Shown here: one piece after another, positions 1 through 64,000 of the stretch
Numbering within the stretch: position 1 is the first letter of the stretch
Layout: the number at the start of each line of letters is the position of its first letter
DNA from: Desulfatirhabdium butyrativorans DSM 18734
GTDB lineage: Bacteria > Desulfobacterota > Desulfobacteria > Desulfobacterales > Desulfatirhabdiaceae
Length of the DNA stretch: 64,000 nucleotides
Assembly (NCBI RefSeq): GCF_000429925.1
Contig: NZ_KE386986.1
Location: 150,522-214,521 of the forward strand
Reading direction: 5' to 3'
Translations under genes and position numbers: made by a program
Notes under the pieces: model-generated
Told to the model about the DNA's origin: nothing
Databases searched by the model: none
Seen by the model: the letters and a program-made list of their open reading frames with translations, nothing else

Positions 1-132
1 GCCCACGAAGTGGGCACTTAACGCGCACGCAGTGCGCAAATGACGGCCACGCAGTGGCCACCTGACGGCTGCGCAGCAGCCACATGACGCCCACGCAGTG
101 GGCACTTAACGCGCACGCAGTGGGCACTTGAC
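1..132. repeat. Mini-hairpin module array A (about 6 modules, cut by window edge)
   Basis: Six consecutive modules of about 22 bp. Each has a palindrome with a 3-nt loop followed by a heptamer of the form ACNTGAC or ACTTAAC. Stems seen on the plus strand are GCCCAC/GTGGGC, GCGCAC/GTGCGC, GGCCAC/GTGGCC and GGCTGC/GCAGCC, with loops GAA (first) or GCA (others). The last module is imperfect (GCGCAC with GTGGGC). The array ends one base before the stop codon of the response regulator gene on the minus strand, so it lies immediately 3' of that gene. The array may continue beyond the window. Confidence 0.9.
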
Positions 133-133
133 A

Positions 134-499
134 TTAATGGATGTATTTCCGGATTTGATCCACAAATGTCTCCGGATCGATGGGCTTTTCGATGTATCCG
201 GTGGCGCCTGCTGCCAGGATTCGTTCCCGGTCTCCCGTCATGGCATAGGATGTGACCGCAATGATGGGCACATCCGATAGCTCCGGATGCCGCTTGAGCT
301 CCTCGGCCACGGCGTAGCCATCCATTTCGGGAAGCTGAATATCGAGCAGGATGGCCCTGGGTTTCAGACGCAGCGCCTCGTCGACACCCTGGCGTCCGTT
401 TTCGGCGCCGATAATCGAAAACCCATTTTTTTCGAGCAAGAACCGCATCATATAGAAATTCTGAGCATTGTCCTCGATGATCAGCAAATGGTCGCTCAT
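134..499 (-). CDS. Single-domain response regulator (CheY-like receiver)
   Basis: A 121-residue stand-alone receiver domain with no output domain. The acidic pocket is E9-D10, the phospho-acceptor is D53 (LLDIQLPEMDG), the switch Thr is T83 and the conserved Lys is K105 (EKP). Its start overlaps the end of the upstream histidine kinase gene by 4 bp (ATGA), so the two are probably translationally coupled and form a cognate pair. With no DNA-binding domain it most likely acts by protein-protein contact or as a phosphorelay intermediate. The gene is followed at once by hairpin array A. Confidence 0.93.
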   Translation of the reverse strand: MSDHLLIIEDNAQNFYMMRFLLEKNGFSIIGAENGRQGVDEALRLKPRAILLDIQLPEMDGYAVAEELKRHPELSDVPIIAVTSYAMTGDRERILAAGATGYIEKPIDPETFVDQIRKYIH

Positions 500-2634
500 G
501 CGATGATCCTTTCCTCTTGTGCTTCAGGAGGCAGTTTGGGAATCTGTACCGTAAACGTGCTTCCCTGACCCCATTGGCTCTGCACCTGAATGCTGCCGCC
601 CATCATCTCGACCAGTTTCTTGCAAATCGAGAGTCCCAGGCCCGTCCCTTCATGTTTGCGGGACAGTCCGGTATCGATCTGGTGAAAAGGCTGAAAGAGA
701 CCGGGCAGTTCTTCTGGCCGGATGCCGATTCCGGTGTCGGAAACCGAAAAGCGGTATTCGTTTCCGATTGCATGGCAGGAAACACGGATGTTTCCCTTTT
801 CCGTGAACTTGACCGCATTGTTGAGCAGATTGAGAAAAACCTGTTCCAGCCGGCGTTGATCCGTGACGATGTCGCCGACATGACGGTCGATCTCCAGCCC
901 CAGATCGATCCCTTTCTTTTCGGCCAGGGGGGCAACCAGCTTGAGCGTTTTCTCGATGGCATCGCGCAGATTGAAGGAAGCCCGGGCCAGGGAGAACTGG
1001 CCCGCCTCGATTTTGGAGATGTCGAGCACATCGTTGATCAGTGCCAGAAGATGGCGGGAGCTTGTCTGCACCATGCCCATCTGTTTTTTCTGCTCTTCGT
1101 TGAGGGGGCCAGCCAGGCCCTGGAGCAGGATGCCGGTAAACCCGATGATCGAGTTGAGGGGCGTGCGCAATTCGTGGCTCATGGTGGCCAGAAAGGCGGA
1201 CTTGAGGCGATCCGCAGACTCGGCCCGCTCCTTGGCGACGAGCAGCTCGGCCGTGCGCTCCGCAACCCGCTGCTCCAGAACCTCGGCGTTTTGGCGCAGC
1301 TCTTCATTGAGCATGAGAATCCGCCGATCCGCCAATACACGATCGGTGATATCGGAGCCGATGCTGAGGATCTCGATCAGTTGCCCCTGATCATCGAAGA
1401 GCATCTTGTTGCGCCAGTCGATCCAGACCCTTTCGCCGTTACGACGGACGTTTTCGTTGATATGGTGTTCAAATTTTACAGGATCGGCCAGGATATCCGC
1501 CATCAGCGATCCAAGATACCTTCCGGAGCTTTCGGTTTCCGGGAGGATGGTTTCGAGCAGACTTTTTCCGAGAATTTCCGATTCTGAATAACCGAAGAAA
1601 TCCAGACCGAATTCGTTGATGAAGGTGATTTTGCCATCGATGGAAAAACGAATGATGATGCTGTTGGCCAGGGTTACCAGCTCCCGGTATTTCTGTTCGC
1701 TTTGGTGCAGGGTCTGGTTCAGCTCCCGCAGTTCGCGGGTGCGCTCGTTGACCTTTGCCTTCAGGATGAGGCTGCCAGCGCCACTCAGCAGAAGCGCAAC
1801 CCCTGCGACGAGAGCGCTGATCCAAACCCATGCGGGCAGGGCGAACTGGACAGGTTCCGAAGTCCACCGTTTCAAGGATCGGTAATAGACCGAATCGGGG
1901 TCCTGCTTCATACTGGTCAACCGGGCGTCGATGGCGGCAAGCAGGGTTTGATTGCGATCTTTTGGGGCCGCAAAAAAGAGGTTGGATGGCTCGAAAATGA
2001 CCGATGTATCTTCCAGGCCATATTGTTTGACGTGCATCATGCCATAGAAACGGTTGGTAATGGCTGCGTCGGCTTCGCCGCGAGCCACCATTTCGAAAGA
2101 AGCCTGGTAATCCGGCAGCGGAACGAGAGTGACGTGCAGCCCGAAACCTTCCGCCAGCCGGCTGAAGGAATCCTGCTGTACCGATCGCTCCAGCACGACG
2201 ATGCGCTTTCCGGCAAGATCCAGAATCGATTGAATCTTGCTGCCTTTTCGCGCGTAGATTTGATACCAGGAAGAGAGCACCGGTACGGATGGAAAGGAAA
2301 ATATTGTTTCCCGTTCGGCCGAATGAGCGACATCGGGCATCAAATCGATTTCGCCCCGTTGAAGGCGATCCAGACCCTCGCCCCATGTGCCGGGGACATA
2401 CTGGATTTCCCAGTCTTCATCCCTGGCAATGGATTCGATTAGATCGGCAAAGATGCCGGCGGCTTTTCCGAATGGATCGGTAAAGATCTTGGGGGCGTTC
2501 TCGTACAGGCCGACTTTGACGATCCGGTTCGGCGCAGCGGTAACATCGGCCCCGGGCAGGAATACCAAGGACAGAACGAGAACCACAAACAAACCAACGA
2601 TGGACCGGCAGAGCGAATTCAACGAATGAATCAT
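496..2634 (-). CDS. Sensor histidine kinase with periplasmic solute-binding (SBP_bac_3) domain and PAS
   Basis: A 712-residue membrane kinase. Residues 1-34 are a signal or anchor segment. Residues about 37-262 resemble a type-3 periplasmic solute-binding domain (begins VGLYENAPKI; contains GEADAAITN). A transmembrane helix spans about 268-291, then a coiled linker and a PAS domain at about 315-432. The HisKA motif is SHELRTPLN with H487, followed by a HATPase with the N-box near 602-610, DTGIGI at 633-638 and GTGLGLS at 663-669. This layout (BvgS/EvgS-like sensor without the attached receiver) suggests direct sensing of a small polar ligand in the periplasm. The receiver is encoded separately by the overlapping downstream gene. 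The ligand cannot be told from sequence. Confidence 0.93.
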   Translation of the reverse strand: MIHSLNSLCRSIVGLFVVLVLSLVFLPGADVTAAPNRIVKVGLYENAPKIFTDPFGKAAGIFADLIESIARDEDWEIQYVPGTWGEGLDRLQRGEIDLMPDVAHSAERETIFSFPSVPVLSSWYQIYARKGSKIQSILDLAGKRIVVLERSVQQDSFSRLAEGFGLHVTLVPLPDYQASFEMVARGEADAAITNRFYGMMHVKQYGLEDTSVIFEPSNLFFAAPKDRNQTLLAAIDARLTSMKQDPDSVYYRSLKRWTSEPVQFALPAWVWISALVAGVALLLSGAGSLILKAKVNERTRELRELNQTLHQSEQKYRELVTLANSIIIRFSIDGKITFINEFGLDFFGYSESEILGKSLLETILPETESSGRYLGSLMADILADPVKFEHHINENVRRNGERVWIDWRNKMLFDDQGQLIEILSIGSDITDRVLADRRILMLNEELRQNAEVLEQRVAERTAELLVAKERAESADRLKSAFLATMSHELRTPLNSIIGFTGILLQGLAGPLNEEQKKQMGMVQTSSRHLLALINDVLDISKIEAGQFSLARASFNLRDAIEKTLKLVAPLAEKKGIDLGLEIDRHVGDIVTDQRRLEQVFLNLLNNAVKFTEKGNIRVSCHAIGNEYRFSVSDTGIGIRPEELPGLFQPFHQIDTGLSRKHEGTGLGLSICKKLVEMMGGSIQVQSQWGQGSTFTVQIPKLPPEAQEERIIA

Positions 2635-2659
2635 CCCTCACCTCCTCAGACCAATCCCC

Positions 2660-2917
2660 GACGCCCACGAAGTGGCCACCTGACGCTGCGAAGCAGCACC
2701 TGACGCCCACGAAGTGGGCACTTGACGGCTGCGAAGCAGCCACTTGACGCGCACGCAGTGCGCACCTGACGTCGCATCGCGACACCTGACGGCCGCTTGC
2801 GGCCACCTGACGCTGCGCAGCAGCACCTGACGCCCACGAAGTGGGCACTTGACGGCTGCGAAGCAGCCACTTGACGCGCACGCAGTGCGCACCTGACGTC
2901 GCGCAGCGACACCTGAC
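2660..2917. repeat. Mini-hairpin module array B (12 modules)
   Basis: Twelve modules separated by ACCTGAC or ACTTGAC. In plus-strand order the stems begin GCCCA, GCTGC, GCCCA, GGCTG, GCGCA, GTCGC, GGCCGC, GCTGC, GCCCA, GGCTG, GCGCA, GTCGC. Modules 2-6 and 8-12 have the same order, so a five-module block starting at 2685 recurs 127 bp later at 2812. Loops are GAA or GCA, apart from the TT-loop GGCCGC/GCGGCC module and one GTCGC module with an altered loop. The array starts five bases after the stop of the Sua5-like gene and ends 25 bp before the kinase start codon, so it separates two co-oriented minus-strand genes. Confidence 0.95.
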
Positions 2918-2922
2918 AATTT

Positions 2923-3534
2923 TTACTCCCCGAATATCCCGACCTCCCCAAGACCTGCCCGGATGACCAGCGGCGTGTCGTCGATCAGGGAGATGACGCT
3001 CGATGGTTTTCCGGGGACCGGCCCGCCGTCGATGACCAGATCGAGCTGTTTGCCATAGCGGTCATGGAGCAGGGAAGGATTGAAAAATATTTCACCGTCT
3101 GGCGTTGCGGCGCTGGTGGAAATGATCGGATTCCCCAGGGCTTTCACGATCTCGATGCTGATCGGATGATCCGGCACGCGGATACCGGCCGTTTTCCGAC
3201 GGGTCAGCATCATCTTGGGAACTTTCTTCGATCCTTCGAGGATGAAGGTGTACGGGCCGGGGAGCAGCCGTTTCATGGTCTTGTAAGCATAGTTGGAAAC
3301 CTTGGCGTAGTCGCTGATGTGCTTGAGATCTGAACAGATGAAACTGAAGGGTTTGCCCGGATCGCGCTGTTTCAACTGATAGATGCGCTGGATGGCCTTC
3401 TTGTTCATGATGTCACAGCCGATGCCGTAAAATGTGTCTGTCGGATAGGCGATGACGCCGCCTTCAAGCAAGAGGTCGACGACCTGCTGGATCAGTCTGG
3501 GCTGGGGATTGACGGGATTGATTTCGATGAGCAT
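2923..3534 (-). CDS. Sua5/YciO/YrdC/YwlC family protein (threonylcarbamoyl-AMP synthase-like)
   Basis: A 203-residue protein of the family whose TsaC/Sua5 members make L-threonylcarbamoyl-AMP from Thr, bicarbonate and ATP for t6A37 of tRNA. The N-terminal GGVIAYPTDTFYGIGCD segment and the downstream KPFSFICSDL and LLPGPYTFIL motifs are diagnostic of the YrdC fold. The sequence is closer in style to YciO, whose activity is less certain, so I leave the symbol empty. The start is the ATG at 3534, preceded by AGGAAAG. An open frame 15 codons longer exists but those codons come from hairpin array C. The gene lies between arrays B and C. Confidence 0.88.
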   Translation of the reverse strand: MLIEINPVNPQPRLIQQVVDLLLEGGVIAYPTDTFYGIGCDIMNKKAIQRIYQLKQRDPGKPFSFICSDLKHISDYAKVSNYAYKTMKRLLPGPYTFILEGSKKVPKMMLTRRKTAGIRVPDHPISIEIVKALGNPIISTSAATPDGEIFFNPSLLHDRYGKQLDLVIDGGPVPGKPSSVISLIDDTPLVIRAGLGEVGIFGE

Positions 3535-3552
3535 GCGTTCTTTCCTGGAGTT

Positions 3553-3830
3553 GTCAGGTGCGCACTTCGTGCGCGTCAAGTGCTGCTGCGCAGCGTCAGG
3601 TGTCGCTTCGCGACGTCAGGTGCGCACTGCGTGCGCGTCATGTGGCCACTGCGTGGCCGTCAGGTGCTGCTTCGCAGCGTCAGGAGTCGCTTCGCGACGT
3701 CAGGTGCGCACTGCGTGCGCGTCAGGTGGCCGCAAGCGGCCGTCAGGTGCTGCTTCGCAGCGTCATGAGTCGCTTCGCGACGTCAGGTGCGCACTGCGTG
3801 CGCGTCAGGTGCTGCGGAGCAGCCGTCAGG
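3553..3830. repeat. Mini-hairpin module array C (13 modules, inverted relative to A and B)
   Basis: Thirteen modules written on the plus strand as GTCAGGT plus palindrome, so the GAA/GCA loops are on the minus strand. The GTCGC, GCGCAC and GCTGC words recur in similar local order, with GGCCAC/GTGGCC or GGCCGC/GCGGCC modules between. The heptamer varies as GTCAAGT, GTCATGT and GTCAGGA. The array starts 18 bp upstream of the Sua5-like start codon and ends five bases before the stop codon of the HAD hydrolase gene. It therefore fills almost the whole gap between two co-oriented genes. Confidence 0.95.
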
Positions 3831-3835
3831 GATGA

Positions 3836-4576
3836 TCAATGGTTTTGTTCGAGAAAGGCGATTGCCTGCGGCAATTCCCTGAATCGGTAAATGATATAAT
3901 CGGGCTCGACACCTTCCATTTCCTGCCTGCCCTGATTCGATCGGAAAAACACGGTTTTCATGCCGACACGCCGGGCGCCGTATATGTCGCGGTAGATGTC
4001 GTTGCCGACGAAAACGACGTTTTCCGGTGTTTGGCCCATGGCCGAGAGCGCGGCATCGAAGAGCCTGCGGTCCGGCTTTCGGAATCCATGGTCTCCGGAG
4101 ACGACGATCGGGTCGAAATATCCGGCGATGCCCGTTTCCCGCAGTTCGGGAAGCGCCCATGCGCTCTGGCCGTCGGATACGACAGCCATACGGTACGATT
4201 GTGACAACTGATCGAGGACGGAGCCCACATCCGGATACAGATCCAGCCGTATCCGGGAGAGCGCCCGGAACATTTCGGCCAGGATACGGGGAAGCTGCCT
4301 GCGTTTGGTGACCGGTATGCGCAAACTGTCTGTGTGGGCGTCCAGAATGGCGCCCCAAAGCTTGACGGCGTCGAATTCGGGATGGGGGCAGTTTCGCTGC
4401 TTGCGCTGCTCTTCCATAGTGCGAAAATACATTTCCCGAAGTGAAATTGGGGGAATGGCCAGCCCCTGATAGGCCAGGAAACATCCGATGGCCCGGTAGA
4501 TGTCTTCCCTGCCTTCATCCGTCAGGATGTCGATCAGGGTGCCGTTGGCGTCGAAGAGGATGCCGGTGATTTTCAT
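3836..4576 (-). CDS. HAD-superfamily hydrolase with Asn in place of the second catalytic Asp
   Basis: A 246-residue HAD protein. Motif I is FDANGTL with nucleophile D9. The usual +2 Asp (the acid/base of HAD phosphatases) is N11. Motif II is VVSDGQ, the motif III Lys lies in FRKPDRRLF, and motif IV is FVGNDIYRDIYGAR. An alpha-helical cap lies between motifs I and II. The start is the ATG at 4576, which overlaps the stop of the upstream kinase-like gene by 4 bp (ATGA); an open frame extending further upstream lies inside that gene. Replacing +2 Asp is known in haloacid dehalogenases and in some phosphatase-like members, so the reaction is uncertain. Pairing with a kinase-like protein suggests a small phosphorylated metabolite. 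Confidence 0.88.
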   Translation of the reverse strand: MKITGILFDANGTLIDILTDEGREDIYRAIGCFLAYQGLAIPPISLREMYFRTMEEQRKQRNCPHPEFDAVKLWGAILDAHTDSLRIPVTKRRQLPRILAEMFRALSRIRLDLYPDVGSVLDQLSQSYRMAVVSDGQSAWALPELRETGIAGYFDPIVVSGDHGFRKPDRRLFDAALSAMGQTPENVVFVGNDIYRDIYGARRVGMKTVFFRSNQGRQEMEGVEPDYIIYRFRELPQAIAFLEQNH

Positions 4577-5571
4577 GGAATCGACCTCAGAATGGTTGCC
4601 GCCTGCTGGATCAACTGGTTGCGGTAGCCGGAGGAGACCCAGTCGTTTCGGGCGATTCGCAGAAACGTGATGCCGAGATAAAACGGAAACCGCCTCGTGA
4701 TCGCCTGGAAGGCGACAGGCTGGTCCGGAAAATGCCGGGCGTATTCCCACAGAAAATGGCCGATGAACGGTTCACCCGCCATGGGATCGTTCGTGGCCCG
4801 GAAGAAGAAATGCTTGATCTCCCCGCAGAGCCTGCCCAGGTCGAAGACCCGATCCGCCCAGCGCATGCGCTCCAGATCGATGGCCGTCACATCGGCCCCG
4901 CGCCCGATCAACAGGTTCGACGGGGTCGGGTCGCCATGAACCAGAACGCTGCGATCTTCCCACATGAACGGCTGGTTGCGCCACAGTTCCTTCAGATACC
5001 GGAAATCGGAGGCGCCGTTTGATCCCAGAAACCCCTTGGATTGGAGCGTGTAGAGCAACCCTTCGAAATAATGGGTGACACGATCGAAGTCGACCGGCCA
5101 GTCCCCCGCAGTTCGGTGATGAAAATGGGCCAGAAAAGAGGCCAGGCCGGAAAGTTTGCGGTAAAAGCGATCCTTGTTGCCGTATTGTATGGCCCCTTCG
5201 ATGACGGAACCCAAAGATTCGGCGTGAACGTATTCGGTTATCAGGACGTTGTCGATGTCGGCATTGAATCCGTAGGGCCGCACGACACGGTGCGGCGGAT
5301 CGGCAAGGCCGAGGTTCCGGAGGAAAACGAGATTGTTGAATTCCGTCTGACCGGCGTACCTGGCCTGGCCCGGGTCGGAGAGTTTGAAGAATTTACCGAC
5401 CAGCTTGATGCCGATCACCTGATCCGAATACAGGTAAACATCCCGGTTGCCGTCGAACCGGAACACCCGGAAGTCGGGCGGCATGCCGATTCCGCCGATC
5501 TGAGGGAGAATGTCGCAGCAGAAATAGCTGTAGAGCGGATCGTTGTGCTTGAGATGTCCCAGGTATTTCAT
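4573..5571 (-). CDS. Aminoglycoside phosphotransferase-family (APH/ChoK-like) kinase
   Basis: A 332-residue protein with an APH-type small-molecule kinase fold. The Brenner-like catalytic loop is HGDPTPSNLL in the C-terminal half, followed by AIDLERM at the metal-binding position. An ATP-binding N-lobe segment (VIGIKLVGKFF) and ITEYVHAESLG precede it. I chose the ATG at 5571 because the 58 codons upstream in frame are made of dispersed GTCAGRA heptamer repeats and are not protein-like. It overlaps the HAD gene by 4 bp, so kinase and hydrolase are probably co-translated. The substrate (sugar, choline or amino-alcohol type) is unknown, and antibiotic resistance should not be assumed. Confidence 0.82.
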   Translation of the reverse strand: MKYLGHLKHNDPLYSYFCCDILPQIGGIGMPPDFRVFRFDGNRDVYLYSDQVIGIKLVGKFFKLSDPGQARYAGQTEFNNLVFLRNLGLADPPHRVVRPYGFNADIDNVLITEYVHAESLGSVIEGAIQYGNKDRFYRKLSGLASFLAHFHHRTAGDWPVDFDRVTHYFEGLLYTLQSKGFLGSNGASDFRYLKELWRNQPFMWEDRSVLVHGDPTPSNLLIGRGADVTAIDLERMRWADRVFDLGRLCGEIKHFFFRATNDPMAGEPFIGHFLWEYARHFPDQPVAFQAITRRFPFYLGITFLRIARNDWVSSGYRNQLIQQAATILRSIP

Positions 5572-5599
5572 GGTTGCTGGTTCTTTCCGTGGGAATCTT

Positions 5600-5800
5600 C
5601 CATGCAGCCGGGGTTGCACCCCGGTGGATGAAAGTCGCGGGAGCGGACATCCATGGGAATAGGCTGCATCCGCTTTCTTCTGACTTCTGACTTCTGACTT
5701 CTGACTTCTGACTCCTGATATTCGACTTTCGTAGGAATCGCTCATTAAACCGGGGTTTCACCCCGGTTCATGAAAGTCGCTGGGGCGACTTCCTTAAGGG
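5600..5800. repeat. Composite dispersed repeat with stem-loops and 7-bp tandem units (6 units)
   Basis: Consists of a stem-loop (CCGGGG/CCCCGG at 5608-5624), a conserved stretch (ATGAAAGTCGC then CATCCGCTTTCTTC), six tandem heptamers at 5678-5719 (five TTCTGAC and a final TCCTGAT), a tail (ATTCGACTTTCGTAGGAAT) and a second stem-loop AACCGGGG-TTTCA-CCCCGGTT at 5748-5768. The same arrangement with different heptamer numbers recurs near 10.0, 10.4, 28.6 and 42.9 kb. It lies between uvrB and the kinase-like gene, both on the minus strand. Confidence 0.9.
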
Positions 5801-5828
5801 TGTGGCAACATGACTGTCGCCCTACGGT

Positions 5829-5890
5829 ACTGCCGACTGCCCACTGCCGACTGCCCACTGCCCACTGCCCACTGCCGACTACGCACTGCC
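5829..5890. repeat. 7-bp tandem array, ACTGCCS family (7 clean units)
   Basis: Seven uninterrupted ACTGCCG/ACTGCCC units at 5829-5877, then two degenerate units. The flank before the array (GACTGTCGCCCTACGGT) resembles the flank of the 28.7-kb array. The rest of the 5572-6002 gap between the kinase-like gene and uvrB shows no gene that I can support. Confidence 0.9.
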
Positions 5891-6002
5891 TGCAGCGCCA
5901 TGTTGTGTCATTCATGCATGGATTTTGTCGTGCACCCATTCATAGCTGAATCCGCTTTGGAATACAAGAAGATGCGCTGGGTGGATGAGCGTCCGAAAGG
6001 GA

Positions 6003-7991
6003 TCAGGAAAAAACGGCTGCGGCCCGCAATTGCTTGATCCTTTCCCGCAGGAGGATGGCCTTTTCAAAATCCAGATCCTTTGCCGCCTGGTGCATTTCGA
6101 TTTCGAGTTTTTCGATGGATTTTTCCATCGCTTCGAGCGATCCGAAACCCATGGTTTCCTCGGCCGCCCGGAATCCGTTTTCGGGTGCCGCCTTGCTCAG
6201 TACGGCTTCGAAGGCGGGCGCAATGTCTTTGGTGATCCCCTTTGGCTCGATACGATGCTTCCGGTTGTATTCGGCCTGGATGGCGCGCCGCCGGCTGGTT
6301 TCCTCGATGGCCTGGCGCATGGCCTCCGTGATGGTTTCCGCATAGAGGATGACTTTCCCGTGAAGGTTGCGCGATGCCCTCCCGCAGGTCTGGATCAGGG
6401 ATCGGGCGGATCGGAGGAAGCCTTCCTTGTCGGCGTCGAGGATGGCGACCAGGGATACCTCCGGGATGTCGAGCCCTTCCCGGAGCAGGTTGATGCCGAC
6501 CAGCACGTCGAAGAGACCCATGCGCAGGTCCCGGATGATCTCCATTCGCTCGATGGTGCTGATGTCCGAATGCAGGTACCGGATGGGGATGCCGATGTCG
6601 CCGTAGTATTCGGTGAGGTCTTCGGCCATCCGTTTGGTCAGGGTCGTGACCAGAACACGCTCTTTTGCCTGGATGCGGTTGCGGATTTCCCCCAGCAGAT
6701 CATCCACCTGATGGGTGGCTGGCCGAACTTCGATTTCCGGGTCCAGCAACCCCGTCGGCCGAACGATCAGCTCCACCACATGATCGCCCGCCTTTGCCCG
6801 CTCTTCATCGGCAGGAGTCGCGGATACATAGACGGCTTGCGGAATGCGGGCCTGTGCCTCCTCCCAGGTCAGGGGCCGGTTGTCGAGGGCGGATGGCAGC
6901 CGGAACCCGTAATTGGCAAGGGTTTCTTTCCGGGAGCGGTCCCCGTGATACATCCCCCGCATCTGGGGCAGACCGATGTGGCTTTCGTCGAAAAAGACCA
7001 GGACATCTTCCGGGAAATAATCGAGCAGTGTCGGCGGGGGCTCTCCTGCGGATCTTCCGGTCAGGTGCCGGGAATAATTCTCGATGCCGTTGCAGTACCC
7101 CAGCTCCATCATCATTTCCACATCGAAATGAGTCCGCTCCTCGATACGCTGGGCTTCGATCCACTTGTTTTCGCTTCGGAAAAAGGCGATGCGCTCCTTG
7201 AGTTCTTCGAGGATGGTGTCGATGGCCCGTTTCAGGGTGGTTTTCTGGGTGACGTAGTGGCTGGCCGGGAAAATGGCGGTCTGGCCGAGCGATCGCAGGA
7301 CAGTGCCCCGAAGCGGATTGATTTCGGCGATACGCTCGATTTCATCCCCGAAAAAATCCACCCGGACGGCCCTGTCTTCTTCGTAAGCCGGGAAGATTTC
7401 CACCCGGTCTCCCCGCACCCGGAACACCCCGCGGTGAAAGTCCATGTCGTTTCGCTCGTACTGGATGCTGACGAGGTTTCGCAGCAATTGCTGCCGATCC
7501 ATCGCCTGGCCGGTTTGCAGCTCGATGCGCATCTCCAGATAGTCTTCGGGCGCCCCCAGGCCGTAGATGCAGGAGACGCTGGCGACCACGATGACGTCCC
7601 GCCGGGTGAGCACGGACATGGTGGCCGAATGGCGCAGCTTGTCGATGGCCTCGTTGATGGCCGAGTCTTTCTGGATGTAGGTATCGCTTGCAGGGATGTA
7701 TGCTTCCGGTTGATAATAATCGTAATAGCTCACGAAATATTCGACCGCGTTCTCCGGAAAGAGCGTCTTGAATTCATAGTACAACTGTGCGGCAAGGGTT
7801 TTGTTGGGCGCGATGACGAGGGTCGGCCGGTTCAGCCTGGCGATGATGTGCGCCATGGTGAAGGTTTTGCCCGATCCGGTCACGCCCAGCAGCACGTTGT
7901 GGGCGCTTCCGGATAGCAGAAACCGGCTCATTTTCTCGATGGCTTTCGGCTGGTCGCCCCGGGGCTTCATGTCGGAGATCAATTTGAACAT
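6003..7991 (-). CDS. uvrB: Excinuclease ABC subunit B
   Basis: A 662-residue UvrB, a normal length for the family. It is the helicase-like damage-verification subunit of nucleotide excision repair, loaded by UvrA2 and cut-competent with UvrC. Walker A is GVTGSGKT at residues 36-43. The beta-hairpin that is inserted into DNA carries the typical [12 protein letters not shown]. The helicase motif DESH and a C-terminal UVR motif (about 620-655, [15 protein letters not shown]) are present. The start [15 protein letters not shown] matches the family N-terminus. The gene is divergent from the histidine kinase at 8290. Confidence 0.98.
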
Positions 7992-8289
7992 GGTGCTTTC
8001 CTGTGATGTCTGGCTGAAGTGATGGCTCGATGTGTCAAGCGTTCCGGCTGCGGAACGGCACTGAAGAGTTTACATCCTGTAAAGAGTTCCGACAATGATT
8101 CTGTGGGATGGTCCGGAAAGATTCCCGATATGCGGCGATGAATCGGGCATCCAAAGATGAATGCCTGCTGACAGGCGCTGGTATGTTTGTTGCTTGATGA
8201 CGGGTTGGGAGCTGAGATTTCCGGACATTCAATCGAATGTTGGTTCCTGATTGCTGATTGCTGGTAGCTGATGTTTTCTGGAGCGTTTC
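7992..8289. other. Divergent intergenic region between uvrB and a histidine kinase gene
   Basis: About 300 bp with no supported gene. It holds a perfect small hairpin (CGTTCCG-GCTG-CGGAACG at 8040-8057) and a short run of related GATTGCTG/GGTAGCTG units near 8245-8275. Promoters for both flanking genes should lie here but no clear -35/-10 pair stood out. Confidence 0.5.
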
Positions 8290-9951
8290 ATGCCGCATCC
8301 TCTCTATCATGGCCTGAAAAACAAGATGGTCACCATCACGCTCGCGGTCTCGCTTACGCCGTTGATCGTTCTGGGATTTGCCCTCTATGTCCAGTTCGAG
8401 CGGATGTATCGCGACAAGATCGTCGAGCAGATCCGCTACCGGGCGCAATCCCAGGCCGAAATGCTCGACCTGTTTCTGAAAAAGCGCGTGGCATTGCTCG
8501 GCATCATGGCCGATACCGGTTCTTACGCCGAACTCTCCGATGAGCCCCATCTGGCCAAGCTGTTCCGGGTTATGAATTTCCGTCAGGGCAATTTCGTCGA
8601 TCTGGGCGTCATCGATTATGCCGGTGTTCAGCAGGCCTATGTCGGTCCTTACGCGCTCAAGGGCCTCAATTACGGGGAGCAGCCCTGGTTCAGCGAGACC
8701 ATGGCCAAGGGCGCCTACATCAGCGATGTGTACATGGGGTTCCGGAAATTGCCGCATTTTACCATTTCGGTTCGGGAACAGGACAATTTCCAGAACTGGA
8801 TTCTGAGGGCGACCATCGACCTGGATGTGTTCGCAGCCCTGGTCCGATCTGCCATGGTCGGCAAGACAGGGGATGCCTTCATCGTGAATGCGGAAGGAGT
8901 CTATCAGACCAAACCCCGTTTTAACGGTGAAATCCTCGCACAATCCGGTATCCGAACGGATCGTTTCGGCTCCAACACGACGGTCTGGGAGGATCGCTCC
9001 GCAAATGGGAAGGTAACGTATTATGCCGGAAACTGGCTGAAAACGACAGGCTGGCTGTTCATCGTGCGCCAGGAATCCCTCGAGGAAATGGAAAGCCTGT
9101 TCTCGACCCAGCACATGGAAATCATCGTCATCGTTTTGGGGGTGGTCGCCATCGTGATCACGACATTCTGGACCACCCGGGTGATGATCGGCAGACTGGA
9201 GGAAAACGATCAGCGCCTGAAGGAGATGAATGCGCGCCTGATCCAGTCCGACAAGTTGGCCGCCATCGGCAAGATGGCCGCGGGCGTGGCCCACGAAATC
9301 AACAATCCCCTTGCCGTCATCCTCCAGAAAACCGGATGGATGGAAGATCTGCTGGAAGAGGAGGAATTCAAGAATTCCAAAAATATCGAAGAGTTCCGCC
9401 AGTCCATCCGGAAGATCGAACATCATGTGGAGCGGGCGAGAAAAGTCGTGCACGGCATGCTGGGTTATGCCCGCAAAATGGAGCCCCGGCTGGAAGACGT
9501 GGATGTCAACGATACACTGGTGCAGACCATCGGGCTTCTCGACAATTATGCCCGCAACAATGCCATCGAGATTCATACCGATCTGCAGAAAGATTTGCCG
9601 ATCACCGCAGGAGACCAGGCTCAGATGCAGCAGGTATTCCTGAATCTCATTTCCAACGCCATCGATGCGATCGGAAAGGACGGGCGGATCGATGTGGCAA
9701 CAGAATTGAAGGGTGAACAGATTCTGGTGAAAATTCAGGATAATGGACCTGGGATCCCAGAAGATCAGATGAACCGGATTTTCGATCCGTTCTTCACCAC
9801 CAAGGAAAGCGGGAAAGGCACGGGTTTGGGCCTTTGGGTCAGTTACAATATCATGGAAAAAATGGGGGGAGGCATTTCCGTTCAAAGTCAGGTGGGCAAA
9901 GGTTCAACCTTTATCGTGACGATTCCGTTGTTGGCGCCGGTGAAGAAATAG
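8290..9951 (+). CDS. Membrane sensor histidine kinase with dCache-type extracytoplasmic domain
   Basis: A 553-residue kinase. A transmembrane helix at about 14-34 and another at about 277-297 enclose a periplasmic region of roughly 240 residues of double-Cache character (IDYAGVQQAYVGPY, GDAFIVNAEG). The dimerisation/phospho-acceptor motif is AGVAHEINNPLA with H335, typical of NtrB-like/HisKA kinases. The ATPase motifs are NLISNAIDAI, DNGPGIP and GTGLGLWV. No HAMP is evident beyond a short linker. The next gene downstream, after about 600 bp of repeats, encodes a stand-alone response regulator that is the obvious candidate partner. Confidence 0.93.
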   Translation: MPHPLYHGLKNKMVTITLAVSLTPLIVLGFALYVQFERMYRDKIVEQIRYRAQSQAEMLDLFLKKRVALLGIMADTGSYAELSDEPHLAKLFRVMNFRQGNFVDLGVIDYAGVQQAYVGPYALKGLNYGEQPWFSETMAKGAYISDVYMGFRKLPHFTISVREQDNFQNWILRATIDLDVFAALVRSAMVGKTGDAFIVNAEGVYQTKPRFNGEILAQSGIRTDRFGSNTTVWEDRSANGKVTYYAGNWLKTTGWLFIVRQESLEEMESLFSTQHMEIIVIVLGVVAIVITTFWTTRVMIGRLEENDQRLKEMNARLIQSDKLAAIGKMAAGVAHEINNPLAVILQKTGWMEDLLEEEEFKNSKNIEEFRQSIRKIEHHVERARKVVHGMLGYARKMEPRLEDVDVNDTLVQTIGLLDNYARNNAIEIHTDLQKDLPITAGDQAQMQQVFLNLISNAIDAIGKDGRIDVATELKGEQILVKIQDNGPGIPEDQMNRIFDPFFTTKESGKGTGLGLWVSYNIMEKMGGGISVQSQVGKGSTFIVTIPLLAPVKK

Positions 9952-9978
9952 GTGAAAAGCAGGAGTCAGGGGGCAGGA

Positions 9979-10065
<87 letters not shown>

Positions 10066-10083
10066 GATGGGCTAAGGAAATTT

Positions 10084-10195
10084 CGATTACGACAACGACA
10101 ACGATTACGACAACGACAACGATAACGACAACGATAACGACAACGATAACGATGACGACAACGATGACGACAACGATAACGATGACGACAACGAT
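10084..10195. repeat. Hexamer tandem array ACGANN (about 18 units)
   Basis: About 18 consecutive six-base units. The first four positions are ACGA and the last two vary (TT, CA, TA, TG). The same array type occurs at 20.9 and 22.5 kb. Six-base periodicity keeps several reading frames open and produces meaningless two-residue protein repeats, which I do not call as genes. Confidence 0.92.
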
Positions 10196-10393
10196 TCACC
10201 CCCACGTCGCTGGAGAGAGGGGGGCGACTGCTGCAGGAACTGTTCATGGCGAAGGTCGCTATTCCCGGAGCCAATTGCAAAAGTCCTCCTGTGTCATTCG
10301 GGCGAAAGCCGGAATCCAGTTCTGTGGTGGCGGGATTTTGACAGGTTCTGGATCCTGGCTTTCGCCGGGGTGACGGGCTGCACTGCCCACTGG

Positions 10394-10515
10394 CCACTTT
10401 CGTAGGAATCGCTCATGAAATCTGGGTTTCACCCCGGTTAATAAAAGTCGCAGGAGCAAGCTACAAAAAATGGGAGCCATCCGCTTTCTTCTGACTCCTG
10501 ACTCCTGACTTCCGT
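10394..10515. repeat. Composite dispersed repeat (3 heptamers)
   Basis: Begins with TTTCGTAGGAATCGCTCATGAAA, continues through an imperfect stem-loop, the AAAAGTCGCAGGAGCAAGC stretch and CATCCGCTTTCTTC, and ends in three heptamers at 10489-10509 (TTCTGAC, TCCTGAC, TCCTGAC). It is nearly identical in its middle part to the 28.6-kb copy. It ends about 35 bp upstream of the response regulator start codon. Confidence 0.88.
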
Positions 10516-10549
10516 AGAAATATTCTGGAATGTTCTTCGAGGAGATGGT

Positions 10550-10942
10550 ATGAAACGCTACCGTGTGTTGGTTGTCGATGATGAAGCGGATTTTCTCGAG
10601 ACACTCGTCATTCGTCTGAACCGGAGGGGGTTCGATACGGTCGGTGTCGGAAGCGGCGAACAGGCCATCGAGACACTGAAGACCCGGGCCTTCGATGTGA
10701 TCGTTCTCGATATCAAGATGCCGGGAGGAATGGACGGGATCGAGACGCTTCGGGAAATCAAGAGGAATTGGCCTGAACCTGAAGTGATCCTGCTGACCGG
10801 TCATGGTTCCATCGAGACGAGCATCGAAGGAGTGAAGCTTGGGGCCTTCGATTATCTGCTCAAGCCGGTCCGAATCGATGAATTGCTCGAAAAAATGGCG
10901 CTGGCCCTTGAAAAACAGGAATTGGAGGAAGAGAAAGAATGA
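10550..10942 (+). CDS. Stand-alone response regulator, coupled to a CoA-transferase gene
   Basis: A 130-residue receiver domain. Acidic residues are D10-D11, the phospho-acceptor is D54 (IVLDIKMPGGMDG, with one extra Gly compared with the usual MPxMDG), T83 is the switch residue and K105 the conserved Lys. A short acidic coil (EKQELEEEKE) follows with no output domain. Its stop overlaps the start of the acetyl-CoA hydrolase/transferase gene by 4 bp (ATGA). The likely kinase is the dCache protein at 8290-9951. The RBS is GGAGATGG just upstream of the ATG. Confidence 0.93.
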   Translation: MKRYRVLVVDDEADFLETLVIRLNRRGFDTVGVGSGEQAIETLKTRAFDVIVLDIKMPGGMDGIETLREIKRNWPEPEVILLTGHGSIETSIEGVKLGAFDYLLKPVRIDELLEKMALALEKQELEEEKE

Positions 10943-12429
10943 TTCGCAGGTCGTATCCGGTACTGACGGCAGAGGAAGCGGTTTCCATCATTCAAAACGG
11001 GGATACGGTTTCGTTCAGCGGGTTTTCGCCGGCTGGAGCCGCAAAAGCCGTTCCAAGGGCGATCGCCGAGCGGGCAATTGCGGAACATGCGAAAGGCCGC
11101 CCGTTTCGGCTGAGGGTACTTACCGGTGCATCGAGCGGGCAAAGCGTTGATGGCGAGCTGGCCCAGGCAGAGGCCATCGCCTGGCGGGCGCCCTACATGG
11201 GGGAAGCCGCGCTTCGCAAACGCATCAATGCAGAGGATGTCGAATATGTCGATATTCACCTCTCGCATCTGCCGCAGCTCATTGCCTTCGGATTCCTGGG
11301 GAAAATCGATGTGGCTGTCATCGAGGCCACCGAAATCACCTCGGATGGCAGGGTGTTCCTGACCACATCGATTGGCGCTTCACCGACATATCTCGAGCAG
11401 GCCCGCAAAGTCATCATCGAGATCAATTCCCGCCAGAGCAAGCGGCTTCGGGAGATGGCCGACATTTTCCGGGTGCCTCGGCCGCCGCATCGGAGCCCCA
11501 TTCCCATCTTCGATCCGCTCTCCAAGATCGGCTGGCCCTATGCGACGGTTGACCCGGAAAAAGTGATCGGGATCGTGGAAAACAACGAGGCGGATCTGCT
11601 GGGCGATTTTCCGGAACCGGATGGGGCAAGTCTTCAGATTGCCGGGCATATCGTTCGATTTCTGGTGGACGAGATGCGCTCCAGCCGCATCCCGGAAAAT
11701 TTTCTGCCGCTTCAGGCGGGAGTCGGATCTCTTTCAAACGGTGTCATGGCGGCCTTGGGCCAGGCTCCGGAGATACCGGCGTTCAAGATGTATACGGAAG
11801 TGTTTCAGGATTCTCAGGTGGACCTGATGGAGGAAGGAAGGCTTCTGGGTGCAAGCGCCTGCGCGCTGACGGTTTCCGGAAGGCAGCTCGACCGGATCGT
11901 CGATAACATGGATTTCTTTGCGGAACGGATCGTCCTGAGGCCCCAGGAGATTTCCAATCATCCCGGCATCATCCGAAGGCTGGGTGTGATCGCCATGAAT
12001 ACGGCTCTCGAGGCGGACATCTACGGGAACGTGAATTCCACCCACATCTGCGGCATCGATATCATGAACGGCATCGGTGGCAGCGGCGAATTCACGCGCA
12101 ACGGTTATTTGTCCATTTTTATGACGCCCTCGATCGCCAAAAACGGGGCCATCTCCTGTATCGTGCCGATGTGCCCGCATATCGACAACAACGAGCACTC
12201 GGTCCAGGTGCTGGTGACGGAGCAGGGGCTTGCCGATCTGCGTGGGCTGGGGCCCATCCAGCGTGCGAAACGCATCATCAATACCTGCGTGCATCCCATG
12301 TACCGGGATTATCTGAACCGGTATCTCGAAACCTCACGCAAGGGACATATCCGGCATAACCTCGAAACCTGCTACGAGCTGCACCGCAACCTGCTGGCGA
12401 CCGGCTCCATGCTCGGCAAAACGATGTAG
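10939..12429 (+). CDS. Acetyl-CoA hydrolase/transferase family (succinate/propionate:acetate CoA-transferase-like)
   Basis: A 496-residue member of the Cat1/YgfH/AarC-type CoA-transferases, which move CoA between short-chain carboxylates through a glutamyl-CoA thioester. The catalytic Glu is E287 in KMYTEVFQDS. The oxyanion and CoA-binding loop GVGSLSNGVM is at about 261-270, and STHICGIDIMNGIGGSG follows. In an anaerobe it could activate acetate, propionate or butyrate, or conserve CoA during fermentation or syntrophic oxidation. It is translationally coupled to a response regulator, an unusual pairing. The TAG stop is partly supplied by a MITE-like insertion (12428-12518); before insertion the stop would have been TAA. 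Confidence 0.9.
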   Translation: MIRRSYPVLTAEEAVSIIQNGDTVSFSGFSPAGAAKAVPRAIAERAIAEHAKGRPFRLRVLTGASSGQSVDGELAQAEAIAWRAPYMGEAALRKRINAEDVEYVDIHLSHLPQLIAFGFLGKIDVAVIEATEITSDGRVFLTTSIGASPTYLEQARKVIIEINSRQSKRLREMADIFRVPRPPHRSPIPIFDPLSKIGWPYATVDPEKVIGIVENNEADLLGDFPEPDGASLQIAGHIVRFLVDEMRSSRIPENFLPLQAGVGSLSNGVMAALGQAPEIPAFKMYTEVFQDSQVDLMEEGRLLGASACALTVSGRQLDRIVDNMDFFAERIVLRPQEISNHPGIIRRLGVIAMNTALEADIYGNVNSTHICGIDIMNGIGGSGEFTRNGYLSIFMTPSIAKNGAISCIVPMCPHIDNNEHSVQVLVTEQGLADLRGLGPIQRAKRIINTCVHPMYRDYLNRYLETSRKGHIRHNLETCYELHRNLLATGSMLGKTM

Positions 12430-12518
12430 TGCCTGAACGGAAAACCTCTGTTTGTAGCAGCGCGCCGCCTGCCCTCCGGCTCAGGTTGTACCCAAAACGG
12501 GTTTTTCGTCCAGGCACT
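12428..12518. mobile_element. MITE-like element M, internally deleted 91-bp copy inserted in a stop codon
   Basis: Has terminal inverted repeats AGTGCCTGAACGGAAAA and its near-complement ending in GGCACT, flanked by a 4-bp duplication ATGT (12424-12427 and 12519-12522). The left arm (CCTCTGTTTGTAGCAGCGC) is joined directly to the right arm (CCCTCCGGCTCAGGTTG), so about 200 bp of the full-length element seen at 37.7 and 52.9 kb are missing. No coding capacity. Confidence 0.88.
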
Positions 12519-12587
12519 ATGTAACGGATTACCCGAAGGTCCATATTGTGGATGTCGGCTGGATGAAGAATCAGTCGTCTGGCCGTA

Positions 12588-12911
12588 TCAGGGTTTTTGC
12601 TGCAGCTTGCTCTTGATCAGCTCCTGAAATTTCCGCGCGGCTTCCTTCTCTTTTTCGGTTGGTTCCGTCTGTTTGATCTCCATTTCCTCAGGCGTCAGAA
12701 AACCGTCATGGTTGGTATCGAGCCGGTCGAACTGCTTGGCGCAATCGCCAAGCTTGCAGTTGGCCATGTATTCATCCCGGCTGACCTTTCCGTCTCCGTT
12801 GGTGTCCATGGCCGAAATCCTGTTTTGCGCCTGCGTGCCGGGCTGTGCGAAGGCCAATCCGGCGCCGAGAATCAAAGCCAGAAGGATGACAAGCCATTTT
12901 ACATGTTTCAT
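12588..12911 (-). CDS. Secreted EF-hand calcium-binding protein
   Basis: A 107-residue protein with a Sec signal peptide (residues 1-22, cleavage after AFA) and two canonical EF-hand loops. Loop 1 has D36, N38, D40, K42 and E47; loop 2 has D65, N67, D69, F71 and E76. A single Cys pair (C52, C57) lies between the loops. The C-terminus is a charged helix. It most likely binds calcium in the periplasm. No operon partner is evident: the upstream neighbour is divergent and the CoA-transferase gene is convergent. Confidence 0.9.
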   Translation of the reverse strand: MKHVKWLVILLALILGAGLAFAQPGTQAQNRISAMDTNGDGKVSRDEYMANCKLGDCAKQFDRLDTNHDGFLTPEEMEIKQTEPTEKEKEAARKFQELIKSKLQQKP

Positions 12912-13079
12912 TTCTGTTTTCCTTTCGCTATGATGATGATATATCCGAATACCGTGTGGTCTTCGATATGACGATTCGATGCATCCCGTTGTTTTTTTGA
13001 AAGCCGGTGGAAGGTTCTCGAAAATGATTACCGGCGCATTAAATCAGGGACGATTCCGGATTGCAAGTCGTTTGTGGGG

Positions 13080-13190
13080 CCGTTCAGGGTTGATCAAGTC
13101 GCAAAACACCACCCGCCCTCCTGCTGGAAGCCCGGCATTGCAAGAAAATCAGTGGGTGGCGACTTTTTGCGAGTTCATCAGGCTTTGTGC
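13080..13190. repeat. Degenerate remnants of elements M and N
   Basis: Contains CCGTTCAGG (like the terminus of element M), a 25-bp segment at 13113-13137 that is the reverse complement of 44243-44267, and GACTTTTTGCGAGTTCATCA, which resembles the terminus of element N (33.5 kb). The region 12912-13233 between the EF-hand gene and the following gene shows nothing else that I can support. Confidence 0.6.
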
Positions 13191-13233
13191 CGATACGAAT
13201 ATTCCGCATGCTGCGCTCCAGAGGAATTGCCGA

Positions 13234-13914
13234 ATGGGTAAAATCAGAAAATCGCTGTTTCCCGATTATCGGGGATTCAAAGGGGAACATGTCCGGGATT
13301 TGATGGACGGCATTTTCAAAAATATACCGCTCGTGTTTGAAGATGATCTGGCGGACAGTCTGGACGAAGAGGGAGTCCATGCGGAAAACGAAACCGTCGA
13401 AATTCAAAACCTCAATCAGGAATGGCTATGTGCCTATCTCGACGGGAACATCGATTTTCATGCGAACATGATCGACGCCTACCTGGATGAAACCAATGCC
13501 GACAGTCCGAATTACGATTTGTTCTACCGCTATTTCCGGCGAGGCGCCCCCACCCTCAAGCGCCTGCTTCTGGCCTGCATTGACCGATATCCGTCCGATC
13601 CGGCTCTGCTGAACGATCTGGCCTATGCGCACGAATATGCCTTCATGCTCGAAGATCTGGCGAATTGCTACCGGAGGGCCTGTCTGCTTGAAAGCGATCC
13701 GGAAGGATTCGCCGAATTGGCCGAAGGATATTTTTTCAATACGATTCCGGACGATTTTGACGCGTTCTACGATCTGCATCTTCTCTTTCAGGACGATCCG
13801 CAGAAGCTTGCCATCGTCGAATATCTCCTTGAACACCTCGGCCTGGATGATACGGAAGCCCCGGAACGTCTACATGCAGGTGCCATGCCGGATTCGGGAA
13901 ACATGCTTGCCTGA
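13234..13914 (+). CDS. Conserved hypothetical protein, acidic and helical (TPR-like)
   Basis: A 226-residue protein I do not recognise. It is acidic, without signal peptide or membrane segment. The stretch about 120-215 looks like helical pairs (DPALLNDLAYAHEYAFMLED, then CYRRACLLESDPEGFAELAE), reminiscent of tetratricopeptide repeats. The ATG at 13234 is chosen because GAGGAA lies 8 bases upstream; the frame is open upstream to 12979 but runs through repeat remnants. It precedes the rplU promoter. Function unknown. Confidence 0.7.
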   Translation: MGKIRKSLFPDYRGFKGEHVRDLMDGIFKNIPLVFEDDLADSLDEEGVHAENETVEIQNLNQEWLCAYLDGNIDFHANMIDAYLDETNADSPNYDLFYRYFRRGAPTLKRLLLACIDRYPSDPALLNDLAYAHEYAFMLEDLANCYRRACLLESDPEGFAELAEGYFFNTIPDDFDAFYDLHLLFQDDPQKLAIVEYLLEHLGLDDTEAPERLHAGAMPDSGNMLA

Positions 13915-13924
13915 AAAATGTTTC

Positions 13925-13952
13925 TTGACAAATTGGTCATCTCAAATAAAAA
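13925..13952 (+). promoter_or_regulatory. Probable sigma-70 promoter for the rplU operon
   Basis: A perfect -35 TTGACA at 13925-13930, a 16-bp spacer, and TAAAAA at 13947-13952 as -10 (an alternative AAATAC lies slightly downstream). It lies about 50 bp upstream of the rplU start, after the stop of the preceding gene. Confidence 0.6.
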
Positions 13953-14001
13953 TACAGAGTTTTTTAATCATTTCGATCGTTATCTCAAGGAGGATTGGAT
14001 C

Positions 14002-14316
14002 ATGTACGCTGTAGTGGCTACCGGCGGTAAACAATATCGGGTGGAGCCGGATCAGGTGTTGCGGGTGGAGAAGCTGGCGGGAAACAAGGGAGACATCGTT
14101 TCCTTCGATCAGGTGCTTCTGTATCATGACGGAGACCAGCTTCGGATCGGTCAGCCCACACTGTCCGACATTCGGGTAAACGGCAGGATTCTCGAACAGG
14201 GAAAATACCGCAAGATCATCGTTTTTCGATCCAAGCGCCGAAAAGGCTATCACAAAAAAAATGGCCATCGTCAGCAGTTCACCGCTGTCAAAATCGATGG
14301 CATCGCAGCAGCTTGA
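14002..14316 (+). CDS. rplU: 50S ribosomal protein L21
   Basis: A 104-residue L21, usual length. It starts MYAVVATGGKQYRV, the family N-terminus, and ends with the basic KRRKGYHKKNGHRQQFT segment that contacts 23S rRNA. The ATG at 14002 is preceded by AAGGAGG (13987-13993); an upstream in-frame extension is untranslated leader. First gene of rplU-rpmA-obgE, with proB overlapping next. Confidence 0.98.
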   Translation: MYAVVATGGKQYRVEPDQVLRVEKLAGNKGDIVSFDQVLLYHDGDQLRIGQPTLSDIRVNGRILEQGKYRKIIVFRSKRRKGYHKKNGHRQQFTAVKIDGIAAA

Positions 14317-14331
14317 TAAGGAGTTGACATC

Positions 14332-14586
14332 ATGGCACACAAGAAAGCGGGCGGAAGCTCCAGAAACGGCAGAGACAGCAACGCTCAATATCGGGGCATC
14401 AAGCGGTACAGTGGCCAAAAAGTGACGGCAGGGACCATTCTGGTTCGGCAGGTGGGCACCCGGATTCATCCCGGTCACAATGTCGGTCTCGGAAAGGACT
14501 ATACCCTCTTCGCGTTGATCGATGGCGTCGTTGCCTATGAGCGGGACGGAAGAATCCGTAAAAAAGTGAGTGTTCATGCCGAGTGA
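14332..14586 (+). CDS. rpmA: 50S ribosomal protein L27
   Basis: An 84-residue L27. The N-terminus [17 protein letters not shown] is the conserved flexible tail that reaches the peptidyl-transferase centre; there is no Firmicutes-type cleavable extension. It follows rplU by 15 bp with GGAG upstream, and overlaps obgE by 4 bp. Confidence 0.98.
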
Positions 14587-15590
14587 AATTCCTGGATGAA
14601 GCAGTGATTACGGTGACCTCCGGCCATGGCGGCCGGGGGGGCTTGAGCTTCCGCAGAGAGAAGTTCATTCCCAAAGGGGGGCCGGACGGCGGAAACGGCG
14701 GAAGGGGCGGCGACATCGTTCTGAGGGCATCCCTGCAAAAGCGGACGCTCTATGATCTGTCGCATCGCCGCTCCTTCAAGGCCGCCAACGGCGCAAACGG
14801 TTCCTCCAATATGAGGACCGGCCGGGATGGCAGCGATCTGGTGATCGAGATACCGGCCGGTACCATGGTCCTGAATGCCGCTACGGGTGAATTGATCCAT
14901 GACTTTACGCAGAACGATGAGTCATTCGTGCTGCTGCGGGGCGGGCGCGGCGGCAAGGGAAACGCCCACTTCAAAACCGCAACCCATCAGACCCCCCGGT
15001 TCTCGCAGCCGGGCGAACCCAGCCAGTCTCTTGAAATCAAACTCGTTTTGAAGCTCATCGCCGATGTCGGCATCGTAGGGCTTCCCAATGCCGGAAAATC
15101 CACCCTGCTGGCCGCCATTTCATCGGCAACCCCCAAAATCGCCGATTATCCCTTTACCACGCTCATTCCCAATCTGGCTGCCGTTTATCCGGCCCACAGC
15201 GAGCCTTTTATCGCGGCTGACATCCCCGGCCTGATCGAAGGCGCCCATTCCGGCGCAGGCCTTGGGATCCAATTTCTCAAGCATATCGAACGGACACGCA
15301 TCCTCGTTCACCTGATCGATGCATCGGCCATCGATCCGGCCGATCCGCTGAAATCCTATCGCACCATCCAGGATGAGCTGTCCAAATTTAACGAGTCACT
15401 CGGCGCCAAGCCCCGGATTCTCGTTCTGAACAAGATGGATGTCCAAGACGCATCGGTTCAGGCGGATATTTTCGAAAAAGCCGTTTCACAGAAGCCCGTC
15501 GTGCGGATTTCTGCCCATACGGGTATGGGGATTCAAGCTTTGCTGCAACAACTCGCCCAATTGCTGGATAACGATGGGACCCCTCGATAG
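14583..15590 (+). CDS. obgE: Obg-family GTPase (CgtA/ObgE), GTG start
   Basis: A 335-residue essential GTPase that binds the 50S subunit and acts in late ribosome assembly. The glycine-rich Obg fold ([21 protein letters not shown]) is at about 14-55, then the G domain with G1 [10 protein letters not shown]3 [10 protein letters not shown] and G4 NKMD. The C-terminal OCT domain is absent, as in many proteobacterial homologues. It starts with GTG at 14583, overlapping the rpmA stop (GTGA). Its 3' end overlaps proB by 17 bp. Confidence 0.97.
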
Positions 15591-16716
15591 AAAAGCGTAT
15601 TTCGACGATGCCCGAAGAATTGTCGTTAAGGTGGGCAGCAATGTGCTCACGGAAGATGACGGTTTGAATCTCAAGGTCGTCCGATCGATCAGCCGCCAGA
15701 TTTGCCGACTGATCGATCGTGGGCTGGAGGTCATTCTGGTTTCTTCGGGTGCGATGGCCGCTGGTATCCGGAAAATCGGGCTGGCCAGAAGACCGGATGA
15801 AATTCCAAAGCGGCAGGCCGTATCCGCAGTGGGGCAGGCGGGGCTGATCATGGAATATGAAAATGCCTTCGAGCGCTACGGGAACAAGGTCGCTCAGATT
15901 CTGCTGACCGGAGACAACCTGAGCAACCGCAAGATGTATCTCAATGCCCGTAATACGCTGCACACGCTTCTGGCCTGGCAGGTTGTACCCATCATCAACG
16001 AAAACGACACGGTCGCCATTGAATCCATCAAATTCGGCGACAACGACAACCTGGCGGCTCAGATCACCCTGATGATGGATGCGGATCTGCTGATCATCCT
16101 GAGCGACATCGACGGGTTGTTCGACAAGGATCCCAGACACTTCCCGGATGCCCGGCTCATTCCCGCCGTTACCCATTTCAGCCGGACCATCGAAAAGCAG
16201 GCCAGCGCCATTCCCGGCTCCCTCGGCTCCGGCGGCATGCTCAGCAAGATCAAGGCGGCCCGGAAGGTGACTTCCAGCGGCATTCCCATGGTCATCGCCA
16301 ACGGCAATATCCCGGATGTCCTGGAGCATATTTTCGATGGCCAGGCCATCGGCACGTTTTTCGTTCCCGGCGAGGAACGCATGGCCAAGCGAAAGTGCTG
16401 GATCGGCTATTCGATCAAGCCCGAAGGAAGTCTCACCATCGATGACGGCGCCGTGACGGCCATCGTTCGCAGAGGAAAAAGCCTGCTGCCAAGCGGCATT
16501 CTGGAAGTGGAAGGGGATTTCGGCATTGGTGCGGGCGTCCAGTTCAAAAGCACCACCGGTGAGATTCTCGGTGTCGGTCTTGTCAACTACAGTGCTGCGG
16601 ATATCCGTAAAATCAGGGGGCTCCAGTCCTCCCGGATCGCTGAAAAGCTGGGAGAAAAACCCTATGACGAGGTGATCCATCGGGACAATCTCGTCATCAC
16701 CGAGCATTGCCCCTGA
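15574..16716 (+). CDS. proB: Glutamate 5-kinase with PUA domain
   Basis: A 380-residue enzyme for the first step of proline synthesis (L-Glu + ATP to gamma-glutamyl phosphate). The amino-acid kinase domain starts RRIVVKVGSNVLT, has VSSGAMAAG, and the substrate segment INENDTVA. A PUA domain occupies roughly the last 80 residues (GSLTIDDGAV, GIGAGVQF). The ATG at 15574 lies inside the obgE end and removes a non-homologous open-frame extension. The stop codon TGA falls within a CCTGAC heptamer of hairpin array D, which then separates proB from proA. Confidence 0.96.
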   Translation: MGPLDRKAYFDDARRIVVKVGSNVLTEDDGLNLKVVRSISRQICRLIDRGLEVILVSSGAMAAGIRKIGLARRPDEIPKRQAVSAVGQAGLIMEYENAFERYGNKVAQILLTGDNLSNRKMYLNARNTLHTLLAWQVVPIINENDTVAIESIKFGDNDNLAAQITLMMDADLLIILSDIDGLFDKDPRHFPDARLIPAVTHFSRTIEKQASAIPGSLGSGGMLSKIKAARKVTSSGIPMVIANGNIPDVLEHIFDGQAIGTFFVPGEERMAKRKCWIGYSIKPEGSLTIDDGAVTAIVRRGKSLLPSGILEVEGDFGIGAGVQFKSTTGEILGVGLVNYSAADIRKIRGLQSSRIAEKLGEKPYDEVIHRDNLVITEHCP

Positions 16717-16889
16717 CCGCATGACGCAGCGAAGCAGCACCTGACGTCGCGAAGCGACACCTGACGGCCGCTTGCGGCCCCTGACGCCCACGAAGTGGGC
16801 ACATGACGCTGCGAAGCAGCACCTGACGTCGCGAAGCGACACCTGACGGCCGCTTGCGGCCCCTGACGCCCACGAAGTGGGCACATGAC
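16717..16889. repeat. Mini-hairpin module array D (8 modules) between proB and proA
   Basis: Eight modules in the order GCAGC*, GTCGC, GGCCGC, GCCCAC, GCTGC, GTCGC, GGCCGC, GCCCAC (first one imperfect). A four-module block starting at 16726 is repeated from 16808, with an 82-bp period. Loops on the plus strand are GAA, or TT in the GGCCGC module. Heptamers are ACCTGAC and ACATGAC, shortened to CCTGAC after GGCCGC. The array begins directly at the proB stop codon and ends 23 bp before the proA start. Confidence 0.95.
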
Positions 16890-16912
16890 CCCAAAAAGAG
16901 GACCCGTCGAAC

Positions 16913-18169
16913 ATGGGCATCGAAACGGACATCCGCCGGATGGCGGAGCAGGCGAGGGAGGCATCGCGAGCGATTGCCGTTGCGCCGGGCGAACAGAAAA
17001 ACGATCTGCTGCGCCGGATGGCTCATCGGATTGCGGCGGCCTCGGGCGAATTGATGGCCGCCAATGCGAAGGACATCGTCTATGCCCGGGAACATGGGCT
17101 TTCTGCGGCCATGATCGATCGGCTCACCATCCGGGAAAACACCATCCAGGCGATGATCAGGGGCCTCGATGAGGTGGCGGCTCTGCCCGATCCGGTCGGG
17201 GAAATTGTCAAGCAATGGATGCGGCCCAACGGGCTTCATGTTTCCCGCGTACGCATCCCGCTGGGGGTGATCGCCATCATCTATGAATCCCGCCCGAACG
17301 TCACGATCGATGCGGCATCGCTTTGTCTCAAATCCGGCAATGCCGTCATCCTGCGCGGCGGCAGCGAAGCGCTGCATTCGAACACCGTCCTGGCCGATAT
17401 CATCGGTCAAAGCCTTGCCGATACGGGACTTCCCAGGGAGGCGGCCCAGGTGATCCCCATTCGGGACAGGGCCGCAGTCACCGAGCTGCTCAAACTCGAA
17501 GAGTGGATCGATGTCGTCATTCCACGAGGCGGGGAGAGCCTCATCCGCTTTGTGGTCGAGAATTCCCGGATTCCGGTTCTCAAACACTACAAAGGGGTAT
17601 GCCATATTTTCGTGGATCGGGATGCCGATTTCGAAATGGCGCTTGCGGTTTGCCTCAACGCCAAGGTCCAGCGGCCGGGCGTGTGCAACGCCATGGAGAC
17701 CCTGCTGATCCACCAGGATGCTGCGCCGGTGTTCCTGCCGATTGTCGTCAGCGCCCTGCGGAAGGCCGGGGTTGCATGCCGCGGCTGCGAGAGGACGCTC
17801 GCCATCATCCCGGACATGCATCCGGCGACGGAAGAGGACTGGTACACGGAATACAACGACCTGATCCTTTCCATCCGCATCGTGCAGGACCTGGATGCGG
17901 CCATCGCGCACATCGGGCGCTACGGCTCCCATCATACCGATGCCATCCTCACGACGGATGAAGCCCATGCCAGGCGGTTTCTGCAGGAAGTCGATTCTTC
18001 GGTCGTTCTGGTCAATGCATCCACCCGGTTCAACGATGGGGGCGAGCTTGGCCTCGGGGCCGAGATCGGCATCAGCACCACCAAACTGCATGCCTTCGGC
18101 CCCATGGGGCTCGAGGAATTGACGGCGACCAAATTTGTCGTCCAGGGAAACGGGCAGATTCGGGTGTAG
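16913..18169 (+). CDS. proA: Gamma-glutamyl phosphate reductase
   Basis: A 418-residue aldehyde-dehydrogenase-superfamily enzyme, full length. It reduces gamma-glutamyl phosphate to glutamate semialdehyde with NADPH, directly after ProB. The catalytic Cys lies in [36 protein letters not shown] and [17 protein letters not shown] are family hallmarks. The start ATG at 16913 has AAAGAGG upstream. A hairpin array separates it from proB although the two form a single pathway step. Confidence 0.97.
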
Positions 18170-18177
18170 CCCGAGCG

Positions 18178-18855
18178 ATGACCATGCGCATTGCCTTGTT
18201 CGGGGGAAGTTTCGATCCGATTCATTGCGGTCATCTCACTGCCGCAAGGCGGATGATCGAGCGGTGCGGGATGGATCGGATCGTGCTGATTCCCGCCGCG
18301 CTCCCGCCGCACAAGCGCGGCCGGCAAATAGCTTCCGTTGCGGATCGCAGGGCGATGATCGATCTGGCGATCGGTTCGGATCCAGACATCCTGGTATCCG
18401 ACATCGAGATCCTCCGGGAAGGCCCATCCTACACCATCGACACCATCGAAAACCTGCTGGCCGCATATCCGTGCACAGACAGCCTCTATCTGGCAATGGG
18501 CAGCGATGCCTTTGTCGAACTGGATACCTGGCGAGACTGGGAACGCATTCCGGCGCTCGTATCGATTCTGGTGCTGAAACGGCCATCGGTTGAAACTCCG
18601 GGAAACTTGGTGGACGATCGTGTGGAGCGCTATCTGCGGGATGTGCTGGGCTATGGCGCTCCGGAGCAGGGCGGGGCGCAGCCAGAGGTGTGGCATCACC
18701 GGGTCTGGCTGCCGGTGCGCGTCGCCGCAATCGATGCGATGCACGTTTCCTCATCGGATATCCGGCAGCGAATCCGAAACGGGGAATCTATCCGGGATCT
18801 CGTTCCGCCGGCAGTTGAACGCTATATTGCAGAAAAAGGACTTTACCGACCATGA
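18178..18855 (+). CDS. nadD: Nicotinate-nucleotide adenylyltransferase
   Basis: A 225-residue NadD that adenylylates nicotinate mononucleotide in NAD synthesis. The nucleotidyl-transferase signature GGSFDPIHCGHL is at the N-terminus, and SSSDIRQRI (the second nucleotide-binding motif) near the C-terminus. It starts at ATG 18178 or two codons later. It overlaps rsfS by 4 bp, the usual nadD-rsfS coupling. Confidence 0.96.
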   Translation: MTMRIALFGGSFDPIHCGHLTAARRMIERCGMDRIVLIPAALPPHKRGRQIASVADRRAMIDLAIGSDPDILVSDIEILREGPSYTIDTIENLLAAYPCTDSLYLAMGSDAFVELDTWRDWERIPALVSILVLKRPSVETPGNLVDDRVERYLRDVLGYGAPEQGGAQPEVWHHRVWLPVRVAAIDAMHVSSSDIRQRIRNGESIRDLVPPAVERYIAEKGLYRP

Positions 18856-19244
18856 TGATGAACGATCCGCTGCTTTCGGCCTGCATTCGGGCGGCACAGG
18901 GGAAAAAAGCCTTCGATATTCTCGTGATGGACATGCGGGCGCTGACATCGATCGCCGATTATTACATTCTGTGCAGCGCCCGATCGAGCCGGCAGGTCGC
19001 CGCCATTGCGGAGCATGTCCTGGGAGAGCTCCGGAACGAGCGCTTCCGGCCGATCGGTCTGGAAGGGACCACGGAAAACCATTGGGTCCTGATCGATTAC
19101 GGGGATGTGGTCTTTCATATTTTTTACGAACCCGTCCGGAAGGTGTATAACCTGGAAGGGTTGTGGCGGGATGCACCAGCCGAGCGGATCGACGATGTGA
19201 ACGGAGAATTCGAGCCCGAAGGAGAAGGTGATGAAAACGACTGA
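18852..19244 (+). CDS. rsfS: Ribosomal silencing factor RsfS
   Basis: A 130-residue RsfS/Iojap protein that binds L14 on the 50S subunit and blocks subunit joining under starvation. Hallmarks are DILVMDMRALTSIADYYIL and HWVLIDYGDVVFHIF. The C-terminal 20 residues are acidic. It is overlapped at its start by nadD and at its end by gpmI. Confidence 0.96.
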   Translation: MMMNDPLLSACIRAAQGKKAFDILVMDMRALTSIADYYILCSARSSRQVAAIAEHVLGELRNERFRPIGLEGTTENHWVLIDYGDVVFHIFYEPVRKVYNLEGLWRDAPAERIDDVNGEFEPEGEGDEND

Positions 19245-20787
19245 TCGTGTATGCATGCTGATGATCCTGGACGGGTGCGGTATTCGCCCGCAACGGGAAA
19301 ACAACGCCATCGCAATGGCAAAAACGCCGAACCTCGATGCGCTGAAGGCCCGTTACCCCCATACGCAGCTTCTGGCCTCCGGCGAGGCGGTCGGACTCCC
19401 CGGGGGGATCATGGGCAATTCCGAAGTCGGCCATCTGAACATCGGCGCAGGCAGGATCGTCTACCAGGATCTGATGCGGATCAATGTGGCCATCCGGGAT
19501 CGGTCCTTTTTCGAAAACCCCGTGCTGAAGGCCACGCTGCAAACCATCCGTTCGACGAAAGGATCGCGGCTGCACCTGATGGGGCTGGTGTCGAACGGCG
19601 GGGTGCACAGCGACATCCAGCATCTGTTCGCCCTGCTCGATATGGCGCGGCAGAACAGTATTCAACAGGTATTCGTTCATGCGATCCTGGATGGCCGTGA
19701 TACCCCACCGGACAGCGGTATGGGTTTTGTCAAGCAGCTCAAGGAGCATATCTGCAAGCACAATTACGGCGATATCGCATCGGTCTGCGGCAGGTTTTAT
19801 GCCATGGATCGGGACAAGCGCTGGGACCGGATCGAAAAAGCCTACCGGCTCTACACCCAGGGGACGGGGACGCCGGAAACCGACCCGGTCGAAGCGGTAA
19901 AAAGGGCTTACGGCCGCGGGGAGACCGATGAATTCGTCACGCCTGTCGCCATTGCGGACAAGGGCGGCCATCCGATCGGCGTCCTTCAGGATGGGGATGG
20001 GGTGATCTTTTTCAATTTTCGTGCGGATCGGGCAAGGGAAATTTCGTCGGCGCTCGCCCTGCCTGAAGCCGGGGACATCCCCTTCGACCGCTCTTCCATG
20101 CCAGCCCTGAGCACCTATGTCTGCATGACCCGGTATGACGAGCATTTCCCGTTCCCGGTCGCTTTCGGTCCGGAACATCTCAGGGATATTCTGGGCGAGG
20201 TGGTGAGCCGTGAGGGTATCCGGCAACTGCGGATCGCGGAAACCGAAAAATATGCCCATGTGACCTATTTTTTCAACGGCGGTGAGGAAAAGCCATTCGA
20301 TCTCGAGGATCGGTGCCTCATTCCCTCTCCGCGGGATGTGCCGACCTATGATTACAAACCCGAAATGAGCGCTCCAGCCGTTGCGGAGGAAGTGTTGAAG
20401 CGGCTCGAAAGCCGGCAATATGGCCTGGTTGTGCTGAATTTCGCCAATATGGACATGGTCGGGCATACGGGCATTCTGCCGGCGGCCATCCGGGCGGTGG
20501 AAACCGTGGACGGCTGTGTCGGTAAAATCGCCGATTGCATCCGTTCCATGGGCGGGGTCCTGATGGTCACGGCGGACCATGGGAATGCCGAAACCATGGT
20601 GGATGAAAACGGCACCCCCCACACGGCGCATACCCTGAACCCGGTTCCCTTCATCCTGGTGGACGAAACCCGGATCGGCGCGAAGCTCCGGGAAGGAATC
20701 CTCGCCGATATCGCACCGACCATCCTGCAGGTGATGGGTATCCATCAGCCTTCGGCCATGACCGGGAAGTCGCTGTTGGGGCAGTGA
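19231..20787 (+). CDS. gpmI: 2,3-bisphosphoglycerate-independent phosphoglycerate mutase
   Basis: A 518-residue alkaline-phosphatase-superfamily enzyme that interconverts 3- and 2-phosphoglycerate with two metal ions. Metal ligand D14 is in LMILDG and the phospho-enzyme Ser is S64 in MGNSEVGHLN. DGRDTPPDSG, HNYGDIASVCGRFYAMDRDKRW and the late VTADHGNAE metal site are intact. The start ATG at 19231 has GGAG six bases upstream; a GTG directly before it is the alternative. It overlaps the rsfS end by 14 bp. Confidence 0.97.
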   Translation: MKTTDRVCMLMILDGCGIRPQRENNAIAMAKTPNLDALKARYPHTQLLASGEAVGLPGGIMGNSEVGHLNIGAGRIVYQDLMRINVAIRDRSFFENPVLKATLQTIRSTKGSRLHLMGLVSNGGVHSDIQHLFALLDMARQNSIQQVFVHAILDGRDTPPDSGMGFVKQLKEHICKHNYGDIASVCGRFYAMDRDKRWDRIEKAYRLYTQGTGTPETDPVEAVKRAYGRGETDEFVTPVAIADKGGHPIGVLQDGDGVIFFNFRADRAREISSALALPEAGDIPFDRSSMPALSTYVCMTRYDEHFPFPVAFGPEHLRDILGEVVSREGIRQLRIAETEKYAHVTYFFNGGEEKPFDLEDRCLIPSPRDVPTYDYKPEMSAPAVAEEVLKRLESRQYGLVVLNFANMDMVGHTGILPAAIRAVETVDGCVGKIADCIRSMGGVLMVTADHGNAETMVDENGTPHTAHTLNPVPFILVDETRIGAKLREGILADIAPTILQVMGIHQPSAMTGKSLLGQ

Positions 20788-20793
20788 GCTGTC

Positions 20794-20822
20794 GGCAGTG
20801 GGCAGTGGGCAGTGGGCAGTGT
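20794..20822. repeat. Short 7-bp tandem array, GGCAGTG family (4 units)
   Basis: Four GGCAGTG-like units right after the gpmI stop, the reverse-complement form of the ACTGCCS arrays at 5.8 and 28.7 kb. Confidence 0.8.
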
Positions 20823-20895
20823 GGCCCGTCACTCCAGCGAAATCCTGCCTCTGGCGGGAGGGGCCCAGAACCTGGCCCCCCGCGGCGTGAGAGAT

Positions 20896-20977
20896 AATCG
20901 TTGTCGTGATCGTGATCGTGATCGTGATCGTGATCGTTGTCGTGATCGTTGTCGTAATCGTAATCGTAATCGTAATT
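20896..20977. repeat. Hexamer tandem array (reverse form of ACGANN, about 13 units)
   Basis: Units read CGTGAT, CGTTGT and CGTAAT on the plus strand, the complement of ACGANN with NN = TC, CA and TT. Flanks on both sides (GGGAGGGGCCC; CACCCCGACGGAAGCCGG) resemble degenerate spacer sequence and carry no gene that I can support. Confidence 0.9.
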
Positions 20978-21099
20978 CCCTTGTCCCGTCACCCCGACGG
21001 AAGCCGGAATGTCGACCCGCGGCTGCCATCGCGATCACGACCGCATTTTACCCTATGGGGGCCGCGACACCACCATGAATGTTTCTTGTGCGACCTTGC

Positions 21100-21233
21100 G
21101 GGGGACGCCCGGTCCAATCTCGCCTTTGGCGTGAATCCGCTGACTTCAGGCAAGTTCTCGCTGCAGGGGCAAATAGCCCCCCTCCTCCGGCTCAGGTTCG
21201 GAAGAAACGGAATTTCCGTTCAGACACGAATTA
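21100..21233. mobile_element. Degenerate copy of element M upstream of pstS
   Basis: Contains in order an ACGCCCGGTCCAATC stretch, CTTCAGGCAAGTTCTCGCTGC, CTCCGGCTCAGGTT and the terminal TTTCCGTTCAGACAC, matching the right half of the full-length element at 37.7 kb with many changes. It ends about 50 bp upstream of the candidate pst promoter. Confidence 0.7.
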
Positions 21234-21280
21234 TGAGCGTTTTTTCATCATTTCCTAATATTCAGCTAACAATTCCCCCC

Positions 21281-21286
21281 TATACT
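21281..21286 (+). promoter_or_regulatory. Candidate -10 element of the pst operon
   Basis: TATACT about 145 bp upstream of pstS. No TTGACA-like -35 lies 16-18 bp upstream, which would fit an activator-dependent (PhoB-type) promoter, but I could not recognise a clear pair of CTGTCAT-like Pho-box repeats. The strand and role are inferred from position only. Confidence 0.35.
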
Positions 21287-21430
21287 CTCCCATAAAAAGA
21301 CACCAGGCTTTTCGAAAAGGAGGTGATCATCCGTTTGGCAGGGCAAGGCATCCCTTGTCCGATCGGTTCGTGACTGTTTTTCGGAGGTTTCATCGTTTTA
21401 CTGATCTTCAATTCATAGGGGGGTATGCTC

Positions 21431-22399
21431 ATGAAAATTCGTTCATCCATCGTTCTACTGGCGCTTCTGCTTGTTGCCGCTGCGGCCATGGCCGTCGATC
21501 TGGACCCAAAACTGCCGGCCTATACCAAGGTGAGCGGCATTTCCGGAAATCTGAAATCCATCGGCTCGGACACACTCAACAATTTGATGACGCTCTGGAG
21601 CGAGGGGTACCGTTCCCAGTATCCGGCGGTCAAGATCGAAATCGAAGGGAAAGGTTCCTCCACGGCCCCGCCCGCCCTTATCGAGGGCACCGCTCAATTC
21701 GGTCCGATGTCCCGGGAAATGAAATCCAAGGAAATCGAGTCGTTCGAGAAGAAATACGGCTACAAGCCTTCCCGAATTCGGGCAGCCGTCGATTCCCTCG
21801 CTGTCTTCGTCCACAAGGACAACCCCATCCAGTCCCTGACGCTCCAACAAGTGGATGCCATCTTTTCGAAAAACCGCAAAGGCGGCTATGGCAAGGATAT
21901 CGTGACCTGGGGAGATTTGGGTCTTACCGGTGAGTGGAAGGACAAACCCATTTCCCTCTACGGCCGAAATTCGGCATCCGGCACCTATGGCTATTTCAAG
22001 GAGGTCGCCCTGTTCGAAGGCGATTACAAGGATTCCGTCAAGGAACAGCCGGGTTCATCCGCCGTGGTCCAGGGCGTTGCAACGGACAAATACGGCATCG
22101 GTTATTCCGGCGTCGGATACAAGACGGCGGATGTGCGGACCGTGCCGCTGGCAAAGGCCGAGGGCAAGAAGGCGTTTGATGCCAATGCCGAAAACGCCTA
22201 TAGTGGGGACTACCCGCTTGCCCGGTTCCTCTATGTCTATGTCAACAAGAACCCGAATCAGGCGCTCGATCCGCTTCGGGCCGAGTTCATCAAATTCGTG
22301 TTCAGCAAGCAGGGCCAGCAAATCGTGATCAAGGACGGTTTCTATCCCGTCACGCAGAATCTGGCCCAGGAAGATCTGAAAGCGCTGGGAATTCACTAA
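21431..22399 (+). CDS. pstS: Phosphate ABC transporter substrate-binding protein
   Basis: A 322-residue periplasmic phosphate-binding protein. A Sec signal peptide ([21 protein letters not shown]) is followed by a PstS-like fold: [15 protein letters not shown] at the start, [12 protein letters not shown] for the phosphate-binding loop, and [13 protein letters not shown] and [13 protein letters not shown] later. The ATG at 21431 is preceded by a G-rich RBS (21417-21423) with 7-nt spacing; an ATG two codons earlier is less well placed. It heads the pstSCAB-phoU cluster. An intercistronic hairpin and a hexamer array separate it from pstC. Confidence 0.95.
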
Positions 22400-22413
22400 T
22401 TGTCGTAATAATT

Positions 22414-22439
22414 CCCTCGCTCCGCTTGCGGGGTGAGGG
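22414..22439 (+). terminator. Intercistronic stem-loop between pstS and pstC
   Basis: CCCTCGCTCCGC, loop TT, then GCGGGGTGAGGG. In RNA the 12-bp stem is complete if two G-U pairs are counted. No U-run follows, so it is more likely an mRNA-stabilising or attenuating hairpin that favours pstS over downstream genes than a full terminator. Confidence 0.55.
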
Positions 22440-22500
22440 GTTCTGCTTGCCTGCCCTTTCATCCCGGTTTTCTCCGCAACGTTGTGGTGGAGAGGGAAGT

Positions 22501-22572
22501 ACGATTACGATTACGACAACGACAACGACAACGATAACGACAACGATAACGACAACGACAACGACAACGACT
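22501..22572. repeat. Hexamer tandem array ACGANN (12 units) upstream of pstC
   Basis: Twelve units of ACGANN (NN = TT, CA, TA), ending 47 bp before the pstC start codon. An ATG before the array is in frame with pstC, so a read-through product with an Asp/Asn repeat leader is formally possible, but it has no family support. Confidence 0.92.
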
Positions 22573-22619
22573 CTTCTGGATGTGGGGGAGAGGGAGATGG
22601 TTTTTTCACGAAAAACACC

Positions 22620-25208
22620 ATGACTGCAAATCTTCGTATGAAAAAATCGGTTCGAAAAACGGTCCTGTGGGCCGATCGGCTGGCGGACCGGGTCATTACC
22701 ATCGGCGGAATATCGGTGATTGTCGCCGTCCTGGGGATCCTCGTTTTCCTCGTCGTGGAGGTGATGCCCCTGTTTTCCGGCGCCAAAATTCTGGCCAGCA
22801 GCCGTCACACCCTTGCCGAACCGCCAAAGACCGTTCTTGCATCCGGCATGGACGAATACCACACCCTCGTCTACCTGGTCCTTCCCGAAGGCCGTATCCG
22901 GGTGATCCATGCCGACACCGGAAAGGAGCTGGAAGCCGTTCCCATCAAACCGGAGGGGAGCGTCATCCGTTGCGCAGCGGAGGCGATGGATCGGGAAAAC
23001 CTTGCCATCGGCTATTCCGACGGGAAAGTCCGCATGGTCGATCTGCGCTTTGATGTGCTGGTGCTTTCGGAAAGTGATCTCCCGGCAGGGCTTGCCCGGC
23101 TGGACGACATGGACCAGACCGATGGAAAAACGGTGTATCGGAAGATACCCGGCGGGCAGATCCGAGCCGTCCGTTTCGATCCGCAAATCGAAGAGCCCGT
23201 ATCCCTGGACCCCTCGGGTCAGCCGATCACGGCCATCGCGTTTCAAACCGGCGGGAAGGCCGAGCGGAAAACGCTGGCCCTCGTCACCCGGATGGACGAT
23301 GGGCATCTGAACTTCAACCGGATCGAGCAGCGGATGAATTTGATGACCGGCCACATGAAATCGGATGTGGAAAACATCGCGCTTCCGGAGCTGCCCGGGG
23401 ATGTCGATCTGTTTGCGATGTGTCTGTCCGAGCAGGCCGATACCCTGCTGATTGCCGCCAAAGACGGGCGGCTGTTCCGGTACAATCTGCAGAATACGGC
23501 GCATCCGGTTCTTGCGGAAACCGTTCGGGTGGTCTCCGGCGGGGTAAAGCTGAGCGCCCTGCAAAACCTGGTGGGCGGTCAGGCCGTGCTGGTCGGCGGC
23601 GATGACGGCTCGCTGCGGTTGTTTTTTCCGATCAACGAAGCGACCATGGGAACGCCGGATCAGCGGGTGATGGTGGAAGCGAGGCGTTTCGAGAAGCTCT
23701 CCGGGGCCGTTGTGCAGATCAGTCCGGCATCCCGGGGAAAGACATTTGCCGTTTCCGCTTCGGACGGGGATGTGCGCGTGATCCATGCGACCAGCCGGAA
23801 AACGCTGTTGAACGTCCATGCAAGCGCTTCGGCCTATCCAATTGCAACGATCCTCTCTCCCCGGATGGATGCGGTATTTACGGTGTTTCGGGATGGTGAG
23901 ACCGATTGGGTCACGTTTTCCGCTCCGCATCCGGAAACCGATTTTGCCTCCCTCTTCGAGCGGGTATGGTACGAAGGGTATCCGGCACCCAGCTTCACCT
24001 GGCAGTCTTCCTCCGGCAGTGACTCCTTCGAATCGAAGCTCAGTCTCGTGCCGCTCATTTTCGGCTCTGTCAAGGCCGCCGTGTATTCCCTGATTTTTGC
24101 CGTACCCATTGCGATTCTGGCAGCCATCTACACATCCGAATTCGTCCATCCCAAAGTCCGCGGTGTGCTGAAGCCGACCATGGAAATCATGGCCTCCATC
24201 CCGTCCGTCGTTCTCGGTTTCATTGCAGCCCTGGTGTTGGCTCCTGTTGTCGAGAACTGGATTGCCGCCGTCATCCTCACCTTTATTCTGGTTCCCGTAT
24301 TGCTGTTTGTCGCAAGCCTTGCATGGCAGTGGGTGCCGCAATACCTTTCCATTCGTCTGGGCGGAGGAATGCGGATGCTGGGCGCCGCTGCGGTTTTCGC
24401 TCTGGCGGTTCTGATCTCGATGAAAGGCTTCGCTGCTTTCGAAACCTCCTTTTTCGGTGGGGATTTCAAAACCTGGCTGACTCAGCCGCCGAGACAGGCA
24501 ACGGCATTTCTCTTTCTGCTGTTTTTTCCCTTGAGCGCGCTTGCCGTCGGCATATTGTACAACCGGTTCCTGAATTTCTGGCTGGTTCGCCTGTATGCCT
24601 GCACATCGATCCAGACCGCCCGGATATACGATCTGATTCGCTGGGTGGCGCTGGCCATCGTTACGGCGGGGTTCGATCTGCTGCTTGCCTGGGCTGCAGC
24701 CGCAATGGGCTTCGATGCCCGCGGCTCGCTGGTCGGCACCTACGTGCAGCGCAATACCCTCATTGTCGGGTTTGCCATGGGCTTTGCCGTCATTCCCATC
24801 GTCTTTTCCATCGCAGAGGATGCCTTGAATGCCGTGCCCAATCATCTTCGGGCGGCAAGCCTTGCCTGCGGGGCCACCCGATGGCAGACGGTCCGCTACG
24901 TCGTGTTGCCTGCCGCCATGAGCGGCGTCTTTTCGGCCGTCATGATCGGTCTTGGGCGCGCCGTCGGAGAGACGATGATCGTGGTGATGGCTGCAGGCAA
25001 CACCCCGATCATGGACTGGAACATCTTCAACGGGCTGCGCTCCCTCTCGGCTACCATCGCCGTCGAATTGCCCGAAGCGGTCAAGGGCGGGACCCTGTAC
25101 CGGGTGCTGTTCCTGTCGGCCCTCGTCCTCTTTGCCATGACGTTTCTGATCAATACGGTTGCCGAAATCGTTCGCCTGCGGTTTCGCAAACGTGCGGCGC
25201 AGTTATAG
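22620..25208 (+). CDS. pstC: Phosphate ABC transporter permease PstC with large N-terminal extracytoplasmic domain
   Basis: An 862-residue permease, far longer than the roughly 300-320 residues of E. coli PstC. A transmembrane helix at about 25-50 is followed by about 400 residues with beta-propeller-like repeats (VRMVDLRFDVLVLSES, GRLFRYNLQN, DDGSLRLFFP, DGDVRVIHATS). A BPD-type membrane domain of six or more helices follows, with the EAA loop CGATRWQTVRYVVLP near the end. Extended PstC proteins of this plan are known in other proteobacteria. The start is ATG 22620 (or 22638). The extra domain may sense or gate phosphate uptake in the periplasm; that role is inferred. Confidence 0.92.
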   Translation: MTANLRMKKSVRKTVLWADRLADRVITIGGISVIVAVLGILVFLVVEVMPLFSGAKILASSRHTLAEPPKTVLASGMDEYHTLVYLVLPEGRIRVIHADTGKELEAVPIKPEGSVIRCAAEAMDRENLAIGYSDGKVRMVDLRFDVLVLSESDLPAGLARLDDMDQTDGKTVYRKIPGGQIRAVRFDPQIEEPVSLDPSGQPITAIAFQTGGKAERKTLALVTRMDDGHLNFNRIEQRMNLMTGHMKSDVENIALPELPGDVDLFAMCLSEQADTLLIAAKDGRLFRYNLQNTAHPVLAETVRVVSGGVKLSALQNLVGGQAVLVGGDDGSLRLFFPINEATMGTPDQRVMVEARRFEKLSGAVVQISPASRGKTFAVSASDGDVRVIHATSRKTLLNVHASASAYPIATILSPRMDAVFTVFRDGETDWVTFSAPHPETDFASLFERVWYEGYPAPSFTWQSSSGSDSFESKLSLVPLIFGSVKAAVYSLIFAVPIAILAAIYTSEFVHPKVRGVLKPTMEIMASIPSVVLGFIAALVLAPVVENWIAAVILTFILVPVLLFVASLAWQWVPQYLSIRLGGGMRMLGAAAVFALAVLISMKGFAAFETSFFGGDFKTWLTQPPRQATAFLFLLFFPLSALAVGILYNRFLNFWLVRLYACTSIQTARIYDLIRWVALAIVTAGFDLLLAWAAAAMGFDARGSLVGTYVQRNTLIVGFAMGFAVIPIVFSIAEDALNAVPNHLRAASLACGATRWQTVRYVVLPAAMSGVFSAVMIGLGRAVGETMIVVMAAGNTPIMDWNIFNGLRSLSATIAVELPEAVKGGTLYRVLFLSALVLFAMTFLINTVAEIVRLRFRKRAAQL

Positions 25209-25217
25209 GGGGCGACC

Positions 25218-26936
25218 ATGTCGATTTTCAAGAGCCGCAACTCCAGCCGATCCGTGTTTGAAACCGGCTGCAACCTTACCGCCCAGGGCGAGCCCTTCGT
25301 CTGGAGCATGGCAGGCGGCCTGACCATCGGCATCCTGATGATCGTCGCCTTTATCGGCCTGATTCTCTGGAATGGCAGTATCGCCTTTTTCCCGGGGCCG
25401 ATCCGGGTGCTGCACCTCAAAAACGGGCGCATTCTGGCCGGGGAGCCGGTCCGAAGCGAAACCTACCGGATTGCCCGAAGCCAGATCGATCAACTGCCGG
25501 AAGACATCCGGCAGAAGATTGTCGAGAGAAAAGGCTTTTCCCATCGCTGGTTGTACAAAACCGGCAATTTTGATCTCTACAATGACGATTACCGATGGGT
25601 GGACGACGATGAAGTCGCTCGCATGGAAACGCCTGCAGATATGGTTATGGTGGAGCGGCTGGAATGGGGGCCATTTGTCGGCAAGATTCAAAGCCTGCAG
25701 CTTGGGCAGGAGCAAATCGGCGCGGAGGACGAGATTTTCGGGCGGATCGGCGCCGAAATCCGTGCGGCTGCGGCGCGGCTTCAGGCGATTCGAACCATCG
25801 AGCGGGATCGCATTGGAGACATCAATCACGGGATGGAAGCCGCAAGGCTCGCGCTCCGAAAGGCGATGATGAAAGCGGGGGCGGCTCCATCCGAAATCGA
25901 TGCGGCCAAAGCCCGGCACGATGCGATCATGACCCGACTGCAGAAAACCTACGACGGGCTGGAAAAAGAAGTTGATGCGCGTAAAACTGAAGATGGCCGC
26001 TACCGGATCGTTCTGGCGGATGTGGAAGGCAGGACAAAAGAGATGGCGATATCCCAGATCGTCCGGCTCTATCGGCCGAACGCCCTGTCGCTGGCCGGAA
26101 AACTCGGCGTCTATTTCCAGCGGTGGTGGGAGCTGGTGAGCGCCGAGCCGCGCGAAGCCAATACCGAGGGCGGGATTTTTCCGGCCATTTTCGGAACGCT
26201 TGTCATGACGCTCTTGATGGTCGTCGTCGTCGCCCCTTTCGGTGTCATGGCGGCGCTGTACCTTCGGGAATATGCGAAACAGGGTGTTCTGGTATCGGCC
26301 GTTCGCATCTGCGTGAACAACCTTGCAGGTGTCCCGTCCATCGTATACGGGGTTTTCGGATTGGGTTTTTTCGCCTACACCGTCGGCGGATTTGTGGATC
26401 GGCTCCTGTTTCCCGAAAGGCTTCCCAACCCCACCTTCGGCACGGGCGGGCTGTTGTGGGCCGCTCTGACGCTGGCGCTTCTGACGGTGCCCGTAGTGAT
26501 CGTCGCCACGGAGGAGGCGCTATCCGCCGTTCCCGATTCGCTCCGGGAGGGATCGCTCGCATGTGGTGCTTCCCGCTGGCAGACGATCAAATATGTTGTG
26601 CTGCCCAAGGCCATGCCCGGCATTCTGACCGGTCTCATTCTGGCGATGGCGCGCGGGGCAGGGGAGGTTGCGCCGCTGATGCTGGTCGGGGTCGTGAAAC
26701 TGGCGCCAGCCCTTCCCATCGACGGGCATTTCCCGTACCTGCATCTGGAGAGAAGTTTCATGCACCTGGCGTTTCATATCTTCGATGTGGGTTTTCAATC
26801 CCGAAATTCCGAGGCCGGAAAACCGATGGTGTTTGTGGCCACGCTGATTCTCGTCGGGATGATCGCGATTCTGAACGCAACGGCCATCTATGTGCGGAAC
26901 CGGTTGAAACGCAAATACATGACGGGCCATTTTTAA
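25218..26936 (+). CDS. pstA: Phosphate ABC transporter permease PstA with N-terminal extension
   Basis: A 572-residue permease, about twice the usual PstA length. One transmembrane helix at about 35-57 precedes a roughly 250-residue extracytoplasmic region with a long charged helix (about 165-255, likely coiled coil; AAKARHDAIMTRLQKTYDG). The transport domain follows (VMTLLMVVVVAPFGVMAALYLREY) with EAA loop CGASRWQTIKYVVLPKA. It lies 9 bp after pstC. Both permeases being extended suggests the two periplasmic regions interact. Confidence 0.92.
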   Translation: MSIFKSRNSSRSVFETGCNLTAQGEPFVWSMAGGLTIGILMIVAFIGLILWNGSIAFFPGPIRVLHLKNGRILAGEPVRSETYRIARSQIDQLPEDIRQKIVERKGFSHRWLYKTGNFDLYNDDYRWVDDDEVARMETPADMVMVERLEWGPFVGKIQSLQLGQEQIGAEDEIFGRIGAEIRAAAARLQAIRTIERDRIGDINHGMEAARLALRKAMMKAGAAPSEIDAAKARHDAIMTRLQKTYDGLEKEVDARKTEDGRYRIVLADVEGRTKEMAISQIVRLYRPNALSLAGKLGVYFQRWWELVSAEPREANTEGGIFPAIFGTLVMTLLMVVVVAPFGVMAALYLREYAKQGVLVSAVRICVNNLAGVPSIVYGVFGLGFFAYTVGGFVDRLLFPERLPNPTFGTGGLLWAALTLALLTVPVVIVATEEALSAVPDSLREGSLACGASRWQTIKYVVLPKAMPGILTGLILAMARGAGEVAPLMLVGVVKLAPALPIDGHFPYLHLERSFMHLAFHIFDVGFQSRNSEAGKPMVFVATLILVGMIAILNATAIYVRNRLKRKYMTGHF

Positions 26937-26963
26937 GGGCAATCAATAGAGGAGTGCGTTTGT

Positions 26964-27785
26964 ATGGCAGAAAGCGTTTCGCTTCAACCCGGCACGGAGA
27001 AGACCTTCTATCATCCACAGAAAGGCGCCGAGCCGCCGATTCTCGAAATCGACAATTTCAACCTCTGGTACGGGGAGAAGCAGGCCCTGTTCAACAACAC
27101 CATTTCGGTCGAAAAAGGGCTCGTCACGGCGTTGGTCGGGCCTTCCGGGTGCGGCAAGTCCACGCTGCTCCGGTCGCTGAACCGGATGAACGATCTGATC
27201 GAGGGGCTTCGCATCTCCGGGCAGGTCCGGCTGGACGGGCAGAATATCTTCGATCCGCAGATCGATGTCATCGCCCTGCGGAAACGGATGGGCATGGTAT
27301 TTCAAAAACCCAATCCGTTTCCGATGACGATTTTTGACAATGTGGCCTACCCCCTCAGGGTGGATGGGGTGCGGGACCGCAATGTGCTGCGGGAAACGGC
27401 GGAGCGATCCCTGATGGCCGCAGCCCTCTGGGATGAGGTCAAGGACAGGCTGAAGGACAATGCCCTGGGGATGTCGGGCGGTCAGCAGCAGCGATTGTGC
27501 ATTGCCCGGGCCATTGCAGCGGATCCCGAGGTGCTCCTGATGGACGAGCCCTGCTCTGCACTCGATCCCCTGGCTACGTCCAAAATCGAAGACCTCGTCA
27601 ACGAATTGCGGGGCCGCTATACGATCATCATCGTGACGCACAACATGCAGCAGGCAGCCCGGGTATCGGACAATACCGTGTTCATGTATCTGGGCCGAAT
27701 CATCGAATACGGAAAAACCGATACCATTTTCACCAAACCGAGAAGCCAGCGGACCCAGGACTATGTCACGGGCCGTTTCGGATGA
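26964..27785 (+). CDS. pstB: Phosphate ABC transporter ATP-binding protein
   Basis: A 273-residue ATPase powering PstCA. Walker [10 protein letters not shown] is at residues 59-67, the signature is MSGGQQQRL, Walker B is VLLMDEP, and the H-loop is TIIIVTHNM. The PstB-specific phrase [10 protein letters not shown] is present. The RBS GGAG is upstream of ATG 26964. Confidence 0.98.
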
Positions 27786-27809
27786 TGGCATACAGGATAG
27801 GATGAGACC

Positions 27810-28526
27810 ATGACCCGACATTTTTTGAAGGAACTCGAGAAGATCAAGAAGATGATCCTGACGCTGGGTGCGCAGGTGGAAGAGCAGGTGCAGCTTGCGG
27901 TCCAGGCCATCACCCAGACCGACGCGCGTCTGGCGGAAAAAATCATTCGAACCGATCATGAAATCGATGACATGGAAGTCGAAGTGGAAGAGGAATGCCT
28001 CAAGGTGCTGGCCCTGCACCAGCCGGTGGCCATCGATCTGCGGTTTCTGGTGGCCGTCATCAAGATCAACAACGATCTGGAGCGCATCGGGGATGAAGCG
28101 GTCAACATCGCCCAGCGGGTGGAGGCGATCAGCCGGAAAAAAGGCATTGCATTTACCTTCGATTACTCCATGATGGCGACCAAGGCCGAATTCATGCTGA
28201 AGAAAAGCCTCGATGCCCTGGTCAACATGGATATCGATCTGGCCTACAAGGTGCTGATCCTCGACGACGAAGTCGATGCCATCAAGCGGCTGGCCTACGA
28301 CAGGATCAAGGAAGCCATGCGCATCCATCCGGATCATGTCGGCTATCTGATCAACCTGCTGCTCGTATCCCGGCACATCGAGCGGATCGCCGATCATTCC
28401 ACGAACATTGCAGAGGAAGTCATCTACCTCATTGACGGGGAGATTGTGCGACACGAGATGGGCAAGGAAGAAAAGCTGGCGAGAACCGCCCTTGCGAATG
28501 CACAAGCGGGAGCGGTTCCCGGCTGA
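27810..28526 (+). CDS. phoU: Phosphate signalling regulator PhoU
   Basis: A 238-residue PhoU made of two three-helix repeats. Conserved acidic motifs EIDDMEVEVEEECLKVLALHQPVA and RIADHSTNIAEEVIYL are present. It links PstSCAB transport state to the PhoR kinase. It is the last gene of the pst cluster; no phoB/phoR genes are in the window. Confidence 0.97.
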   Translation: MTRHFLKELEKIKKMILTLGAQVEEQVQLAVQAITQTDARLAEKIIRTDHEIDDMEVEVEEECLKVLALHQPVAIDLRFLVAVIKINNDLERIGDEAVNIAQRVEAISRKKGIAFTFDYSMMATKAEFMLKKSLDALVNMDIDLAYKVLILDDEVDAIKRLAYDRIKEAMRIHPDHVGYLINLLLVSRHIERIADHSTNIAEEVIYLIDGEIVRHEMGKEEKLARTALANAQAGAVPG

Positions 28527-28581
28527 TGAGAATGTCGAGGTAGGCGCTGCGGAGACGATCGGTTTTTAACGATAATCCCCC

Positions 28582-28690
28582 ATGAACCGGGGTTTCACCC
28601 CGGTTCATGAAAGTCGCAGGAGCAAGCTACAAAAAATGGGAGCCATCCGCTTTCTTCTGACTCCTGACTTCTGACTCCTGATATTCGACC
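28582..28690. repeat. Composite dispersed repeat (4 heptamers)
   Basis: A perfect 11-bp stem ATGAACCGGGG with loop TTTCA (28582-28608), then AAAGTCGCAGGAGCAAGC, CATCCGCTTTCTTC and four heptamers at 28655-28682, then a TATTCGAC tail. It is nearly identical to the copy at 10.4 kb across the conserved core. It lies between the convergent phoU and amino-acid binding protein genes. Confidence 0.9.
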
Positions 28691-28728
28691 TTCGAAGGAA
28701 TGTGGCGGCCTAACAGTCGCTTTACGGT

Positions 28729-28826
28729 ACTGCCGACTGCCCACTGCCGACTGCCCACTGCCGACTGCCCACTGCCGACTGCCCACTGCCGACTGCCGAC
28801 TGCCCACTGCCCACTGCCCACTGCCC
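28729..28826. repeat. 7-bp tandem array, ACTGCCS family (14 units)
   Basis: Exactly 98 bp, equal to 14 units of ACTGCCG or ACTGCCC in an irregular order of the two variants. The left flank CAGTCGCTTTACGGT resembles that of the 5.8-kb array. It ends 14 bp before the stop of the solute-binding protein gene on the opposite strand. The rest of 28527-28839 holds the composite repeat and no gene. Confidence 0.93.
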
Positions 28827-28839
28827 ACTATCCCGGCCT

Positions 28840-29688
28840 TTACTGCACAAGCCCTTCCCAATCCTTCGTTTCGAACCAGTAGTGTTTTCTTTCCTTGAGC
28901 CATCCTTCCGCAGCAACGACCGTGATCCAGTTGTCGAGATAATTGACGGTGTCGAAATCCCCTTTCCGCACGGCAAAACCGATGGGCTCCTGCGTAAATG
29001 TCCCTTCGATCGGCAAGAAGAGCTTGTCCGGGTATTTGATGGCATAGAAGGCCGGCGTCGGCGCCGAGCCGACCACCGCGTGGGCCTTGCCGTTCAGCGC
29101 TTCCTGGTAGGCCTGCGCCTCGTCATCGAAGAGCGTCATTTTGGCTTTGGGCATGAATTGCTTGACTGCCGTTACCGCCGTAGAGCCGAGACGGAGCGCA
29201 ATGGTGACATCGGGCTTGTTGAAGTCTTCTATGGATTTGAATCCTGCAGCCAGGGTTTTGTTGGCCACGATGGCCTGGCCGGTATGGTCGTACGGTATGG
29301 AAAAATTGACCTTGAGATTGCGATCCGGGCGGATGCCCATGCCGCCGATGATGATGTCAAATTTGCCGGTCAGAAGGGCTGGAATGATGCCCGCCCACTT
29401 GGTGGGGACAAATTCGATCTTGACGCCCATGTCCTGTGCCAGCCGTTTGGCGACATCGATTTCAAAACCGATGAGATCGCCGTTTTTTGCGGTCATGGCC
29501 CAGGGCACGAACGTGGACATGCCTACCCGCAGTGTGCCCCGCTTCATGGCCTGCTCGATCATGCTTTCGGATACCAGTTTGTTCTGGATTTCGCCAGCCA
29601 TTGCCGGAAGGATCGAATACCAGCAGCAAACCAGGGCAACCAGCGCAGCGCTCCAGATCAGTCCCGCATTGAGTCGATAGCCGTTCAT
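28840..29688 (-). CDS. Polar amino-acid ABC transporter substrate-binding protein
   Basis: A 282-residue SBP_bac_3 protein. The signal peptide ends near PAMAGE. The mature start has [15 protein letters not shown] and the family core [16 protein letters not shown] and [14 protein letters not shown]. The start ATG at 29688 has GGAG nine bases upstream; an upstream in-frame TTG lies at that RBS and is rejected. It is the last gene of a minus-strand operon after two permeases and an ATPase. The glutamate/aspartate/glutamine class is likely but specificity cannot be read. Confidence 0.92.
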
Positions 29689-29712
29689 GGACGATTCTCC
29701 TTTCAACAGTTG

Positions 29713-30612
29713 TTAGGATTGCGTTCGAAAAAGGGTGGATGCCGCATGTTTGCGAACGCGACGCTCCATACGGGATATGACATAGGAAAGACCAAATGTC
29801 AAAACCGCATACATGGCGGTAATGGTGATCCATGTCTCGAAATTCAGATAGGTTGCGGAGATGATTTCCGTGCCCTGGAAACAGAGTTCCCGGATGGAAA
29901 TCACCGAAACGATGGCTGAATCCTTGATGGTGGAAATGAACTGCCCGGATAGCGGAGGCAGGATATTGCGGATGGCCTGGGGCAGAATGACATGCTGCAG
30001 CCGCTGCATGCGGGAAAGCCCGAGCGCGTCGGCTGCCTCGAACTGTCCACGGTCGATGCCTGCGATGCCTGCCCGGATGATTTCGGCAATGTAGACTGCT
30101 TCGATGATCGCGATGCTGATTGTGGCCGACAGAAAAGGCGACAGATGGCGCAGCGGCCCGAAAAGAAATTCGATCCAGGCGATCATGGTGGTGGGGAAAA
30201 TCGTGGTGATTACAGCGGGATCGATGACGGGAAGCAGCTTTTCGCTGAAAAAATAATAGCCGATGAAGATAATGACGATGGGCGGCGTGTTGCGGACCAG
30301 CTCCAGGAAGGTGCGCCCGATCAACCGGTTGAAAAGACGCTGGCTCAGGCGCAGCAGCGCAACGATCAGTCCCAGGGGGATGGCGATGAGCATGGCCCAG
30401 ATGCTGAGCCGGATCGTGGTGCAAAGTCCCTGCAGCAGCAGACCGGCGCCGAGTTTTCCGGTGGCCGGGTCGGTGCGCAGGACATACCCCCACAGGCCCG
30501 CCCAGTTCCACCGGTAATTGAGCGAGCTGACGATGCGCCAGGCGGCGAACGACAGGGTCGCAAGGATGGCGGCTGCGATCACCGTATCCAGGATGGTCCA
30601 TCGATATTTCAT
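29713..30612 (-). CDS. Amino-acid ABC transporter permease (HisM/GlnP type)
   Basis: A 299-residue inner-membrane permease with about five helices and the HisMQ hallmarks RTFLELVRNTPPIVIIF, AEIIRAGIAGIDRGQFEAA and the EAA-type LPQAIRNILPPLSGQFI. It is separated from the ATPase gene upstream by 6 bp and from the binding-protein gene by 24 bp. Confidence 0.93.
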   Translation of the reverse strand: MKYRWTILDTVIAAAILATLSFAAWRIVSSLNYRWNWAGLWGYVLRTDPATGKLGAGLLLQGLCTTIRLSIWAMLIAIPLGLIVALLRLSQRLFNRLIGRTFLELVRNTPPIVIIFIGYYFFSEKLLPVIDPAVITTIFPTTMIAWIEFLFGPLRHLSPFLSATISIAIIEAVYIAEIIRAGIAGIDRGQFEAADALGLSRMQRLQHVILPQAIRNILPPLSGQFISTIKDSAIVSVISIRELCFQGTEIISATYLNFETWITITAMYAVLTFGLSYVISRMERRVRKHAASTLFRTQS

Positions 30613-30618
30613 CGGCTT

Positions 30619-31386
30619 TCAGCAAATCTTGATTTGACTCAGGAATTCCCGGGTCCTTGGTTCGACGGGATTCAGAAAAATCTGATCCGGGCTGCCGCTT
30701 TCGATCAATTGGCCGTTTTCCATGAAAAGGACACGATCGCTCACATCTCTGGCAAATCCCATCTCGTGCGTCACCACAACCATCGTCATGCCCTCGCTTG
30801 CCAGCAGTTTCATCACCTCCAGCACTTCACCGATCATTTCCGGATCGAGCGCGCTGGTGGCCTCGTCGAAAAGCATGATTTTCGGCATCATGGCAAGGGC
30901 CCGTGCAATGGCGACCCGCTGCTGCTGGCCGCCGCTCAGCTCGGAAGGGTAGGCATGGGCCTTGTCTGCAATGGCGATTTTGGTAAGCAGGGCCATCGAT
31001 GTTTCCGTCGATTCCACCTTGCTTTTCTTCCGAACCAGTTGCTGCGCCAGATTGATGTTTTCCAGGACCGTGAGATGCGGGAAAAGATTGAACTGCTGGA
31101 AGACCATTCCGACTTCCTTGCGGATGGCCAGCCGGTTCTGTTTGGAATGATCGAGCAAAATGCCGTCGATGGTGATCGTTCCGGAATCGATGTCCTCGAG
31201 ACCGTTCAGACAGCGCAGCAGCGTGGATTTTCCGGAACCGGATGGCCCGATGATGACCACCACCTCGCTTCGCTGGACATGCATGCTGAAATCATGAAGT
31301 GCGACAACGCCATTGGGAAAGCGCTTGAAAATACGTTCGACCGCAATGATGGGCAGGGCAGCGTTTGGATCGCTATTCACCGTCAT
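30619..31386 (-). CDS. Amino-acid ABC transporter ATP-binding protein (GlnQ/GltL type)
   Basis: A 255-residue ATPase. Walker [12 protein letters not shown], signature [15 protein letters not shown], Walker [15 protein letters not shown], and the GlnQ-type [17 protein letters not shown] are present. The ATG at 31386 overlaps the upstream permease stop by 4 bp; longer open frame upstream is out-of-frame shadow of that permease. Confidence 0.95.
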
Positions 31387-32105
31387 CTGCCCCTTCCATC
31401 CATGCGATGCTCCACCCAGGAGGACAGAAAGGAAAGGGATGTGGTGACGATCAGGTACATGGCTGCGACCGTGAACCAGATTTCGAAGGTCAGAAACGTG
31501 TCTGCGATGATGATCTGGCCCTGGAGCGTGAGGTCTGCAACGGCGATGGCGCTGACCAGGGAAGAATCCTTGATCAGGGAGACGGCCTGGCTGGTGAGCG
31601 GCGGGAGCACGCGGCGAATGGCCTGTGGCAGAACGATCCACCGGTAGGTTTGTTCCAAATCCAATCCCAGACTGTAGGCGGCCTCCCATTGACCTTTCTG
31701 GATGCTCGTAATACCCGAACGGATGATTTCGCCTGCATACGCGCCTTCGAAGAGGCTGAGCGCAAGCACGGCGGATGTCATTTTCGGGATGTTGAAAATC
31801 GGACCGAGCACGAAATAGATGAAGAACAACTGGACCAGAAGCGGCGTATTCCGGATGAATTCCGTATAGAAAGCGGAAGCGCTCCGGGCGACGATCGAAT
31901 GGGACAGGCGGAGAAGGGCGGCCGCCAGTCCGATCAGGAAACAGAGCACCAGACTGATTCCGGAAAGCAGCAGCGTCAGGCCGAGTCCCTGAATTAAAGG
32001 TCCCCAGATCAGCCGGCCATCGGCTCGTTCGACCAGATAGCGGCTGACCCTGTACCATTGCCAGTGATAGCCCGACCCGTTTTCTCCGCCCACCAGAAAG
32101 GCCAC
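31383..32105 (-). CDS. Amino-acid ABC transporter permease (HisQ/GlnP type), start uncertain
   Basis: A 240-residue permease from the GTG at 32105, with [39 protein letters not shown] and [17 protein letters not shown]. The reading frame stays open for 40 codons upstream (to 32225), and that stretch looks protein-coding: it includes [17 protein letters not shown], the expected first membrane helix, which the GTG start would cut in half. No ATG, GTG or TTG occurs in those 40 codons, so the true start may use a rare codon or a sequence error or frameshift may be present. Confidence 0.85.
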
Positions 32106-32259
32106 GATGGCTGACAGGACAAGCCCGTACAGAAGCCCATCCGCAAGGTTGGTGATCGGTCTGTGTCCGAAATATTTCTTGGTATTCGTGGTGTCATCCT
32201 TGTTCGAATCGCCGATGATATCGCATCAAAACCCGGGCGGATGATCCCGGCGATTCAGT

Positions 32260-32751
32260 TCAGGTGGATTCGGGTGCAAAAATTTTAGAAGCCAGATCGA
32301 TGTCTTCCGGACAGAAGACGAAAAGGCATTTGGAATCCGGTGAGGAGACGGAGCCGTAGACATAATTGATGTTGATGCCTTCCTGCCCGAATTTGTTTGA
32401 GATTTCCGCAAGAACGCCGGGTCTGTTTTCCAGCTCGATGGCGATTACGGGCATGATGTCGAAAAGATAGTCGTTCCGGCTCAGCAGATCGATGGCCTTG
32501 TCCGTATGATCGACCAGAATCCGGATCAGGGCGTATTCGGAGGAATCTTTCCGGATGGAATTGTAACTGGCCACGGAAGCGATCCGTTTGAGGGATTTCC
32601 CCCGGGCTTGAAAGAGTTCCTTGACGTAGCTCGATGCATCCTGGATCGTCAGCGCGTCGATGTTGATGTTTGCATTGGCCAGCAGGGCGGCCAGTTTGCC
32701 CAGCTCACCCGGGACGTTTTTGAGAAACAGGGAAATTTCCGTGCGGACCAT
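32260..32751 (-). CDS. Tandem ACT-domain protein
   Basis: A 163-residue protein with two ACT-like halves: residues about 1-75 (EISLFLKNVPGELGKLAALL) and about 90-163 (IAIELENRPGVLAEISNKF). ACT domains bind amino acids allosterically. The ATG at 32751 has GGAGGC upstream; the in-frame extension is discarded. It is upstream of and co-oriented with the amino-acid transporter (about 150 bp gap), so it may sense the transported amino acid. No catalytic domain is attached. Confidence 0.88.
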   Translation of the reverse strand: MVRTEISLFLKNVPGELGKLAALLANANINIDALTIQDASSYVKELFQARGKSLKRIASVASYNSIRKDSSEYALIRILVDHTDKAIDLLSRNDYLFDIMPVIAIELENRPGVLAEISNKFGQEGININYVYGSVSSPDSKCLFVFCPEDIDLASKIFAPEST

Positions 32752-32923
32752 GATGCCTCCACTGTGATGGGGTTGTTGGAACAGAGATTGTCGAAACGAT
32801 TTTTCTATAACGAATTGAAGAGGGATAGTCAAACGCAAGAAAAGAAACGCTGGGGGTATCGACTTCTGGCGATGCGCAAGAGCGGATTTTGGCTGCCACA
32901 GGAAATTTTATCGCCGAATCGTA

Positions 32924-32952
32924 TTGACAATCAACCGGGATGCTGCTAAAAA
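32924..32952 (+). promoter_or_regulatory. Probable promoter of tRNA-Lys
   Basis: A perfect -35 TTGACA at 32924-32929, 17-bp spacer, and TAAAAA at 32947-32952. The mature tRNA begins 25 bp downstream. Confidence 0.6.
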
Positions 32953-32976
32953 GCCCAAGTCTTTCATGGTCGCATC

Positions 32977-33053
32977 GGGCCGTTAGCTCAACTAGGCAGA
33001 GCACCTGACTCTTAATCAGATGGTTCCGCGTTCGATTCGCGGACGGCCCACCA
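32977..33053 (+). tRNA. tRNA-Lys (anticodon CTT), CCA encoded
   Basis: A complete cloverleaf: acceptor GGGCCGT/ACGGCCC, D-stem GCTC/GAGC, anticodon loop CTCTTAA (anticodon CTT), T-arm CCGCG-TTCGATT-CGCGG, discriminator A and genome-encoded CCA. The first anticodon-stem pair (27-43) is a C-A mismatch; all other stem pairs are canonical. Confidence 0.96.
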
Positions 33054-33482
33054 CCAGCGCTCATCCCGGACATGGAAATCGGGACCTTCGGTACGATCTC
33101 TTCGCAGAATCAAATCTGCTTTCCATTCCAGTCCATCCAAGGTCATCTTCTGTCAGGGTCGCGGCAATCGGCTGTATCACGCTGCAGTTGCCGCTGACAG
33201 GGTCTCGAACCATACGGATGGGCATTCATTGTTCCCGTAGGTTGATGGTTTCGCAGAAGAGTCGTCAAAAATATCCGTCGAAAACAGTTGACAGCAACCC
33301 GATGCATGTTGTAGGCAAACCATTACAGGCCGTGATCTGTGTCGCAACCCCAACCGATAACGAAAACAACTTGCCCCGATCGTAATTTCCCATTGAGCGA
33401 CGCCATCTTTCACGTCTGTAGCCATCGATCCAAACCGATCGCCGATCATACCGACAACCCCAAATGAACGAACCACATTTTA
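33054..33482. other. Unexplained intergenic sequence downstream of tRNA-Lys
   Basis: About 430 bp. A 99-codon minus-strand frame exists (33177-33476) but has no ribosome-binding site or recognisable motif, and I do not support it as a gene. No clear terminator follows the tRNA. The position 3' of a tRNA is a classic integration site, but I saw no integrase or repeat of the tRNA end. Confidence 0.4.
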
Positions 33483-33646
33483 GTGAACTCGTAAAAAGTC
33501 AAAATTCAGGCGGCTTTGTAAAAAGGCCGCAGACAGGGCGCGCAAATCCTGAGGAATGAGGCGTAGTTGACCTACGCCGCAGTGACGAAGGATGCAGCGC
33601 AATCCCGCGATGCGCGGGATATCCGGACTTTTTACGAAGTCGTCAC
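33483..33646. mobile_element. Inverted-repeat element N (about 164 bp, non-coding)
   Basis: Termini are GTGAACTCGTAAAAAGTC at the left and GACTTTTTACGAAGTCGTCAC at the right, inverted copies that differ by a few bases near the outer end. Inside are perfect small hairpins GGCGTAG-TTGAC-CTACGCC (33560-33578) and TCCCGCG-ATG-CGCGGGA (33602-33618). Single GACTTTTTGCGAG ends of the same type occur near 13.16 and 44.32 kb. Confidence 0.8.
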
Positions 33647-33837
33647 ATTTTCGAAGCCAATACGCCTGAAGCCCATTCCGTTTTCTTTTCGCTGGATGTC
33701 CCGGGATTTTGGAATGCCGACGAACCCCAAGCGGGTTGATTCATCCCGATGGCCGCAATGATGCGTATACACACGAATCGTGATCTGGATAGAGCGATTT
33801 ATGAAACAACACAGGAGCGTCGTGAGGAACCCCATTC

Positions 33838-35085
33838 ATGAACATCAATGACTTGAAGGACAAAAGAATCGGAGAATTGACTCAGATCGCCAAAGAATTG
33901 AATATTCACGGGGCAGCTGGTCTTCGCAAGCAGGAATTGATTTTTGCAATTCTCCAATCCCAGATCGAGAAAAACGGATTTCTTTTCGGTGAGGGTACAC
34001 TGGAGATTCTTCCCGACGGGTTCGGTTTTCTCAGGGCGCCCAGTTCCAATTACCTGCCTGGTCCGGACGATATCTATGTCTCTCCTTCCCAGATCCGGCG
34101 CTTCAATCTTCGGACGGGCGACACGATATCGGGGCAGATTCGGCAACCCAAGGAGTCCGAAAGATATTTCGCCTTGCTCAAGGTGGAATCGGTCAATTAC
34201 GAGGATCCTGAACTGGCCAGGGACAAAATTCTCTTCGACAACCTCACGCCTCTCTACCCCAACCGGAAATTCAATCTGGAAACGACGCCCGACAACTATT
34301 CCAGCCGAATCCTCGATCTGATGATTCCGCTTGGATTCGGCCAACGATCCCTGATCGTTTCTCCGCCCCGATCCGGTAAAACCATGCTGCTGCAGAACAT
34401 CGCCAACAGCATCATCGCCAATCACAAGGATGTCATGCCTTTCATATTGCTGATCGACGAGCGGCCGGAGGAAGTGACGGACATGGAACGCAACGTCAAT
34501 GCCGAGGTGATCAGCTCGACGTTCGACGAACCTTCCGAGCGGCATGTCCAGGTGGCGGAGATGGTGATCGAAAAGGCCAAGCGGCTGGTGGAGCACAAAA
34601 AGGATGTCGTCATCATGCTCGATTCGATCACCCGGTTGGCCAGGGCATACAATGCCGTCGTGCCGCCCAGCGGCAAGCTGCTCTCGGGCGGGGTGGACGC
34701 CAATGCGCTGCAGCGGCCGAAGCGGTTTTTCGGCGCCGCCCGAAACATCGAAGAAGGCGGGTCGCTGACGATCATCGCTACAGCGCTCATTGATACGGGA
34801 AGCCGAATGGACGAAGTGATTTTCGAGGAATTCAAGGGGACTGGAAACATGGAAATCCAGCTCGACCGGAAACTGTCCGACAAGCGGGTGTTCCCTGCCA
34901 TCGATATCAAGAAATCCGGAACGAGAAAGGAAGAGCTGCTCCTCGATGAAGAGACCCTGAACCGTGTCTGGATTTTGCGAAAATTGCTGACATCGCTCAA
35001 CCCAGTCGACAGTCTTGAATTTCTTCTTGAAAAAATGAGTGGAACTAAGGATAATAAACAGTTTCTAATGTCGATGAATTCCTGA
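33838..35085 (+). CDS. rho: Transcription termination factor Rho
   Basis: A 415-residue hexameric RNA helicase. The Rho N-terminal helix bundle ([17 protein letters not shown]) is followed by the RNA-binding CSD with DGFGFLR at 60-66, Walker A PPRSGKT at 176-182, Walker B segment [16 protein letters not shown] and the Q/R-loop region. The RBS GAGGAA lies upstream of ATG 33838. Typical length, no inserts. Confidence 0.98.
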
Positions 35086-35175
35086 TGATGCATGTTGACA
35101 TTCAGGAAGACGGCATGAACAACATCAACCGCGATTGCAGGCAGGCCAGTTGCAATCCTATCGAGGAGTAGAGGC

Positions 35176-35382
35176 ATGAAACCCGATATTCATCCCAAAT
35201 ATCAGCAAACCGTGATCAAATGCGCTTGTGGAAATGTCATCGAAGTCGGTTCGACGAAATCGGATATTTCCGTGGAAATCTGTTCCAAATGCCATCCTTT
35301 CTTTACAGGCAAGCAGAAGCTCATTGACACGGCAGGCCGGATCGAACGTTTCCGTAAAAAATACGAGAAGTTCCAGAAATAA
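35176..35382 (+). CDS. rpmE: 50S ribosomal protein L31 (zinc-type)
   Basis: A 68-residue L31. It has the Cys residues of the zinc (C+) form: CAC near the N-terminus and [13 protein letters not shown]. It therefore can serve as a zinc store. It follows rho by 90 bp and starts at ATG 35176 with GGAG upstream. Confidence 0.96.
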
Positions 35383-35390
35383 TCCGAATC

Positions 35391-35411
35391 GCTGGGCGGA
35401 TTCCGCCCAGC
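35391..35411 (+). terminator. Stem-loop after rpmE
   Basis: A perfect 9-bp stem GCTGGGCGG, loop ATT, CCGCCCAGC, starting 8 bp past the rpmE stop. There is no long U-run after it (TTCGC), so termination may be weak or Rho-assisted. Confidence 0.6.
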
Positions 35412-35453
35412 TTCGCAACACAGAGGGGCGAGCAGGCCATGCAATCGTAAGAT

Positions 35454-35570
35454 AGTGCCTGAACGGAAACCCGATTTTGGTTACAACCTGAGCCGGAGGG
35501 CAGACTGTTTTGCGATGCAGCGGGAACTTGTCTGAAGCCGCCCGATCTCGTACGGGTCGGGCGGATAATG
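35454..35570. mobile_element. Partial copy of element M (left end) upstream of prfA
   Basis: Starts with AGTGCCTGAACGGAAA and continues with ACAACCTGAGCCGGAGGGC, TTTTGCGATGCAGCGGG and AACTTGTCTGAAGCCGCC, matching the 52.9-kb copy in the same orientation for about 110 bp. The right terminus is missing. Confidence 0.8.
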
Positions 35571-35675
35571 TTTGACTGACTTCCTGTTTCGACTCACCGG
35601 AGTGTCCCGTTGTGCTGCTCCAAACCGGATGGCACCCCAAAACCAGGCACCCCTTTCAAGGTATCCTTTTTTCCC

Positions 35676-36764
35676 ATGTTCGACAAACTGAAGGGCGTTG
35701 AAAAACGATTTCTCGAAATCGAGCAAACGATCAGCGATCCAAAAATCGTTCAGGATCGGGAACGCTATCAGAAGTATCTTCGTGAACATGCGGAACTCTC
35801 TCCCATCGTGGAACTTGTCCGGGAATACAGGCGCATCCGGAAAGACCTCGATGAAAGCCATGAACTCCTGAGGGAATCCGAACCGGACATCCGGCTGATG
35901 GCCAGGGAGGAAATCGAACGGCTCGAGCGGGAGCGGGAGCGGATGGAAACGGAGCTCAAAAAACGCCTTCTTCCCAAAGATCCCAACGATGCCAAGAATA
36001 TTATCCTGGAAATCCGGGCAGGAACGGGAGGGGAGGAAGCCGGACTGTTTGCCGGCGATCTGTTCCGGATGTACAGCCGTTTTGCCGAAAGGCGCAACTG
36101 GAAGGTTGAAATCCTGACCCAGCATGTGACGGGCATTGGGGCCATCAAGGAAATCGTTGCCCTGATCCAGGGGCAGGGTGCCTACAGTCTGCTGAAATAT
36201 GAGAGCGGTATCCACCGGGTGCAGCGGGTCCCGGAAACCGAGGCGCAGGGCCGGATACATACTTCCGCGGTGACGGTGGCCGTGCTGCCCGAGGCGGAGG
36301 AGGTCGATGTCAGCATCGATCCGGGAGATATCCGGATCGATGTCTATCGGTCTTCGGGCCCGGGTGGGCAGCATGTGAATACCACGGATTCAGCCATTCG
36401 GATCACCCATCTGCCGACCGGGCTGGTGGTCACCTGCCAGGATGAAAAATCCCAATTCAAGAACAAAGCCAAGGCCATGACGGTGCTCAGGGCCAGGCTA
36501 TACGACAAGATGGTGAGCGAGCAGGATGAAAAACGTTCGCTGGAGCGAAAGCTTCAGGTAGGCAGCGGGGATCGCAGCGGACGGATCCGTACCTATAATT
36601 TCCCCCAGGGGCGGGTGACGGATCATCGCATCGGGTTGACCCTTTATCGACTCGAAAGCGTTCTGCAGGGGGACCTGGATGAAATCATTGATGCCTTGAT
36701 CGCACACTACCAGACACAGATGCTGCAACAGAATGGCACAACAACAGAGCAACTGTTCGCTTGA
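35676..36764 (+). CDS. prfA: Peptide chain release factor 1
   Basis: A 362-residue RF1. The stop-codon recognition PxT motif is PET at 186-188 ([10 protein letters not shown]), marking RF1 (UAA/UAG) and not RF2, and the catalytic GGQ is at 230-232. ATG 35676 gives the standard N-terminus [12 protein letters not shown]. It overlaps prmC by 32 bp. Confidence 0.98.
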
Positions 36765-37632
36765 TTGGACTGTTCTGAAGGTCCTGCAATGGACCACGCA
36801 GTATTTTCAGACCCATGGGATCGACAGCCCGCGTCTTACAGCCGAAATTCTACTGGCGCATGCCCTGCAAACCAGTCGTCTTTCGCTCTACCTGCACTAC
36901 GACCAGCCCCTTTCCCTGCCCGAGCGCGATTGCTTCAAAAAATTGATCCAGCGAAGACGCCAGCGGGAGCCCGTGGCCTATATTACCGGCAAAAAGGGGT
37001 TTTTCGATCTGGATCTGGCGGTTGCCACGGATGTGCTGATCCCGAGGCCGGAGACCGAAACCCTGATCGAGACAGCCCTGGATGTCATACCGAAGAGTGG
37101 AGAGGGTTTCTGCTGGCAAATTCTGGATGCAGGCACCGGATCGGGTGCCATCGTGCTGAGCCTCGCCAGAGAAAGGGCAGGGCACCGGTATTGGGCAACC
37201 GACCGGTCCATGGCCGCATTGCACATTGCACGCCAAAACGCTGTGCAAACCGGGATCGGGAACATTTGCTGGGTATGCGCCGACTGGCTCGATGCATTTT
37301 GTGGCCAAGGGCCCTGTCTCGATCTCATTGTCTCCAATCCTCCTTACATCCCATCCGCAGAAATCGATCGGCTTGAACCGGAGGTGTGCCGCTATGAGCC
37401 CAGGATGGCCCTGGACGGGGGCATAGACGGTTTCGACGCGATCCGCAGGATTGTGGAAGGCGCCATCCGCGTGCTGAAACCGGGAGGATTTCTGATGATG
37501 GAAATCGGCTACGACCAGGGGATGGCCGTTTGCGGGCTGCTCGAATCCGCTGCGGCATTTGAGGCCATTGGCGTCCGGAAGGATCTGGGCGGTCGTGACC
37601 GGGTCATTCTGGCGAGAAAGAAGACCGATTGA
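36733..37632 (+). CDS. prmC: Release-factor glutamine methyltransferase
   Basis: A 299-residue PrmC/HemK, which N5-methylates the Gln of GGQ in release factors. SAM motif I DAGTGSGA is at 132-139 and catalytic NPPY at 202-205 ([10 protein letters not shown]). The N-terminal helical RF-binding domain is intact. The first codons overlap the end of prfA, its substrate gene. Confidence 0.97.
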
Positions 37633-37650
37633 GCGGGAGAAGGTCCATTG

Positions 37651-37937
37651 AGTGCCTGAACGGAAAACCCCTATTTGGAGCAGTGCGTCGCCTGCGGGCA
37701 GGCAATTTTGCGATACAGCGTGAAAACTCAGCCGCCCGATATCGTAAGGGCCGGGCGGGTCCGGATTCATCCAGAAAAGCCGAATCTAATGAATTCATAG
37801 GGTTTATATTGTGCTTTCTCTTGGAGAACGCCCGGCCCAACGATCTCCGGCGGCTTCAGACAAGTTCCCGCTGCATCACAAAACAGCCTGCCCTCCGGCT
37901 CAGGTTGTACCCAAAACGGGTTTTTCGTTCAGGCACT
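37651..37937. mobile_element. Full-length MITE-like element M (287 bp)
   Basis: Terminal inverted repeats AGTGCCTGAACGGAAAA at the left and its near-complement ending GGCACT at the right, flanked by ATTG (37647-37650) and ATTT (37938-37941), a 3-of-4 match to a 4-bp target duplication. The interior is non-coding and carries GC-rich imperfect palindromes (AGCCGCCCGATATCG near 37734). It is inverted relative to the 52.9-kb copy. Its right end is 25 bp from the rpsB -35 element. Confidence 0.88.
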
Positions 37938-37962
37938 ATTTGGCGATTTTCCATCTTTTGTA

Positions 37963-37991
37963 TTGAGAACTCTATTTGATATTGGTATAAA
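37963..37991 (+). promoter_or_regulatory. Sigma-70 promoter of the rpsB operon
   Basis: -35 TTGAGA at 37963-37968, exactly 17 bp spacer, -10 TATAAA at 37986-37991. It leaves a leader of about 120 nt before rpsB, long enough for the autoregulatory leader known for S2 mRNAs in other bacteria (that role is inferred). Confidence 0.7.
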
Positions 37992-38118
37992 ACTCCGATT
38001 GCATTCACTACACACGCCTTTGGACCTTTTTCCGGGTGCCTGTTCGCATGTTGCGGACGGGTTGGAATCAGGGGGGAAGAAGGCGGTGGAAACAACCACC
38101 AGAAAGACAGGAGAGAAG

Positions 38119-38988
38119 ATGGCTTACTTGACGATGAAGGAATTGCTCGAGGCAGGCGTCCATTTCGGACATCAGACCAAACGCTGGAACCCGAAAATGA
38201 AACCGTACATTTTCGGCGCAAGAAACGGTATTTACATCATCGATCTGCAGAAAACCGTGCGCATGTTCAAGAACGTCTATGATTTCGTTCGAGACACGGT
38301 TGCAGGTGGGCATAGCGTGCTCTTTGTCGGCACAAAGAAACAGGCCCGCGAAACCATTCACGACGAAGCCCTGCGCTCCAACATGTTTTTTGTCAACAAT
38401 CGATGGCTGGGCGGGATGATGACCAATTTCACCACCATCAAAAAAAGCATCGATCGGCTGAACCATTTGAATCAAATCGAAGCGGACGGCTCCATCAACC
38501 TGTATCCGAAAAAGGAACGCCTTCAGCTTGCCAAGGAAAGACAGCGGCTCGATGCGACGCTCGGCGGCATCAAGGATATGGTCAAGCTTCCCGGTGCGTT
38601 GTTTGTCGTGGATTCCAAGAACGAGGCAATTGCCGTTCGGGAAGGCCGACGGCTCAATATCCCGATTGTCGCCATAGCGGATACCAATTGCGACCCCGAT
38701 GAAATCGATTACCTCATTCCCGGTAACGACGATGCCATTCGATCCATCAAATTGATCACCTCCCGTATCGCCGATGCCTGTCTCGAAGGCAAGAGCCGTT
38801 TCGAGGAAAAGCGGCAGGCGCAAACCGACAAGGCCGAAGAAGCCGCATCTGCCATGGAAGGAAGCGAGCTGAAACCGGGTGAACGAAAGGTGATCCAGGA
38901 CGGGGAAGACGGCGCTGTGGTTGAAGTGATCAAGCGCAAAGCGAGCTACCGTTACACGGAAGAAGAAGAGGAAACGGGAGCGCTATAA
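38119..38988 (+). CDS. rpsB: 30S ribosomal protein S2
   Basis: A 289-residue S2, longer than the E. coli protein (241). The core has [31 protein letters not shown] and [14 protein letters not shown]. The extra C-terminal 50 or so residues are acidic and Ala/Glu-rich ([17 protein letters not shown]). ATG 38119 follows GGAGAGAAG; the longer upstream frame is leader. First gene of the rpsB-tsf-pyrH-frr-uppS-cdsA-dxr-rseP run. Confidence 0.97.
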
Positions 38989-39144
38989 CAAGCCGCATGT
39001 TCATGGCGGGGGTCACCGTGCCTCCGTCAAATATCATTCGCTTGCCCCGTTTGCGGGTCGATGGAATTTCCGGTTATGATAACGACAACCGCTCGTCCGG
39101 GTGGAAACTGCTTCACTGGATGATGCGTGATAAAGGAGAATTGC

Positions 39145-39741
39145 ATGAGTGAGATCAGTGCTTCACAGGTAAAGGAGCTCCGGGAAAAAACCGGGGCAGG
39201 GATGATGGATTGCAAACAGGCCTTGAAGGAAAATGACGGGGATATGTCGAAGGCCATCGACTATCTTCGGAAAAAAGGCCTTGCGACTGCGGCCAAACGG
39301 GCCGGAAGGGCGACGACCGAGGGCGTGATCCAGACATACATCCATCACGATGGGAAGCTGGGTGCGATGGTCGAAATCGACTGCGAAACCGATTTTGTCG
39401 CCAAGAGCCCGGATTTTATCGAATTTTCAAAAGGAGTTGCCATGCATGTGGCGGCCCGGAGCCCCATCAGCGTCAGCGCAGACGGTATCCCGAAGGAAAT
39501 CATCGAAAAAGAGATGGAAATCTATCGGGAACAGGTCCGGGCGATGGGGAAACCCGAGAAGATGATCGACAAGATTGCGGAAGGCAAACTCTCGAAATTT
39601 TACAAGGAAAGCTGTTTGCTGGAGCAGGAGTACGTTCAGGACCCCAATGTCACCATTCAGGATCTGCTGAACGGTCTGATCGCCAAAATCGGAGAAAACA
39701 TCACGATCAAACGTTTCGCTCGATTCAAGATAGGGGAATGA
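39145..39741 (+). CDS. tsf: Elongation factor Ts, short form
   Basis: A 198-residue EF-Ts, the nucleotide-exchange factor of EF-Tu. The N-terminal UBA-like region [19 protein letters not shown] and the TDFV core ([13 protein letters not shown]) are intact. Length resembles the compact Thermus-type EF-Ts, not the 283-residue E. coli type. ATG 39145 has AAAGGAG upstream. Confidence 0.97.
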
Positions 39742-39745
39742 TGCC

Positions 39746-40465
39746 TTGAGCAGACCCGTCTACCATCGTGTATTGCTGAAGCTGAGCGGAGAAGCCCTGA
39801 TGGGAAATCAGGGCTTCGGCATCGATCCGGAAATGATCCGCTATGTTGCGGAGGAAATTCGCTCTGTCGTTGATCTTGGTGTGCAGATCGCTATCGTGGT
39901 GGGCGGCGGAAATATCTTCCGGGGTATTGCGGCAAGCTCCTTCGGAATGGATCGCACCTCAGCAGACCACATGGGCATGCTGGCCACTGTCATCAACAGC
40001 CTTGCCCTTCAGGATGCGCTCGAGCGAAAAGGGATTACGACCCGGGTGCAAAGCGCCATCGCCATGCATCAGGTGGCCGAACCGTTCATCGTGCGGCGCG
40101 CCATCCGCCACCTGGAAAAAGGGCGGGCCGTGATTTTTGCGGCGGGTACCGGCAACCCGTATTTTACCACCGATACGGCCGCAGCCCTGCGCGCCCAGGA
40201 AATCCATGCCGATATTCTGATGAAGGCCACCAAAGTCGATGGGATATACGATGCCGATCCAAAACTCCATCCCGATGCGTCCTTCATTGCCGAAATCGGC
40301 TATATGGAAGTGTTGGAAAAACAGCTCAAAGTCATGGACATGACGGCCATTTCGCTCGCCATGGACAACCGGCTTCCCTTGGCGGTGTTCAACCTTTCGA
40401 CGGCGGGCAATATCCGCAAAATTGTGTGCGGTGAACGTGCCGGCACCCGGATTGTCGCCAGATAA
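39746..40465 (+). CDS. pyrH: Uridylate kinase (TTG start)
   Basis: A 239-residue UMP kinase of the amino-acid-kinase fold ([39 protein letters not shown]). It starts at TTG 39746, only 4 bp after the tsf stop, with GGGGA upstream. Its stop codon is followed within 3 bases by hairpin array E. Confidence 0.96.
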
Positions 40466-40468
40466 TCT

Positions 40469-40655
40469 GCTGCTTCGCAGCGTCATGTGGCCACTGCGTG
40501 GCCGTCATGTGTCGCTTCGCGACGTCAGGTGCTGCTTCGCAGCGTCATGTGGCCACTGCGTGGCCGTCATGTGTCGCTTCGCGACGTCAGGTGAGCACTG
40601 CGTGCTCGTCATTTGCGCACTTCGTGCGCGTCATGTGCTGGCAAGCGCGCCTGAT
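40469..40655. repeat. Mini-hairpin module array E (about 9 modules) between pyrH and frr
   Basis: On the plus strand: GCTGC, GGCCAC, GTCGC, GCTGC, GGCCAC, GTCGC, GAGCAC, GCGCAC, then a degenerate GCTGGC module. They are separated by GTCATGT, GTCAGGT or GTCATTT, with loops TTC or TGC. The first three modules repeat as a block with a 62-bp period (40469 and 40531). The GAGCAC/GTGCTC module at 40593-40607 is a double change relative to GCGCAC/GTGCGC that preserves pairing. Confidence 0.94.
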
Positions 40656-40725
40656 TCCATGCGGCTCAATCCAGACAAATCGGCTTTTTGTGAAGTCATT
40701 CCTATTCAATTCAGGAGAATCCTCC

Positions 40726-41283
40726 ATGATCGATCTTGTCATCGAAGAAGCCAAAGAAACGATGGGGAAAAGTGTTTCCTCCCTGAAGAATGAGCTGAAA
40801 CGGGTGCGTACCGGTCGAGCCTCGCTTTCGTTGCTGGATGGCATCAAGGTTGATTACTACGGCACATCGACCCCTTTGAACCAGATTGCATCGCTGGCTG
40901 TTCCCGAAAGCCGGCTGATGACCATCCAGCCCTGGGATGTTTCGGTCATCAAGGACATTGAAAAGGCCATCCTCAAGTCCGATCTCGGGCTGACGCCCGG
41001 AAACGACGGAAAGGTTGTCCGGATTTCCGTGCCGCCGCTCACCGAGGAGCGCCGGAAAAGTCTCGTGAAGGTCATCCACAAGATGAGCGAAGAGCACAAG
41101 GTGGCGATTCGCAACATCCGGCGGGAGGCCAACGAACAGCTCAAATCGATGAAAAAAGACGGCGACATTTCCGAAGACGACGCTTTCAAGGCCCAGGAAA
41201 AAATCCAGAAAATGACCGACGATTTCATCAAGATGATCGACGCCGTCTACGCCGAGAAGGAAAAGGAAATCCTTGAGTTCTGA
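40726..41283 (+). CDS. frr: Ribosome recycling factor
   Basis: A 185-residue RRF, standard length. KNELKRVRTGRASLSLLDGIKVDYYG and the C-terminal helix EEHKVAIRNIRREANEQLK are hallmarks. ATG 40726 with CAGGAGAA upstream sets the start. The frame is open further upstream only because it runs through hairpin array E. It overlaps uppS by 11 bp. Confidence 0.97.
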   Translation: MIDLVIEEAKETMGKSVSSLKNELKRVRTGRASLSLLDGIKVDYYGTSTPLNQIASLAVPESRLMTIQPWDVSVIKDIEKAILKSDLGLTPGNDGKVVRISVPPLTEERRKSLVKVIHKMSEEHKVAIRNIRREANEQLKSMKKDGDISEDDAFKAQEKIQKMTDDFIKMIDAVYAEKEKEILEF

Positions 41284-42013
41284 CGCGCTCACCACCCAGT
41301 CAGGACTCGATCCGGCGAAAGTGCCCCGGCATGTTGCCATCATCATGGATGGAAACGGCAGATGGGCCAAGCAGCGGTTGATGAACCGGGTCCGGGGCCA
41401 TGAAAAGGGAGCAGAAACCGTACGCACGATCGTGACGGCAAGCCGCGAAATCGGCATCGCCTTCTTGACGTTGTACGCCTTCTCTACCGAAAACTGGCAG
41501 CGCTCTGCAGCCGAAGTTGCCGCCCTGATGAGGCTTCTCAAAAATTTCCTGGTGACCGAGCGCGATCTGATGATGCGGCATGACATCCGGCTGAGCACCA
41601 TCGGAGAAGTGGAGAGGCTGCCGGAAGATGTGCGGGCAACGCTTTCCGAAACCCTTTCCCTCACAGCGGGCAATCGATCCATGGTGCTGACCCTGGCTTT
41701 GAGCTATGGCGCCAGGGCCGAGATCGTGCGGATGGTCCGCACCGTTGCAACGGATGTTCTGGAAGGCCGGATATCCGCTGAATCGATCGACGAAAAGCGC
41801 GTATCCCAGGGGCTTTACACGCGGGATATGCCGGATCCGGATCTCCTGATCCGCACCAGCGGGGAGATGCGGATCAGCAATTTTCTGCTCTGGCAGATCG
41901 CCTACAGTGAGCTTGCCATCACCAAAACCCTCTGGCCCGATTTCAGCCGGGAAGAATACCTTGCCATTCTTCAGGACTATCAACACCGGGAACGCCGTTT
42001 CGGGATCGCCTGA
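41273..42013 (+). CDS. uppS: Undecaprenyl diphosphate synthase (TTG start)
   Basis: A 246-residue cis-prenyltransferase making the C55 lipid carrier for peptidoglycan and O-antigen. Catalytic D26 is in HVAIIMDGNGRWAKQR and the C-terminal RTSGEMRISNFLLWQ motif is present. It starts at TTG 41273 inside the frr end. Confidence 0.96.
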   Translation: MSSDALTTQSGLDPAKVPRHVAIIMDGNGRWAKQRLMNRVRGHEKGAETVRTIVTASREIGIAFLTLYAFSTENWQRSAAEVAALMRLLKNFLVTERDLMMRHDIRLSTIGEVERLPEDVRATLSETLSLTAGNRSMVLTLALSYGARAEIVRMVRTVATDVLEGRISAESIDEKRVSQGLYTRDMPDPDLLIRTSGEMRISNFLLWQIAYSELAITKTLWPDFSREEYLAILQDYQHRERRFGIA

Positions 42014-42016
42014 GCC

Positions 42017-42823
42017 ATGTGGACACGCTGGATTACCGGACTGATCGCTTTACCCATCCTGATCTATATCATTTCCTGGGGAAAAGGATGGATTCTCTCG
42101 GGTGTGGTGGCGATCGTCGCCATCCTGGCCCTCTTTGAATATTTCCGGATGGTCTTCAGCCAGACCCAGCCGGTGACCCGGATCCTGTTCAGCGGATGGG
42201 GCTATGTTGTCAGCGCCTGGATCGTGCTTTCCGCCGCTCAGGGCAATCCCATGGGTTCATGGGCAGGCCTGTTTCTGGAAATGCTCGGAATCGGGGTCAT
42301 CACGCTGAACCGTTTTTCGCAGGATTCGGCGGTTCTGGATGCCATTGCCAAACATGTCTGCGGCATCGTCTATATCCCGCTTGCCCTGTCTGCCATCGTC
42401 TGGATTCACTGTACGCCTGCCGGCGTGAGCTGGGTATATTTTCTGCTGGCCGTCGTATTTGCAGGCGATATCGGTGCGCTTTATGTCGGGACCTATCGCG
42501 GCAAGCACAAATTGTGCCCCGGCATCAGCCCGAAGAAAACGATCGAGGGATCGGTGGGCGGTTTTGCGGCGAATCTTCTTGTCGGTCTTCCCATTGCCTT
42601 GCTTTTCCTGCCAAAGCTTTCAATCCTGCAGGCCTGCATCGTGATTCTTAGCCTGGGCGCTGCCTCCCAGATCGGGGATCTTTTTGAATCCGTCATCAAG
42701 CGAACTTATGGCATCAAGGATTCGGGGAATATCCTGCCCGGGCATGGCGGCATGCTGGATCGCATCGATGCGCTGCTGTTCGCCGCGCCACTGGCCTGGG
42801 TCTTCCAGACGATCTGGGGATGA
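42017..42823 (+). CDS. cdsA: Phosphatidate cytidylyltransferase
   Basis: A 268-residue membrane enzyme making CDP-diacylglycerol. It has about seven or eight helices and the CDP-alcohol signature region SPKKTIEGSVGG, then DLFESVIKRTYGIKDSGNILPGHGGMLDRID. It lies 3 bp after uppS. Confidence 0.95.
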   Translation: MWTRWITGLIALPILIYIISWGKGWILSGVVAIVAILALFEYFRMVFSQTQPVTRILFSGWGYVVSAWIVLSAAQGNPMGSWAGLFLEMLGIGVITLNRFSQDSAVLDAIAKHVCGIVYIPLALSAIVWIHCTPAGVSWVYFLLAVVFAGDIGALYVGTYRGKHKLCPGISPKKTIEGSVGGFAANLLVGLPIALLFLPKLSILQACIVILSLGAASQIGDLFESVIKRTYGIKDSGNILPGHGGMLDRIDALLFAAPLAWVFQTIWG

Positions 42824-42892
42824 GCGAGTGGACTGAAAAGTTTGGAAGCCGGTCTTCGCCGGAATCGTCAATGAAACGGTCGGATGTAACAT

Positions 42893-42996
<104 letters not shown>

Positions 42997-43051
42997 TTTT
43001 GGCGTAATGACACACAAGGACTTCCCCAAACGGCTCGAAAATGAGGTCCCC

Positions 43052-44200
43052 TTGAAATCCATAACCATCCTGGGTTCTACAGGCTCGATCGGCCAGAACA
43101 CCCTGCGTATCGCCCATAAATTCCCGGAGCGATTCCGGATCGAAGCCTTGGTCGCCGATACGAGCATCGATCTGCTGGCGAAGCAGATCCAGGCGTTTCT
43201 GCCCGGCCTGGCCGTCGTTCGCGACGAAGCACACGCCCGGGCGCTTCGGGAAAAGCTGCCTGCCGGATGCGATACCGAAATCCGTTTTGGAGAGGCCGGT
43301 CGCATTCAGGCGGCGACGCTTGCCGGTGTCGATACGGTGGTTGCCGCCATGGTTGGGGCGGCCGGATTGCCGGCCGTTATGGCCGCCATCGAAGCCGGAA
43401 AGACGATTGCGCTGGCCAACAAGGAGACGCTTGTGATGGCTGGAAGCCATGTCATGCGGGCCGCCCAGGAGCGTCAGGTGTCCATCTTCCCGATCGACAG
43501 TGAGCACAGCGCCATATTCCAGTGCCTGCAGGGAAACCGGCATTCCGATCTGGACCGAATCCTGCTGACCTGCTCCGGCGGCCCGTTTCGGACGCTCGCT
43601 GCCTCTGAATTTGCGGCGATTACCCCAGAGAGGGCGCTCTGCCATCCCAATTGGTCGATGGGGAAGAAAATCACCATCGATTCAGCGACATTGATGAACA
43701 AGGGGCTCGAGCTGATCGAGGCCCATCACCTGTTTGGCGTACCGGCCGAGCGGATCGAGGTTGTGGTGCATCCGGAGAGCATTGTCCACTCGATGGTTGC
43801 CTATCGCGATGGTTCGGTCATGGCCCAGATGGGGGTGGCAGACATGAAAACCGCCATTGCCTACAGCCTGAGCTATCCCGAGCGGCTCGACATCGGCCAG
43901 CCCATTCCGAATTTTTCATCCATCGGATCGCTTCATTTCGAAGCCCCGGATCTCGAGCGTTTCCCCTGCCTGAGGCTGGCCTTCGAGGCAGCACGAATCG
44001 GTGAAACCATGCCTGCCGTGATGAATGCGGCAAACGAAGTGGCCGTCTACGCCTTTTTGGAGAGGCGGATCGGCTTTCTGGACATTGCGGATCGCATTGG
44101 ACGGGTGATGGCGGATCATCGGGTGCTGTCCCATTCGACGCTGGACGACGTTTTCGAGGCCGACCGCTGGGCCAGGCAAAGAACCCGGGAAATCCTGTAA
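43052..44200 (+). CDS. dxr: 1-deoxy-D-xylulose 5-phosphate reductoisomerase
   Basis: A 382-residue enzyme of the MEP isoprenoid pathway, feeding UppS. The NADPH-binding GSTGSIGQNTL is at the N-terminus. The metal/substrate motif PIDSEHSAIFQCL and the flexible-loop region HPNWSMGKKITIDSATLMNKGLE are intact. I chose TTG 43052, giving MKSITILGSTGSIG with GAGG five bases upstream; the ATG at 43007 would add 15 residues unlike the family and lacks an RBS. Confidence 0.95.
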   Translation: MKSITILGSTGSIGQNTLRIAHKFPERFRIEALVADTSIDLLAKQIQAFLPGLAVVRDEAHARALREKLPAGCDTEIRFGEAGRIQAATLAGVDTVVAAMVGAAGLPAVMAAIEAGKTIALANKETLVMAGSHVMRAAQERQVSIFPIDSEHSAIFQCLQGNRHSDLDRILLTCSGGPFRTLAASEFAAITPERALCHPNWSMGKKITIDSATLMNKGLELIEAHHLFGVPAERIEVVVHPESIVHSMVAYRDGSVMAQMGVADMKTAIAYSLSYPERLDIGQPIPNFSSIGSLHFEAPDLERFPCLRLAFEAARIGETMPAVMNAANEVAVYAFLERRIGFLDIADRIGRVMADHRVLSHSTLDDVFEADRWARQRTREIL

Positions 44201-44238
44201 CGCCCGATCATGCCATCGTCATCTCCCGGATTTTCTAA

Positions 44239-44332
44239 CGATGCCGGGCTTCCAGCAGGAGGGCGGCTTGTTGCCCCGAATAGGGGATTTCCGTTCAGGC
44301 ACCAATTCAGAGCATCTGACTTTTTGCGAGAC
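44239..44332. mobile_element. Remnants of elements M and N upstream of rseP
   Basis: The right end of element M (CCCCGAATAGGGGATTTCCGTTCAGGCACC, ending 44303, described here in parts) is preceded by a segment at 44243-44267 that matches 13113-13137 in inverted orientation. A single element-N-like end (GACTTTTTGCGAG) lies just before the rseP start. The 44201-44337 gap holds no gene. Confidence 0.7.
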
Positions 44333-44337
44333 AATCA

Positions 44338-45414
44338 ATGACCACCAACATCGTTTCATTTGCCATCGTTCTCGGCGTATTGATCTTCTTCCATGAGCTC
44401 GGCCATTTCCTGATGGCCAAGCTCTTCGGGGTAGGGGTCGAGATTTTTTCGCTCGGTTTCGGCCCCAGGATCTTCGGAAAGACCGTCGGAAGGACTGATT
44501 ACCGTATATCGGCCATCCCCCTGGGCGGATATGTCAAAATGGTCGGCGAAGAGCCGGACGCCGAAATTCCGCCGGAAGACATCCCTTTTTCCTTCAACCA
44601 CAAAAAGCTTCTGCCCCGTTTCATCATCGTGGCTGCAGGGCCTGTGTTCAACCTGATTCTCGCCTTGCTGATCTTTTTCGGCGTGTTCCTGTATTCGGGC
44701 ATTTTTTTTCTCAAACCAACGATCGGCGCCGTTGAGCCGGAGAGCCCGGCTGCGAAGGCCGGCATCCGGGCGCAGGATACCATTGTCCGTATCGATGGTG
44801 TGGCGATTGATTCCTGGGAACGGATGTCCGATCTCATCCTGAAAAGCAAGGGGCATTCCTTGACGATCACCGTGGATCGTGAAGGGGAATTGTTGACGCT
44901 GCAGGTGACACCGTCCCGGAAAACGATCAAGAACCTCTTTGGAGAAGATACCGAGCGGTATGCCATTGGTGTCGTGGCTTCTGGGCTGACGGCATCCCGC
45001 AAGATCAGCGCCGGCCAGGCGGTGGTCGAAAGTGTCGCCCAGACCTGGAAAATTGCCAAAATGACCGGCCTCAGCGTGGTGAAGCTCATCGACGGCACGC
45101 TCTCTCCCAAGACGCTCGGCGGCCCCATCATGATCGCCGAAATCGCGGGGCAGCAGGCCAAGGAAGGCGCGGAGAACCTGATCTATTTCATTGCCGTGAT
45201 CAGCATCAATCTGGCCATCCTCAATTTTCTGCCGATCCCGGTGCTGGATGGCGGCCATCTGCTCTTTTTCCTCATCGAGGCCGTTTCCCGCAGACCCGTC
45301 AGCATCCGCGCGCGGGAAGTGGCCAACCAGATCGGTATTTTCCTGCTGGTTCTGTTGATGATCCTCGTTTTTTACAACGATCTGACCCGGATTTTTATCG
45401 ATACGAACAGGTGA
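44338..45414 (+). CDS. rseP: RIP metalloprotease RseP (site-2 protease)
   Basis: A 358-residue intramembrane zinc protease. The HExxH motif is H19-E20-H23 (FFHELGHFLMAKL) in the first helix, a PDZ domain covers about 125-205 (AKAGIRAQDTIVRIDG), and LPIPVLDGGHLLFF provides the third zinc ligand. One PDZ domain only (E. coli has two). It follows dxr as in many proteobacteria. Confidence 0.96.
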   Translation: MTTNIVSFAIVLGVLIFFHELGHFLMAKLFGVGVEIFSLGFGPRIFGKTVGRTDYRISAIPLGGYVKMVGEEPDAEIPPEDIPFSFNHKKLLPRFIIVAAGPVFNLILALLIFFGVFLYSGIFFLKPTIGAVEPESPAAKAGIRAQDTIVRIDGVAIDSWERMSDLILKSKGHSLTITVDREGELLTLQVTPSRKTIKNLFGEDTERYAIGVVASGLTASRKISAGQAVVESVAQTWKIAKMTGLSVVKLIDGTLSPKTLGGPIMIAEIAGQQAKEGAENLIYFIAVISINLAILNFLPIPVLDGGHLLFFLIEAVSRRPVSIRAREVANQIGIFLLVLLMILVFYNDLTRIFIDTNR

Positions 45415-45418
45415 TCCC

Positions 45419-48400
45419 ATGGCCCATCGCTTGGAAATTGCACTCAAACCGGGGCTCTTCGATGCCGAAGGCGCATCCGTCCGGAAAAAGGCGCAGGAAT
45501 ATTTCGGTATCCCGCTTCGCTCGGTGCGCGCCATCCGCATCGTTACCCTCGACTGTGACCTGACAAGCGACCAGCTCGAACGGGTTCGCACCGATCTGTT
45601 CACCAATCCCGTCACCCAGGTTTCATCGCTTGCCCCCCTCGATCTGCCTTTCGACGGGTGCGTGTGGGTCGGTTTCCGGCCGGGCGTCCGGGACAATCCG
45701 GGGGCGACAGCCATGGAGGCCATGGCGGATGTGCTGGGCGTCCACTTTCCAAAAGACGCCGGGGTGTATACGTCCAAGCGCTATTGCATCGAAAGCGATA
45801 CCCCCATCGAGCGTGAAACGCTCGATCTGATCGCACGGGAGCTTCTGGCCAACGCCATCATCCAGCAGTGGAAGACGTTTCTGCCGCAGGAATGGAGCCC
45901 CTCCGAAGGCATCGGGATCATCCTGCCCAAGGTGAGGCTCGATCATACGCCAACCGTCTCCGTCATCTCCGTAGACAGCGATGAAACCCTTGCCCGGTTG
46001 AGCCGGGAAAGGAACCTGGCCCTGCAGCCGGAGGACATTCCGGTCATCCGCTCCTATTTCACCGACCCGGCCGTGCTGGCCGAGCGGAAAACGGTGGGGC
46101 TCTGCGATCCGACGGATGTGGAGCTCGAATACATTTCCCAGGCCAGAAGCGATCACTGCAACCACAATACGTTCCGGGGGCTTTTCCGCTACCATGACCG
46201 GGAAACCGGCGAGACCCGAATCGTGGACAACCTCTTCAAGACCTGCATCCAGGAGCCGACGCTTGCATTGAAGGCCCAAAAGCCCTGGGTCGTGTCGGTC
46301 CTCTGGGACAATGCGGGAATCGGCCGCTTCGATACGGATCATGACTATGTCATTACGGGAGAAACCCACAATTCGCCGTCCAACATGGAGGCATATGGCG
46401 GTGCGATCACCGGCATCGTCGGTGTGTATCGCGATCCGCTCGGCACAGGCAAAGGTTCCCGCCTGATCATGGGAAGCTACGGATTCTGTGTCGGCCCCCG
46501 GGACTATCGCGGGGAGCTCAGACCCCACCTGCACCCGAGAAGGCTTCTGGACGGCATCATCGAAGGGGTCCGGGACGGTGGCAACAAGAGCGGCATTCCC
46601 ACGCCTTTCGGGCAGGTGTTTTTCCATCCGGGGTACATGGGGAAGTGCCTCGTTTTCGTGACGGCCCTGGGACTCATGCCCAATCGGGTTCAGGGAAAGC
46701 CCTCCGCCGAAAAGACGACGAGTCCTGGCGATGTGATCGTGATGTGCGGCGGCAGGATCGGCAAAGACGGCATCCACGGTGTGACGGCGTCTTCCGAAGT
46801 CTTTTCGGAGCATACGCCTGCAGGCCATGTGCAGATCGGCGATCCGTACACGCAGAAGAAGATGCACGATTTTCTGATCGAGGCCCGGGACCTCGGGCTC
46901 ATCCAGTTCGTGACGGACAACGGCGGCGGCGGTCTGTCCTCATCGATCGGGGAATCCGCCCGATTTTCCAACGGCTGCCATGTCGAACTGGAAAAGGCGC
47001 CGCTCAAATACGAGGGGCTCGATCAATGGGAAATCTGGGTGAGCGAGTCCCAGGAGCGGATGACGGTCGCCGTCAGGCCCGAAGATCTCGAGCGATTTCT
47101 GGCGCTCTCCCGCCGCCATGCCGTCGAGAGCACCCCGATCGGGCGCTACACGGACAGCGGAAAACTGCACATCACCTATGCGGGTAAGACCTGCGCCCAC
47201 ATCGATCTGTCCTTTCTCGATTCCGGTTTTCCGCAGTGGCGCTTCGATGCCGAATGGCAAAGCCCGGTGCAGCGCGGGCTCACCGAGCCGGTTCTGGGCG
47301 AGCCCCGGGATTACAACCGCCTGCTGCTCGATCTGATGGCCGATCCGAATGTGTGCTCCAGGGAATGGATCGCCAGGCAATACGATCATGAAGTGCAGGG
47401 AACCAGCGCCATCAAGCCGCTGGTCGGCCGATTCCGGGATGTGCCGACGGATGCGGCGGTGATTCGTCCCGTGCTTGCATCGGATCGGGGACTTGCCTTT
47501 TCCCAGGCCCTGCTGCCGCTCTACAGCCGGATCGATGCGGCGGCCATGGTTTCCTGCGGCATCGACGAGGCCGTTCGCAGGCTTCTGGCCGTCGGGGGCG
47601 ATCCGGATCACATCGGCGGAGTGGACAATTTCTGCTGGCCCAGCATCCAGTACGATCCCGTGCGCAATCCGGACGGGAAATTCAAGGCAGCCCAACTGGT
47701 TCGGGCCTGCCTGGCCTTGCGGGAAATGTGCCTTGCCTACGGCATCCCGCTTCTCTCCGGCAAGGACAGCATGTACGTTGACGGGCATCTCCCGGGAGCC
47801 TACGGCGAAACCCACAAGGTTTCGGCACTGGAGACGATGCAGTTTTCGGCCGTATCGGTCGTTCACAGCATGGATCGCTGCCAGAGCATGGATCCGAAGG
47901 TCACCGGGGACAGCGTCTATGTGATCGGCCGGACGGCAAACGAGCTGGGCGGATCGCTCTACTACCATCGTTTCGGATATGTGGGCTGCAATGTCCCGAA
48001 AGTGGACGCCGCAGCCTTCTGGCCATCCTACCGGGCGCTGTCGCAGGCCCTCGATCGGGGGCTGGTTTCCGCAGTCCATGGGATTTACAGTGGCGGGCTC
48101 GGGATTCATGCCGCCCTGATGGCGATGGCCGGCGATCTGGGAATGGAGCTGGATCTTTCCGGGCTGCCGGTTTGCGAAGAATCCCTTCGGGCTGATCAGG
48201 CCCTGTTTTCGGAATCCGCCGGCCGGTTTCTCGTAACCGTTTCTCCGCAGCGGAGCGCCGAATTCGAAGCCCTTTTCGACGGGCTTCCGGTGGCCCCCAT
48301 CGGCCGGGTGACGCAGGAGGATGGCCCGTTCCGGGTGTATGGCGCCGATGGAAGCCTGCAGATCGATGTGCCGGTCGGGCGGCTCCGCGCTTCCTGGAAA

Positions 48401-48424
48401 CGACCGTTTGGAGAGCTGATATGA
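45419..48424 (+). CDS. purL: Phosphoribosylformylglycinamidine synthase, PurS-PurS-PurL fusion
   Basis: A 1001-residue protein. The N-terminus carries two PurS-like modules, about 1-67 (RLEIALKPGLFDAEG... LFTNPVTQ) and about 80-152 (WVGFRPGVRDNPGATAMEAM... ELLANAIIQQW). These are followed by the PurL synthetase with DHCNHNTF, TGETHNSPSN, DNGGGGLSSSIGES and LLSGKDSM. It converts FGAR to FGAM with ammonia from PurQ. Small PurL normally needs separate PurS; here PurS function is built in. It overlaps purQ by 4 bp. I use purL for the dominant activity. Confidence 0.93.
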   Translation: MAHRLEIALKPGLFDAEGASVRKKAQEYFGIPLRSVRAIRIVTLDCDLTSDQLERVRTDLFTNPVTQVSSLAPLDLPFDGCVWVGFRPGVRDNPGATAMEAMADVLGVHFPKDAGVYTSKRYCIESDTPIERETLDLIARELLANAIIQQWKTFLPQEWSPSEGIGIILPKVRLDHTPTVSVISVDSDETLARLSRERNLALQPEDIPVIRSYFTDPAVLAERKTVGLCDPTDVELEYISQARSDHCNHNTFRGLFRYHDRETGETRIVDNLFKTCIQEPTLALKAQKPWVVSVLWDNAGIGRFDTDHDYVITGETHNSPSNMEAYGGAITGIVGVYRDPLGTGKGSRLIMGSYGFCVGPRDYRGELRPHLHPRRLLDGIIEGVRDGGNKSGIPTPFGQVFFHPGYMGKCLVFVTALGLMPNRVQGKPSAEKTTSPGDVIVMCGGRIGKDGIHGVTASSEVFSEHTPAGHVQIGDPYTQKKMHDFLIEARDLGLIQFVTDNGGGGLSSSIGESARFSNGCHVELEKAPLKYEGLDQWEIWVSESQERMTVAVRPEDLERFLALSRRHAVESTPIGRYTDSGKLHITYAGKTCAHIDLSFLDSGFPQWRFDAEWQSPVQRGLTEPVLGEPRDYNRLLLDLMADPNVCSREWIARQYDHEVQGTSAIKPLVGRFRDVPTDAAVIRPVLASDRGLAFSQALLPLYSRIDAAAMVSCGIDEAVRRLLAVGGDPDHIGGVDNFCWPSIQYDPVRNPDGKFKAAQLVRACLALREMCLAYGIPLLSGKDSMYVDGHLPGAYGETHKVSALETMQFSAVSVVHSMDRCQSMDPKVTGDSVYVIGRTANELGGSLYYHRFGYVGCNVPKVDAAAFWPSYRALSQALDRGLVSAVHGIYSGGLGIHAALMAMAGDLGMELDLSGLPVCEESLRADQALFSESAGRFLVTVSPQRSAEFEALFDGLPVAPIGRVTQEDGPFRVYGADGSLQIDVPVGRLRASWKRPFGELI

Positions 48425-49236
48425 AACGACCTCGGGTTCTGGTGCTGACAGGATACGGATTGAACTGCGACATCGAAACGGCGTACGCCTTCGAACTGGC
48501 AGGCGGCGACTCGGAGCGGGTCCACATCAATGCCCTGATCGAGCGCAGCGTTTCACTGGATGCCTTTGAGATTCTGGTGTTCGGCGGCGGGTTCAGTTGG
48601 GGGGACGATCACGGGGCTGGGGTGGTTCAGGCCGTGCGGATGGGGACCCATCTCGGGGATGCCATCCGGCGGTTCATCGATGCCGGAAATCTGGTCATCG
48701 GCATCTGCAATGGATTCCAGACCCTGGTGAACATGGGGCTCCTGCCGGGATTCCACGGGCAATACGGCAGGCGGGAGGTTGCCCTGCTGCACAACGACTG
48801 CGGCAATTTCCGGGATCAGTGGGTGCGGCTTCGCATTGAATCCGATTCTGCCTGCATCTGGACGCGGGGCATCGAACGGATCGATCTGCCGGTTCGCCAC
48901 GGGGAGGGCAAGTTTTTTGCGGAGGCGGAGGTGATGGCTGCACTCGAGCAGAACCGCCAGATTGTCTGCCGCTATGCGCTGGCTGACGGGGGAGATGCCA
49001 AAGGCGCATTTCCGGAAAACCCCAACGGCTCGCTTGCCGACATCGCCGGCATTTGTGACGGCACCGGCAGGGTGTTTGGCCTGATGCCGCACCCGGAAGC
49101 CTTCCACCATCCCACCCACCATCCCGACTGGACCCGCAACCGGGAATTCCGCAAGCGGGGAATCGCCGTCGATGAAACGATCGACGTGATGGGAACCCGG
49201 ATCTTCGAGAACGCGATCCGGTATTTCGAAGCCTGA
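48421..49236 (+). CDS. purQ: Phosphoribosylformylglycinamidine synthase subunit PurQ (glutaminase)
   Basis: A 271-residue class-I glutamine amidotransferase that supplies ammonia to PurL. Nucleophile C96 is in GICNGFQ and the His/Glu pair is H224 and E226 (MPHPEAFHHP). It starts at ATG 48421, overlapping purL by 4 bp. Confidence 0.95.
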   Translation: MKRPRVLVLTGYGLNCDIETAYAFELAGGDSERVHINALIERSVSLDAFEILVFGGGFSWGDDHGAGVVQAVRMGTHLGDAIRRFIDAGNLVIGICNGFQTLVNMGLLPGFHGQYGRREVALLHNDCGNFRDQWVRLRIESDSACIWTRGIERIDLPVRHGEGKFFAEAEVMAALEQNRQIVCRYALADGGDAKGAFPENPNGSLADIAGICDGTGRVFGLMPHPEAFHHPTHHPDWTRNREFRKRGIAVDETIDVMGTRIFENAIRYFEA

Positions 49237-49237
49237 A

Positions 49238-50569
49238 ATGGCCCCTTCCTTCAAACTGGTGACGCTGGGCTGCAAGGTCAACCAGTGCGAATCCGAAGAA
49301 CTTGCGGCTGCCCTTGCGGCGATGGGGCTCGGTCGGGTGGATGCCGGCAGGGATGCCGACATCTGCATCGTCAACACCTGCGCCGTCACCCAGCGGGCGG
49401 CGATGCAGTGCAGGCAGGCCATCCGGCACGAGGTGAGCGGCAACCCCCATGTCCGGGTGATCGTCACCGGCTGCTACGCTCAGACCGATCCCGGGGCCTT
49501 GCTCCGGATTGCCGGTGTGGAACGGGTGATCGGAAACGATCGCAAGAACCAGCTGCCCGCCGTCGTGGCAGAGCTGATCGGCGCAGACGGCGCATGCGGG
49601 TGCGCCGGAGCGGCGGGCCCGGCTGAGGCAGGGGATCGGCAACCGGGTCATCCGGCGCAGCACCGCACCCGCGCCTTTCTCAAGATTCAGGACGGATGCA
49701 ACAGTTTCTGCACGTATTGCATCGTACCCTATGCCCGGGGCCGGAGCCGGAGCATTGCGCCATCGGCCGTTCTGGCCGCCATCGCTGCATTCGAGGCGGC
49801 AGGTCACCGGGAAGTGGTGCTGACCGGGATCCATATCGGCCGCTACGGTCAGGATCTCGATCCAGCCATTGATCTCTATGCGTTGCTTGCCCGCATTCTG
49901 GAAGCCCGGTTTTCGCTGCGCATCCGGCTCAGTTCCATCGAGCCTGCCGAGCTGAGCGATGGCATCATCGGGCTGATGGCTGAAAACGAGGTGTTTTGCC
50001 CGCATGTTCACATCCCGCTGCAAAGCGGGGATGACGGCATCCTGAAAGCCATGCACCGGCCCTACGACGCCCGGCAATTTGCCGATGTGGTCCGCCGCAT
50101 CCGCGGCGCGATGCCCCATGCAGCCATCGGCTCGGATGTGCTTGTCGGGTTTCCGGGTGAAACGGCCGAAGCTTTCGCCAATACCCGGTCATTGATCGAA
50201 AGCCTGCCCATCACCTATCTGCATGTGTTCCCGTTCTCCAGAAGACCCGGCACTGCGGCATGGCATCTGCCGGATCGGGTGGATGCGGACATCATCAAAA
50301 GCCGCTGCGCCATGCTTCGCACGGTCGGCAAGCGGAAAAAGGCGGAGTTCTGCCAAAGCCTCACCGGGACAACAACGACGGTGCTGATCGAATCGAAAAA
50401 CGATCCCCGGACGGGCTGGTCCCGGGGGCTTTCCCCGCATTACCAGAACGTGTTGATCGAAGATCGATGCGATCTGGCCGAAAACCGGCTTGTCGATGTC
50501 CGGATCGTGGCTTCCCGGGGAGAATCGCTTATCGGCAGGCTGATTGGCGTTGACGGTGCAACCGTCTGA
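49238..50569 (+). CDS. mtaB: tRNA t6A37 methylthiotransferase MtaB-type radical SAM enzyme
   Basis: A 443-residue methylthiotransferase. The UPF0004 domain ligates one 4Fe-4S cluster (C12 in LGCKVNQCE, C48, C79), the radical-SAM domain another (C154, C158, C161 in DGCNSFCTYCIVPYARG), and a C-terminal TRAM-like region binds tRNA. The CKVNQCES start points to MtaB (ms2t6A), not MiaB or RimO. It lies directly after purQ. Its substrate t6A is made by the TsaC/Sua5 pathway, of which a homologue is at 2.9-3.5 kb. Confidence 0.93.
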   Translation: MAPSFKLVTLGCKVNQCESEELAAALAAMGLGRVDAGRDADICIVNTCAVTQRAAMQCRQAIRHEVSGNPHVRVIVTGCYAQTDPGALLRIAGVERVIGNDRKNQLPAVVAELIGADGACGCAGAAGPAEAGDRQPGHPAQHRTRAFLKIQDGCNSFCTYCIVPYARGRSRSIAPSAVLAAIAAFEAAGHREVVLTGIHIGRYGQDLDPAIDLYALLARILEARFSLRIRLSSIEPAELSDGIIGLMAENEVFCPHVHIPLQSGDDGILKAMHRPYDARQFADVVRRIRGAMPHAAIGSDVLVGFPGETAEAFANTRSLIESLPITYLHVFPFSRRPGTAAWHLPDRVDADIIKSRCAMLRTVGKRKKAEFCQSLTGTTTTVLIESKNDPRTGWSRGLSPHYQNVLIEDRCDLAENRLVDVRIVASRGESLIGRLIGVDGATV

Positions 50570-50587
50570 CTGGGAGATTGGAGAGCG

Positions 50588-51277
50588 ATGGAACTCGAGC
50601 GGGACATGATCCGCCAGTATGCGGGCGAGGCCGGAAGGCGCTACCACGATGCGGTTCACGGCATTCCCGAAAAAGCCTATCCCTGGCTTGCCCGGATTCG
50701 AGGGGACAAATTCCGCGGTTGGATCGTCTCTTCGGACGTTGTGCTGGAGTATGGGGTCGGCATGGGGTGGAATCTGGCGCGGATGCGCTGTGAACGGCGC
50801 CTCGGATATGATCTTGCCGATCATCTCGAACCCGTGCTCGAACGCTCCGGCATCGAATTCGTCCGGGATCTGAACCTGGTGCCGGATGCCTCCGTCGATG
50901 TCGTCCTCTGCCACCATGTGCTGGAGCATACCGCCAACCCGCCGGAGGTTCTGGCGGCAATCCGGCGGATACTGAAGAGCGGTGGCAGGCTGATCCTGGT
51001 CGTACCCCATGAAACGGGGAAAAAGTACCACCGGTACGATCCTGCCGAACCGAATCACCATCTGTATTCCTGGAATGTCCAGACGCTCGGCAATCTGGCG
51101 GGCAGATGCGGTTTCCAGATCGTTCAGGCTTCGATGAAACGCTATGGCTATGACCGGTTTGCGGCCGTATGGGCGGAAAGACTCCGCATGGGGGAAACCG
51201 GTTTTCGCCTGTTGCGGAGCCTGCTGCAGCGGATCATACCGTTGTATGAAGTATTTCTGGTTGTACGCAAGCCTTGA
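50588..51277 (+). CDS. Class I SAM-dependent methyltransferase (type 11)
   Basis: A 229-residue soluble methyltransferase. Motif I is VLEYGVGMGWNLARM, and VVLCHHVLEHTANP and LKSGGRLILVVPHE form the post-I and motif III region. The N-terminus (YHDAVHGIPEKAYPWLARIRGDKF) resembles enzymes acting on cell-surface sugar or lipid pathways, but the substrate is unknown. It follows mtaB by 18 bp. The 51278-51483 gap after it shows nothing I can support. Confidence 0.85.
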   Translation: MELERDMIRQYAGEAGRRYHDAVHGIPEKAYPWLARIRGDKFRGWIVSSDVVLEYGVGMGWNLARMRCERRLGYDLADHLEPVLERSGIEFVRDLNLVPDASVDVVLCHHVLEHTANPPEVLAAIRRILKSGGRLILVVPHETGKKYHRYDPAEPNHHLYSWNVQTLGNLAGRCGFQIVQASMKRYGYDRFAAVWAERLRMGETGFRLLRSLLQRIIPLYEVFLVVRKP

Positions 51278-51483
51278 CTGGGCTGACAGGAAGGCTTTGT
51301 GATCGGGACCGCCAGGTGCCGAACCATCTCCATTCTTGCTGGCATCTGGATAACCATTTTCAGGCAAACATCCATCGGTCATGAGACCGATCTGAACAAA
51401 TCGGCGCCAACCCGAGCGCAAAAACGCCTCATCCCGTCTCATTTGTTCCGGCGCCGCCAAAAGGCCAACGGAGTGACGATGAC

Positions 51484-52809
51484 ATGCGAAACGTGCTGCT
51501 CTTCTCCGCTTTACTGTTGCTGGGCCTGATCGGGTCCCAGTCGCTGCCCCACCTCATCGGTCCCGCCTACGCGGTCTTTGGCGATGCCGTCCGGATCCTC
51601 ACCATGATCGGCCTGTCCTTCATCATGATCCATGTGGGATATGAATTCGACATCGACAAGTCCAACCTCGGACATTACGGCTGGGACTACTTCGTCGCGT
51701 TTACGGCCGCCAGTTTCCCCTGGATTCTGGTGACGCTTTACTTTGTGTTTGTGCTGCTTCCGGCGGAGTACTGGTGGACACTGGCTGCGTGGAAGGAAAC
51801 CCTTCTGGCAGGGCGATTCGCTGCGCCGACTTCTGCGGGTGTTCTCTTTTCGATGCTTGCCGCCGCCGGTCTTGGGGCGACATGGCTGTACCGCAAGGCG
51901 CGGATCCTGGCGATTTTCGACGATCTGGACACTGTCCTGCTCATGATTCCGCTCAAGATGCTGATGATCGGTCTCGCCTGGCAGCTTGGCGTGATTGTCG
52001 TGGTCATGGTGCTCATGCTCGCCGTGGCCTATATCCTGTTGCATCGGGTTCGCATTCCCATCACCTGGCCATGGGTTCTGGGCTACGCCGCCGGCATCAC
52101 GGTGATCAGCGAACTGGTCTACAAGAGCTCCATCCTGATCGACGATTCCGTGCCCATTCACATCGAAGTGCTGTTGCCCGCATTCGTTTTGGGGTGCGCC
52201 GTTGCCTACACCGGAAACGGATCGGGCGGTTCCGGGGAACATCGGCATGCGCATGCCGCAATCGAAACGAAAACCGAAAAGCGTGTCGCCAAGATCGTTG
52301 CAGCCGTATTCATGGTGATGGTCGGTCTGTCGATGCCGGGCATTGTCGGAAACGATCTCGCCCTGCAAGAGAAACCGGTTGCCGCGGATGCCGCATCCAC
52401 ACTTCATGCCGCCGGATCACCCGATGCAACCGGTAGCGCCCGAAAAGCAGGGACAACGGACCAGGTAGGACGCATCAGCTCGAGCCAGCCTTCGATGGGC
52501 TGGCTGCAACTGGCTTTGCATGTGATGGGAATCACGTTCGTTTCCAACCTGGGCAAGATGTTCATCGCATTCTGCTACCGCAGGGAGGCCCACTGGCGGG
52601 AGCGGCTGGCCGTTGCGATCGGCATGTGGCCGCGCGGCGAAGTGGGGGCAGGGGTGCTGGTCATTTCCATGAGTTATGGAATTGGCGGCCCGATTGTCAC
52701 CATTGCCATGCTGAGTTTGACCCTGAACCTGCTGTTGACCGGGGTATTCATTTACATCGTCCGGTTTCTGACCAGACCGCTTCCGGGCTATGGAGAAATT
52801 GAAGGGTGA
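51484..52809 (+). CDS. Cation/proton antiporter (CPA-type sodium:proton exchanger family)
   Basis: A 441-residue membrane protein with about 12 predicted helices, no signal peptide cleavage site. Recognisable stretches include MIHVGYEFDIDKSNLGHYGW, RFAAPTSAGVLFSMLAAAGLG and ILAIFDDLDTVLLMIPLKM, the last supplying the paired acidic residues expected of Na+/H+ exchangers. A hydrophilic loop of about 60 residues (about 285-345; rich in Ala, Gly, Ser and Thr) interrupts helices 8-9. Monocistronic. Which ion is exchanged is not clear from sequence. Confidence 0.85.
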   Translation: MRNVLLFSALLLLGLIGSQSLPHLIGPAYAVFGDAVRILTMIGLSFIMIHVGYEFDIDKSNLGHYGWDYFVAFTAASFPWILVTLYFVFVLLPAEYWWTLAAWKETLLAGRFAAPTSAGVLFSMLAAAGLGATWLYRKARILAIFDDLDTVLLMIPLKMLMIGLAWQLGVIVVVMVLMLAVAYILLHRVRIPITWPWVLGYAAGITVISELVYKSSILIDDSVPIHIEVLLPAFVLGCAVAYTGNGSGGSGEHRHAHAAIETKTEKRVAKIVAAVFMVMVGLSMPGIVGNDLALQEKPVAADAASTLHAAGSPDATGSARKAGTTDQVGRISSSQPSMGWLQLALHVMGITFVSNLGKMFIAFCYRREAHWRERLAVAIGMWPRGEVGAGVLVISMSYGIGGPIVTIAMLSLTLNLLLTGVFIYIVRFLTRPLPGYGEIEG

Positions 52810-52864
52810 AGCGATCTGGTGAACCAATTGCAAAAGTCCTTCTGCACCATTTCCACGGGACGCG

Positions 52865-52910
52865 GAAATCGAGAGTCGAGAGTCAGAAGTCAGAAGAAAA
52901 GTGGATGACT
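52865..52910. repeat. Remnant of the composite heptamer repeat
   Basis: GAGTCGA, GAGTCAGAAGTCAGAAGAAAAG and a short tail, matching the reverse form of the composite element near 10.0 kb but with only two heptamers. Confidence 0.75.
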
Positions 52911-52919
52911 CTTCTATCT

Positions 52920-53218
52920 AGTGCCTGAACGGAAAAACCGTTTTGGGTACAACCTGAGCCGGAGGGCAGGCTGTTTTGCGATACAGCGGGAACTTGTCTG
53001 AAGCCGCCGGAGATCGTTGGGCCGGGCGTTCTCCAGGAGAAGGCTCGATATAAACCCCTCATTCATTGGATTCGGCTTTTCTGGACGGATCCGGGCCCGC
53101 CCGGCCCTTACGATATCGGGCGGCTGTCCTGTGTTCCGCAGGATTTCACGCTGTATCGCAAAATTGCCTGCCCTCCGGCGGCGCGCTGCTCCGAACAGGG
53201 GCTTTCCGTTCAGACACT
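52920..53218. mobile_element. Full-length MITE-like element M (299 bp)
   Basis: Termini AGTGCCTGAACGGAAA and TTTCCGTTCAGACACT, flanked by a perfect 4-bp duplication ATCT (52916-52919, 53219-53222). The interior aligns in inverted orientation with the 37.7-kb copy (shared AACTTGTCTGAAGCCGCC, GGGCCGGGCG and GCGATACAGC segments). No coding capacity. Confidence 0.9.
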
Positions 53219-53260
53219 ATCTACGTGAGTCGCCCCGGGAATGGTAAAATGTACAAGACG

Positions 53261-53430
53261 GCGCTGCTTCTTCATGTTCTCTTCATGATGGCGTTATAAG
53301 ATAGCGCCAAAAGGCAGGGACAAGACGTTGGTCGTCTTGTTGATTGGACTGCCGAAATCTGATTGAGAACAGGAGGTAGCGTCATGAAGCGAAAATAGAT
53401 TGCCATCGTTGGAAGTTGCGCCTTGGCTCT
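53261..53430 (+). pseudogene. Truncated duplicate of the PepSY gene leader and first codons
   Basis: Aligns without gaps to 61061-61230 (offset exactly 7800 bp). It retains the TTCATG direct repeats (53271, 53282), the 8-bp leader stem (53320-53340), the AGGAGG ribosome-binding site and the start ATG at 53384. The fifth codon is TAG (TGG in the intact gene), and similarity ends about 15 codons in, where an element-M end begins. It cannot encode a PepSY protein. Confidence 0.9.
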
Positions 53431-53436
53431 TCTTGC

Positions 53437-53487
53437 CTGCCTGCAGGCGGATTGCCGCCCCAAATAGGGAATTTCCGTTCAGCCACT
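53437..53487. mobile_element. Right-end fragment of element M truncating the PepSY duplicate
   Basis: TTGCCGCCCCAAATAGGG, then ATTTCCGTTCAGCCACT, matching the right end of element M as found at 44.28 kb. It replaces the rest of the duplicated PepSY gene. The remainder of 53488-53667 contains only the leader of the next gene. Confidence 0.75.
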
Positions 53488-53667
53488 ATTTCGATTTGCC
53501 TCCTTATGTCATTTTGACTACCACCCTTCCCAAAACTGAATCCGAGATTCAGGGGTTTTGCAATTACCTTGAATGAAATGTGGAAAGCGCGCCTGAACGA
53601 ATCCTCTGGACATGTCCAGGACCCTCCTCTCGCATGGGTGAAAACCGTTTCCTCCGGAGTCCGATTC

Positions 53668-55458
53668 ATGATGTATCCGAAGAGTCTGCAGCAGCGGCTT
53701 GCATTGTTTATCCTGCTGCCGGTTTGTCTGCTGCTCGTACTGATGGGTGTTGCCGGGTTTGTTTATACACGGGAGAAGCTGATTTCGGAATGGCGGGTTG
53801 CGACTATCCTCCAGTTGCAATTGGCCGCACACCGGGTGGACATGCTCCTGGCTCCTGTCAAGCACCAAATCACCAGCATCAACAACGATGACGGGGCTGA
53901 AGGCATTCCGAAGGAGGTTTTCGACTGGAGCCTTGCCCGACTCGCACAGCAGCGTGGGGTGGAAAGGGTCATCCTAAGCTGGTTGCACACCCCTTCGATC
54001 CGGCAACCGGAAAACGATTCTTCCCGGCCTGAGCGCATCGATCACATCACCGAACCCCACTTTTCAAATTTCGTCGAAGACAGAAGTATTTCCCTCATTT
54101 CCCAGGTTATGAAAGATCGCACACCCGTCGGCCAGATCGAAGTCGTCCTCAGTTACGAATATCTGATTCAGGATATGATCCACTCCGGCTGGTGGCGCAG
54201 CAGCAAGGCATTTCTGGTGGACGATTCGGGTAAAATCCTGATCAGCGCCAATGCAGCGGACCGTGAGTGGCTCGGCGAAACCGGGGATCCGCTCGAAATT
54301 AAAACGCGCCAGGCCATGCAGACATCCGCTTCCGGAACGCTTATGGACGACGATATGCCCCCGGACGAAGTCTGCGGGTATTTCAGACTGGAAGAGGCCC
54401 CATGGGCCGTCGTTATGATCGCGCCAGGCCGGAAAATCCTTGCGCCTGTCACCCGTTTTCAATATGGCTATGTGTCGATCGCCATCGTATTTGTCATCCT
54501 GATTCTCGTTCTGATCCGGGTGGTGGCAGGCCGCAGCGTTGCCACGATCCGGGCGGTATCCCGTGCAGCCAAGACAGTGGCGGGGGGAAATTACGATTGC
54601 TGCATGGAAAATGGTCGCGAAGACGAGCTCGGCGAACTTGTCCGGAGCTTCAACGCAATGGTTTCCCAGCTTCAAGAGCGAATCCGGCTCAAAGAGGCGA
54701 TGGACTTGGCCATGGAAGTGCAGCAGAGCCTGCTTCCCGGCGCCTCCCTGCGGCTTGACGGGATTGAAATCGCAGGCAGAAGCCTCTATTGTGAGGAAAC
54801 CGGTGGGGATTATTTCGATTTCCTGATGTCCGCAGAGACCCACGGCAGAAAAGTCAGCGTCATTGTGGGCGACGTCGTCGGTCATGGCATTTCTGCGGCT
54901 TTGCTCATGACCACCGTGCGCGCATTGCTGCGCTGCAGGCTCTCCCTGCCGGGAGGACTTGCCGAGGTCATGGGAGACGTGAACCGGCTCCTGTGCGAGG
55001 ATACCGAAAGTTCCGGCAGCTTCATGACAATCCTGTGTGTGATGTTCGACATGGAAAAGCGGGAAGCACAATGGGTGCGAGCCGGGCACGATCCCGGCCT
55101 GTTGTACGATCCTTCCGATGGCAGCTTTCTTGAACTGTCAGGGAGCGGGATGGCACTTGGCATCGACAAGGACTGCATATATGAAGCAAACAGCCGGAAG
55201 AATCTCAGGAGCGGTCAACTGTTGCTGTTCGGTACGGACGGTATCTGGGAGGCCCGCAACGATCATGGGGAAATGTTCGGAAAAAAACGCCTCATGGATC
55301 TGATCCGATCGAACGCTGACGCTGGCGTTGAGGATCTGGTCGATATCATCATTCGGAACGTCAGGGAATTTCAACAATCCGTGAGGCAGGAAGACGATAT
55401 CACGCTGGTGGCCATCCGGATCAATGATGGCCTTACAGAGGAGGAACAGGTTCCATGA
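53668..55458 (+). CDS. Membrane PP2C-type (SpoIIE/RsbU) serine phosphatase with HAMP domain
   Basis: A 596-residue protein. A transmembrane helix at about 12-34, an extracytoplasmic Cache-like region of about 240 residues (AFLVDDSGKILISAN), a second helix near 275-297, a HAMP domain (ARSAVATIRAVSRAA... FNAMVSQLQER) and a C-terminal PP2C phosphatase with GGDYFDF, VGDVVGHGISAALLM, RAGHDPGLLY and GTDGIWEARN. The start is ATG 53668 with CCGGAG upstream. It overlaps the TolC-type gene by 4 bp, so a sensor phosphatase is translationally coupled to an efflux system. Its usual partner (anti-sigma antagonist) is not in the window. Confidence 0.9.
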   Translation: MMYPKSLQQRLALFILLPVCLLLVLMGVAGFVYTREKLISEWRVATILQLQLAAHRVDMLLAPVKHQITSINNDDGAEGIPKEVFDWSLARLAQQRGVERVILSWLHTPSIRQPENDSSRPERIDHITEPHFSNFVEDRSISLISQVMKDRTPVGQIEVVLSYEYLIQDMIHSGWWRSSKAFLVDDSGKILISANAADREWLGETGDPLEIKTRQAMQTSASGTLMDDDMPPDEVCGYFRLEEAPWAVVMIAPGRKILAPVTRFQYGYVSIAIVFVILILVLIRVVAGRSVATIRAVSRAAKTVAGGNYDCCMENGREDELGELVRSFNAMVSQLQERIRLKEAMDLAMEVQQSLLPGASLRLDGIEIAGRSLYCEETGGDYFDFLMSAETHGRKVSVIVGDVVGHGISAALLMTTVRALLRCRLSLPGGLAEVMGDVNRLLCEDTESSGSFMTILCVMFDMEKREAQWVRAGHDPGLLYDPSDGSFLELSGSGMALGIDKDCIYEANSRKNLRSGQLLLFGTDGIWEARNDHGEMFGKKRLMDLIRSNADAGVEDLVDIIIRNVREFQQSVRQEDDITLVAIRINDGLTEEEQVP

Positions 55459-56831
55459 AACGATTTTCATCGGCCCTTGCTGCGATGGTGTTGCTGCAGT
55501 TGATCTCAGGCTGTGCCGTATACCACCCCGACGCGCTGGATGAGCAGGCGCAGTTTCCACACCGCATCGTCCATCTCCTGGCCGATACCGCTTCGATCCC
55601 GCTGCCCAAAGCGCGTGTCTGCCAGTTTAATCCGGATGACGGTCTCGATGTGACGGAAGTGTGCATTCTTGCCGTGGTGAACAATCCGGAGCTGAAGCTT
55701 GCCCGAGATGATACGGGGATTGCGCGGGCGCAGGCGTTTTCCGCCGGACTTCTGCCCAATCCCCAGTTGGGTTTCGGAGCGGATTTTCCGACGGACAACG
55801 TGGCGGGTTCTTCCTATACAGCGTTCAATGTGGGATTGAGCTACGATATCCGGAAGCTGATCGGCCTGAATTCCGGGAAAGAGGCCGCCGTGAAGAAGGT
55901 GCATCATGCCGATCTGACCCTGCTTTGGCAGGAATGGCAGGTCATCGGCAAGGCGCGGCTGCTGTTTGCCAGAAGCATCGAGCAGCGGCGGATCCTGCAG
56001 GTGATGGACGAGCAGCGCCGCATGCTGCAGGAGCGCATGCACCGAACACGGCATGCAATGGACGAAGGGAATGTCACCCGGTCCGTGGCCGACGCCGATG
56101 TGGCGGTGCTGGCGGATATCGATCGGCGGATTGCAGAATCCCAGAGAAAGGCCGCTGCTACGCATCAGGAATTGACCCGGCTGTTGGGCCTTTCATCAGA
56201 TGTGGCGCTCAACCTGAGCGGAGATGCCGATGTGCCGGACATCGACGAATCCGGCGTCCGTGAGGCGCTGGATCGCCTGATCCAGCGCCGGCCCGATCTG
56301 ATGGCCCTGAAGTCGGGATACGAAAGCCAGGACCTGCGCTACCGGCAAGCCGTGCTGGAGCAGTTTCCGGCAATCGGCGTGGGTATCACCCGGGCAAACG
56401 ATACCAGCGACATTCACACCATCGGGTTTTCGCTAAGTATCGAGCTGCCGCTCTTTGATCGGAATCAAGGAAAAATCGCCGTGGAAATGGCCACCCGTCA
56501 GCGGCTTCACGATGAATTTGAAATCCGACTGTGCGAAGCCCGAAGCGATATCGAACGGGTTATGGCCGATCAGAAGCTGTTGAATAAACGACTGCAGGCG
56601 CTTCATGCCGACATCGCCGGTCTGGAAGACTCCGTCGGCATCACCGAAGCGGCGTATGCGGCCGGGAACATCGATGAAATTACCTGTATCGCATTGCGCA
56701 CCGCCCTTTTTGAAAAGCGGATCGAACGGATCGGGATCGAACAGGCGGCCCTCGAACAGCGTGCCGCCCTGCAATTGCTTCTGGGCAGCGATTTTGCGCA
56801 ACTCCCACAGCAGGAAAGGAATCCTTCATGA
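55455..56831 (+). CDS. TolC-family outer-membrane efflux lipoprotein
   Basis: A 458-residue outer-membrane factor. The lipobox LISGC places lipidated C20 at the mature N-terminus. Long helices with coiled character (EAAVKKVHHADLTLLWQEW; DEQRRMLQERMHRTRHAMDEG) match the TolC/OEP channel repeat. It forms the exit duct with the MFP and RND proteins that follow, overlapping each by 4 bp. Confidence 0.92.
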   Translation: MKRFSSALAAMVLLQLISGCAVYHPDALDEQAQFPHRIVHLLADTASIPLPKARVCQFNPDDGLDVTEVCILAVVNNPELKLARDDTGIARAQAFSAGLLPNPQLGFGADFPTDNVAGSSYTAFNVGLSYDIRKLIGLNSGKEAAVKKVHHADLTLLWQEWQVIGKARLLFARSIEQRRILQVMDEQRRMLQERMHRTRHAMDEGNVTRSVADADVAVLADIDRRIAESQRKAAATHQELTRLLGLSSDVALNLSGDADVPDIDESGVREALDRLIQRRPDLMALKSGYESQDLRYRQAVLEQFPAIGVGITRANDTSDIHTIGFSLSIELPLFDRNQGKIAVEMATRQRLHDEFEIRLCEARSDIERVMADQKLLNKRLQALHADIAGLEDSVGITEAAYAAGNIDEITCIALRTALFEKRIERIGIEQAALEQRAALQLLLGSDFAQLPQQERNPS

Positions 56832-57865
56832 CAAAACGTATGATTCAGCTCATTCTCTTGTGGGCCATACTGGGAACGATGTCGATGGCGGCCGCCTCGG
56901 AGCCCAGCGCCCTGGTGCGATGCGAACCCATCCGGAAAATGCTGCTGACTGGATCGCTCAAAGCCTACGGTCTCATCGATCTGGATCCCCGCCACACACG
57001 CAGCATCAGCTTTCCCCATGCGGGTGTGGTTTCCCGCCTGATGGTCAACGTGGGACAGTGCGTTCAGAACGGCAGTCCCCTCCTGGAGTTTTCGACCGAT
57101 CCGGCCGAATCGTTTGCCTACAGCCAGGCAGCTTCGGCCGTCGATTACGCGAAGCGCTCCCTGGATCGGACCAGAACGCTTGTCGAGCAGAAACTGGCTA
57201 CGCAGGCCCAGTTAGCTGCCGCCGAAAAGGCGCTGGCGGATGCCCGAGCCACCCTCGATGTAATGACTCGTCAGGGCAAGGGAACCAGCGTGAAGTCTCT
57301 GGTGGCTCCTTTCGACGGTATCGTCATGCGTCTGGACGTCAAGTCGGGCGAGCGGGTTCCGGCAGGCGTCCCCCTGCTGCACCTGTCACGGACGGCCTTT
57401 CTCATGGCTGATCTGGGAATTGAACCGGAGGATGTCGCACGCATTTCAAAGGGAATGACGGTTCATATCCGGACGGTTTTCGACAAGACCAAGAAGGCGG
57501 AGGGCAGGGTATCCTCCGTTGACGGCATCATCAATCCGCAGACCCGGCTGGTGGATGTCCAGGTAGAGATTCCCGGGGATCAAGCCGATCATTTCATTCC
57601 GGGCATGCAGGTTCTTGGAGAGATTATTCTGGGAAACCGGGAGTACTGGGTCGTTCCCCGATCTGCGGTGCTCTATGACAGGGAAGGAGCCTATGTTTTT
57701 CAGATCGATCCTCGCAAGCGCGCCCATCGGGTGAATGTCACATTGGAGGAAGAAACCGATCATCTGGTGGCCATCAGTGGTGGATTCGATCCGCAGATGC
57801 CGGTGGTGGTGCAGGGAAATTACGAATTGCAGGAAAATATGCCGGTTCGGGAGGAGCCCAAATGA
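56828..57865 (+). CDS. Efflux RND transporter periplasmic adaptor (MFP/HlyD family)
   Basis: A 345-residue adaptor. The signal peptide ends near SMAAASE. A lipoyl half (SFPHAGVVSRLMVNVGQCVQNG), helical hairpin (SLDRTRTLVEQKLATQAQL), second lipoyl half (LVAPFDGIVMRLDVKSGERV), beta-barrel and membrane-proximal domains are in the usual order. It bridges the inner-membrane pump and the TolC-type lipoprotein. Confidence 0.93.
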   Translation: MTKRMIQLILLWAILGTMSMAAASEPSALVRCEPIRKMLLTGSLKAYGLIDLDPRHTRSISFPHAGVVSRLMVNVGQCVQNGSPLLEFSTDPAESFAYSQAASAVDYAKRSLDRTRTLVEQKLATQAQLAAAEKALADARATLDVMTRQGKGTSVKSLVAPFDGIVMRLDVKSGERVPAGVPLLHLSRTAFLMADLGIEPEDVARISKGMTVHIRTVFDKTKKAEGRVSSVDGIINPQTRLVDVQVEIPGDQADHFIPGMQVLGEIILGNREYWVVPRSAVLYDREGAYVFQIDPRKRAHRVNVTLEEETDHLVAISGGFDPQMPVVVQGNYELQENMPVREEPK

Positions 57866-60800
57866 ATTCCCGCTGGATTCAGGCGCATCGACGCTCCATT
57901 CTCTTTCTAATGGCCCTTCTGGCGATTGCGGGTGTGGGCTCTTCCTTCAAGCTGCCGGTCACCCTTTTTCCCAATGTGGATTTTCCGAGGATCGTCGTAT
58001 CTCTCGATGCCGGAGACCGCCCTGCCGAGCAAATGGCCTTGCAGGTGACACGACCGGTGGAGGAGGCTGTTCGCAGGGTGCCGGGTCTCGTGGATGTCCG
58101 ATCGACGACAAGCCGGGGAAGCGCCGAAATTTCGATCAACATGAACTGGGGGGCCGACATGGCCGCAGCAACCCTGCAGGTCAATGCAGCGGTCACCCAG
58201 GTGCTTCCCCGCCTTCCAAAGGATACGGCATTCGTGACCCGGCGCATGGACCCGACGGTGTTTCCCATCATCGCATACAGCCTGACGTCTTCCAAATTTT
58301 CTCCGGTTGAACTGCGGGATCTGGCCCAGTACCAGCTACGTCCGTTGCTGTCGGGGGTTGCCGGCGTGTCGCAGGTCGATGTATCCGGAGGCGCACGGGA
58401 GGAATACCGGATAACGGTGGATCCGGCCCGCCTTCAAGCTTATGGATTGGCTCTGAACGATGTCGCGGGGGCGTTGGGGGCTGCCAACGTCATTATGGCT
58501 GTGGGCAAACTGGAAGATCATTATAAATTGTATCTGGTTGTTTCCGACACCCGGTTTGAAACGCTCGAACAGATTCGGCAGACCATCCTGAAAAGCGGGG
58601 TCAATGGCGTGGTGAGGCTGGAGGATGTCGCGACGGTCGACACCGCAACGGTTCCCCAGTGGATTCGAATCACCGCCGACGGCCGGGATGCCGTTATGGT
58701 TCAGGTGTATCAGCAGCCAGGCGCCAACAGCGTTCAGATCGCTGCGGAAATCCGGGCCAAACTGGAAAGCTTCCGAAGGCAGATGCCCAAGGGGGTCATC
58801 ATCGCCAACTGGTATGACCAGAGCCGTCTGGTAGTGGCTTCTGCGGCAAGTGTCCGGGATGCCATCCTGATCGGTGTTGTTCTGGCCATGATCGTTCTGC
58901 TGATTTTCCTGCGCAATCTGAAAATCACCCTGATTGCCATGATCATCGTGCCTGCCGTTCTGGCGGCTACGGTAGTCATGCTCTATGCTCTCGGCATGAG
59001 CTTCAACATCATGACGCTGGGCGGGATGGCGGCAGCCGTCGGGTTGATCATCGACGACGCCATCGTGATGGTCGAACACATTACCCGCAGACTCCGCGGC
59101 GGAAAAGGCCCCCACCATGGCCGGGTGATGGAGGCCGCCAGAGAATTTTTCCAGCCCCTTTCCGGATCGAGCGCTGCGACCTTGATCGTTTTCGTTCCGC
59201 TGGCGTTTCTGAGTGGTGTGACAGGGGCTTTTTTCAAGGCGCTGTCCCTGACCATGGGCTCGGCTCTGCTCATCTCCTTTTTGATGACCTGGCTGGCAGT
59301 GCCGATTCTCGCCGACCATCTGCTGAGCCGAAAGGATGCCGAACAAAAGGAGGGAGGAAGGTTGACCGCCTGGCTTCATGAGAGATATCACCTGCTGATG
59401 GAACGGTTGCTGGCGCATCCGAGCCTGGCGCTGATCCTGATCGTACCGCTTCTCGCTTCGGGGTGGCTGGCGTTCCGGCATGTCGGCTCCGGCTTCATGC
59501 CCGCCATGGATGAGGGTGGCTTCATCCTCGATTATCGGTCTGAACCCGGAACGGCCCTTTCGGAGACCGACCGTCTGGTGCGGCAGGTGGAGGAAATCGT
59601 GCGGAGCGTTGCCGATGTGGATACCTATTCCCGCCGTACGGGCACAGGACTGGGCGGAGGGCTTTCCGAGGCCAACGAAGGGGATTTTTTCATCCGTCTC
59701 AAGCCGATGCCACGCAGGCCCATCGAGCAGGTCATGGACGATATCCGCAACCGGGTTGAAGAGAAAGTGCCCGGGTTGCATATCGGCATGGCCCAGTTGA
59801 TGGAGGATCTCATCGGTGATCTAACGGCCGTACCGCAACCGATCGAAATTAAAATCTTTTCAGACAATGCCGCCAAGTTGCAAGATACCGCCAGACGCAT
59901 TGCCCGGAACATCAGAAGCATCCCCGGCGTCATCGAAATCCGCGATGGCATCAATCCGGCGGGAGATGCGCTGGTTGTGCATGTCAACCGCACGCGCGCA
60001 GCCCTTGAAGGGGTGGATCCGGAAGCCATTACGCGGCTCTTGCAGGCCTACATCAGCGGGATGATTACGACAGAGGTGCAAAGCGGCGTCAAAATGGTGG
60101 GTGTCCGGCTGTGGATTCCGGAAGGGTTGCGTACTACGGACCGGGACCTCAAACACCTGCAATTAAGAGCCCCCGATGGCCATTTGTTTCCACTCAGGCG
60201 GGTGGCCAAGATCGAAGCGCTGAGCGGTGAACCGCAGATCAGCCGTGAAAACCTCAAACGCATGGTGGCCGTTACGGCGCGCATCAGCGGCCGGGACATG
60301 GGATCGGTGATCCGGGATGTCAAGCGGATGCTGGATCAGCCCGGTATACTGCCGGCAGGGATGTATTACGATTTGGGCGGCGTCTACCAGCAACAGCAGA
60401 TCGCCTTCAAGGGACTGCAGGCGGTGTTTGCGGCGGCAGTCGCCCTGGTATTTCTGCTGTTGCTTTTTCTCTACGAGAATTTCCGGGTCGTTCTTTCCAT
60501 CATGTCCATTCCCCTGATGGCCGTTTCGGCCGTATTTATCGGGCTGTGGGCGACCGGCATCGAACTGAACATTTCAGCGATCATGGGCATGACCATGATC
60601 GTAGGAATCGTCACTGAGGTGGCGATTTTCTATTTTTCGGAGTACCGGGAGCTCGTGCGGCATGAACCGCACAGAGCCGCGCTGATCGATGCCGGGAAGA
60701 ACCGCATGCGACCGATTGCCATGACTACATTTGCGGCGATCCTGACCTTGCTGCCCCTGGCCTATGCCATCGGTCAGGGCTCGGCCATGCAACAGCCCCT

Positions 60801-61035
60801 GGCCATCGCCATCATTTCGGGTCTTGTGGTGCAGCTGCCCCTGGTGCTGCTGGTCATGCCCGTTGTGTACGATCTGCTGACCGGACGTTCCGGGAAATGG
60901 GCGCTTTCCGGGGATATTCCGGAAGATCCGCTGCCGGAAACACAAGGCTGCTGCGGGGAAGGCGGCGAGCCCATGACCGAAACGGGGGGGGGAAAACCGG
61001 TGAACATCCCGCAGGAGCCGCGCTGCTCCGAATAG
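57862..61035 (+). CDS. RND-family efflux transporter permease (HAE1-like)
   Basis: A 1057-residue pump with two homologous halves of six helices and a large periplasmic loop each. The proton-relay Asp pair occurs in helix 4 (GLIIDDAIVMVEHI), as in AcrB-type exporters; metal exporters of the CusA type have a different motif, so organic or hydrophobic substrates are more likely. The C-terminus is odd: the last residues (RCSE) and the TAG stop are encoded by the end of an element-M fragment, preceded by a low-complexity EGGEPMTETGGGKP tail. Confidence 0.94.
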   Translation: MNSRWIQAHRRSILFLMALLAIAGVGSSFKLPVTLFPNVDFPRIVVSLDAGDRPAEQMALQVTRPVEEAVRRVPGLVDVRSTTSRGSAEISINMNWGADMAAATLQVNAAVTQVLPRLPKDTAFVTRRMDPTVFPIIAYSLTSSKFSPVELRDLAQYQLRPLLSGVAGVSQVDVSGGAREEYRITVDPARLQAYGLALNDVAGALGAANVIMAVGKLEDHYKLYLVVSDTRFETLEQIRQTILKSGVNGVVRLEDVATVDTATVPQWIRITADGRDAVMVQVYQQPGANSVQIAAEIRAKLESFRRQMPKGVIIANWYDQSRLVVASAASVRDAILIGVVLAMIVLLIFLRNLKITLIAMIIVPAVLAATVVMLYALGMSFNIMTLGGMAAAVGLIIDDAIVMVEHITRRLRGGKGPHHGRVMEAAREFFQPLSGSSAATLIVFVPLAFLSGVTGAFFKALSLTMGSALLISFLMTWLAVPILADHLLSRKDAEQKEGGRLTAWLHERYHLLMERLLAHPSLALILIVPLLASGWLAFRHVGSGFMPAMDEGGFILDYRSEPGTALSETDRLVRQVEEIVRSVADVDTYSRRTGTGLGGGLSEANEGDFFIRLKPMPRRPIEQVMDDIRNRVEEKVPGLHIGMAQLMEDLIGDLTAVPQPIEIKIFSDNAAKLQDTARRIARNIRSIPGVIEIRDGINPAGDALVVHVNRTRAALEGVDPEAITRLLQAYISGMITTEVQSGVKMVGVRLWIPEGLRTTDRDLKHLQLRAPDGHLFPLRRVAKIEALSGEPQISRENLKRMVAVTARISGRDMGSVIRDVKRMLDQPGILPAGMYYDLGGVYQQQQIAFKGLQAVFAAAVALVFLLLLFLYENFRVVLSIMSIPLMAVSAVFIGLWATGIELNISAIMGMTMIVGIVTEVAIFYFSEYRELVRHEPHRAALIDAGKNRMRPIAMTTFAAILTLLPLAYAIGQGSAMQQPLAIAIISGLVVQLPLVLLVMPVVYDLLTGRSGKWALSGDIPEDPLPETQGCCGEGGEPMTETGGGKPVNIPQEPRCSE

Positions 61036-61054
61036 GGGTTTTCCGTTCAGACAC
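61018..61054. mobile_element. Right-end fragment of element M at the 3' end of the RND gene
   Basis: CCGCGCTGCTCCGAATAGG followed by TTTTCCGTTCAGACAC, matching the right end of the 52.9-kb copy. It supplies the last codons and stop of the RND gene and lies just upstream of the PepSY leader, as does the 52.9-kb copy for the duplicated leader. Confidence 0.8.
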
Positions 61055-61070
61055 GAGATAGCGATACTTC

Positions 61071-61153
61071 TTCATGTTCTCTTCATGATGGCGGTATAGG
61101 ATAGCGCCAAAAGGCAGGGACAAGACGTTGGGCGTCTTGTTGATCGGACTGCC
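61071..61153 (+). promoter_or_regulatory. PepSY leader: TTCATG direct repeats, -10 and hairpin
   Basis: Two TTCATG copies 11 bp apart (61071-61076, 61082-61087), the spacing typical of OmpR/PhoB-type dimer sites. A TATAGG -10 candidate is at 61095. A nested hairpin follows: inner stem ACAAGACG/CGTCTTGT (61120-61127, 61133-61140, loop TTGGG) and outer GGCAG/CTGCC (61113-61117, 61149-61153). All are conserved in the duplicate at 53.3 kb, where changes fall mostly outside the stem. The identity of the regulator is inferred only from repeat spacing. Confidence 0.55.
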
Positions 61154-61183
61154 GGAATCTGATTGAGAACAGGAGGCAGTGTC

Positions 61184-61585
61184 ATGAAGCGAAAATGGAT
61201 TGCCATCGTTGGAAGTGGGGCCTTGGCCCTCGGAGTTGCCGTTGCGGGCGCAAGCTTTGCCAAATCGGAGGGCGGCGGCGTTCGTTCCGGCGCCATCCGG
61301 ATCGAAAAGCAGTCCGAAGCGGAGTTTCCCTCAATGGCCAAGATTTCGATGGATCAGGCCGTCCAGAATGCCCTGGCTTCGGTTCAGGGGCAGGTCTTGA
61401 AAACAGAACTCGAGGATGAAAACGGCTTTCTGGTGTATGGGGTCGAGGTGGTGAGCGCCGACAAGTCCATCGTGGATGTGAAGGTGGATGCCGGAACCGG
61501 AACCGTGCTGGCCATGGACCGGGATGAAGCGGATGGCGATGGTCACGAATCCGGCGAATCCGATGACCGGGATGCTGAGGATTGA
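61184..61585 (+). CDS. Secreted PepSY-domain protein
   Basis: A 133-residue protein. Signal peptide of about 24 residues (IAIVGSGALALGVAVAGASFA), a single PepSY domain (ISMDQAVQNALASVQGQVLKTELEDENGFLVYGVEV... VDAGTGTVL), and a highly acidic C-terminal tail (DEADGDGHESGESDDRDAED). PepSY proteins often inhibit peptidases or bind metals or membrane partners. ATG 61184 with AGGAGG is the start; an in-frame upstream GTG/ATG-type extension is discarded. A strong hairpin follows the gene. Confidence 0.92.
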   Translation: MKRKWIAIVGSGALALGVAVAGASFAKSEGGGVRSGAIRIEKQSEAEFPSMAKISMDQAVQNALASVQGQVLKTELEDENGFLVYGVEVVSADKSIVDVKVDAGTGTVLAMDRDEADGDGHESGESDDRDAED

Positions 61586-61592
61586 TCCACCT

Positions 61593-61636
61593 AACGCGCC
61601 CCGGGCCCTGGCTGCTCTTGCGCGCCGGGGCGCGTT
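61593..61636 (+). terminator. Strong GC stem-loop after the PepSY gene
   Basis: A perfect 12-bp inverted repeat AACGCGCCCCGG (61593-61604) and CCGGGGCGCGTT (61625-61636) with a 20-nt loop, starting 8 bp past the PepSY stop. No U-run follows beyond TTCCTTCC, so it may attenuate rather than fully stop transcription into the ABC genes. Confidence 0.6.
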
Positions 61637-61689
61637 CCTTCCGGTGATACAAACATACCGGATCGGCGTTGAAAGGTAAGGTGCAAGCC

Positions 61690-62622
61690 ATGATCGACAT
61701 CGAACATATGCGGCTGATGATTGAGGGAAAGGAAGTTCTGCGAGACATCGATCTCCATTTGCGACCCGGCGATACGTATGGTCTGCTGGGGCCGAACGGC
61801 GCAGGAAAATCAACTACGATTTTCGCTATGTTGGGATTGCGTCCCAATGCCGGTGGCCATATCAGCGTTCTGGGCGGCGATCCGGCGCAGCAAGCGCTGG
61901 CCATTCGCCGTTCGGTGGGGGTGATGCCGGAGAAGGCAGGATTTTATGAATGGATGAGCGCCCTTGAGTATTTGAAATGGTACGCGCAGTTCTATGATGT
62001 CGTGCCTTCCAGCTCGGGGGTGCTCGACATGCTCGAAAACGTGGGGCTTGGGGCGGAAGCTCAAGTGCCCATCGGGACCTATTCACGAGGAATGAAGCAG
62101 CGTCTGGCCGTGGCTCGGGCCTTGATGACCCATCCTCGATTGCTGATTCTGGATGAGCCCACCAATGGGCTCGACCCCAAGGGCAGGCGCGAGATTCACG
62201 ACCTGGTGGTGGCATTTGCGTCAGCCGGGGATGTCGGGGTGCTGTTGTGTACCCACCTGCTGGACGATGTGGATCGCCTCTGCAACCGGATCGGGATCAT
62301 CGAAAATGGTCGGACCCGGCTCGAGGGCTCGCTGAGCGAACTGCTGGCGGAACAAGGGGGAGGTAAACGGTATCGTTTGCGCCTCCAAAGCGAGCCGGAC
62401 ACGACCACCCTGCCGGACGGGCTCGCCATAGCGGGCCGTGAAAACGGCTGGTGGCACGTTCGTGTGCATACGGCGCCACCTGGAGGGATGTCGAACCTTT
62501 GGTCTGAACTGTGGCGGGCCGGCTGGAAAATTTTGGAAATCCGTTCCGAGGAGTCAAGTCTCGAGGAACTTTACATGAGCCATACCGGCAAGGACAACCC
62601 CCATACTCTGGAGGCGGCATGA
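61690..62622 (+). CDS. ABC transporter ATP-binding protein (ABC-2 exporter type)
   Basis: A 310-residue ATPase. Walker A GPNGAGKST is at residues 34-42, signature YSRGMKQRLAVARALM, Walker B LLILDEPTNGLDPKGR, and the DrrA/NosF-like C-terminal extension of about 100 residues. ATG 61690 with AAGGTAAGG upstream is the start. It overlaps the permease by 4 bp. Confidence 0.94.
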   Translation: MIDIEHMRLMIEGKEVLRDIDLHLRPGDTYGLLGPNGAGKSTTIFAMLGLRPNAGGHISVLGGDPAQQALAIRRSVGVMPEKAGFYEWMSALEYLKWYAQFYDVVPSSSGVLDMLENVGLGAEAQVPIGTYSRGMKQRLAVARALMTHPRLLILDEPTNGLDPKGRREIHDLVVAFASAGDVGVLLCTHLLDDVDRLCNRIGIIENGRTRLEGSLSELLAEQGGGKRYRLRLQSEPDTTTLPDGLAIAGRENGWWHVRVHTAPPGGMSNLWSELWRAGWKILEIRSEESSLEELYMSHTGKDNPHTLEAA

Positions 62623-63377
62623 TGCATACGATTTGGACCATTTCTCGAAAAGAAAGCGCGCAGATGCTGCGCAGTCAACGGGGCCTGCTGTGGTTGGTGG
62701 CCTTCAGCGGTCTGCTGTCGGCGTTCAGTCTGTTATTGGTGAGTAACACCGAACTGAGCCTGCTCGACAACGCGCAGGTGCTCTACATGATGGCCGGGAC
62801 GGTCATGGCCGCAGGAGCGCTTTTGGCCGTCATTTTGGGAAGCGATGCCTACGCCGGGGAAAAGGAGCGCGGCACGTTGGCGCCTCTTTTGTGCGCCCCA
62901 ATCGCTGCAAACGCGTTGCTCGCCGGAAAGGCCATGGGGTTGCTCGCCGCCTGGGGGGTCATGTTCGTGGTGTCGACACCGTACCTGTGGGCCGTGGGCG
63001 CGAGCGGCCAGAATCTTGGAGCCGCCTTGTGTTGCCTGGCCCTTTTCGGCACGCCGGTGGTGATCGGGTTCGGGTATCTGGCCATGGCCTTATCGGCCCG
63101 AACGGGAAGCGTTCTGGCATCGTTGTTGAGCACGGTCACGCTGTTGATGCTGGCCGCAAGTCCGCTGATCATCGGTCCCGGTCTGCGCGGCACAGCCATT
63201 GGCCGGATCCTGGATGCAGTCAACCCGTTTGCCGGAGCGCTCAACACCTTCGACAGTGTCATTATCGACAGTGATCCTTTTTCCGCTCAAACGGCAAGGC
63301 TGACGCTGGTGGTGGTATGGTTGGGACTATGTTTGATTGCGGCCCGGCGAAGCGCCGCCCGCCCCGATTTTCAATGA
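62619..63377 (+). CDS. ABC-2 type transporter permease (NosY-like)
   Basis: A 252-residue protein with six predicted helices. The segment GSDAYAGEKERGTLAPLLCAPI is typical of ABC-2/NosY permeases (GEKERGTL). Start ATG 62619 (or 62622) follows GGAGGCGGC. With the ATPase it should form an exporter or a membrane-remodelling complex. The longer upstream frame lies inside the ATPase gene. Confidence 0.92.
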   Translation: MMHTIWTISRKESAQMLRSQRGLLWLVAFSGLLSAFSLLLVSNTELSLLDNAQVLYMMAGTVMAAGALLAVILGSDAYAGEKERGTLAPLLCAPIAANALLAGKAMGLLAAWGVMFVVSTPYLWAVGASGQNLGAALCCLALFGTPVVIGFGYLAMALSARTGSVLASLLSTVTLLMLAASPLIIGPGLRGTAIGRILDAVNPFAGALNTFDSVIIDSDPFSAQTARLTLVVVWLGLCLIAARRSAARPDFQ

Positions 63378-63390
63378 GGAAGGGAATGTC

Positions 63391-63963
63391 ATGAAAAAAT
63401 GGAAATACTTGCTGACAGCAATCGTCTCAACATTCCTGTTTACGGCCGTTTCTGTATCGGCCCAGGTGCCTGTATCCCTTGATCTCCAGTCTGACGGGAA
63501 AAATCCTTCGTCTCCTGTCATGGGGGACCACCTGCAATTCTGGAGTACCATCACCAACACGGGAACTTCCCCTATTGAGGGTCTGGTAGCGTGGGTCAGT
63601 CTGGTGGAAATTGATCCAGGCAATGAACAACCGGTGGATTTGGAAGACTGGAGCGCTCATAAGGCTGTAACCGGAGTATCTCTTGCACCAGGCAAATCCT
63701 TGAGAACCGATTGGCCGATGCGATTGATCAAGGCCGGCGACTACCGGGTCGTGATCAGCGTCACCGACCGCATCGGCCGACAAGTGCACACCAGCCCGAC
63801 CATCCAGTTTCATGTCCGGCAAAAGCCGGTGCTCCAAGCGGGACGGGTGATCCCGGTGGCAGCGGGGATTCCCCTGCTGATTGTCGGTTTGATGGTTTTC
63901 AATAAGGCGAAACAGCGCCACAAAAGGGTTTTTTCAACACATGGTCAAATACGAGAAGGGTAG
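63391..63963 (+). CDS. Membrane-anchored extracytoplasmic protein with CARDB/Ig-like domain
   Basis: A 190-residue protein. Signal peptide (MKKWKYLLTAIVSTFLFTAVSVSA), a beta-rich domain from about 25-150 (QFWSTITNTGTSPIEGLVAWVSL; KAGDYRVVISVTDRIGRQVHTS) and a C-terminal helix near 157-177 (VIPVAAGIPLLIVGLMVF) with a basic tail. ATG 63391 has GAGGAAGGG upstream. It lies 13 bp after the permease and is probably its accessory subunit. Function unknown. The last 37 bp of the window hold nothing further. Confidence 0.8.
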   Translation: MKKWKYLLTAIVSTFLFTAVSVSAQVPVSLDLQSDGKNPSSPVMGDHLQFWSTITNTGTSPIEGLVAWVSLVEIDPGNEQPVDLEDWSAHKAVTGVSLAPGKSLRTDWPMRLIKAGDYRVVISVTDRIGRQVHTSPTIQFHVRQKPVLQAGRVIPVAAGIPLLIVGLMVFNKAKQRHKRVFSTHGQIREG

Positions 63964-64000
63964 ACATATATATCGGGCTGCGATTCGACGTGTGCAATAT

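Follow-up and report, generated by a model that had tools for sequence, protein, structure and literature searches.

A double substitution that keeps base pairing is standard evidence for a functional RNA structure. In the gap between pyrH and frr of Desulfatirhabdium butyrativorans DSM 18734, one hairpin differs from a commoner form by what appears to be such a change, which raises the question of what keeps the two arms complementary. The hairpin belongs to a tandem array, E, and our reading, to which a probability of about one half is assigned, is that REP-like arrays of this kind are maintained by arm copying at the DNA level through template switching, together with duplication and deletion of modules. 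The window referred to below is the whole 64,000-nt stretch of DNA that was analysed.

Array E in the pyrH-frr gap

39746 to 40465, + strand: pyrH, UMP kinase, flanking gene (TIGR02075, 327 bits)
40469 to 40629, + strand: array E, made up of eight hairpin modules, 13 and 15 nt in length, with 7-nt GTCANNT separators
40468 to 40593, + strand: three-module block of 62 bp in array E, present as an exact tandem duplicate (period 62, 2.0 copies, 100% matches)
40586 to 40592, + strand: separator GTCAGGT preceding the GAGCAC module
40593 to 40607, + strand: hairpin module GAGCAC-TGC-GTGCTC, seventh of the eight hairpins in array E
40615 to 40629, + strand: adjoining hairpin GCGCAC-TTC-GTGCGC, with the common arm word
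40726 to 41283, + strand: flanking gene frr, encoding ribosome recycling factor (5' end overrun by the listed ORF, 40498-41283)

Array E starts 3 nt past the pyrH stop codon. The pyrH-frr gap of ten relatives measures 33-108 bp and lacks the array; hence array E is an insertion in this lineage. In three relatives (L088, L089 and L096), CTCCTGACTTCTG heptamers similar to heptamer repeats of the window (see below) lie in the gap that holds the hairpin array in this genome.

The preliminary description had reported GAGCAC-TGC-GTGCTC at 40593-40607 as a compensatory variant of GCGCAC-TGC-GTGCGC. Its letters and coordinates are exact. Relative to the latter word, the C at arm position 2 is replaced by A and matched by a G to T change in the opposite arm, so that pairing is kept, and GCGCAC is indeed the common arm word, with 14 copies carrying TGC and 7 carrying TTC in arrays across the genome. 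The GCGCAC copy of array E itself, at 40615, is of the TTC and not the TGC form. By chance, a pair of substitutions placed at random in a 12-nt stem would be complementary in 3% of cases. A second copy of the GAGCAC-TGC-GTGCTC 15-mer was found in array C6 (C6:145606-145620), where the neighbours differ from those in array E except for the preceding GTCAGGT. Hence, the copy in array E need not be the product of a local event, and the module does not constitute independent evidence. GAGCAC/GTGCTC is a module type common to two arrays and not demonstrably a mutation within array E.

The identical module and preceding separator in C6 agree with a simpler history, in which recombination between arrays brought an old GAGCAC/GTGCTC word into array E as a complete copy. 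Pairing would then persist through the copying of whole modules, with no compensatory event in array E, and the exact block duplications seen in arrays are in keeping with it. Module shuffling of this kind, acting alone, is regarded as possible rather than probable in view of the findings on arm words given below.

Related arrays in the window and genome

1 to 125, - strand: terminal part of another such hairpin array (10 modules), which continues upstream of the window
2663 to 2910, - strand: hairpin array, 12 modules, with a 127-bp higher-order repeat
3560 to 3823, + strand: hairpin array, 13 modules, opposite to both flanking genes, the last module with an inverted-type loop (GGA)
16726 to 16882, - strand: hairpin array, 8 modules, between proB and proA and antisense to both

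The genome contains about 18 intergenic tandem arrays of such modules, and pattern search located arrays on contigs C6, C8, C10, C12, C31, C67 (nine places), C69, C70 and C71. The module grammar is strict: a 7-nt separator GTCANNT precedes one of three hairpin types, namely 13 nt with a stem of 5 bp and a loop of 3 nt, 15 nt with a stem of 6 bp and likewise a loop of 3 nt, or 14 nt with the sequence GGCCG-CNNG-CGGCC. Parsing over 15 array loci gave 194 candidates, 190 of which are modules. These 190 copies of a 20-22 bp unit are intergenic, and the arrays often lie no more than 25 nt from a stop codon. Modules within one array all have the same orientation, with no head-to-head pairs, and the orientation of arrays relative to genes is mixed (sense in pyrH-frr, antisense in proB-proA and at 3560-3823 of the window). 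A coding role of the arrays was rejected, as the unit lengths of 20, 21 and 22 break the frame.

At the start of the window and upstream of it (window 1-3823; C67 149785-154344), four arrays in two orientations are interleaved with genes within 4.6 kb, and one of the four touches an assembly gap. The window further includes heptamer tandem repeats (CTTCTGA, ACTGCCC/ACTGCCG, CAGGAGT and CTGACTC) at 5677-5728, 5829-5890, 9960-10025, 20779-20821, 28654-28681, 28729-28829 and 42964-42995, and hexamer-based tandem repeats (CGATAACGACAA, TCGTGA and ACGACA) at 10084-10196, 20904-20973 and 22513-22571. A long perfect hairpin with the core AACCGGGGTTTCACCCCGGTT and a TTC loop is present in two copies (5747-5767 and 28580-28608).

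Chance or an assembly artefact is already refuted as the origin of the arrays. Some arrays do adjoin gaps of the assembly (runs of N in L050, L051 and L054), but array E is gap-free, the pattern gave 90 matches as compared with none for its reversed-pattern control, and shuffle tests were exceeded (see below). A scan of GTDB genomes found no modules of this type, and 56 further genomes from the order were without an array; CACTKCGTG-N-CACTKCGTG is array-like in this genome alone among 395 of the phylum. A phage or plasmid origin was considered and gave no match, two pattern matches in viral contigs being without an array. The module words were not found in print as a bacterial repeat in the literature searched.

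Pairing and covariation of the stems

Stems are perfect in 177 of the 190 modules genome-wide and comprise 15 different arm words; the parser allowed up to two stem mismatches per candidate, which biases this count upward somewhat, and separator-only segmentation revealed few modules missed through that limit. When right arms were shuffled within module length, a mean of 75.6 and a maximum of 94 perfect stems were obtained (1000 shuffles). Modules of one genome share ancestry, so that stem and loop counts are not independent, and tests on distinct words, 34 of 46 of which are perfect as compared with 9.6 in shuffles (maximum 16), reduce this dependence only partly. Among the 31 distinct 15-mers, 36 cells were changed on both sides (11.5 when shuffled) and the covariation score was 0.538 (0.198 when shuffled), neither value being reached in 500 shuffles. 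Changes on both sides occurred at five of the six pairs, and the signal vanished when the partner was slid by one to three columns.

The excess of paired over single changes by which the preliminary description had proposed to judge its claim is therefore clear across the genome when compared with shuffles. That description read the double change as a sign of selection or copying acting on the folded stem. The data bear out that something acts on the stem, whereas covariation alone cannot separate selection from copying.

The minimum tree of arm words has 13 links, ten of which are single paired changes (five transitions and five transversions). The transversion pairs pass through no G-T intermediate, and the C-G to A-T change of the GAGCAC module is of the transversion type. 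Module shuffling leaves the origin of the 15 perfectly paired arm words unexplained. In words with one mismatch, taken from three genomes (see below) and read on the separator strand, 14 A.C and 11 G.T mismatches were counted; thus G-T is not favoured. The latter count is at odds with selection at the level of RNA, by which arrays would be co-transcribed with genes, the RNA hairpins would stabilise or attenuate the message, and unpaired changes would be purged. Intergenic arrays close to stop codons suit such a role, the predicted RNA folds of the arrays are stable, and published REPs are thought to act partly in this way (PMC3733652). However, Rfam gave no match on array E (E up to 5), the sole Rfam match of the window being a tRNA; relatives have no array at pyrH-frr, and arrays face genes in either direction.

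Loop rule

In this genome, 145 of 154 triloops are TNC or GNA, nearly all of them TNC with any middle base and few GNA, and the closing pair is C-G in 154/154. A TNC loop corresponds to GNA on the opposite strand. All tetraloops are g(CNNG)c, either g(CAAG)c or g(CAGG)c. Of control hairpins outside arrays, from the window and 20 unrelated loci, 12-15% follow the triloop rule. Extraordinary stability as DNA minihairpins has been reported for C-GNA-G triloops (Yoshizawa 1997, as cited in PMC6479982), and g(CNNG)c and c(GNNA)g belong to a set of four motifs obtained by selection for stable DNA tetraloops (Nakano 2002, as cited in PMC5090098). Computed folding energies were equal for the GNA and TNC strands, the models not separating the two; hence, the extra stability of GNA loops rests on the published work.

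Arrays of the same design in unrelated genomes

A search of GTDB genomes with a pattern of two neighbouring hairpins gave 25 places, about four of which are true arrays, and most of the 25 are single hairpins or chance matches in coding sequence. Two foreign genomes, both metagenome assemblies, were followed with separator-only patterns that left stem and loop free. A Kiritimatiellae genome (G445) with TAAGTG separators gave 208 matches as against 0 in the reversed-pattern control, and a Cytophagaceae genome (G446) with TTAGTC separators 91 as against 14. Among the first 100 of the 208 places in the former, 75 stems are perfect, the triloop rule holds in 49/56 with C-G closing in 55/56, and each of the 19 tetraloops is c(TNNC)g, which reads c(GNNA)g on the opposite strand. 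In the latter, the corresponding values are 77/91 for perfect stems, 67/76 for the triloop rule and 76/76 for C-G closing, and covariation in the 13-mers is equally strong. The design thus recurs in two other phyla. Recurrence in three phyla with different separators suggests that the physical stability of single-stranded DNA hairpins, and not descent, defines the class.

In both foreign genomes, a plus array is often followed directly by a minus array (L141, i.e. G445:C147, and L136-L140 and L145 in G446). In one case, what looks like a TAA stop codon is formed by the first letters of a TAAGT separator.

The G445 tetraloops, again among the first 100 of 208 places, fit the DNA rule GNNA in 19/19 cases and the RNA rule GNRA in 3/19, which further counts against selection on RNA, an explanation that we consider unlikely. 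From the lack of G-T tolerance, the mixed orientation and the tetraloops of the DNA rule, we infer that the folded species is single-stranded DNA.

Changes within arrays

The C31 array consists of nine 63-bp units, in which the GCTGC and GGCCG stems are constant throughout, loops alternate between TTC and TGC, and separators vary. One 15-mer has GCACAC/GTGTGC in place of GCCCAC/GTGGGC, a paired C-G to A-T change, and in another, GCTCAC/GTGTGC, that pair is a T.T mismatch. With a single strain, the ancestral states within arrays can only be guessed. The position of GCACAC/GTGTGC among mostly GCCCAC/GTGGGC units speaks against module shuffling alone, though the GCACAC word is also present in C10.

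Mismatched hybrids such as GCCGC-TTC-GCGAC are found in an array where the two parent words are adjacent to each other, which fits deletion between shared 9-bp cores and agrees with the shuffling of modules. Deletion thus creates mismatches, and otherwise the stems are kept perfect by some process or by selection. Uncorrected mismatched modules also persist (GCGCAC/GTGGGC and GCCGC/GCGAC). One clear case of exact loop inversion with the stem kept was found in this genome, GTCGC-TTC-GCGAC to GTCGC-GAA-GCGAC, as well as two further loops of inverted type, GGA and GAT. These inversions favour copying, although they are few (one exact and two inverted-type). The loop rule, this exact inversion and the absence of G-T tolerance together suggest, short of proof, that the process operates on DNA.

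Relation to Y1 transposases

Short extragenic hairpins with a conserved flank recall REPs mobilised by RAYT proteins, where pairing would be kept since the Y1 transposase reads single-stranded hairpins. REPs also have cores of the g(CTTG)c type, e.g. GGGGGCTTGCCCCC, compensatory changes have been reported in the REPIN spacer hairpin (PMC3116915), and Y1 and RAYT-like genes are present in this genome. However, modules were found at none of the six Y1_Tnp loci, three of which end at contig edges, and different hairpins accompany each of the three that were inspected in full. The Cytophagaceae genome has the same architecture with no Y1_Tnp match in an assembly that may be incomplete. The GTAG tag is absent, and each array of D. 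butyrativorans has a single orientation in place of head-to-head pairs. Mobilisation by a RAYT is accordingly an improbable explanation of the pairing.

The RAYT-like gene at L041 784-1990 is followed by its own hairpins (CCAGAGC...GCTCTGG), unlike the modules of the arrays. At L043 64-1806, an hsdM-like type I restriction part and a RAYT-like part share a single open frame, in which GGGCACGGC-GC-GCCGTGCCC palindromes lie within the coding sequence.

Proposed mechanism and its implications

In the template-switching reading, the module, i.e. GTCANNT and a stem of 5-6 bp, in most cases perfect, with a DNA loop of the extra-stable kind (C-TNC-G, equivalent to C-GNA-G, or g(CNNG)c), would fold, as single-stranded DNA in the course of replication or repair, into a hairpin within which the polymerase would switch template and copy one arm onto the other, so that the arms stay complementary. 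A change in a single arm would thereby become a paired change in one step, and the loop would sometimes be inverted. Arrays would expand or contract as whole modules, or blocks of several modules, are duplicated or deleted, and GAGCAC/GTGCTC would be one arm word so produced, common to two arrays. Published reports on template switching describe arms becoming homogenised and spacers inverted (PMC8604942), and stems that arise and are maintained with compensatory changes of several bases (PMC8794818). Selection at the DNA level for hairpin stability, which would leave much the same pattern, is a possible alternative.

More tentatively, the arrays of D. butyrativorans, the Kiritimatiellae, the Cytophagaceae and probably others may form a cross-phylum class of intergenic single-stranded-DNA minihairpin arrays, with lineage-specific separators and one loop rule (C-G-closed GNA triloop, or GNNA/CNNG tetraloop), in which compensatory changes are written by template switching and covariation arises without an RNA function. 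If so, the arrays would be a natural test bed for the production of a covariation signal by template switching alone, and would caution against taking covariation as a sign of RNA function in intergenic repeats.

Comparison with known systems

Two familiar classes can be set aside. CRISPR arrays combine identical repeats with unique spacers, whereas 7-nt separators and recurring hairpins with no unique spacers are found here; and the arrays match no known structured-RNA family in Rfam at the threshold given above. TAACTGA heptamers of marine Beggiatoaceae (PMC4679880) are likewise short intergenic direct repeats, and the window has heptamer arrays too; the part of that source available describes no hairpin modules. 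Paired changes across a stem and loop inversion are shared with template-switch footprints (PMC8794818; PMC8604942), which were described in RNA genes and yeast coding sequence, not in repeat arrays.

The REPINs of Pseudomonas fluorescens (PMC3116915) share compensatory changes on both hairpin sides and, in some cores, g(CTTG)c. However, REPINs are inverted REP pairs with a RAYT, whereas direct tandem modules with no linked RAYT found are present here. REPs of the GTAG type have an unpaired terminal GTAG and flank a RAYT gene; in contrast, the flank is GTCANNT in nearly all modules, and the six Y1_Tnp loci (three at contig edges) carry none. REPs of the CGTC type have 8-9 bp stems with A-T first pairs, 4-5 nt loops and a CCA tail, and clusters of them are rare (PMC3733652), as compared with 5-6 bp stems with mostly G-C first pairs and 3-nt or g(CNNG)c loops in the present modules. 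In most modules, the C at the hairpin end and GTC of the separator together read CGTC, letters that are divided between stem and separator. No dedicated transposase is known for CGTC REPs (PMC3733652), and likewise no Y1 gene found here carries modules.

REPs and BIMEs in general are short, high-copy intergenic stem-loops near gene ends, in which stem variants keep pairing, as here, and clusters and tandem reiteration occur in some REP families (PMC3733652). The present arrays differ in having many different stems per array, strict head-to-tail order and the GTCANNT separator. As palindromic units within 20-40 bp, intergenic and in many copies, the modules are REPs in the broad sense. As they depart from the published descriptions in tag, in the lengths of stem and loop, in tail and in arrangement, we regard them as REP-like, a variant of extragenic palindromic repeats that belongs to neither REP superfamily.
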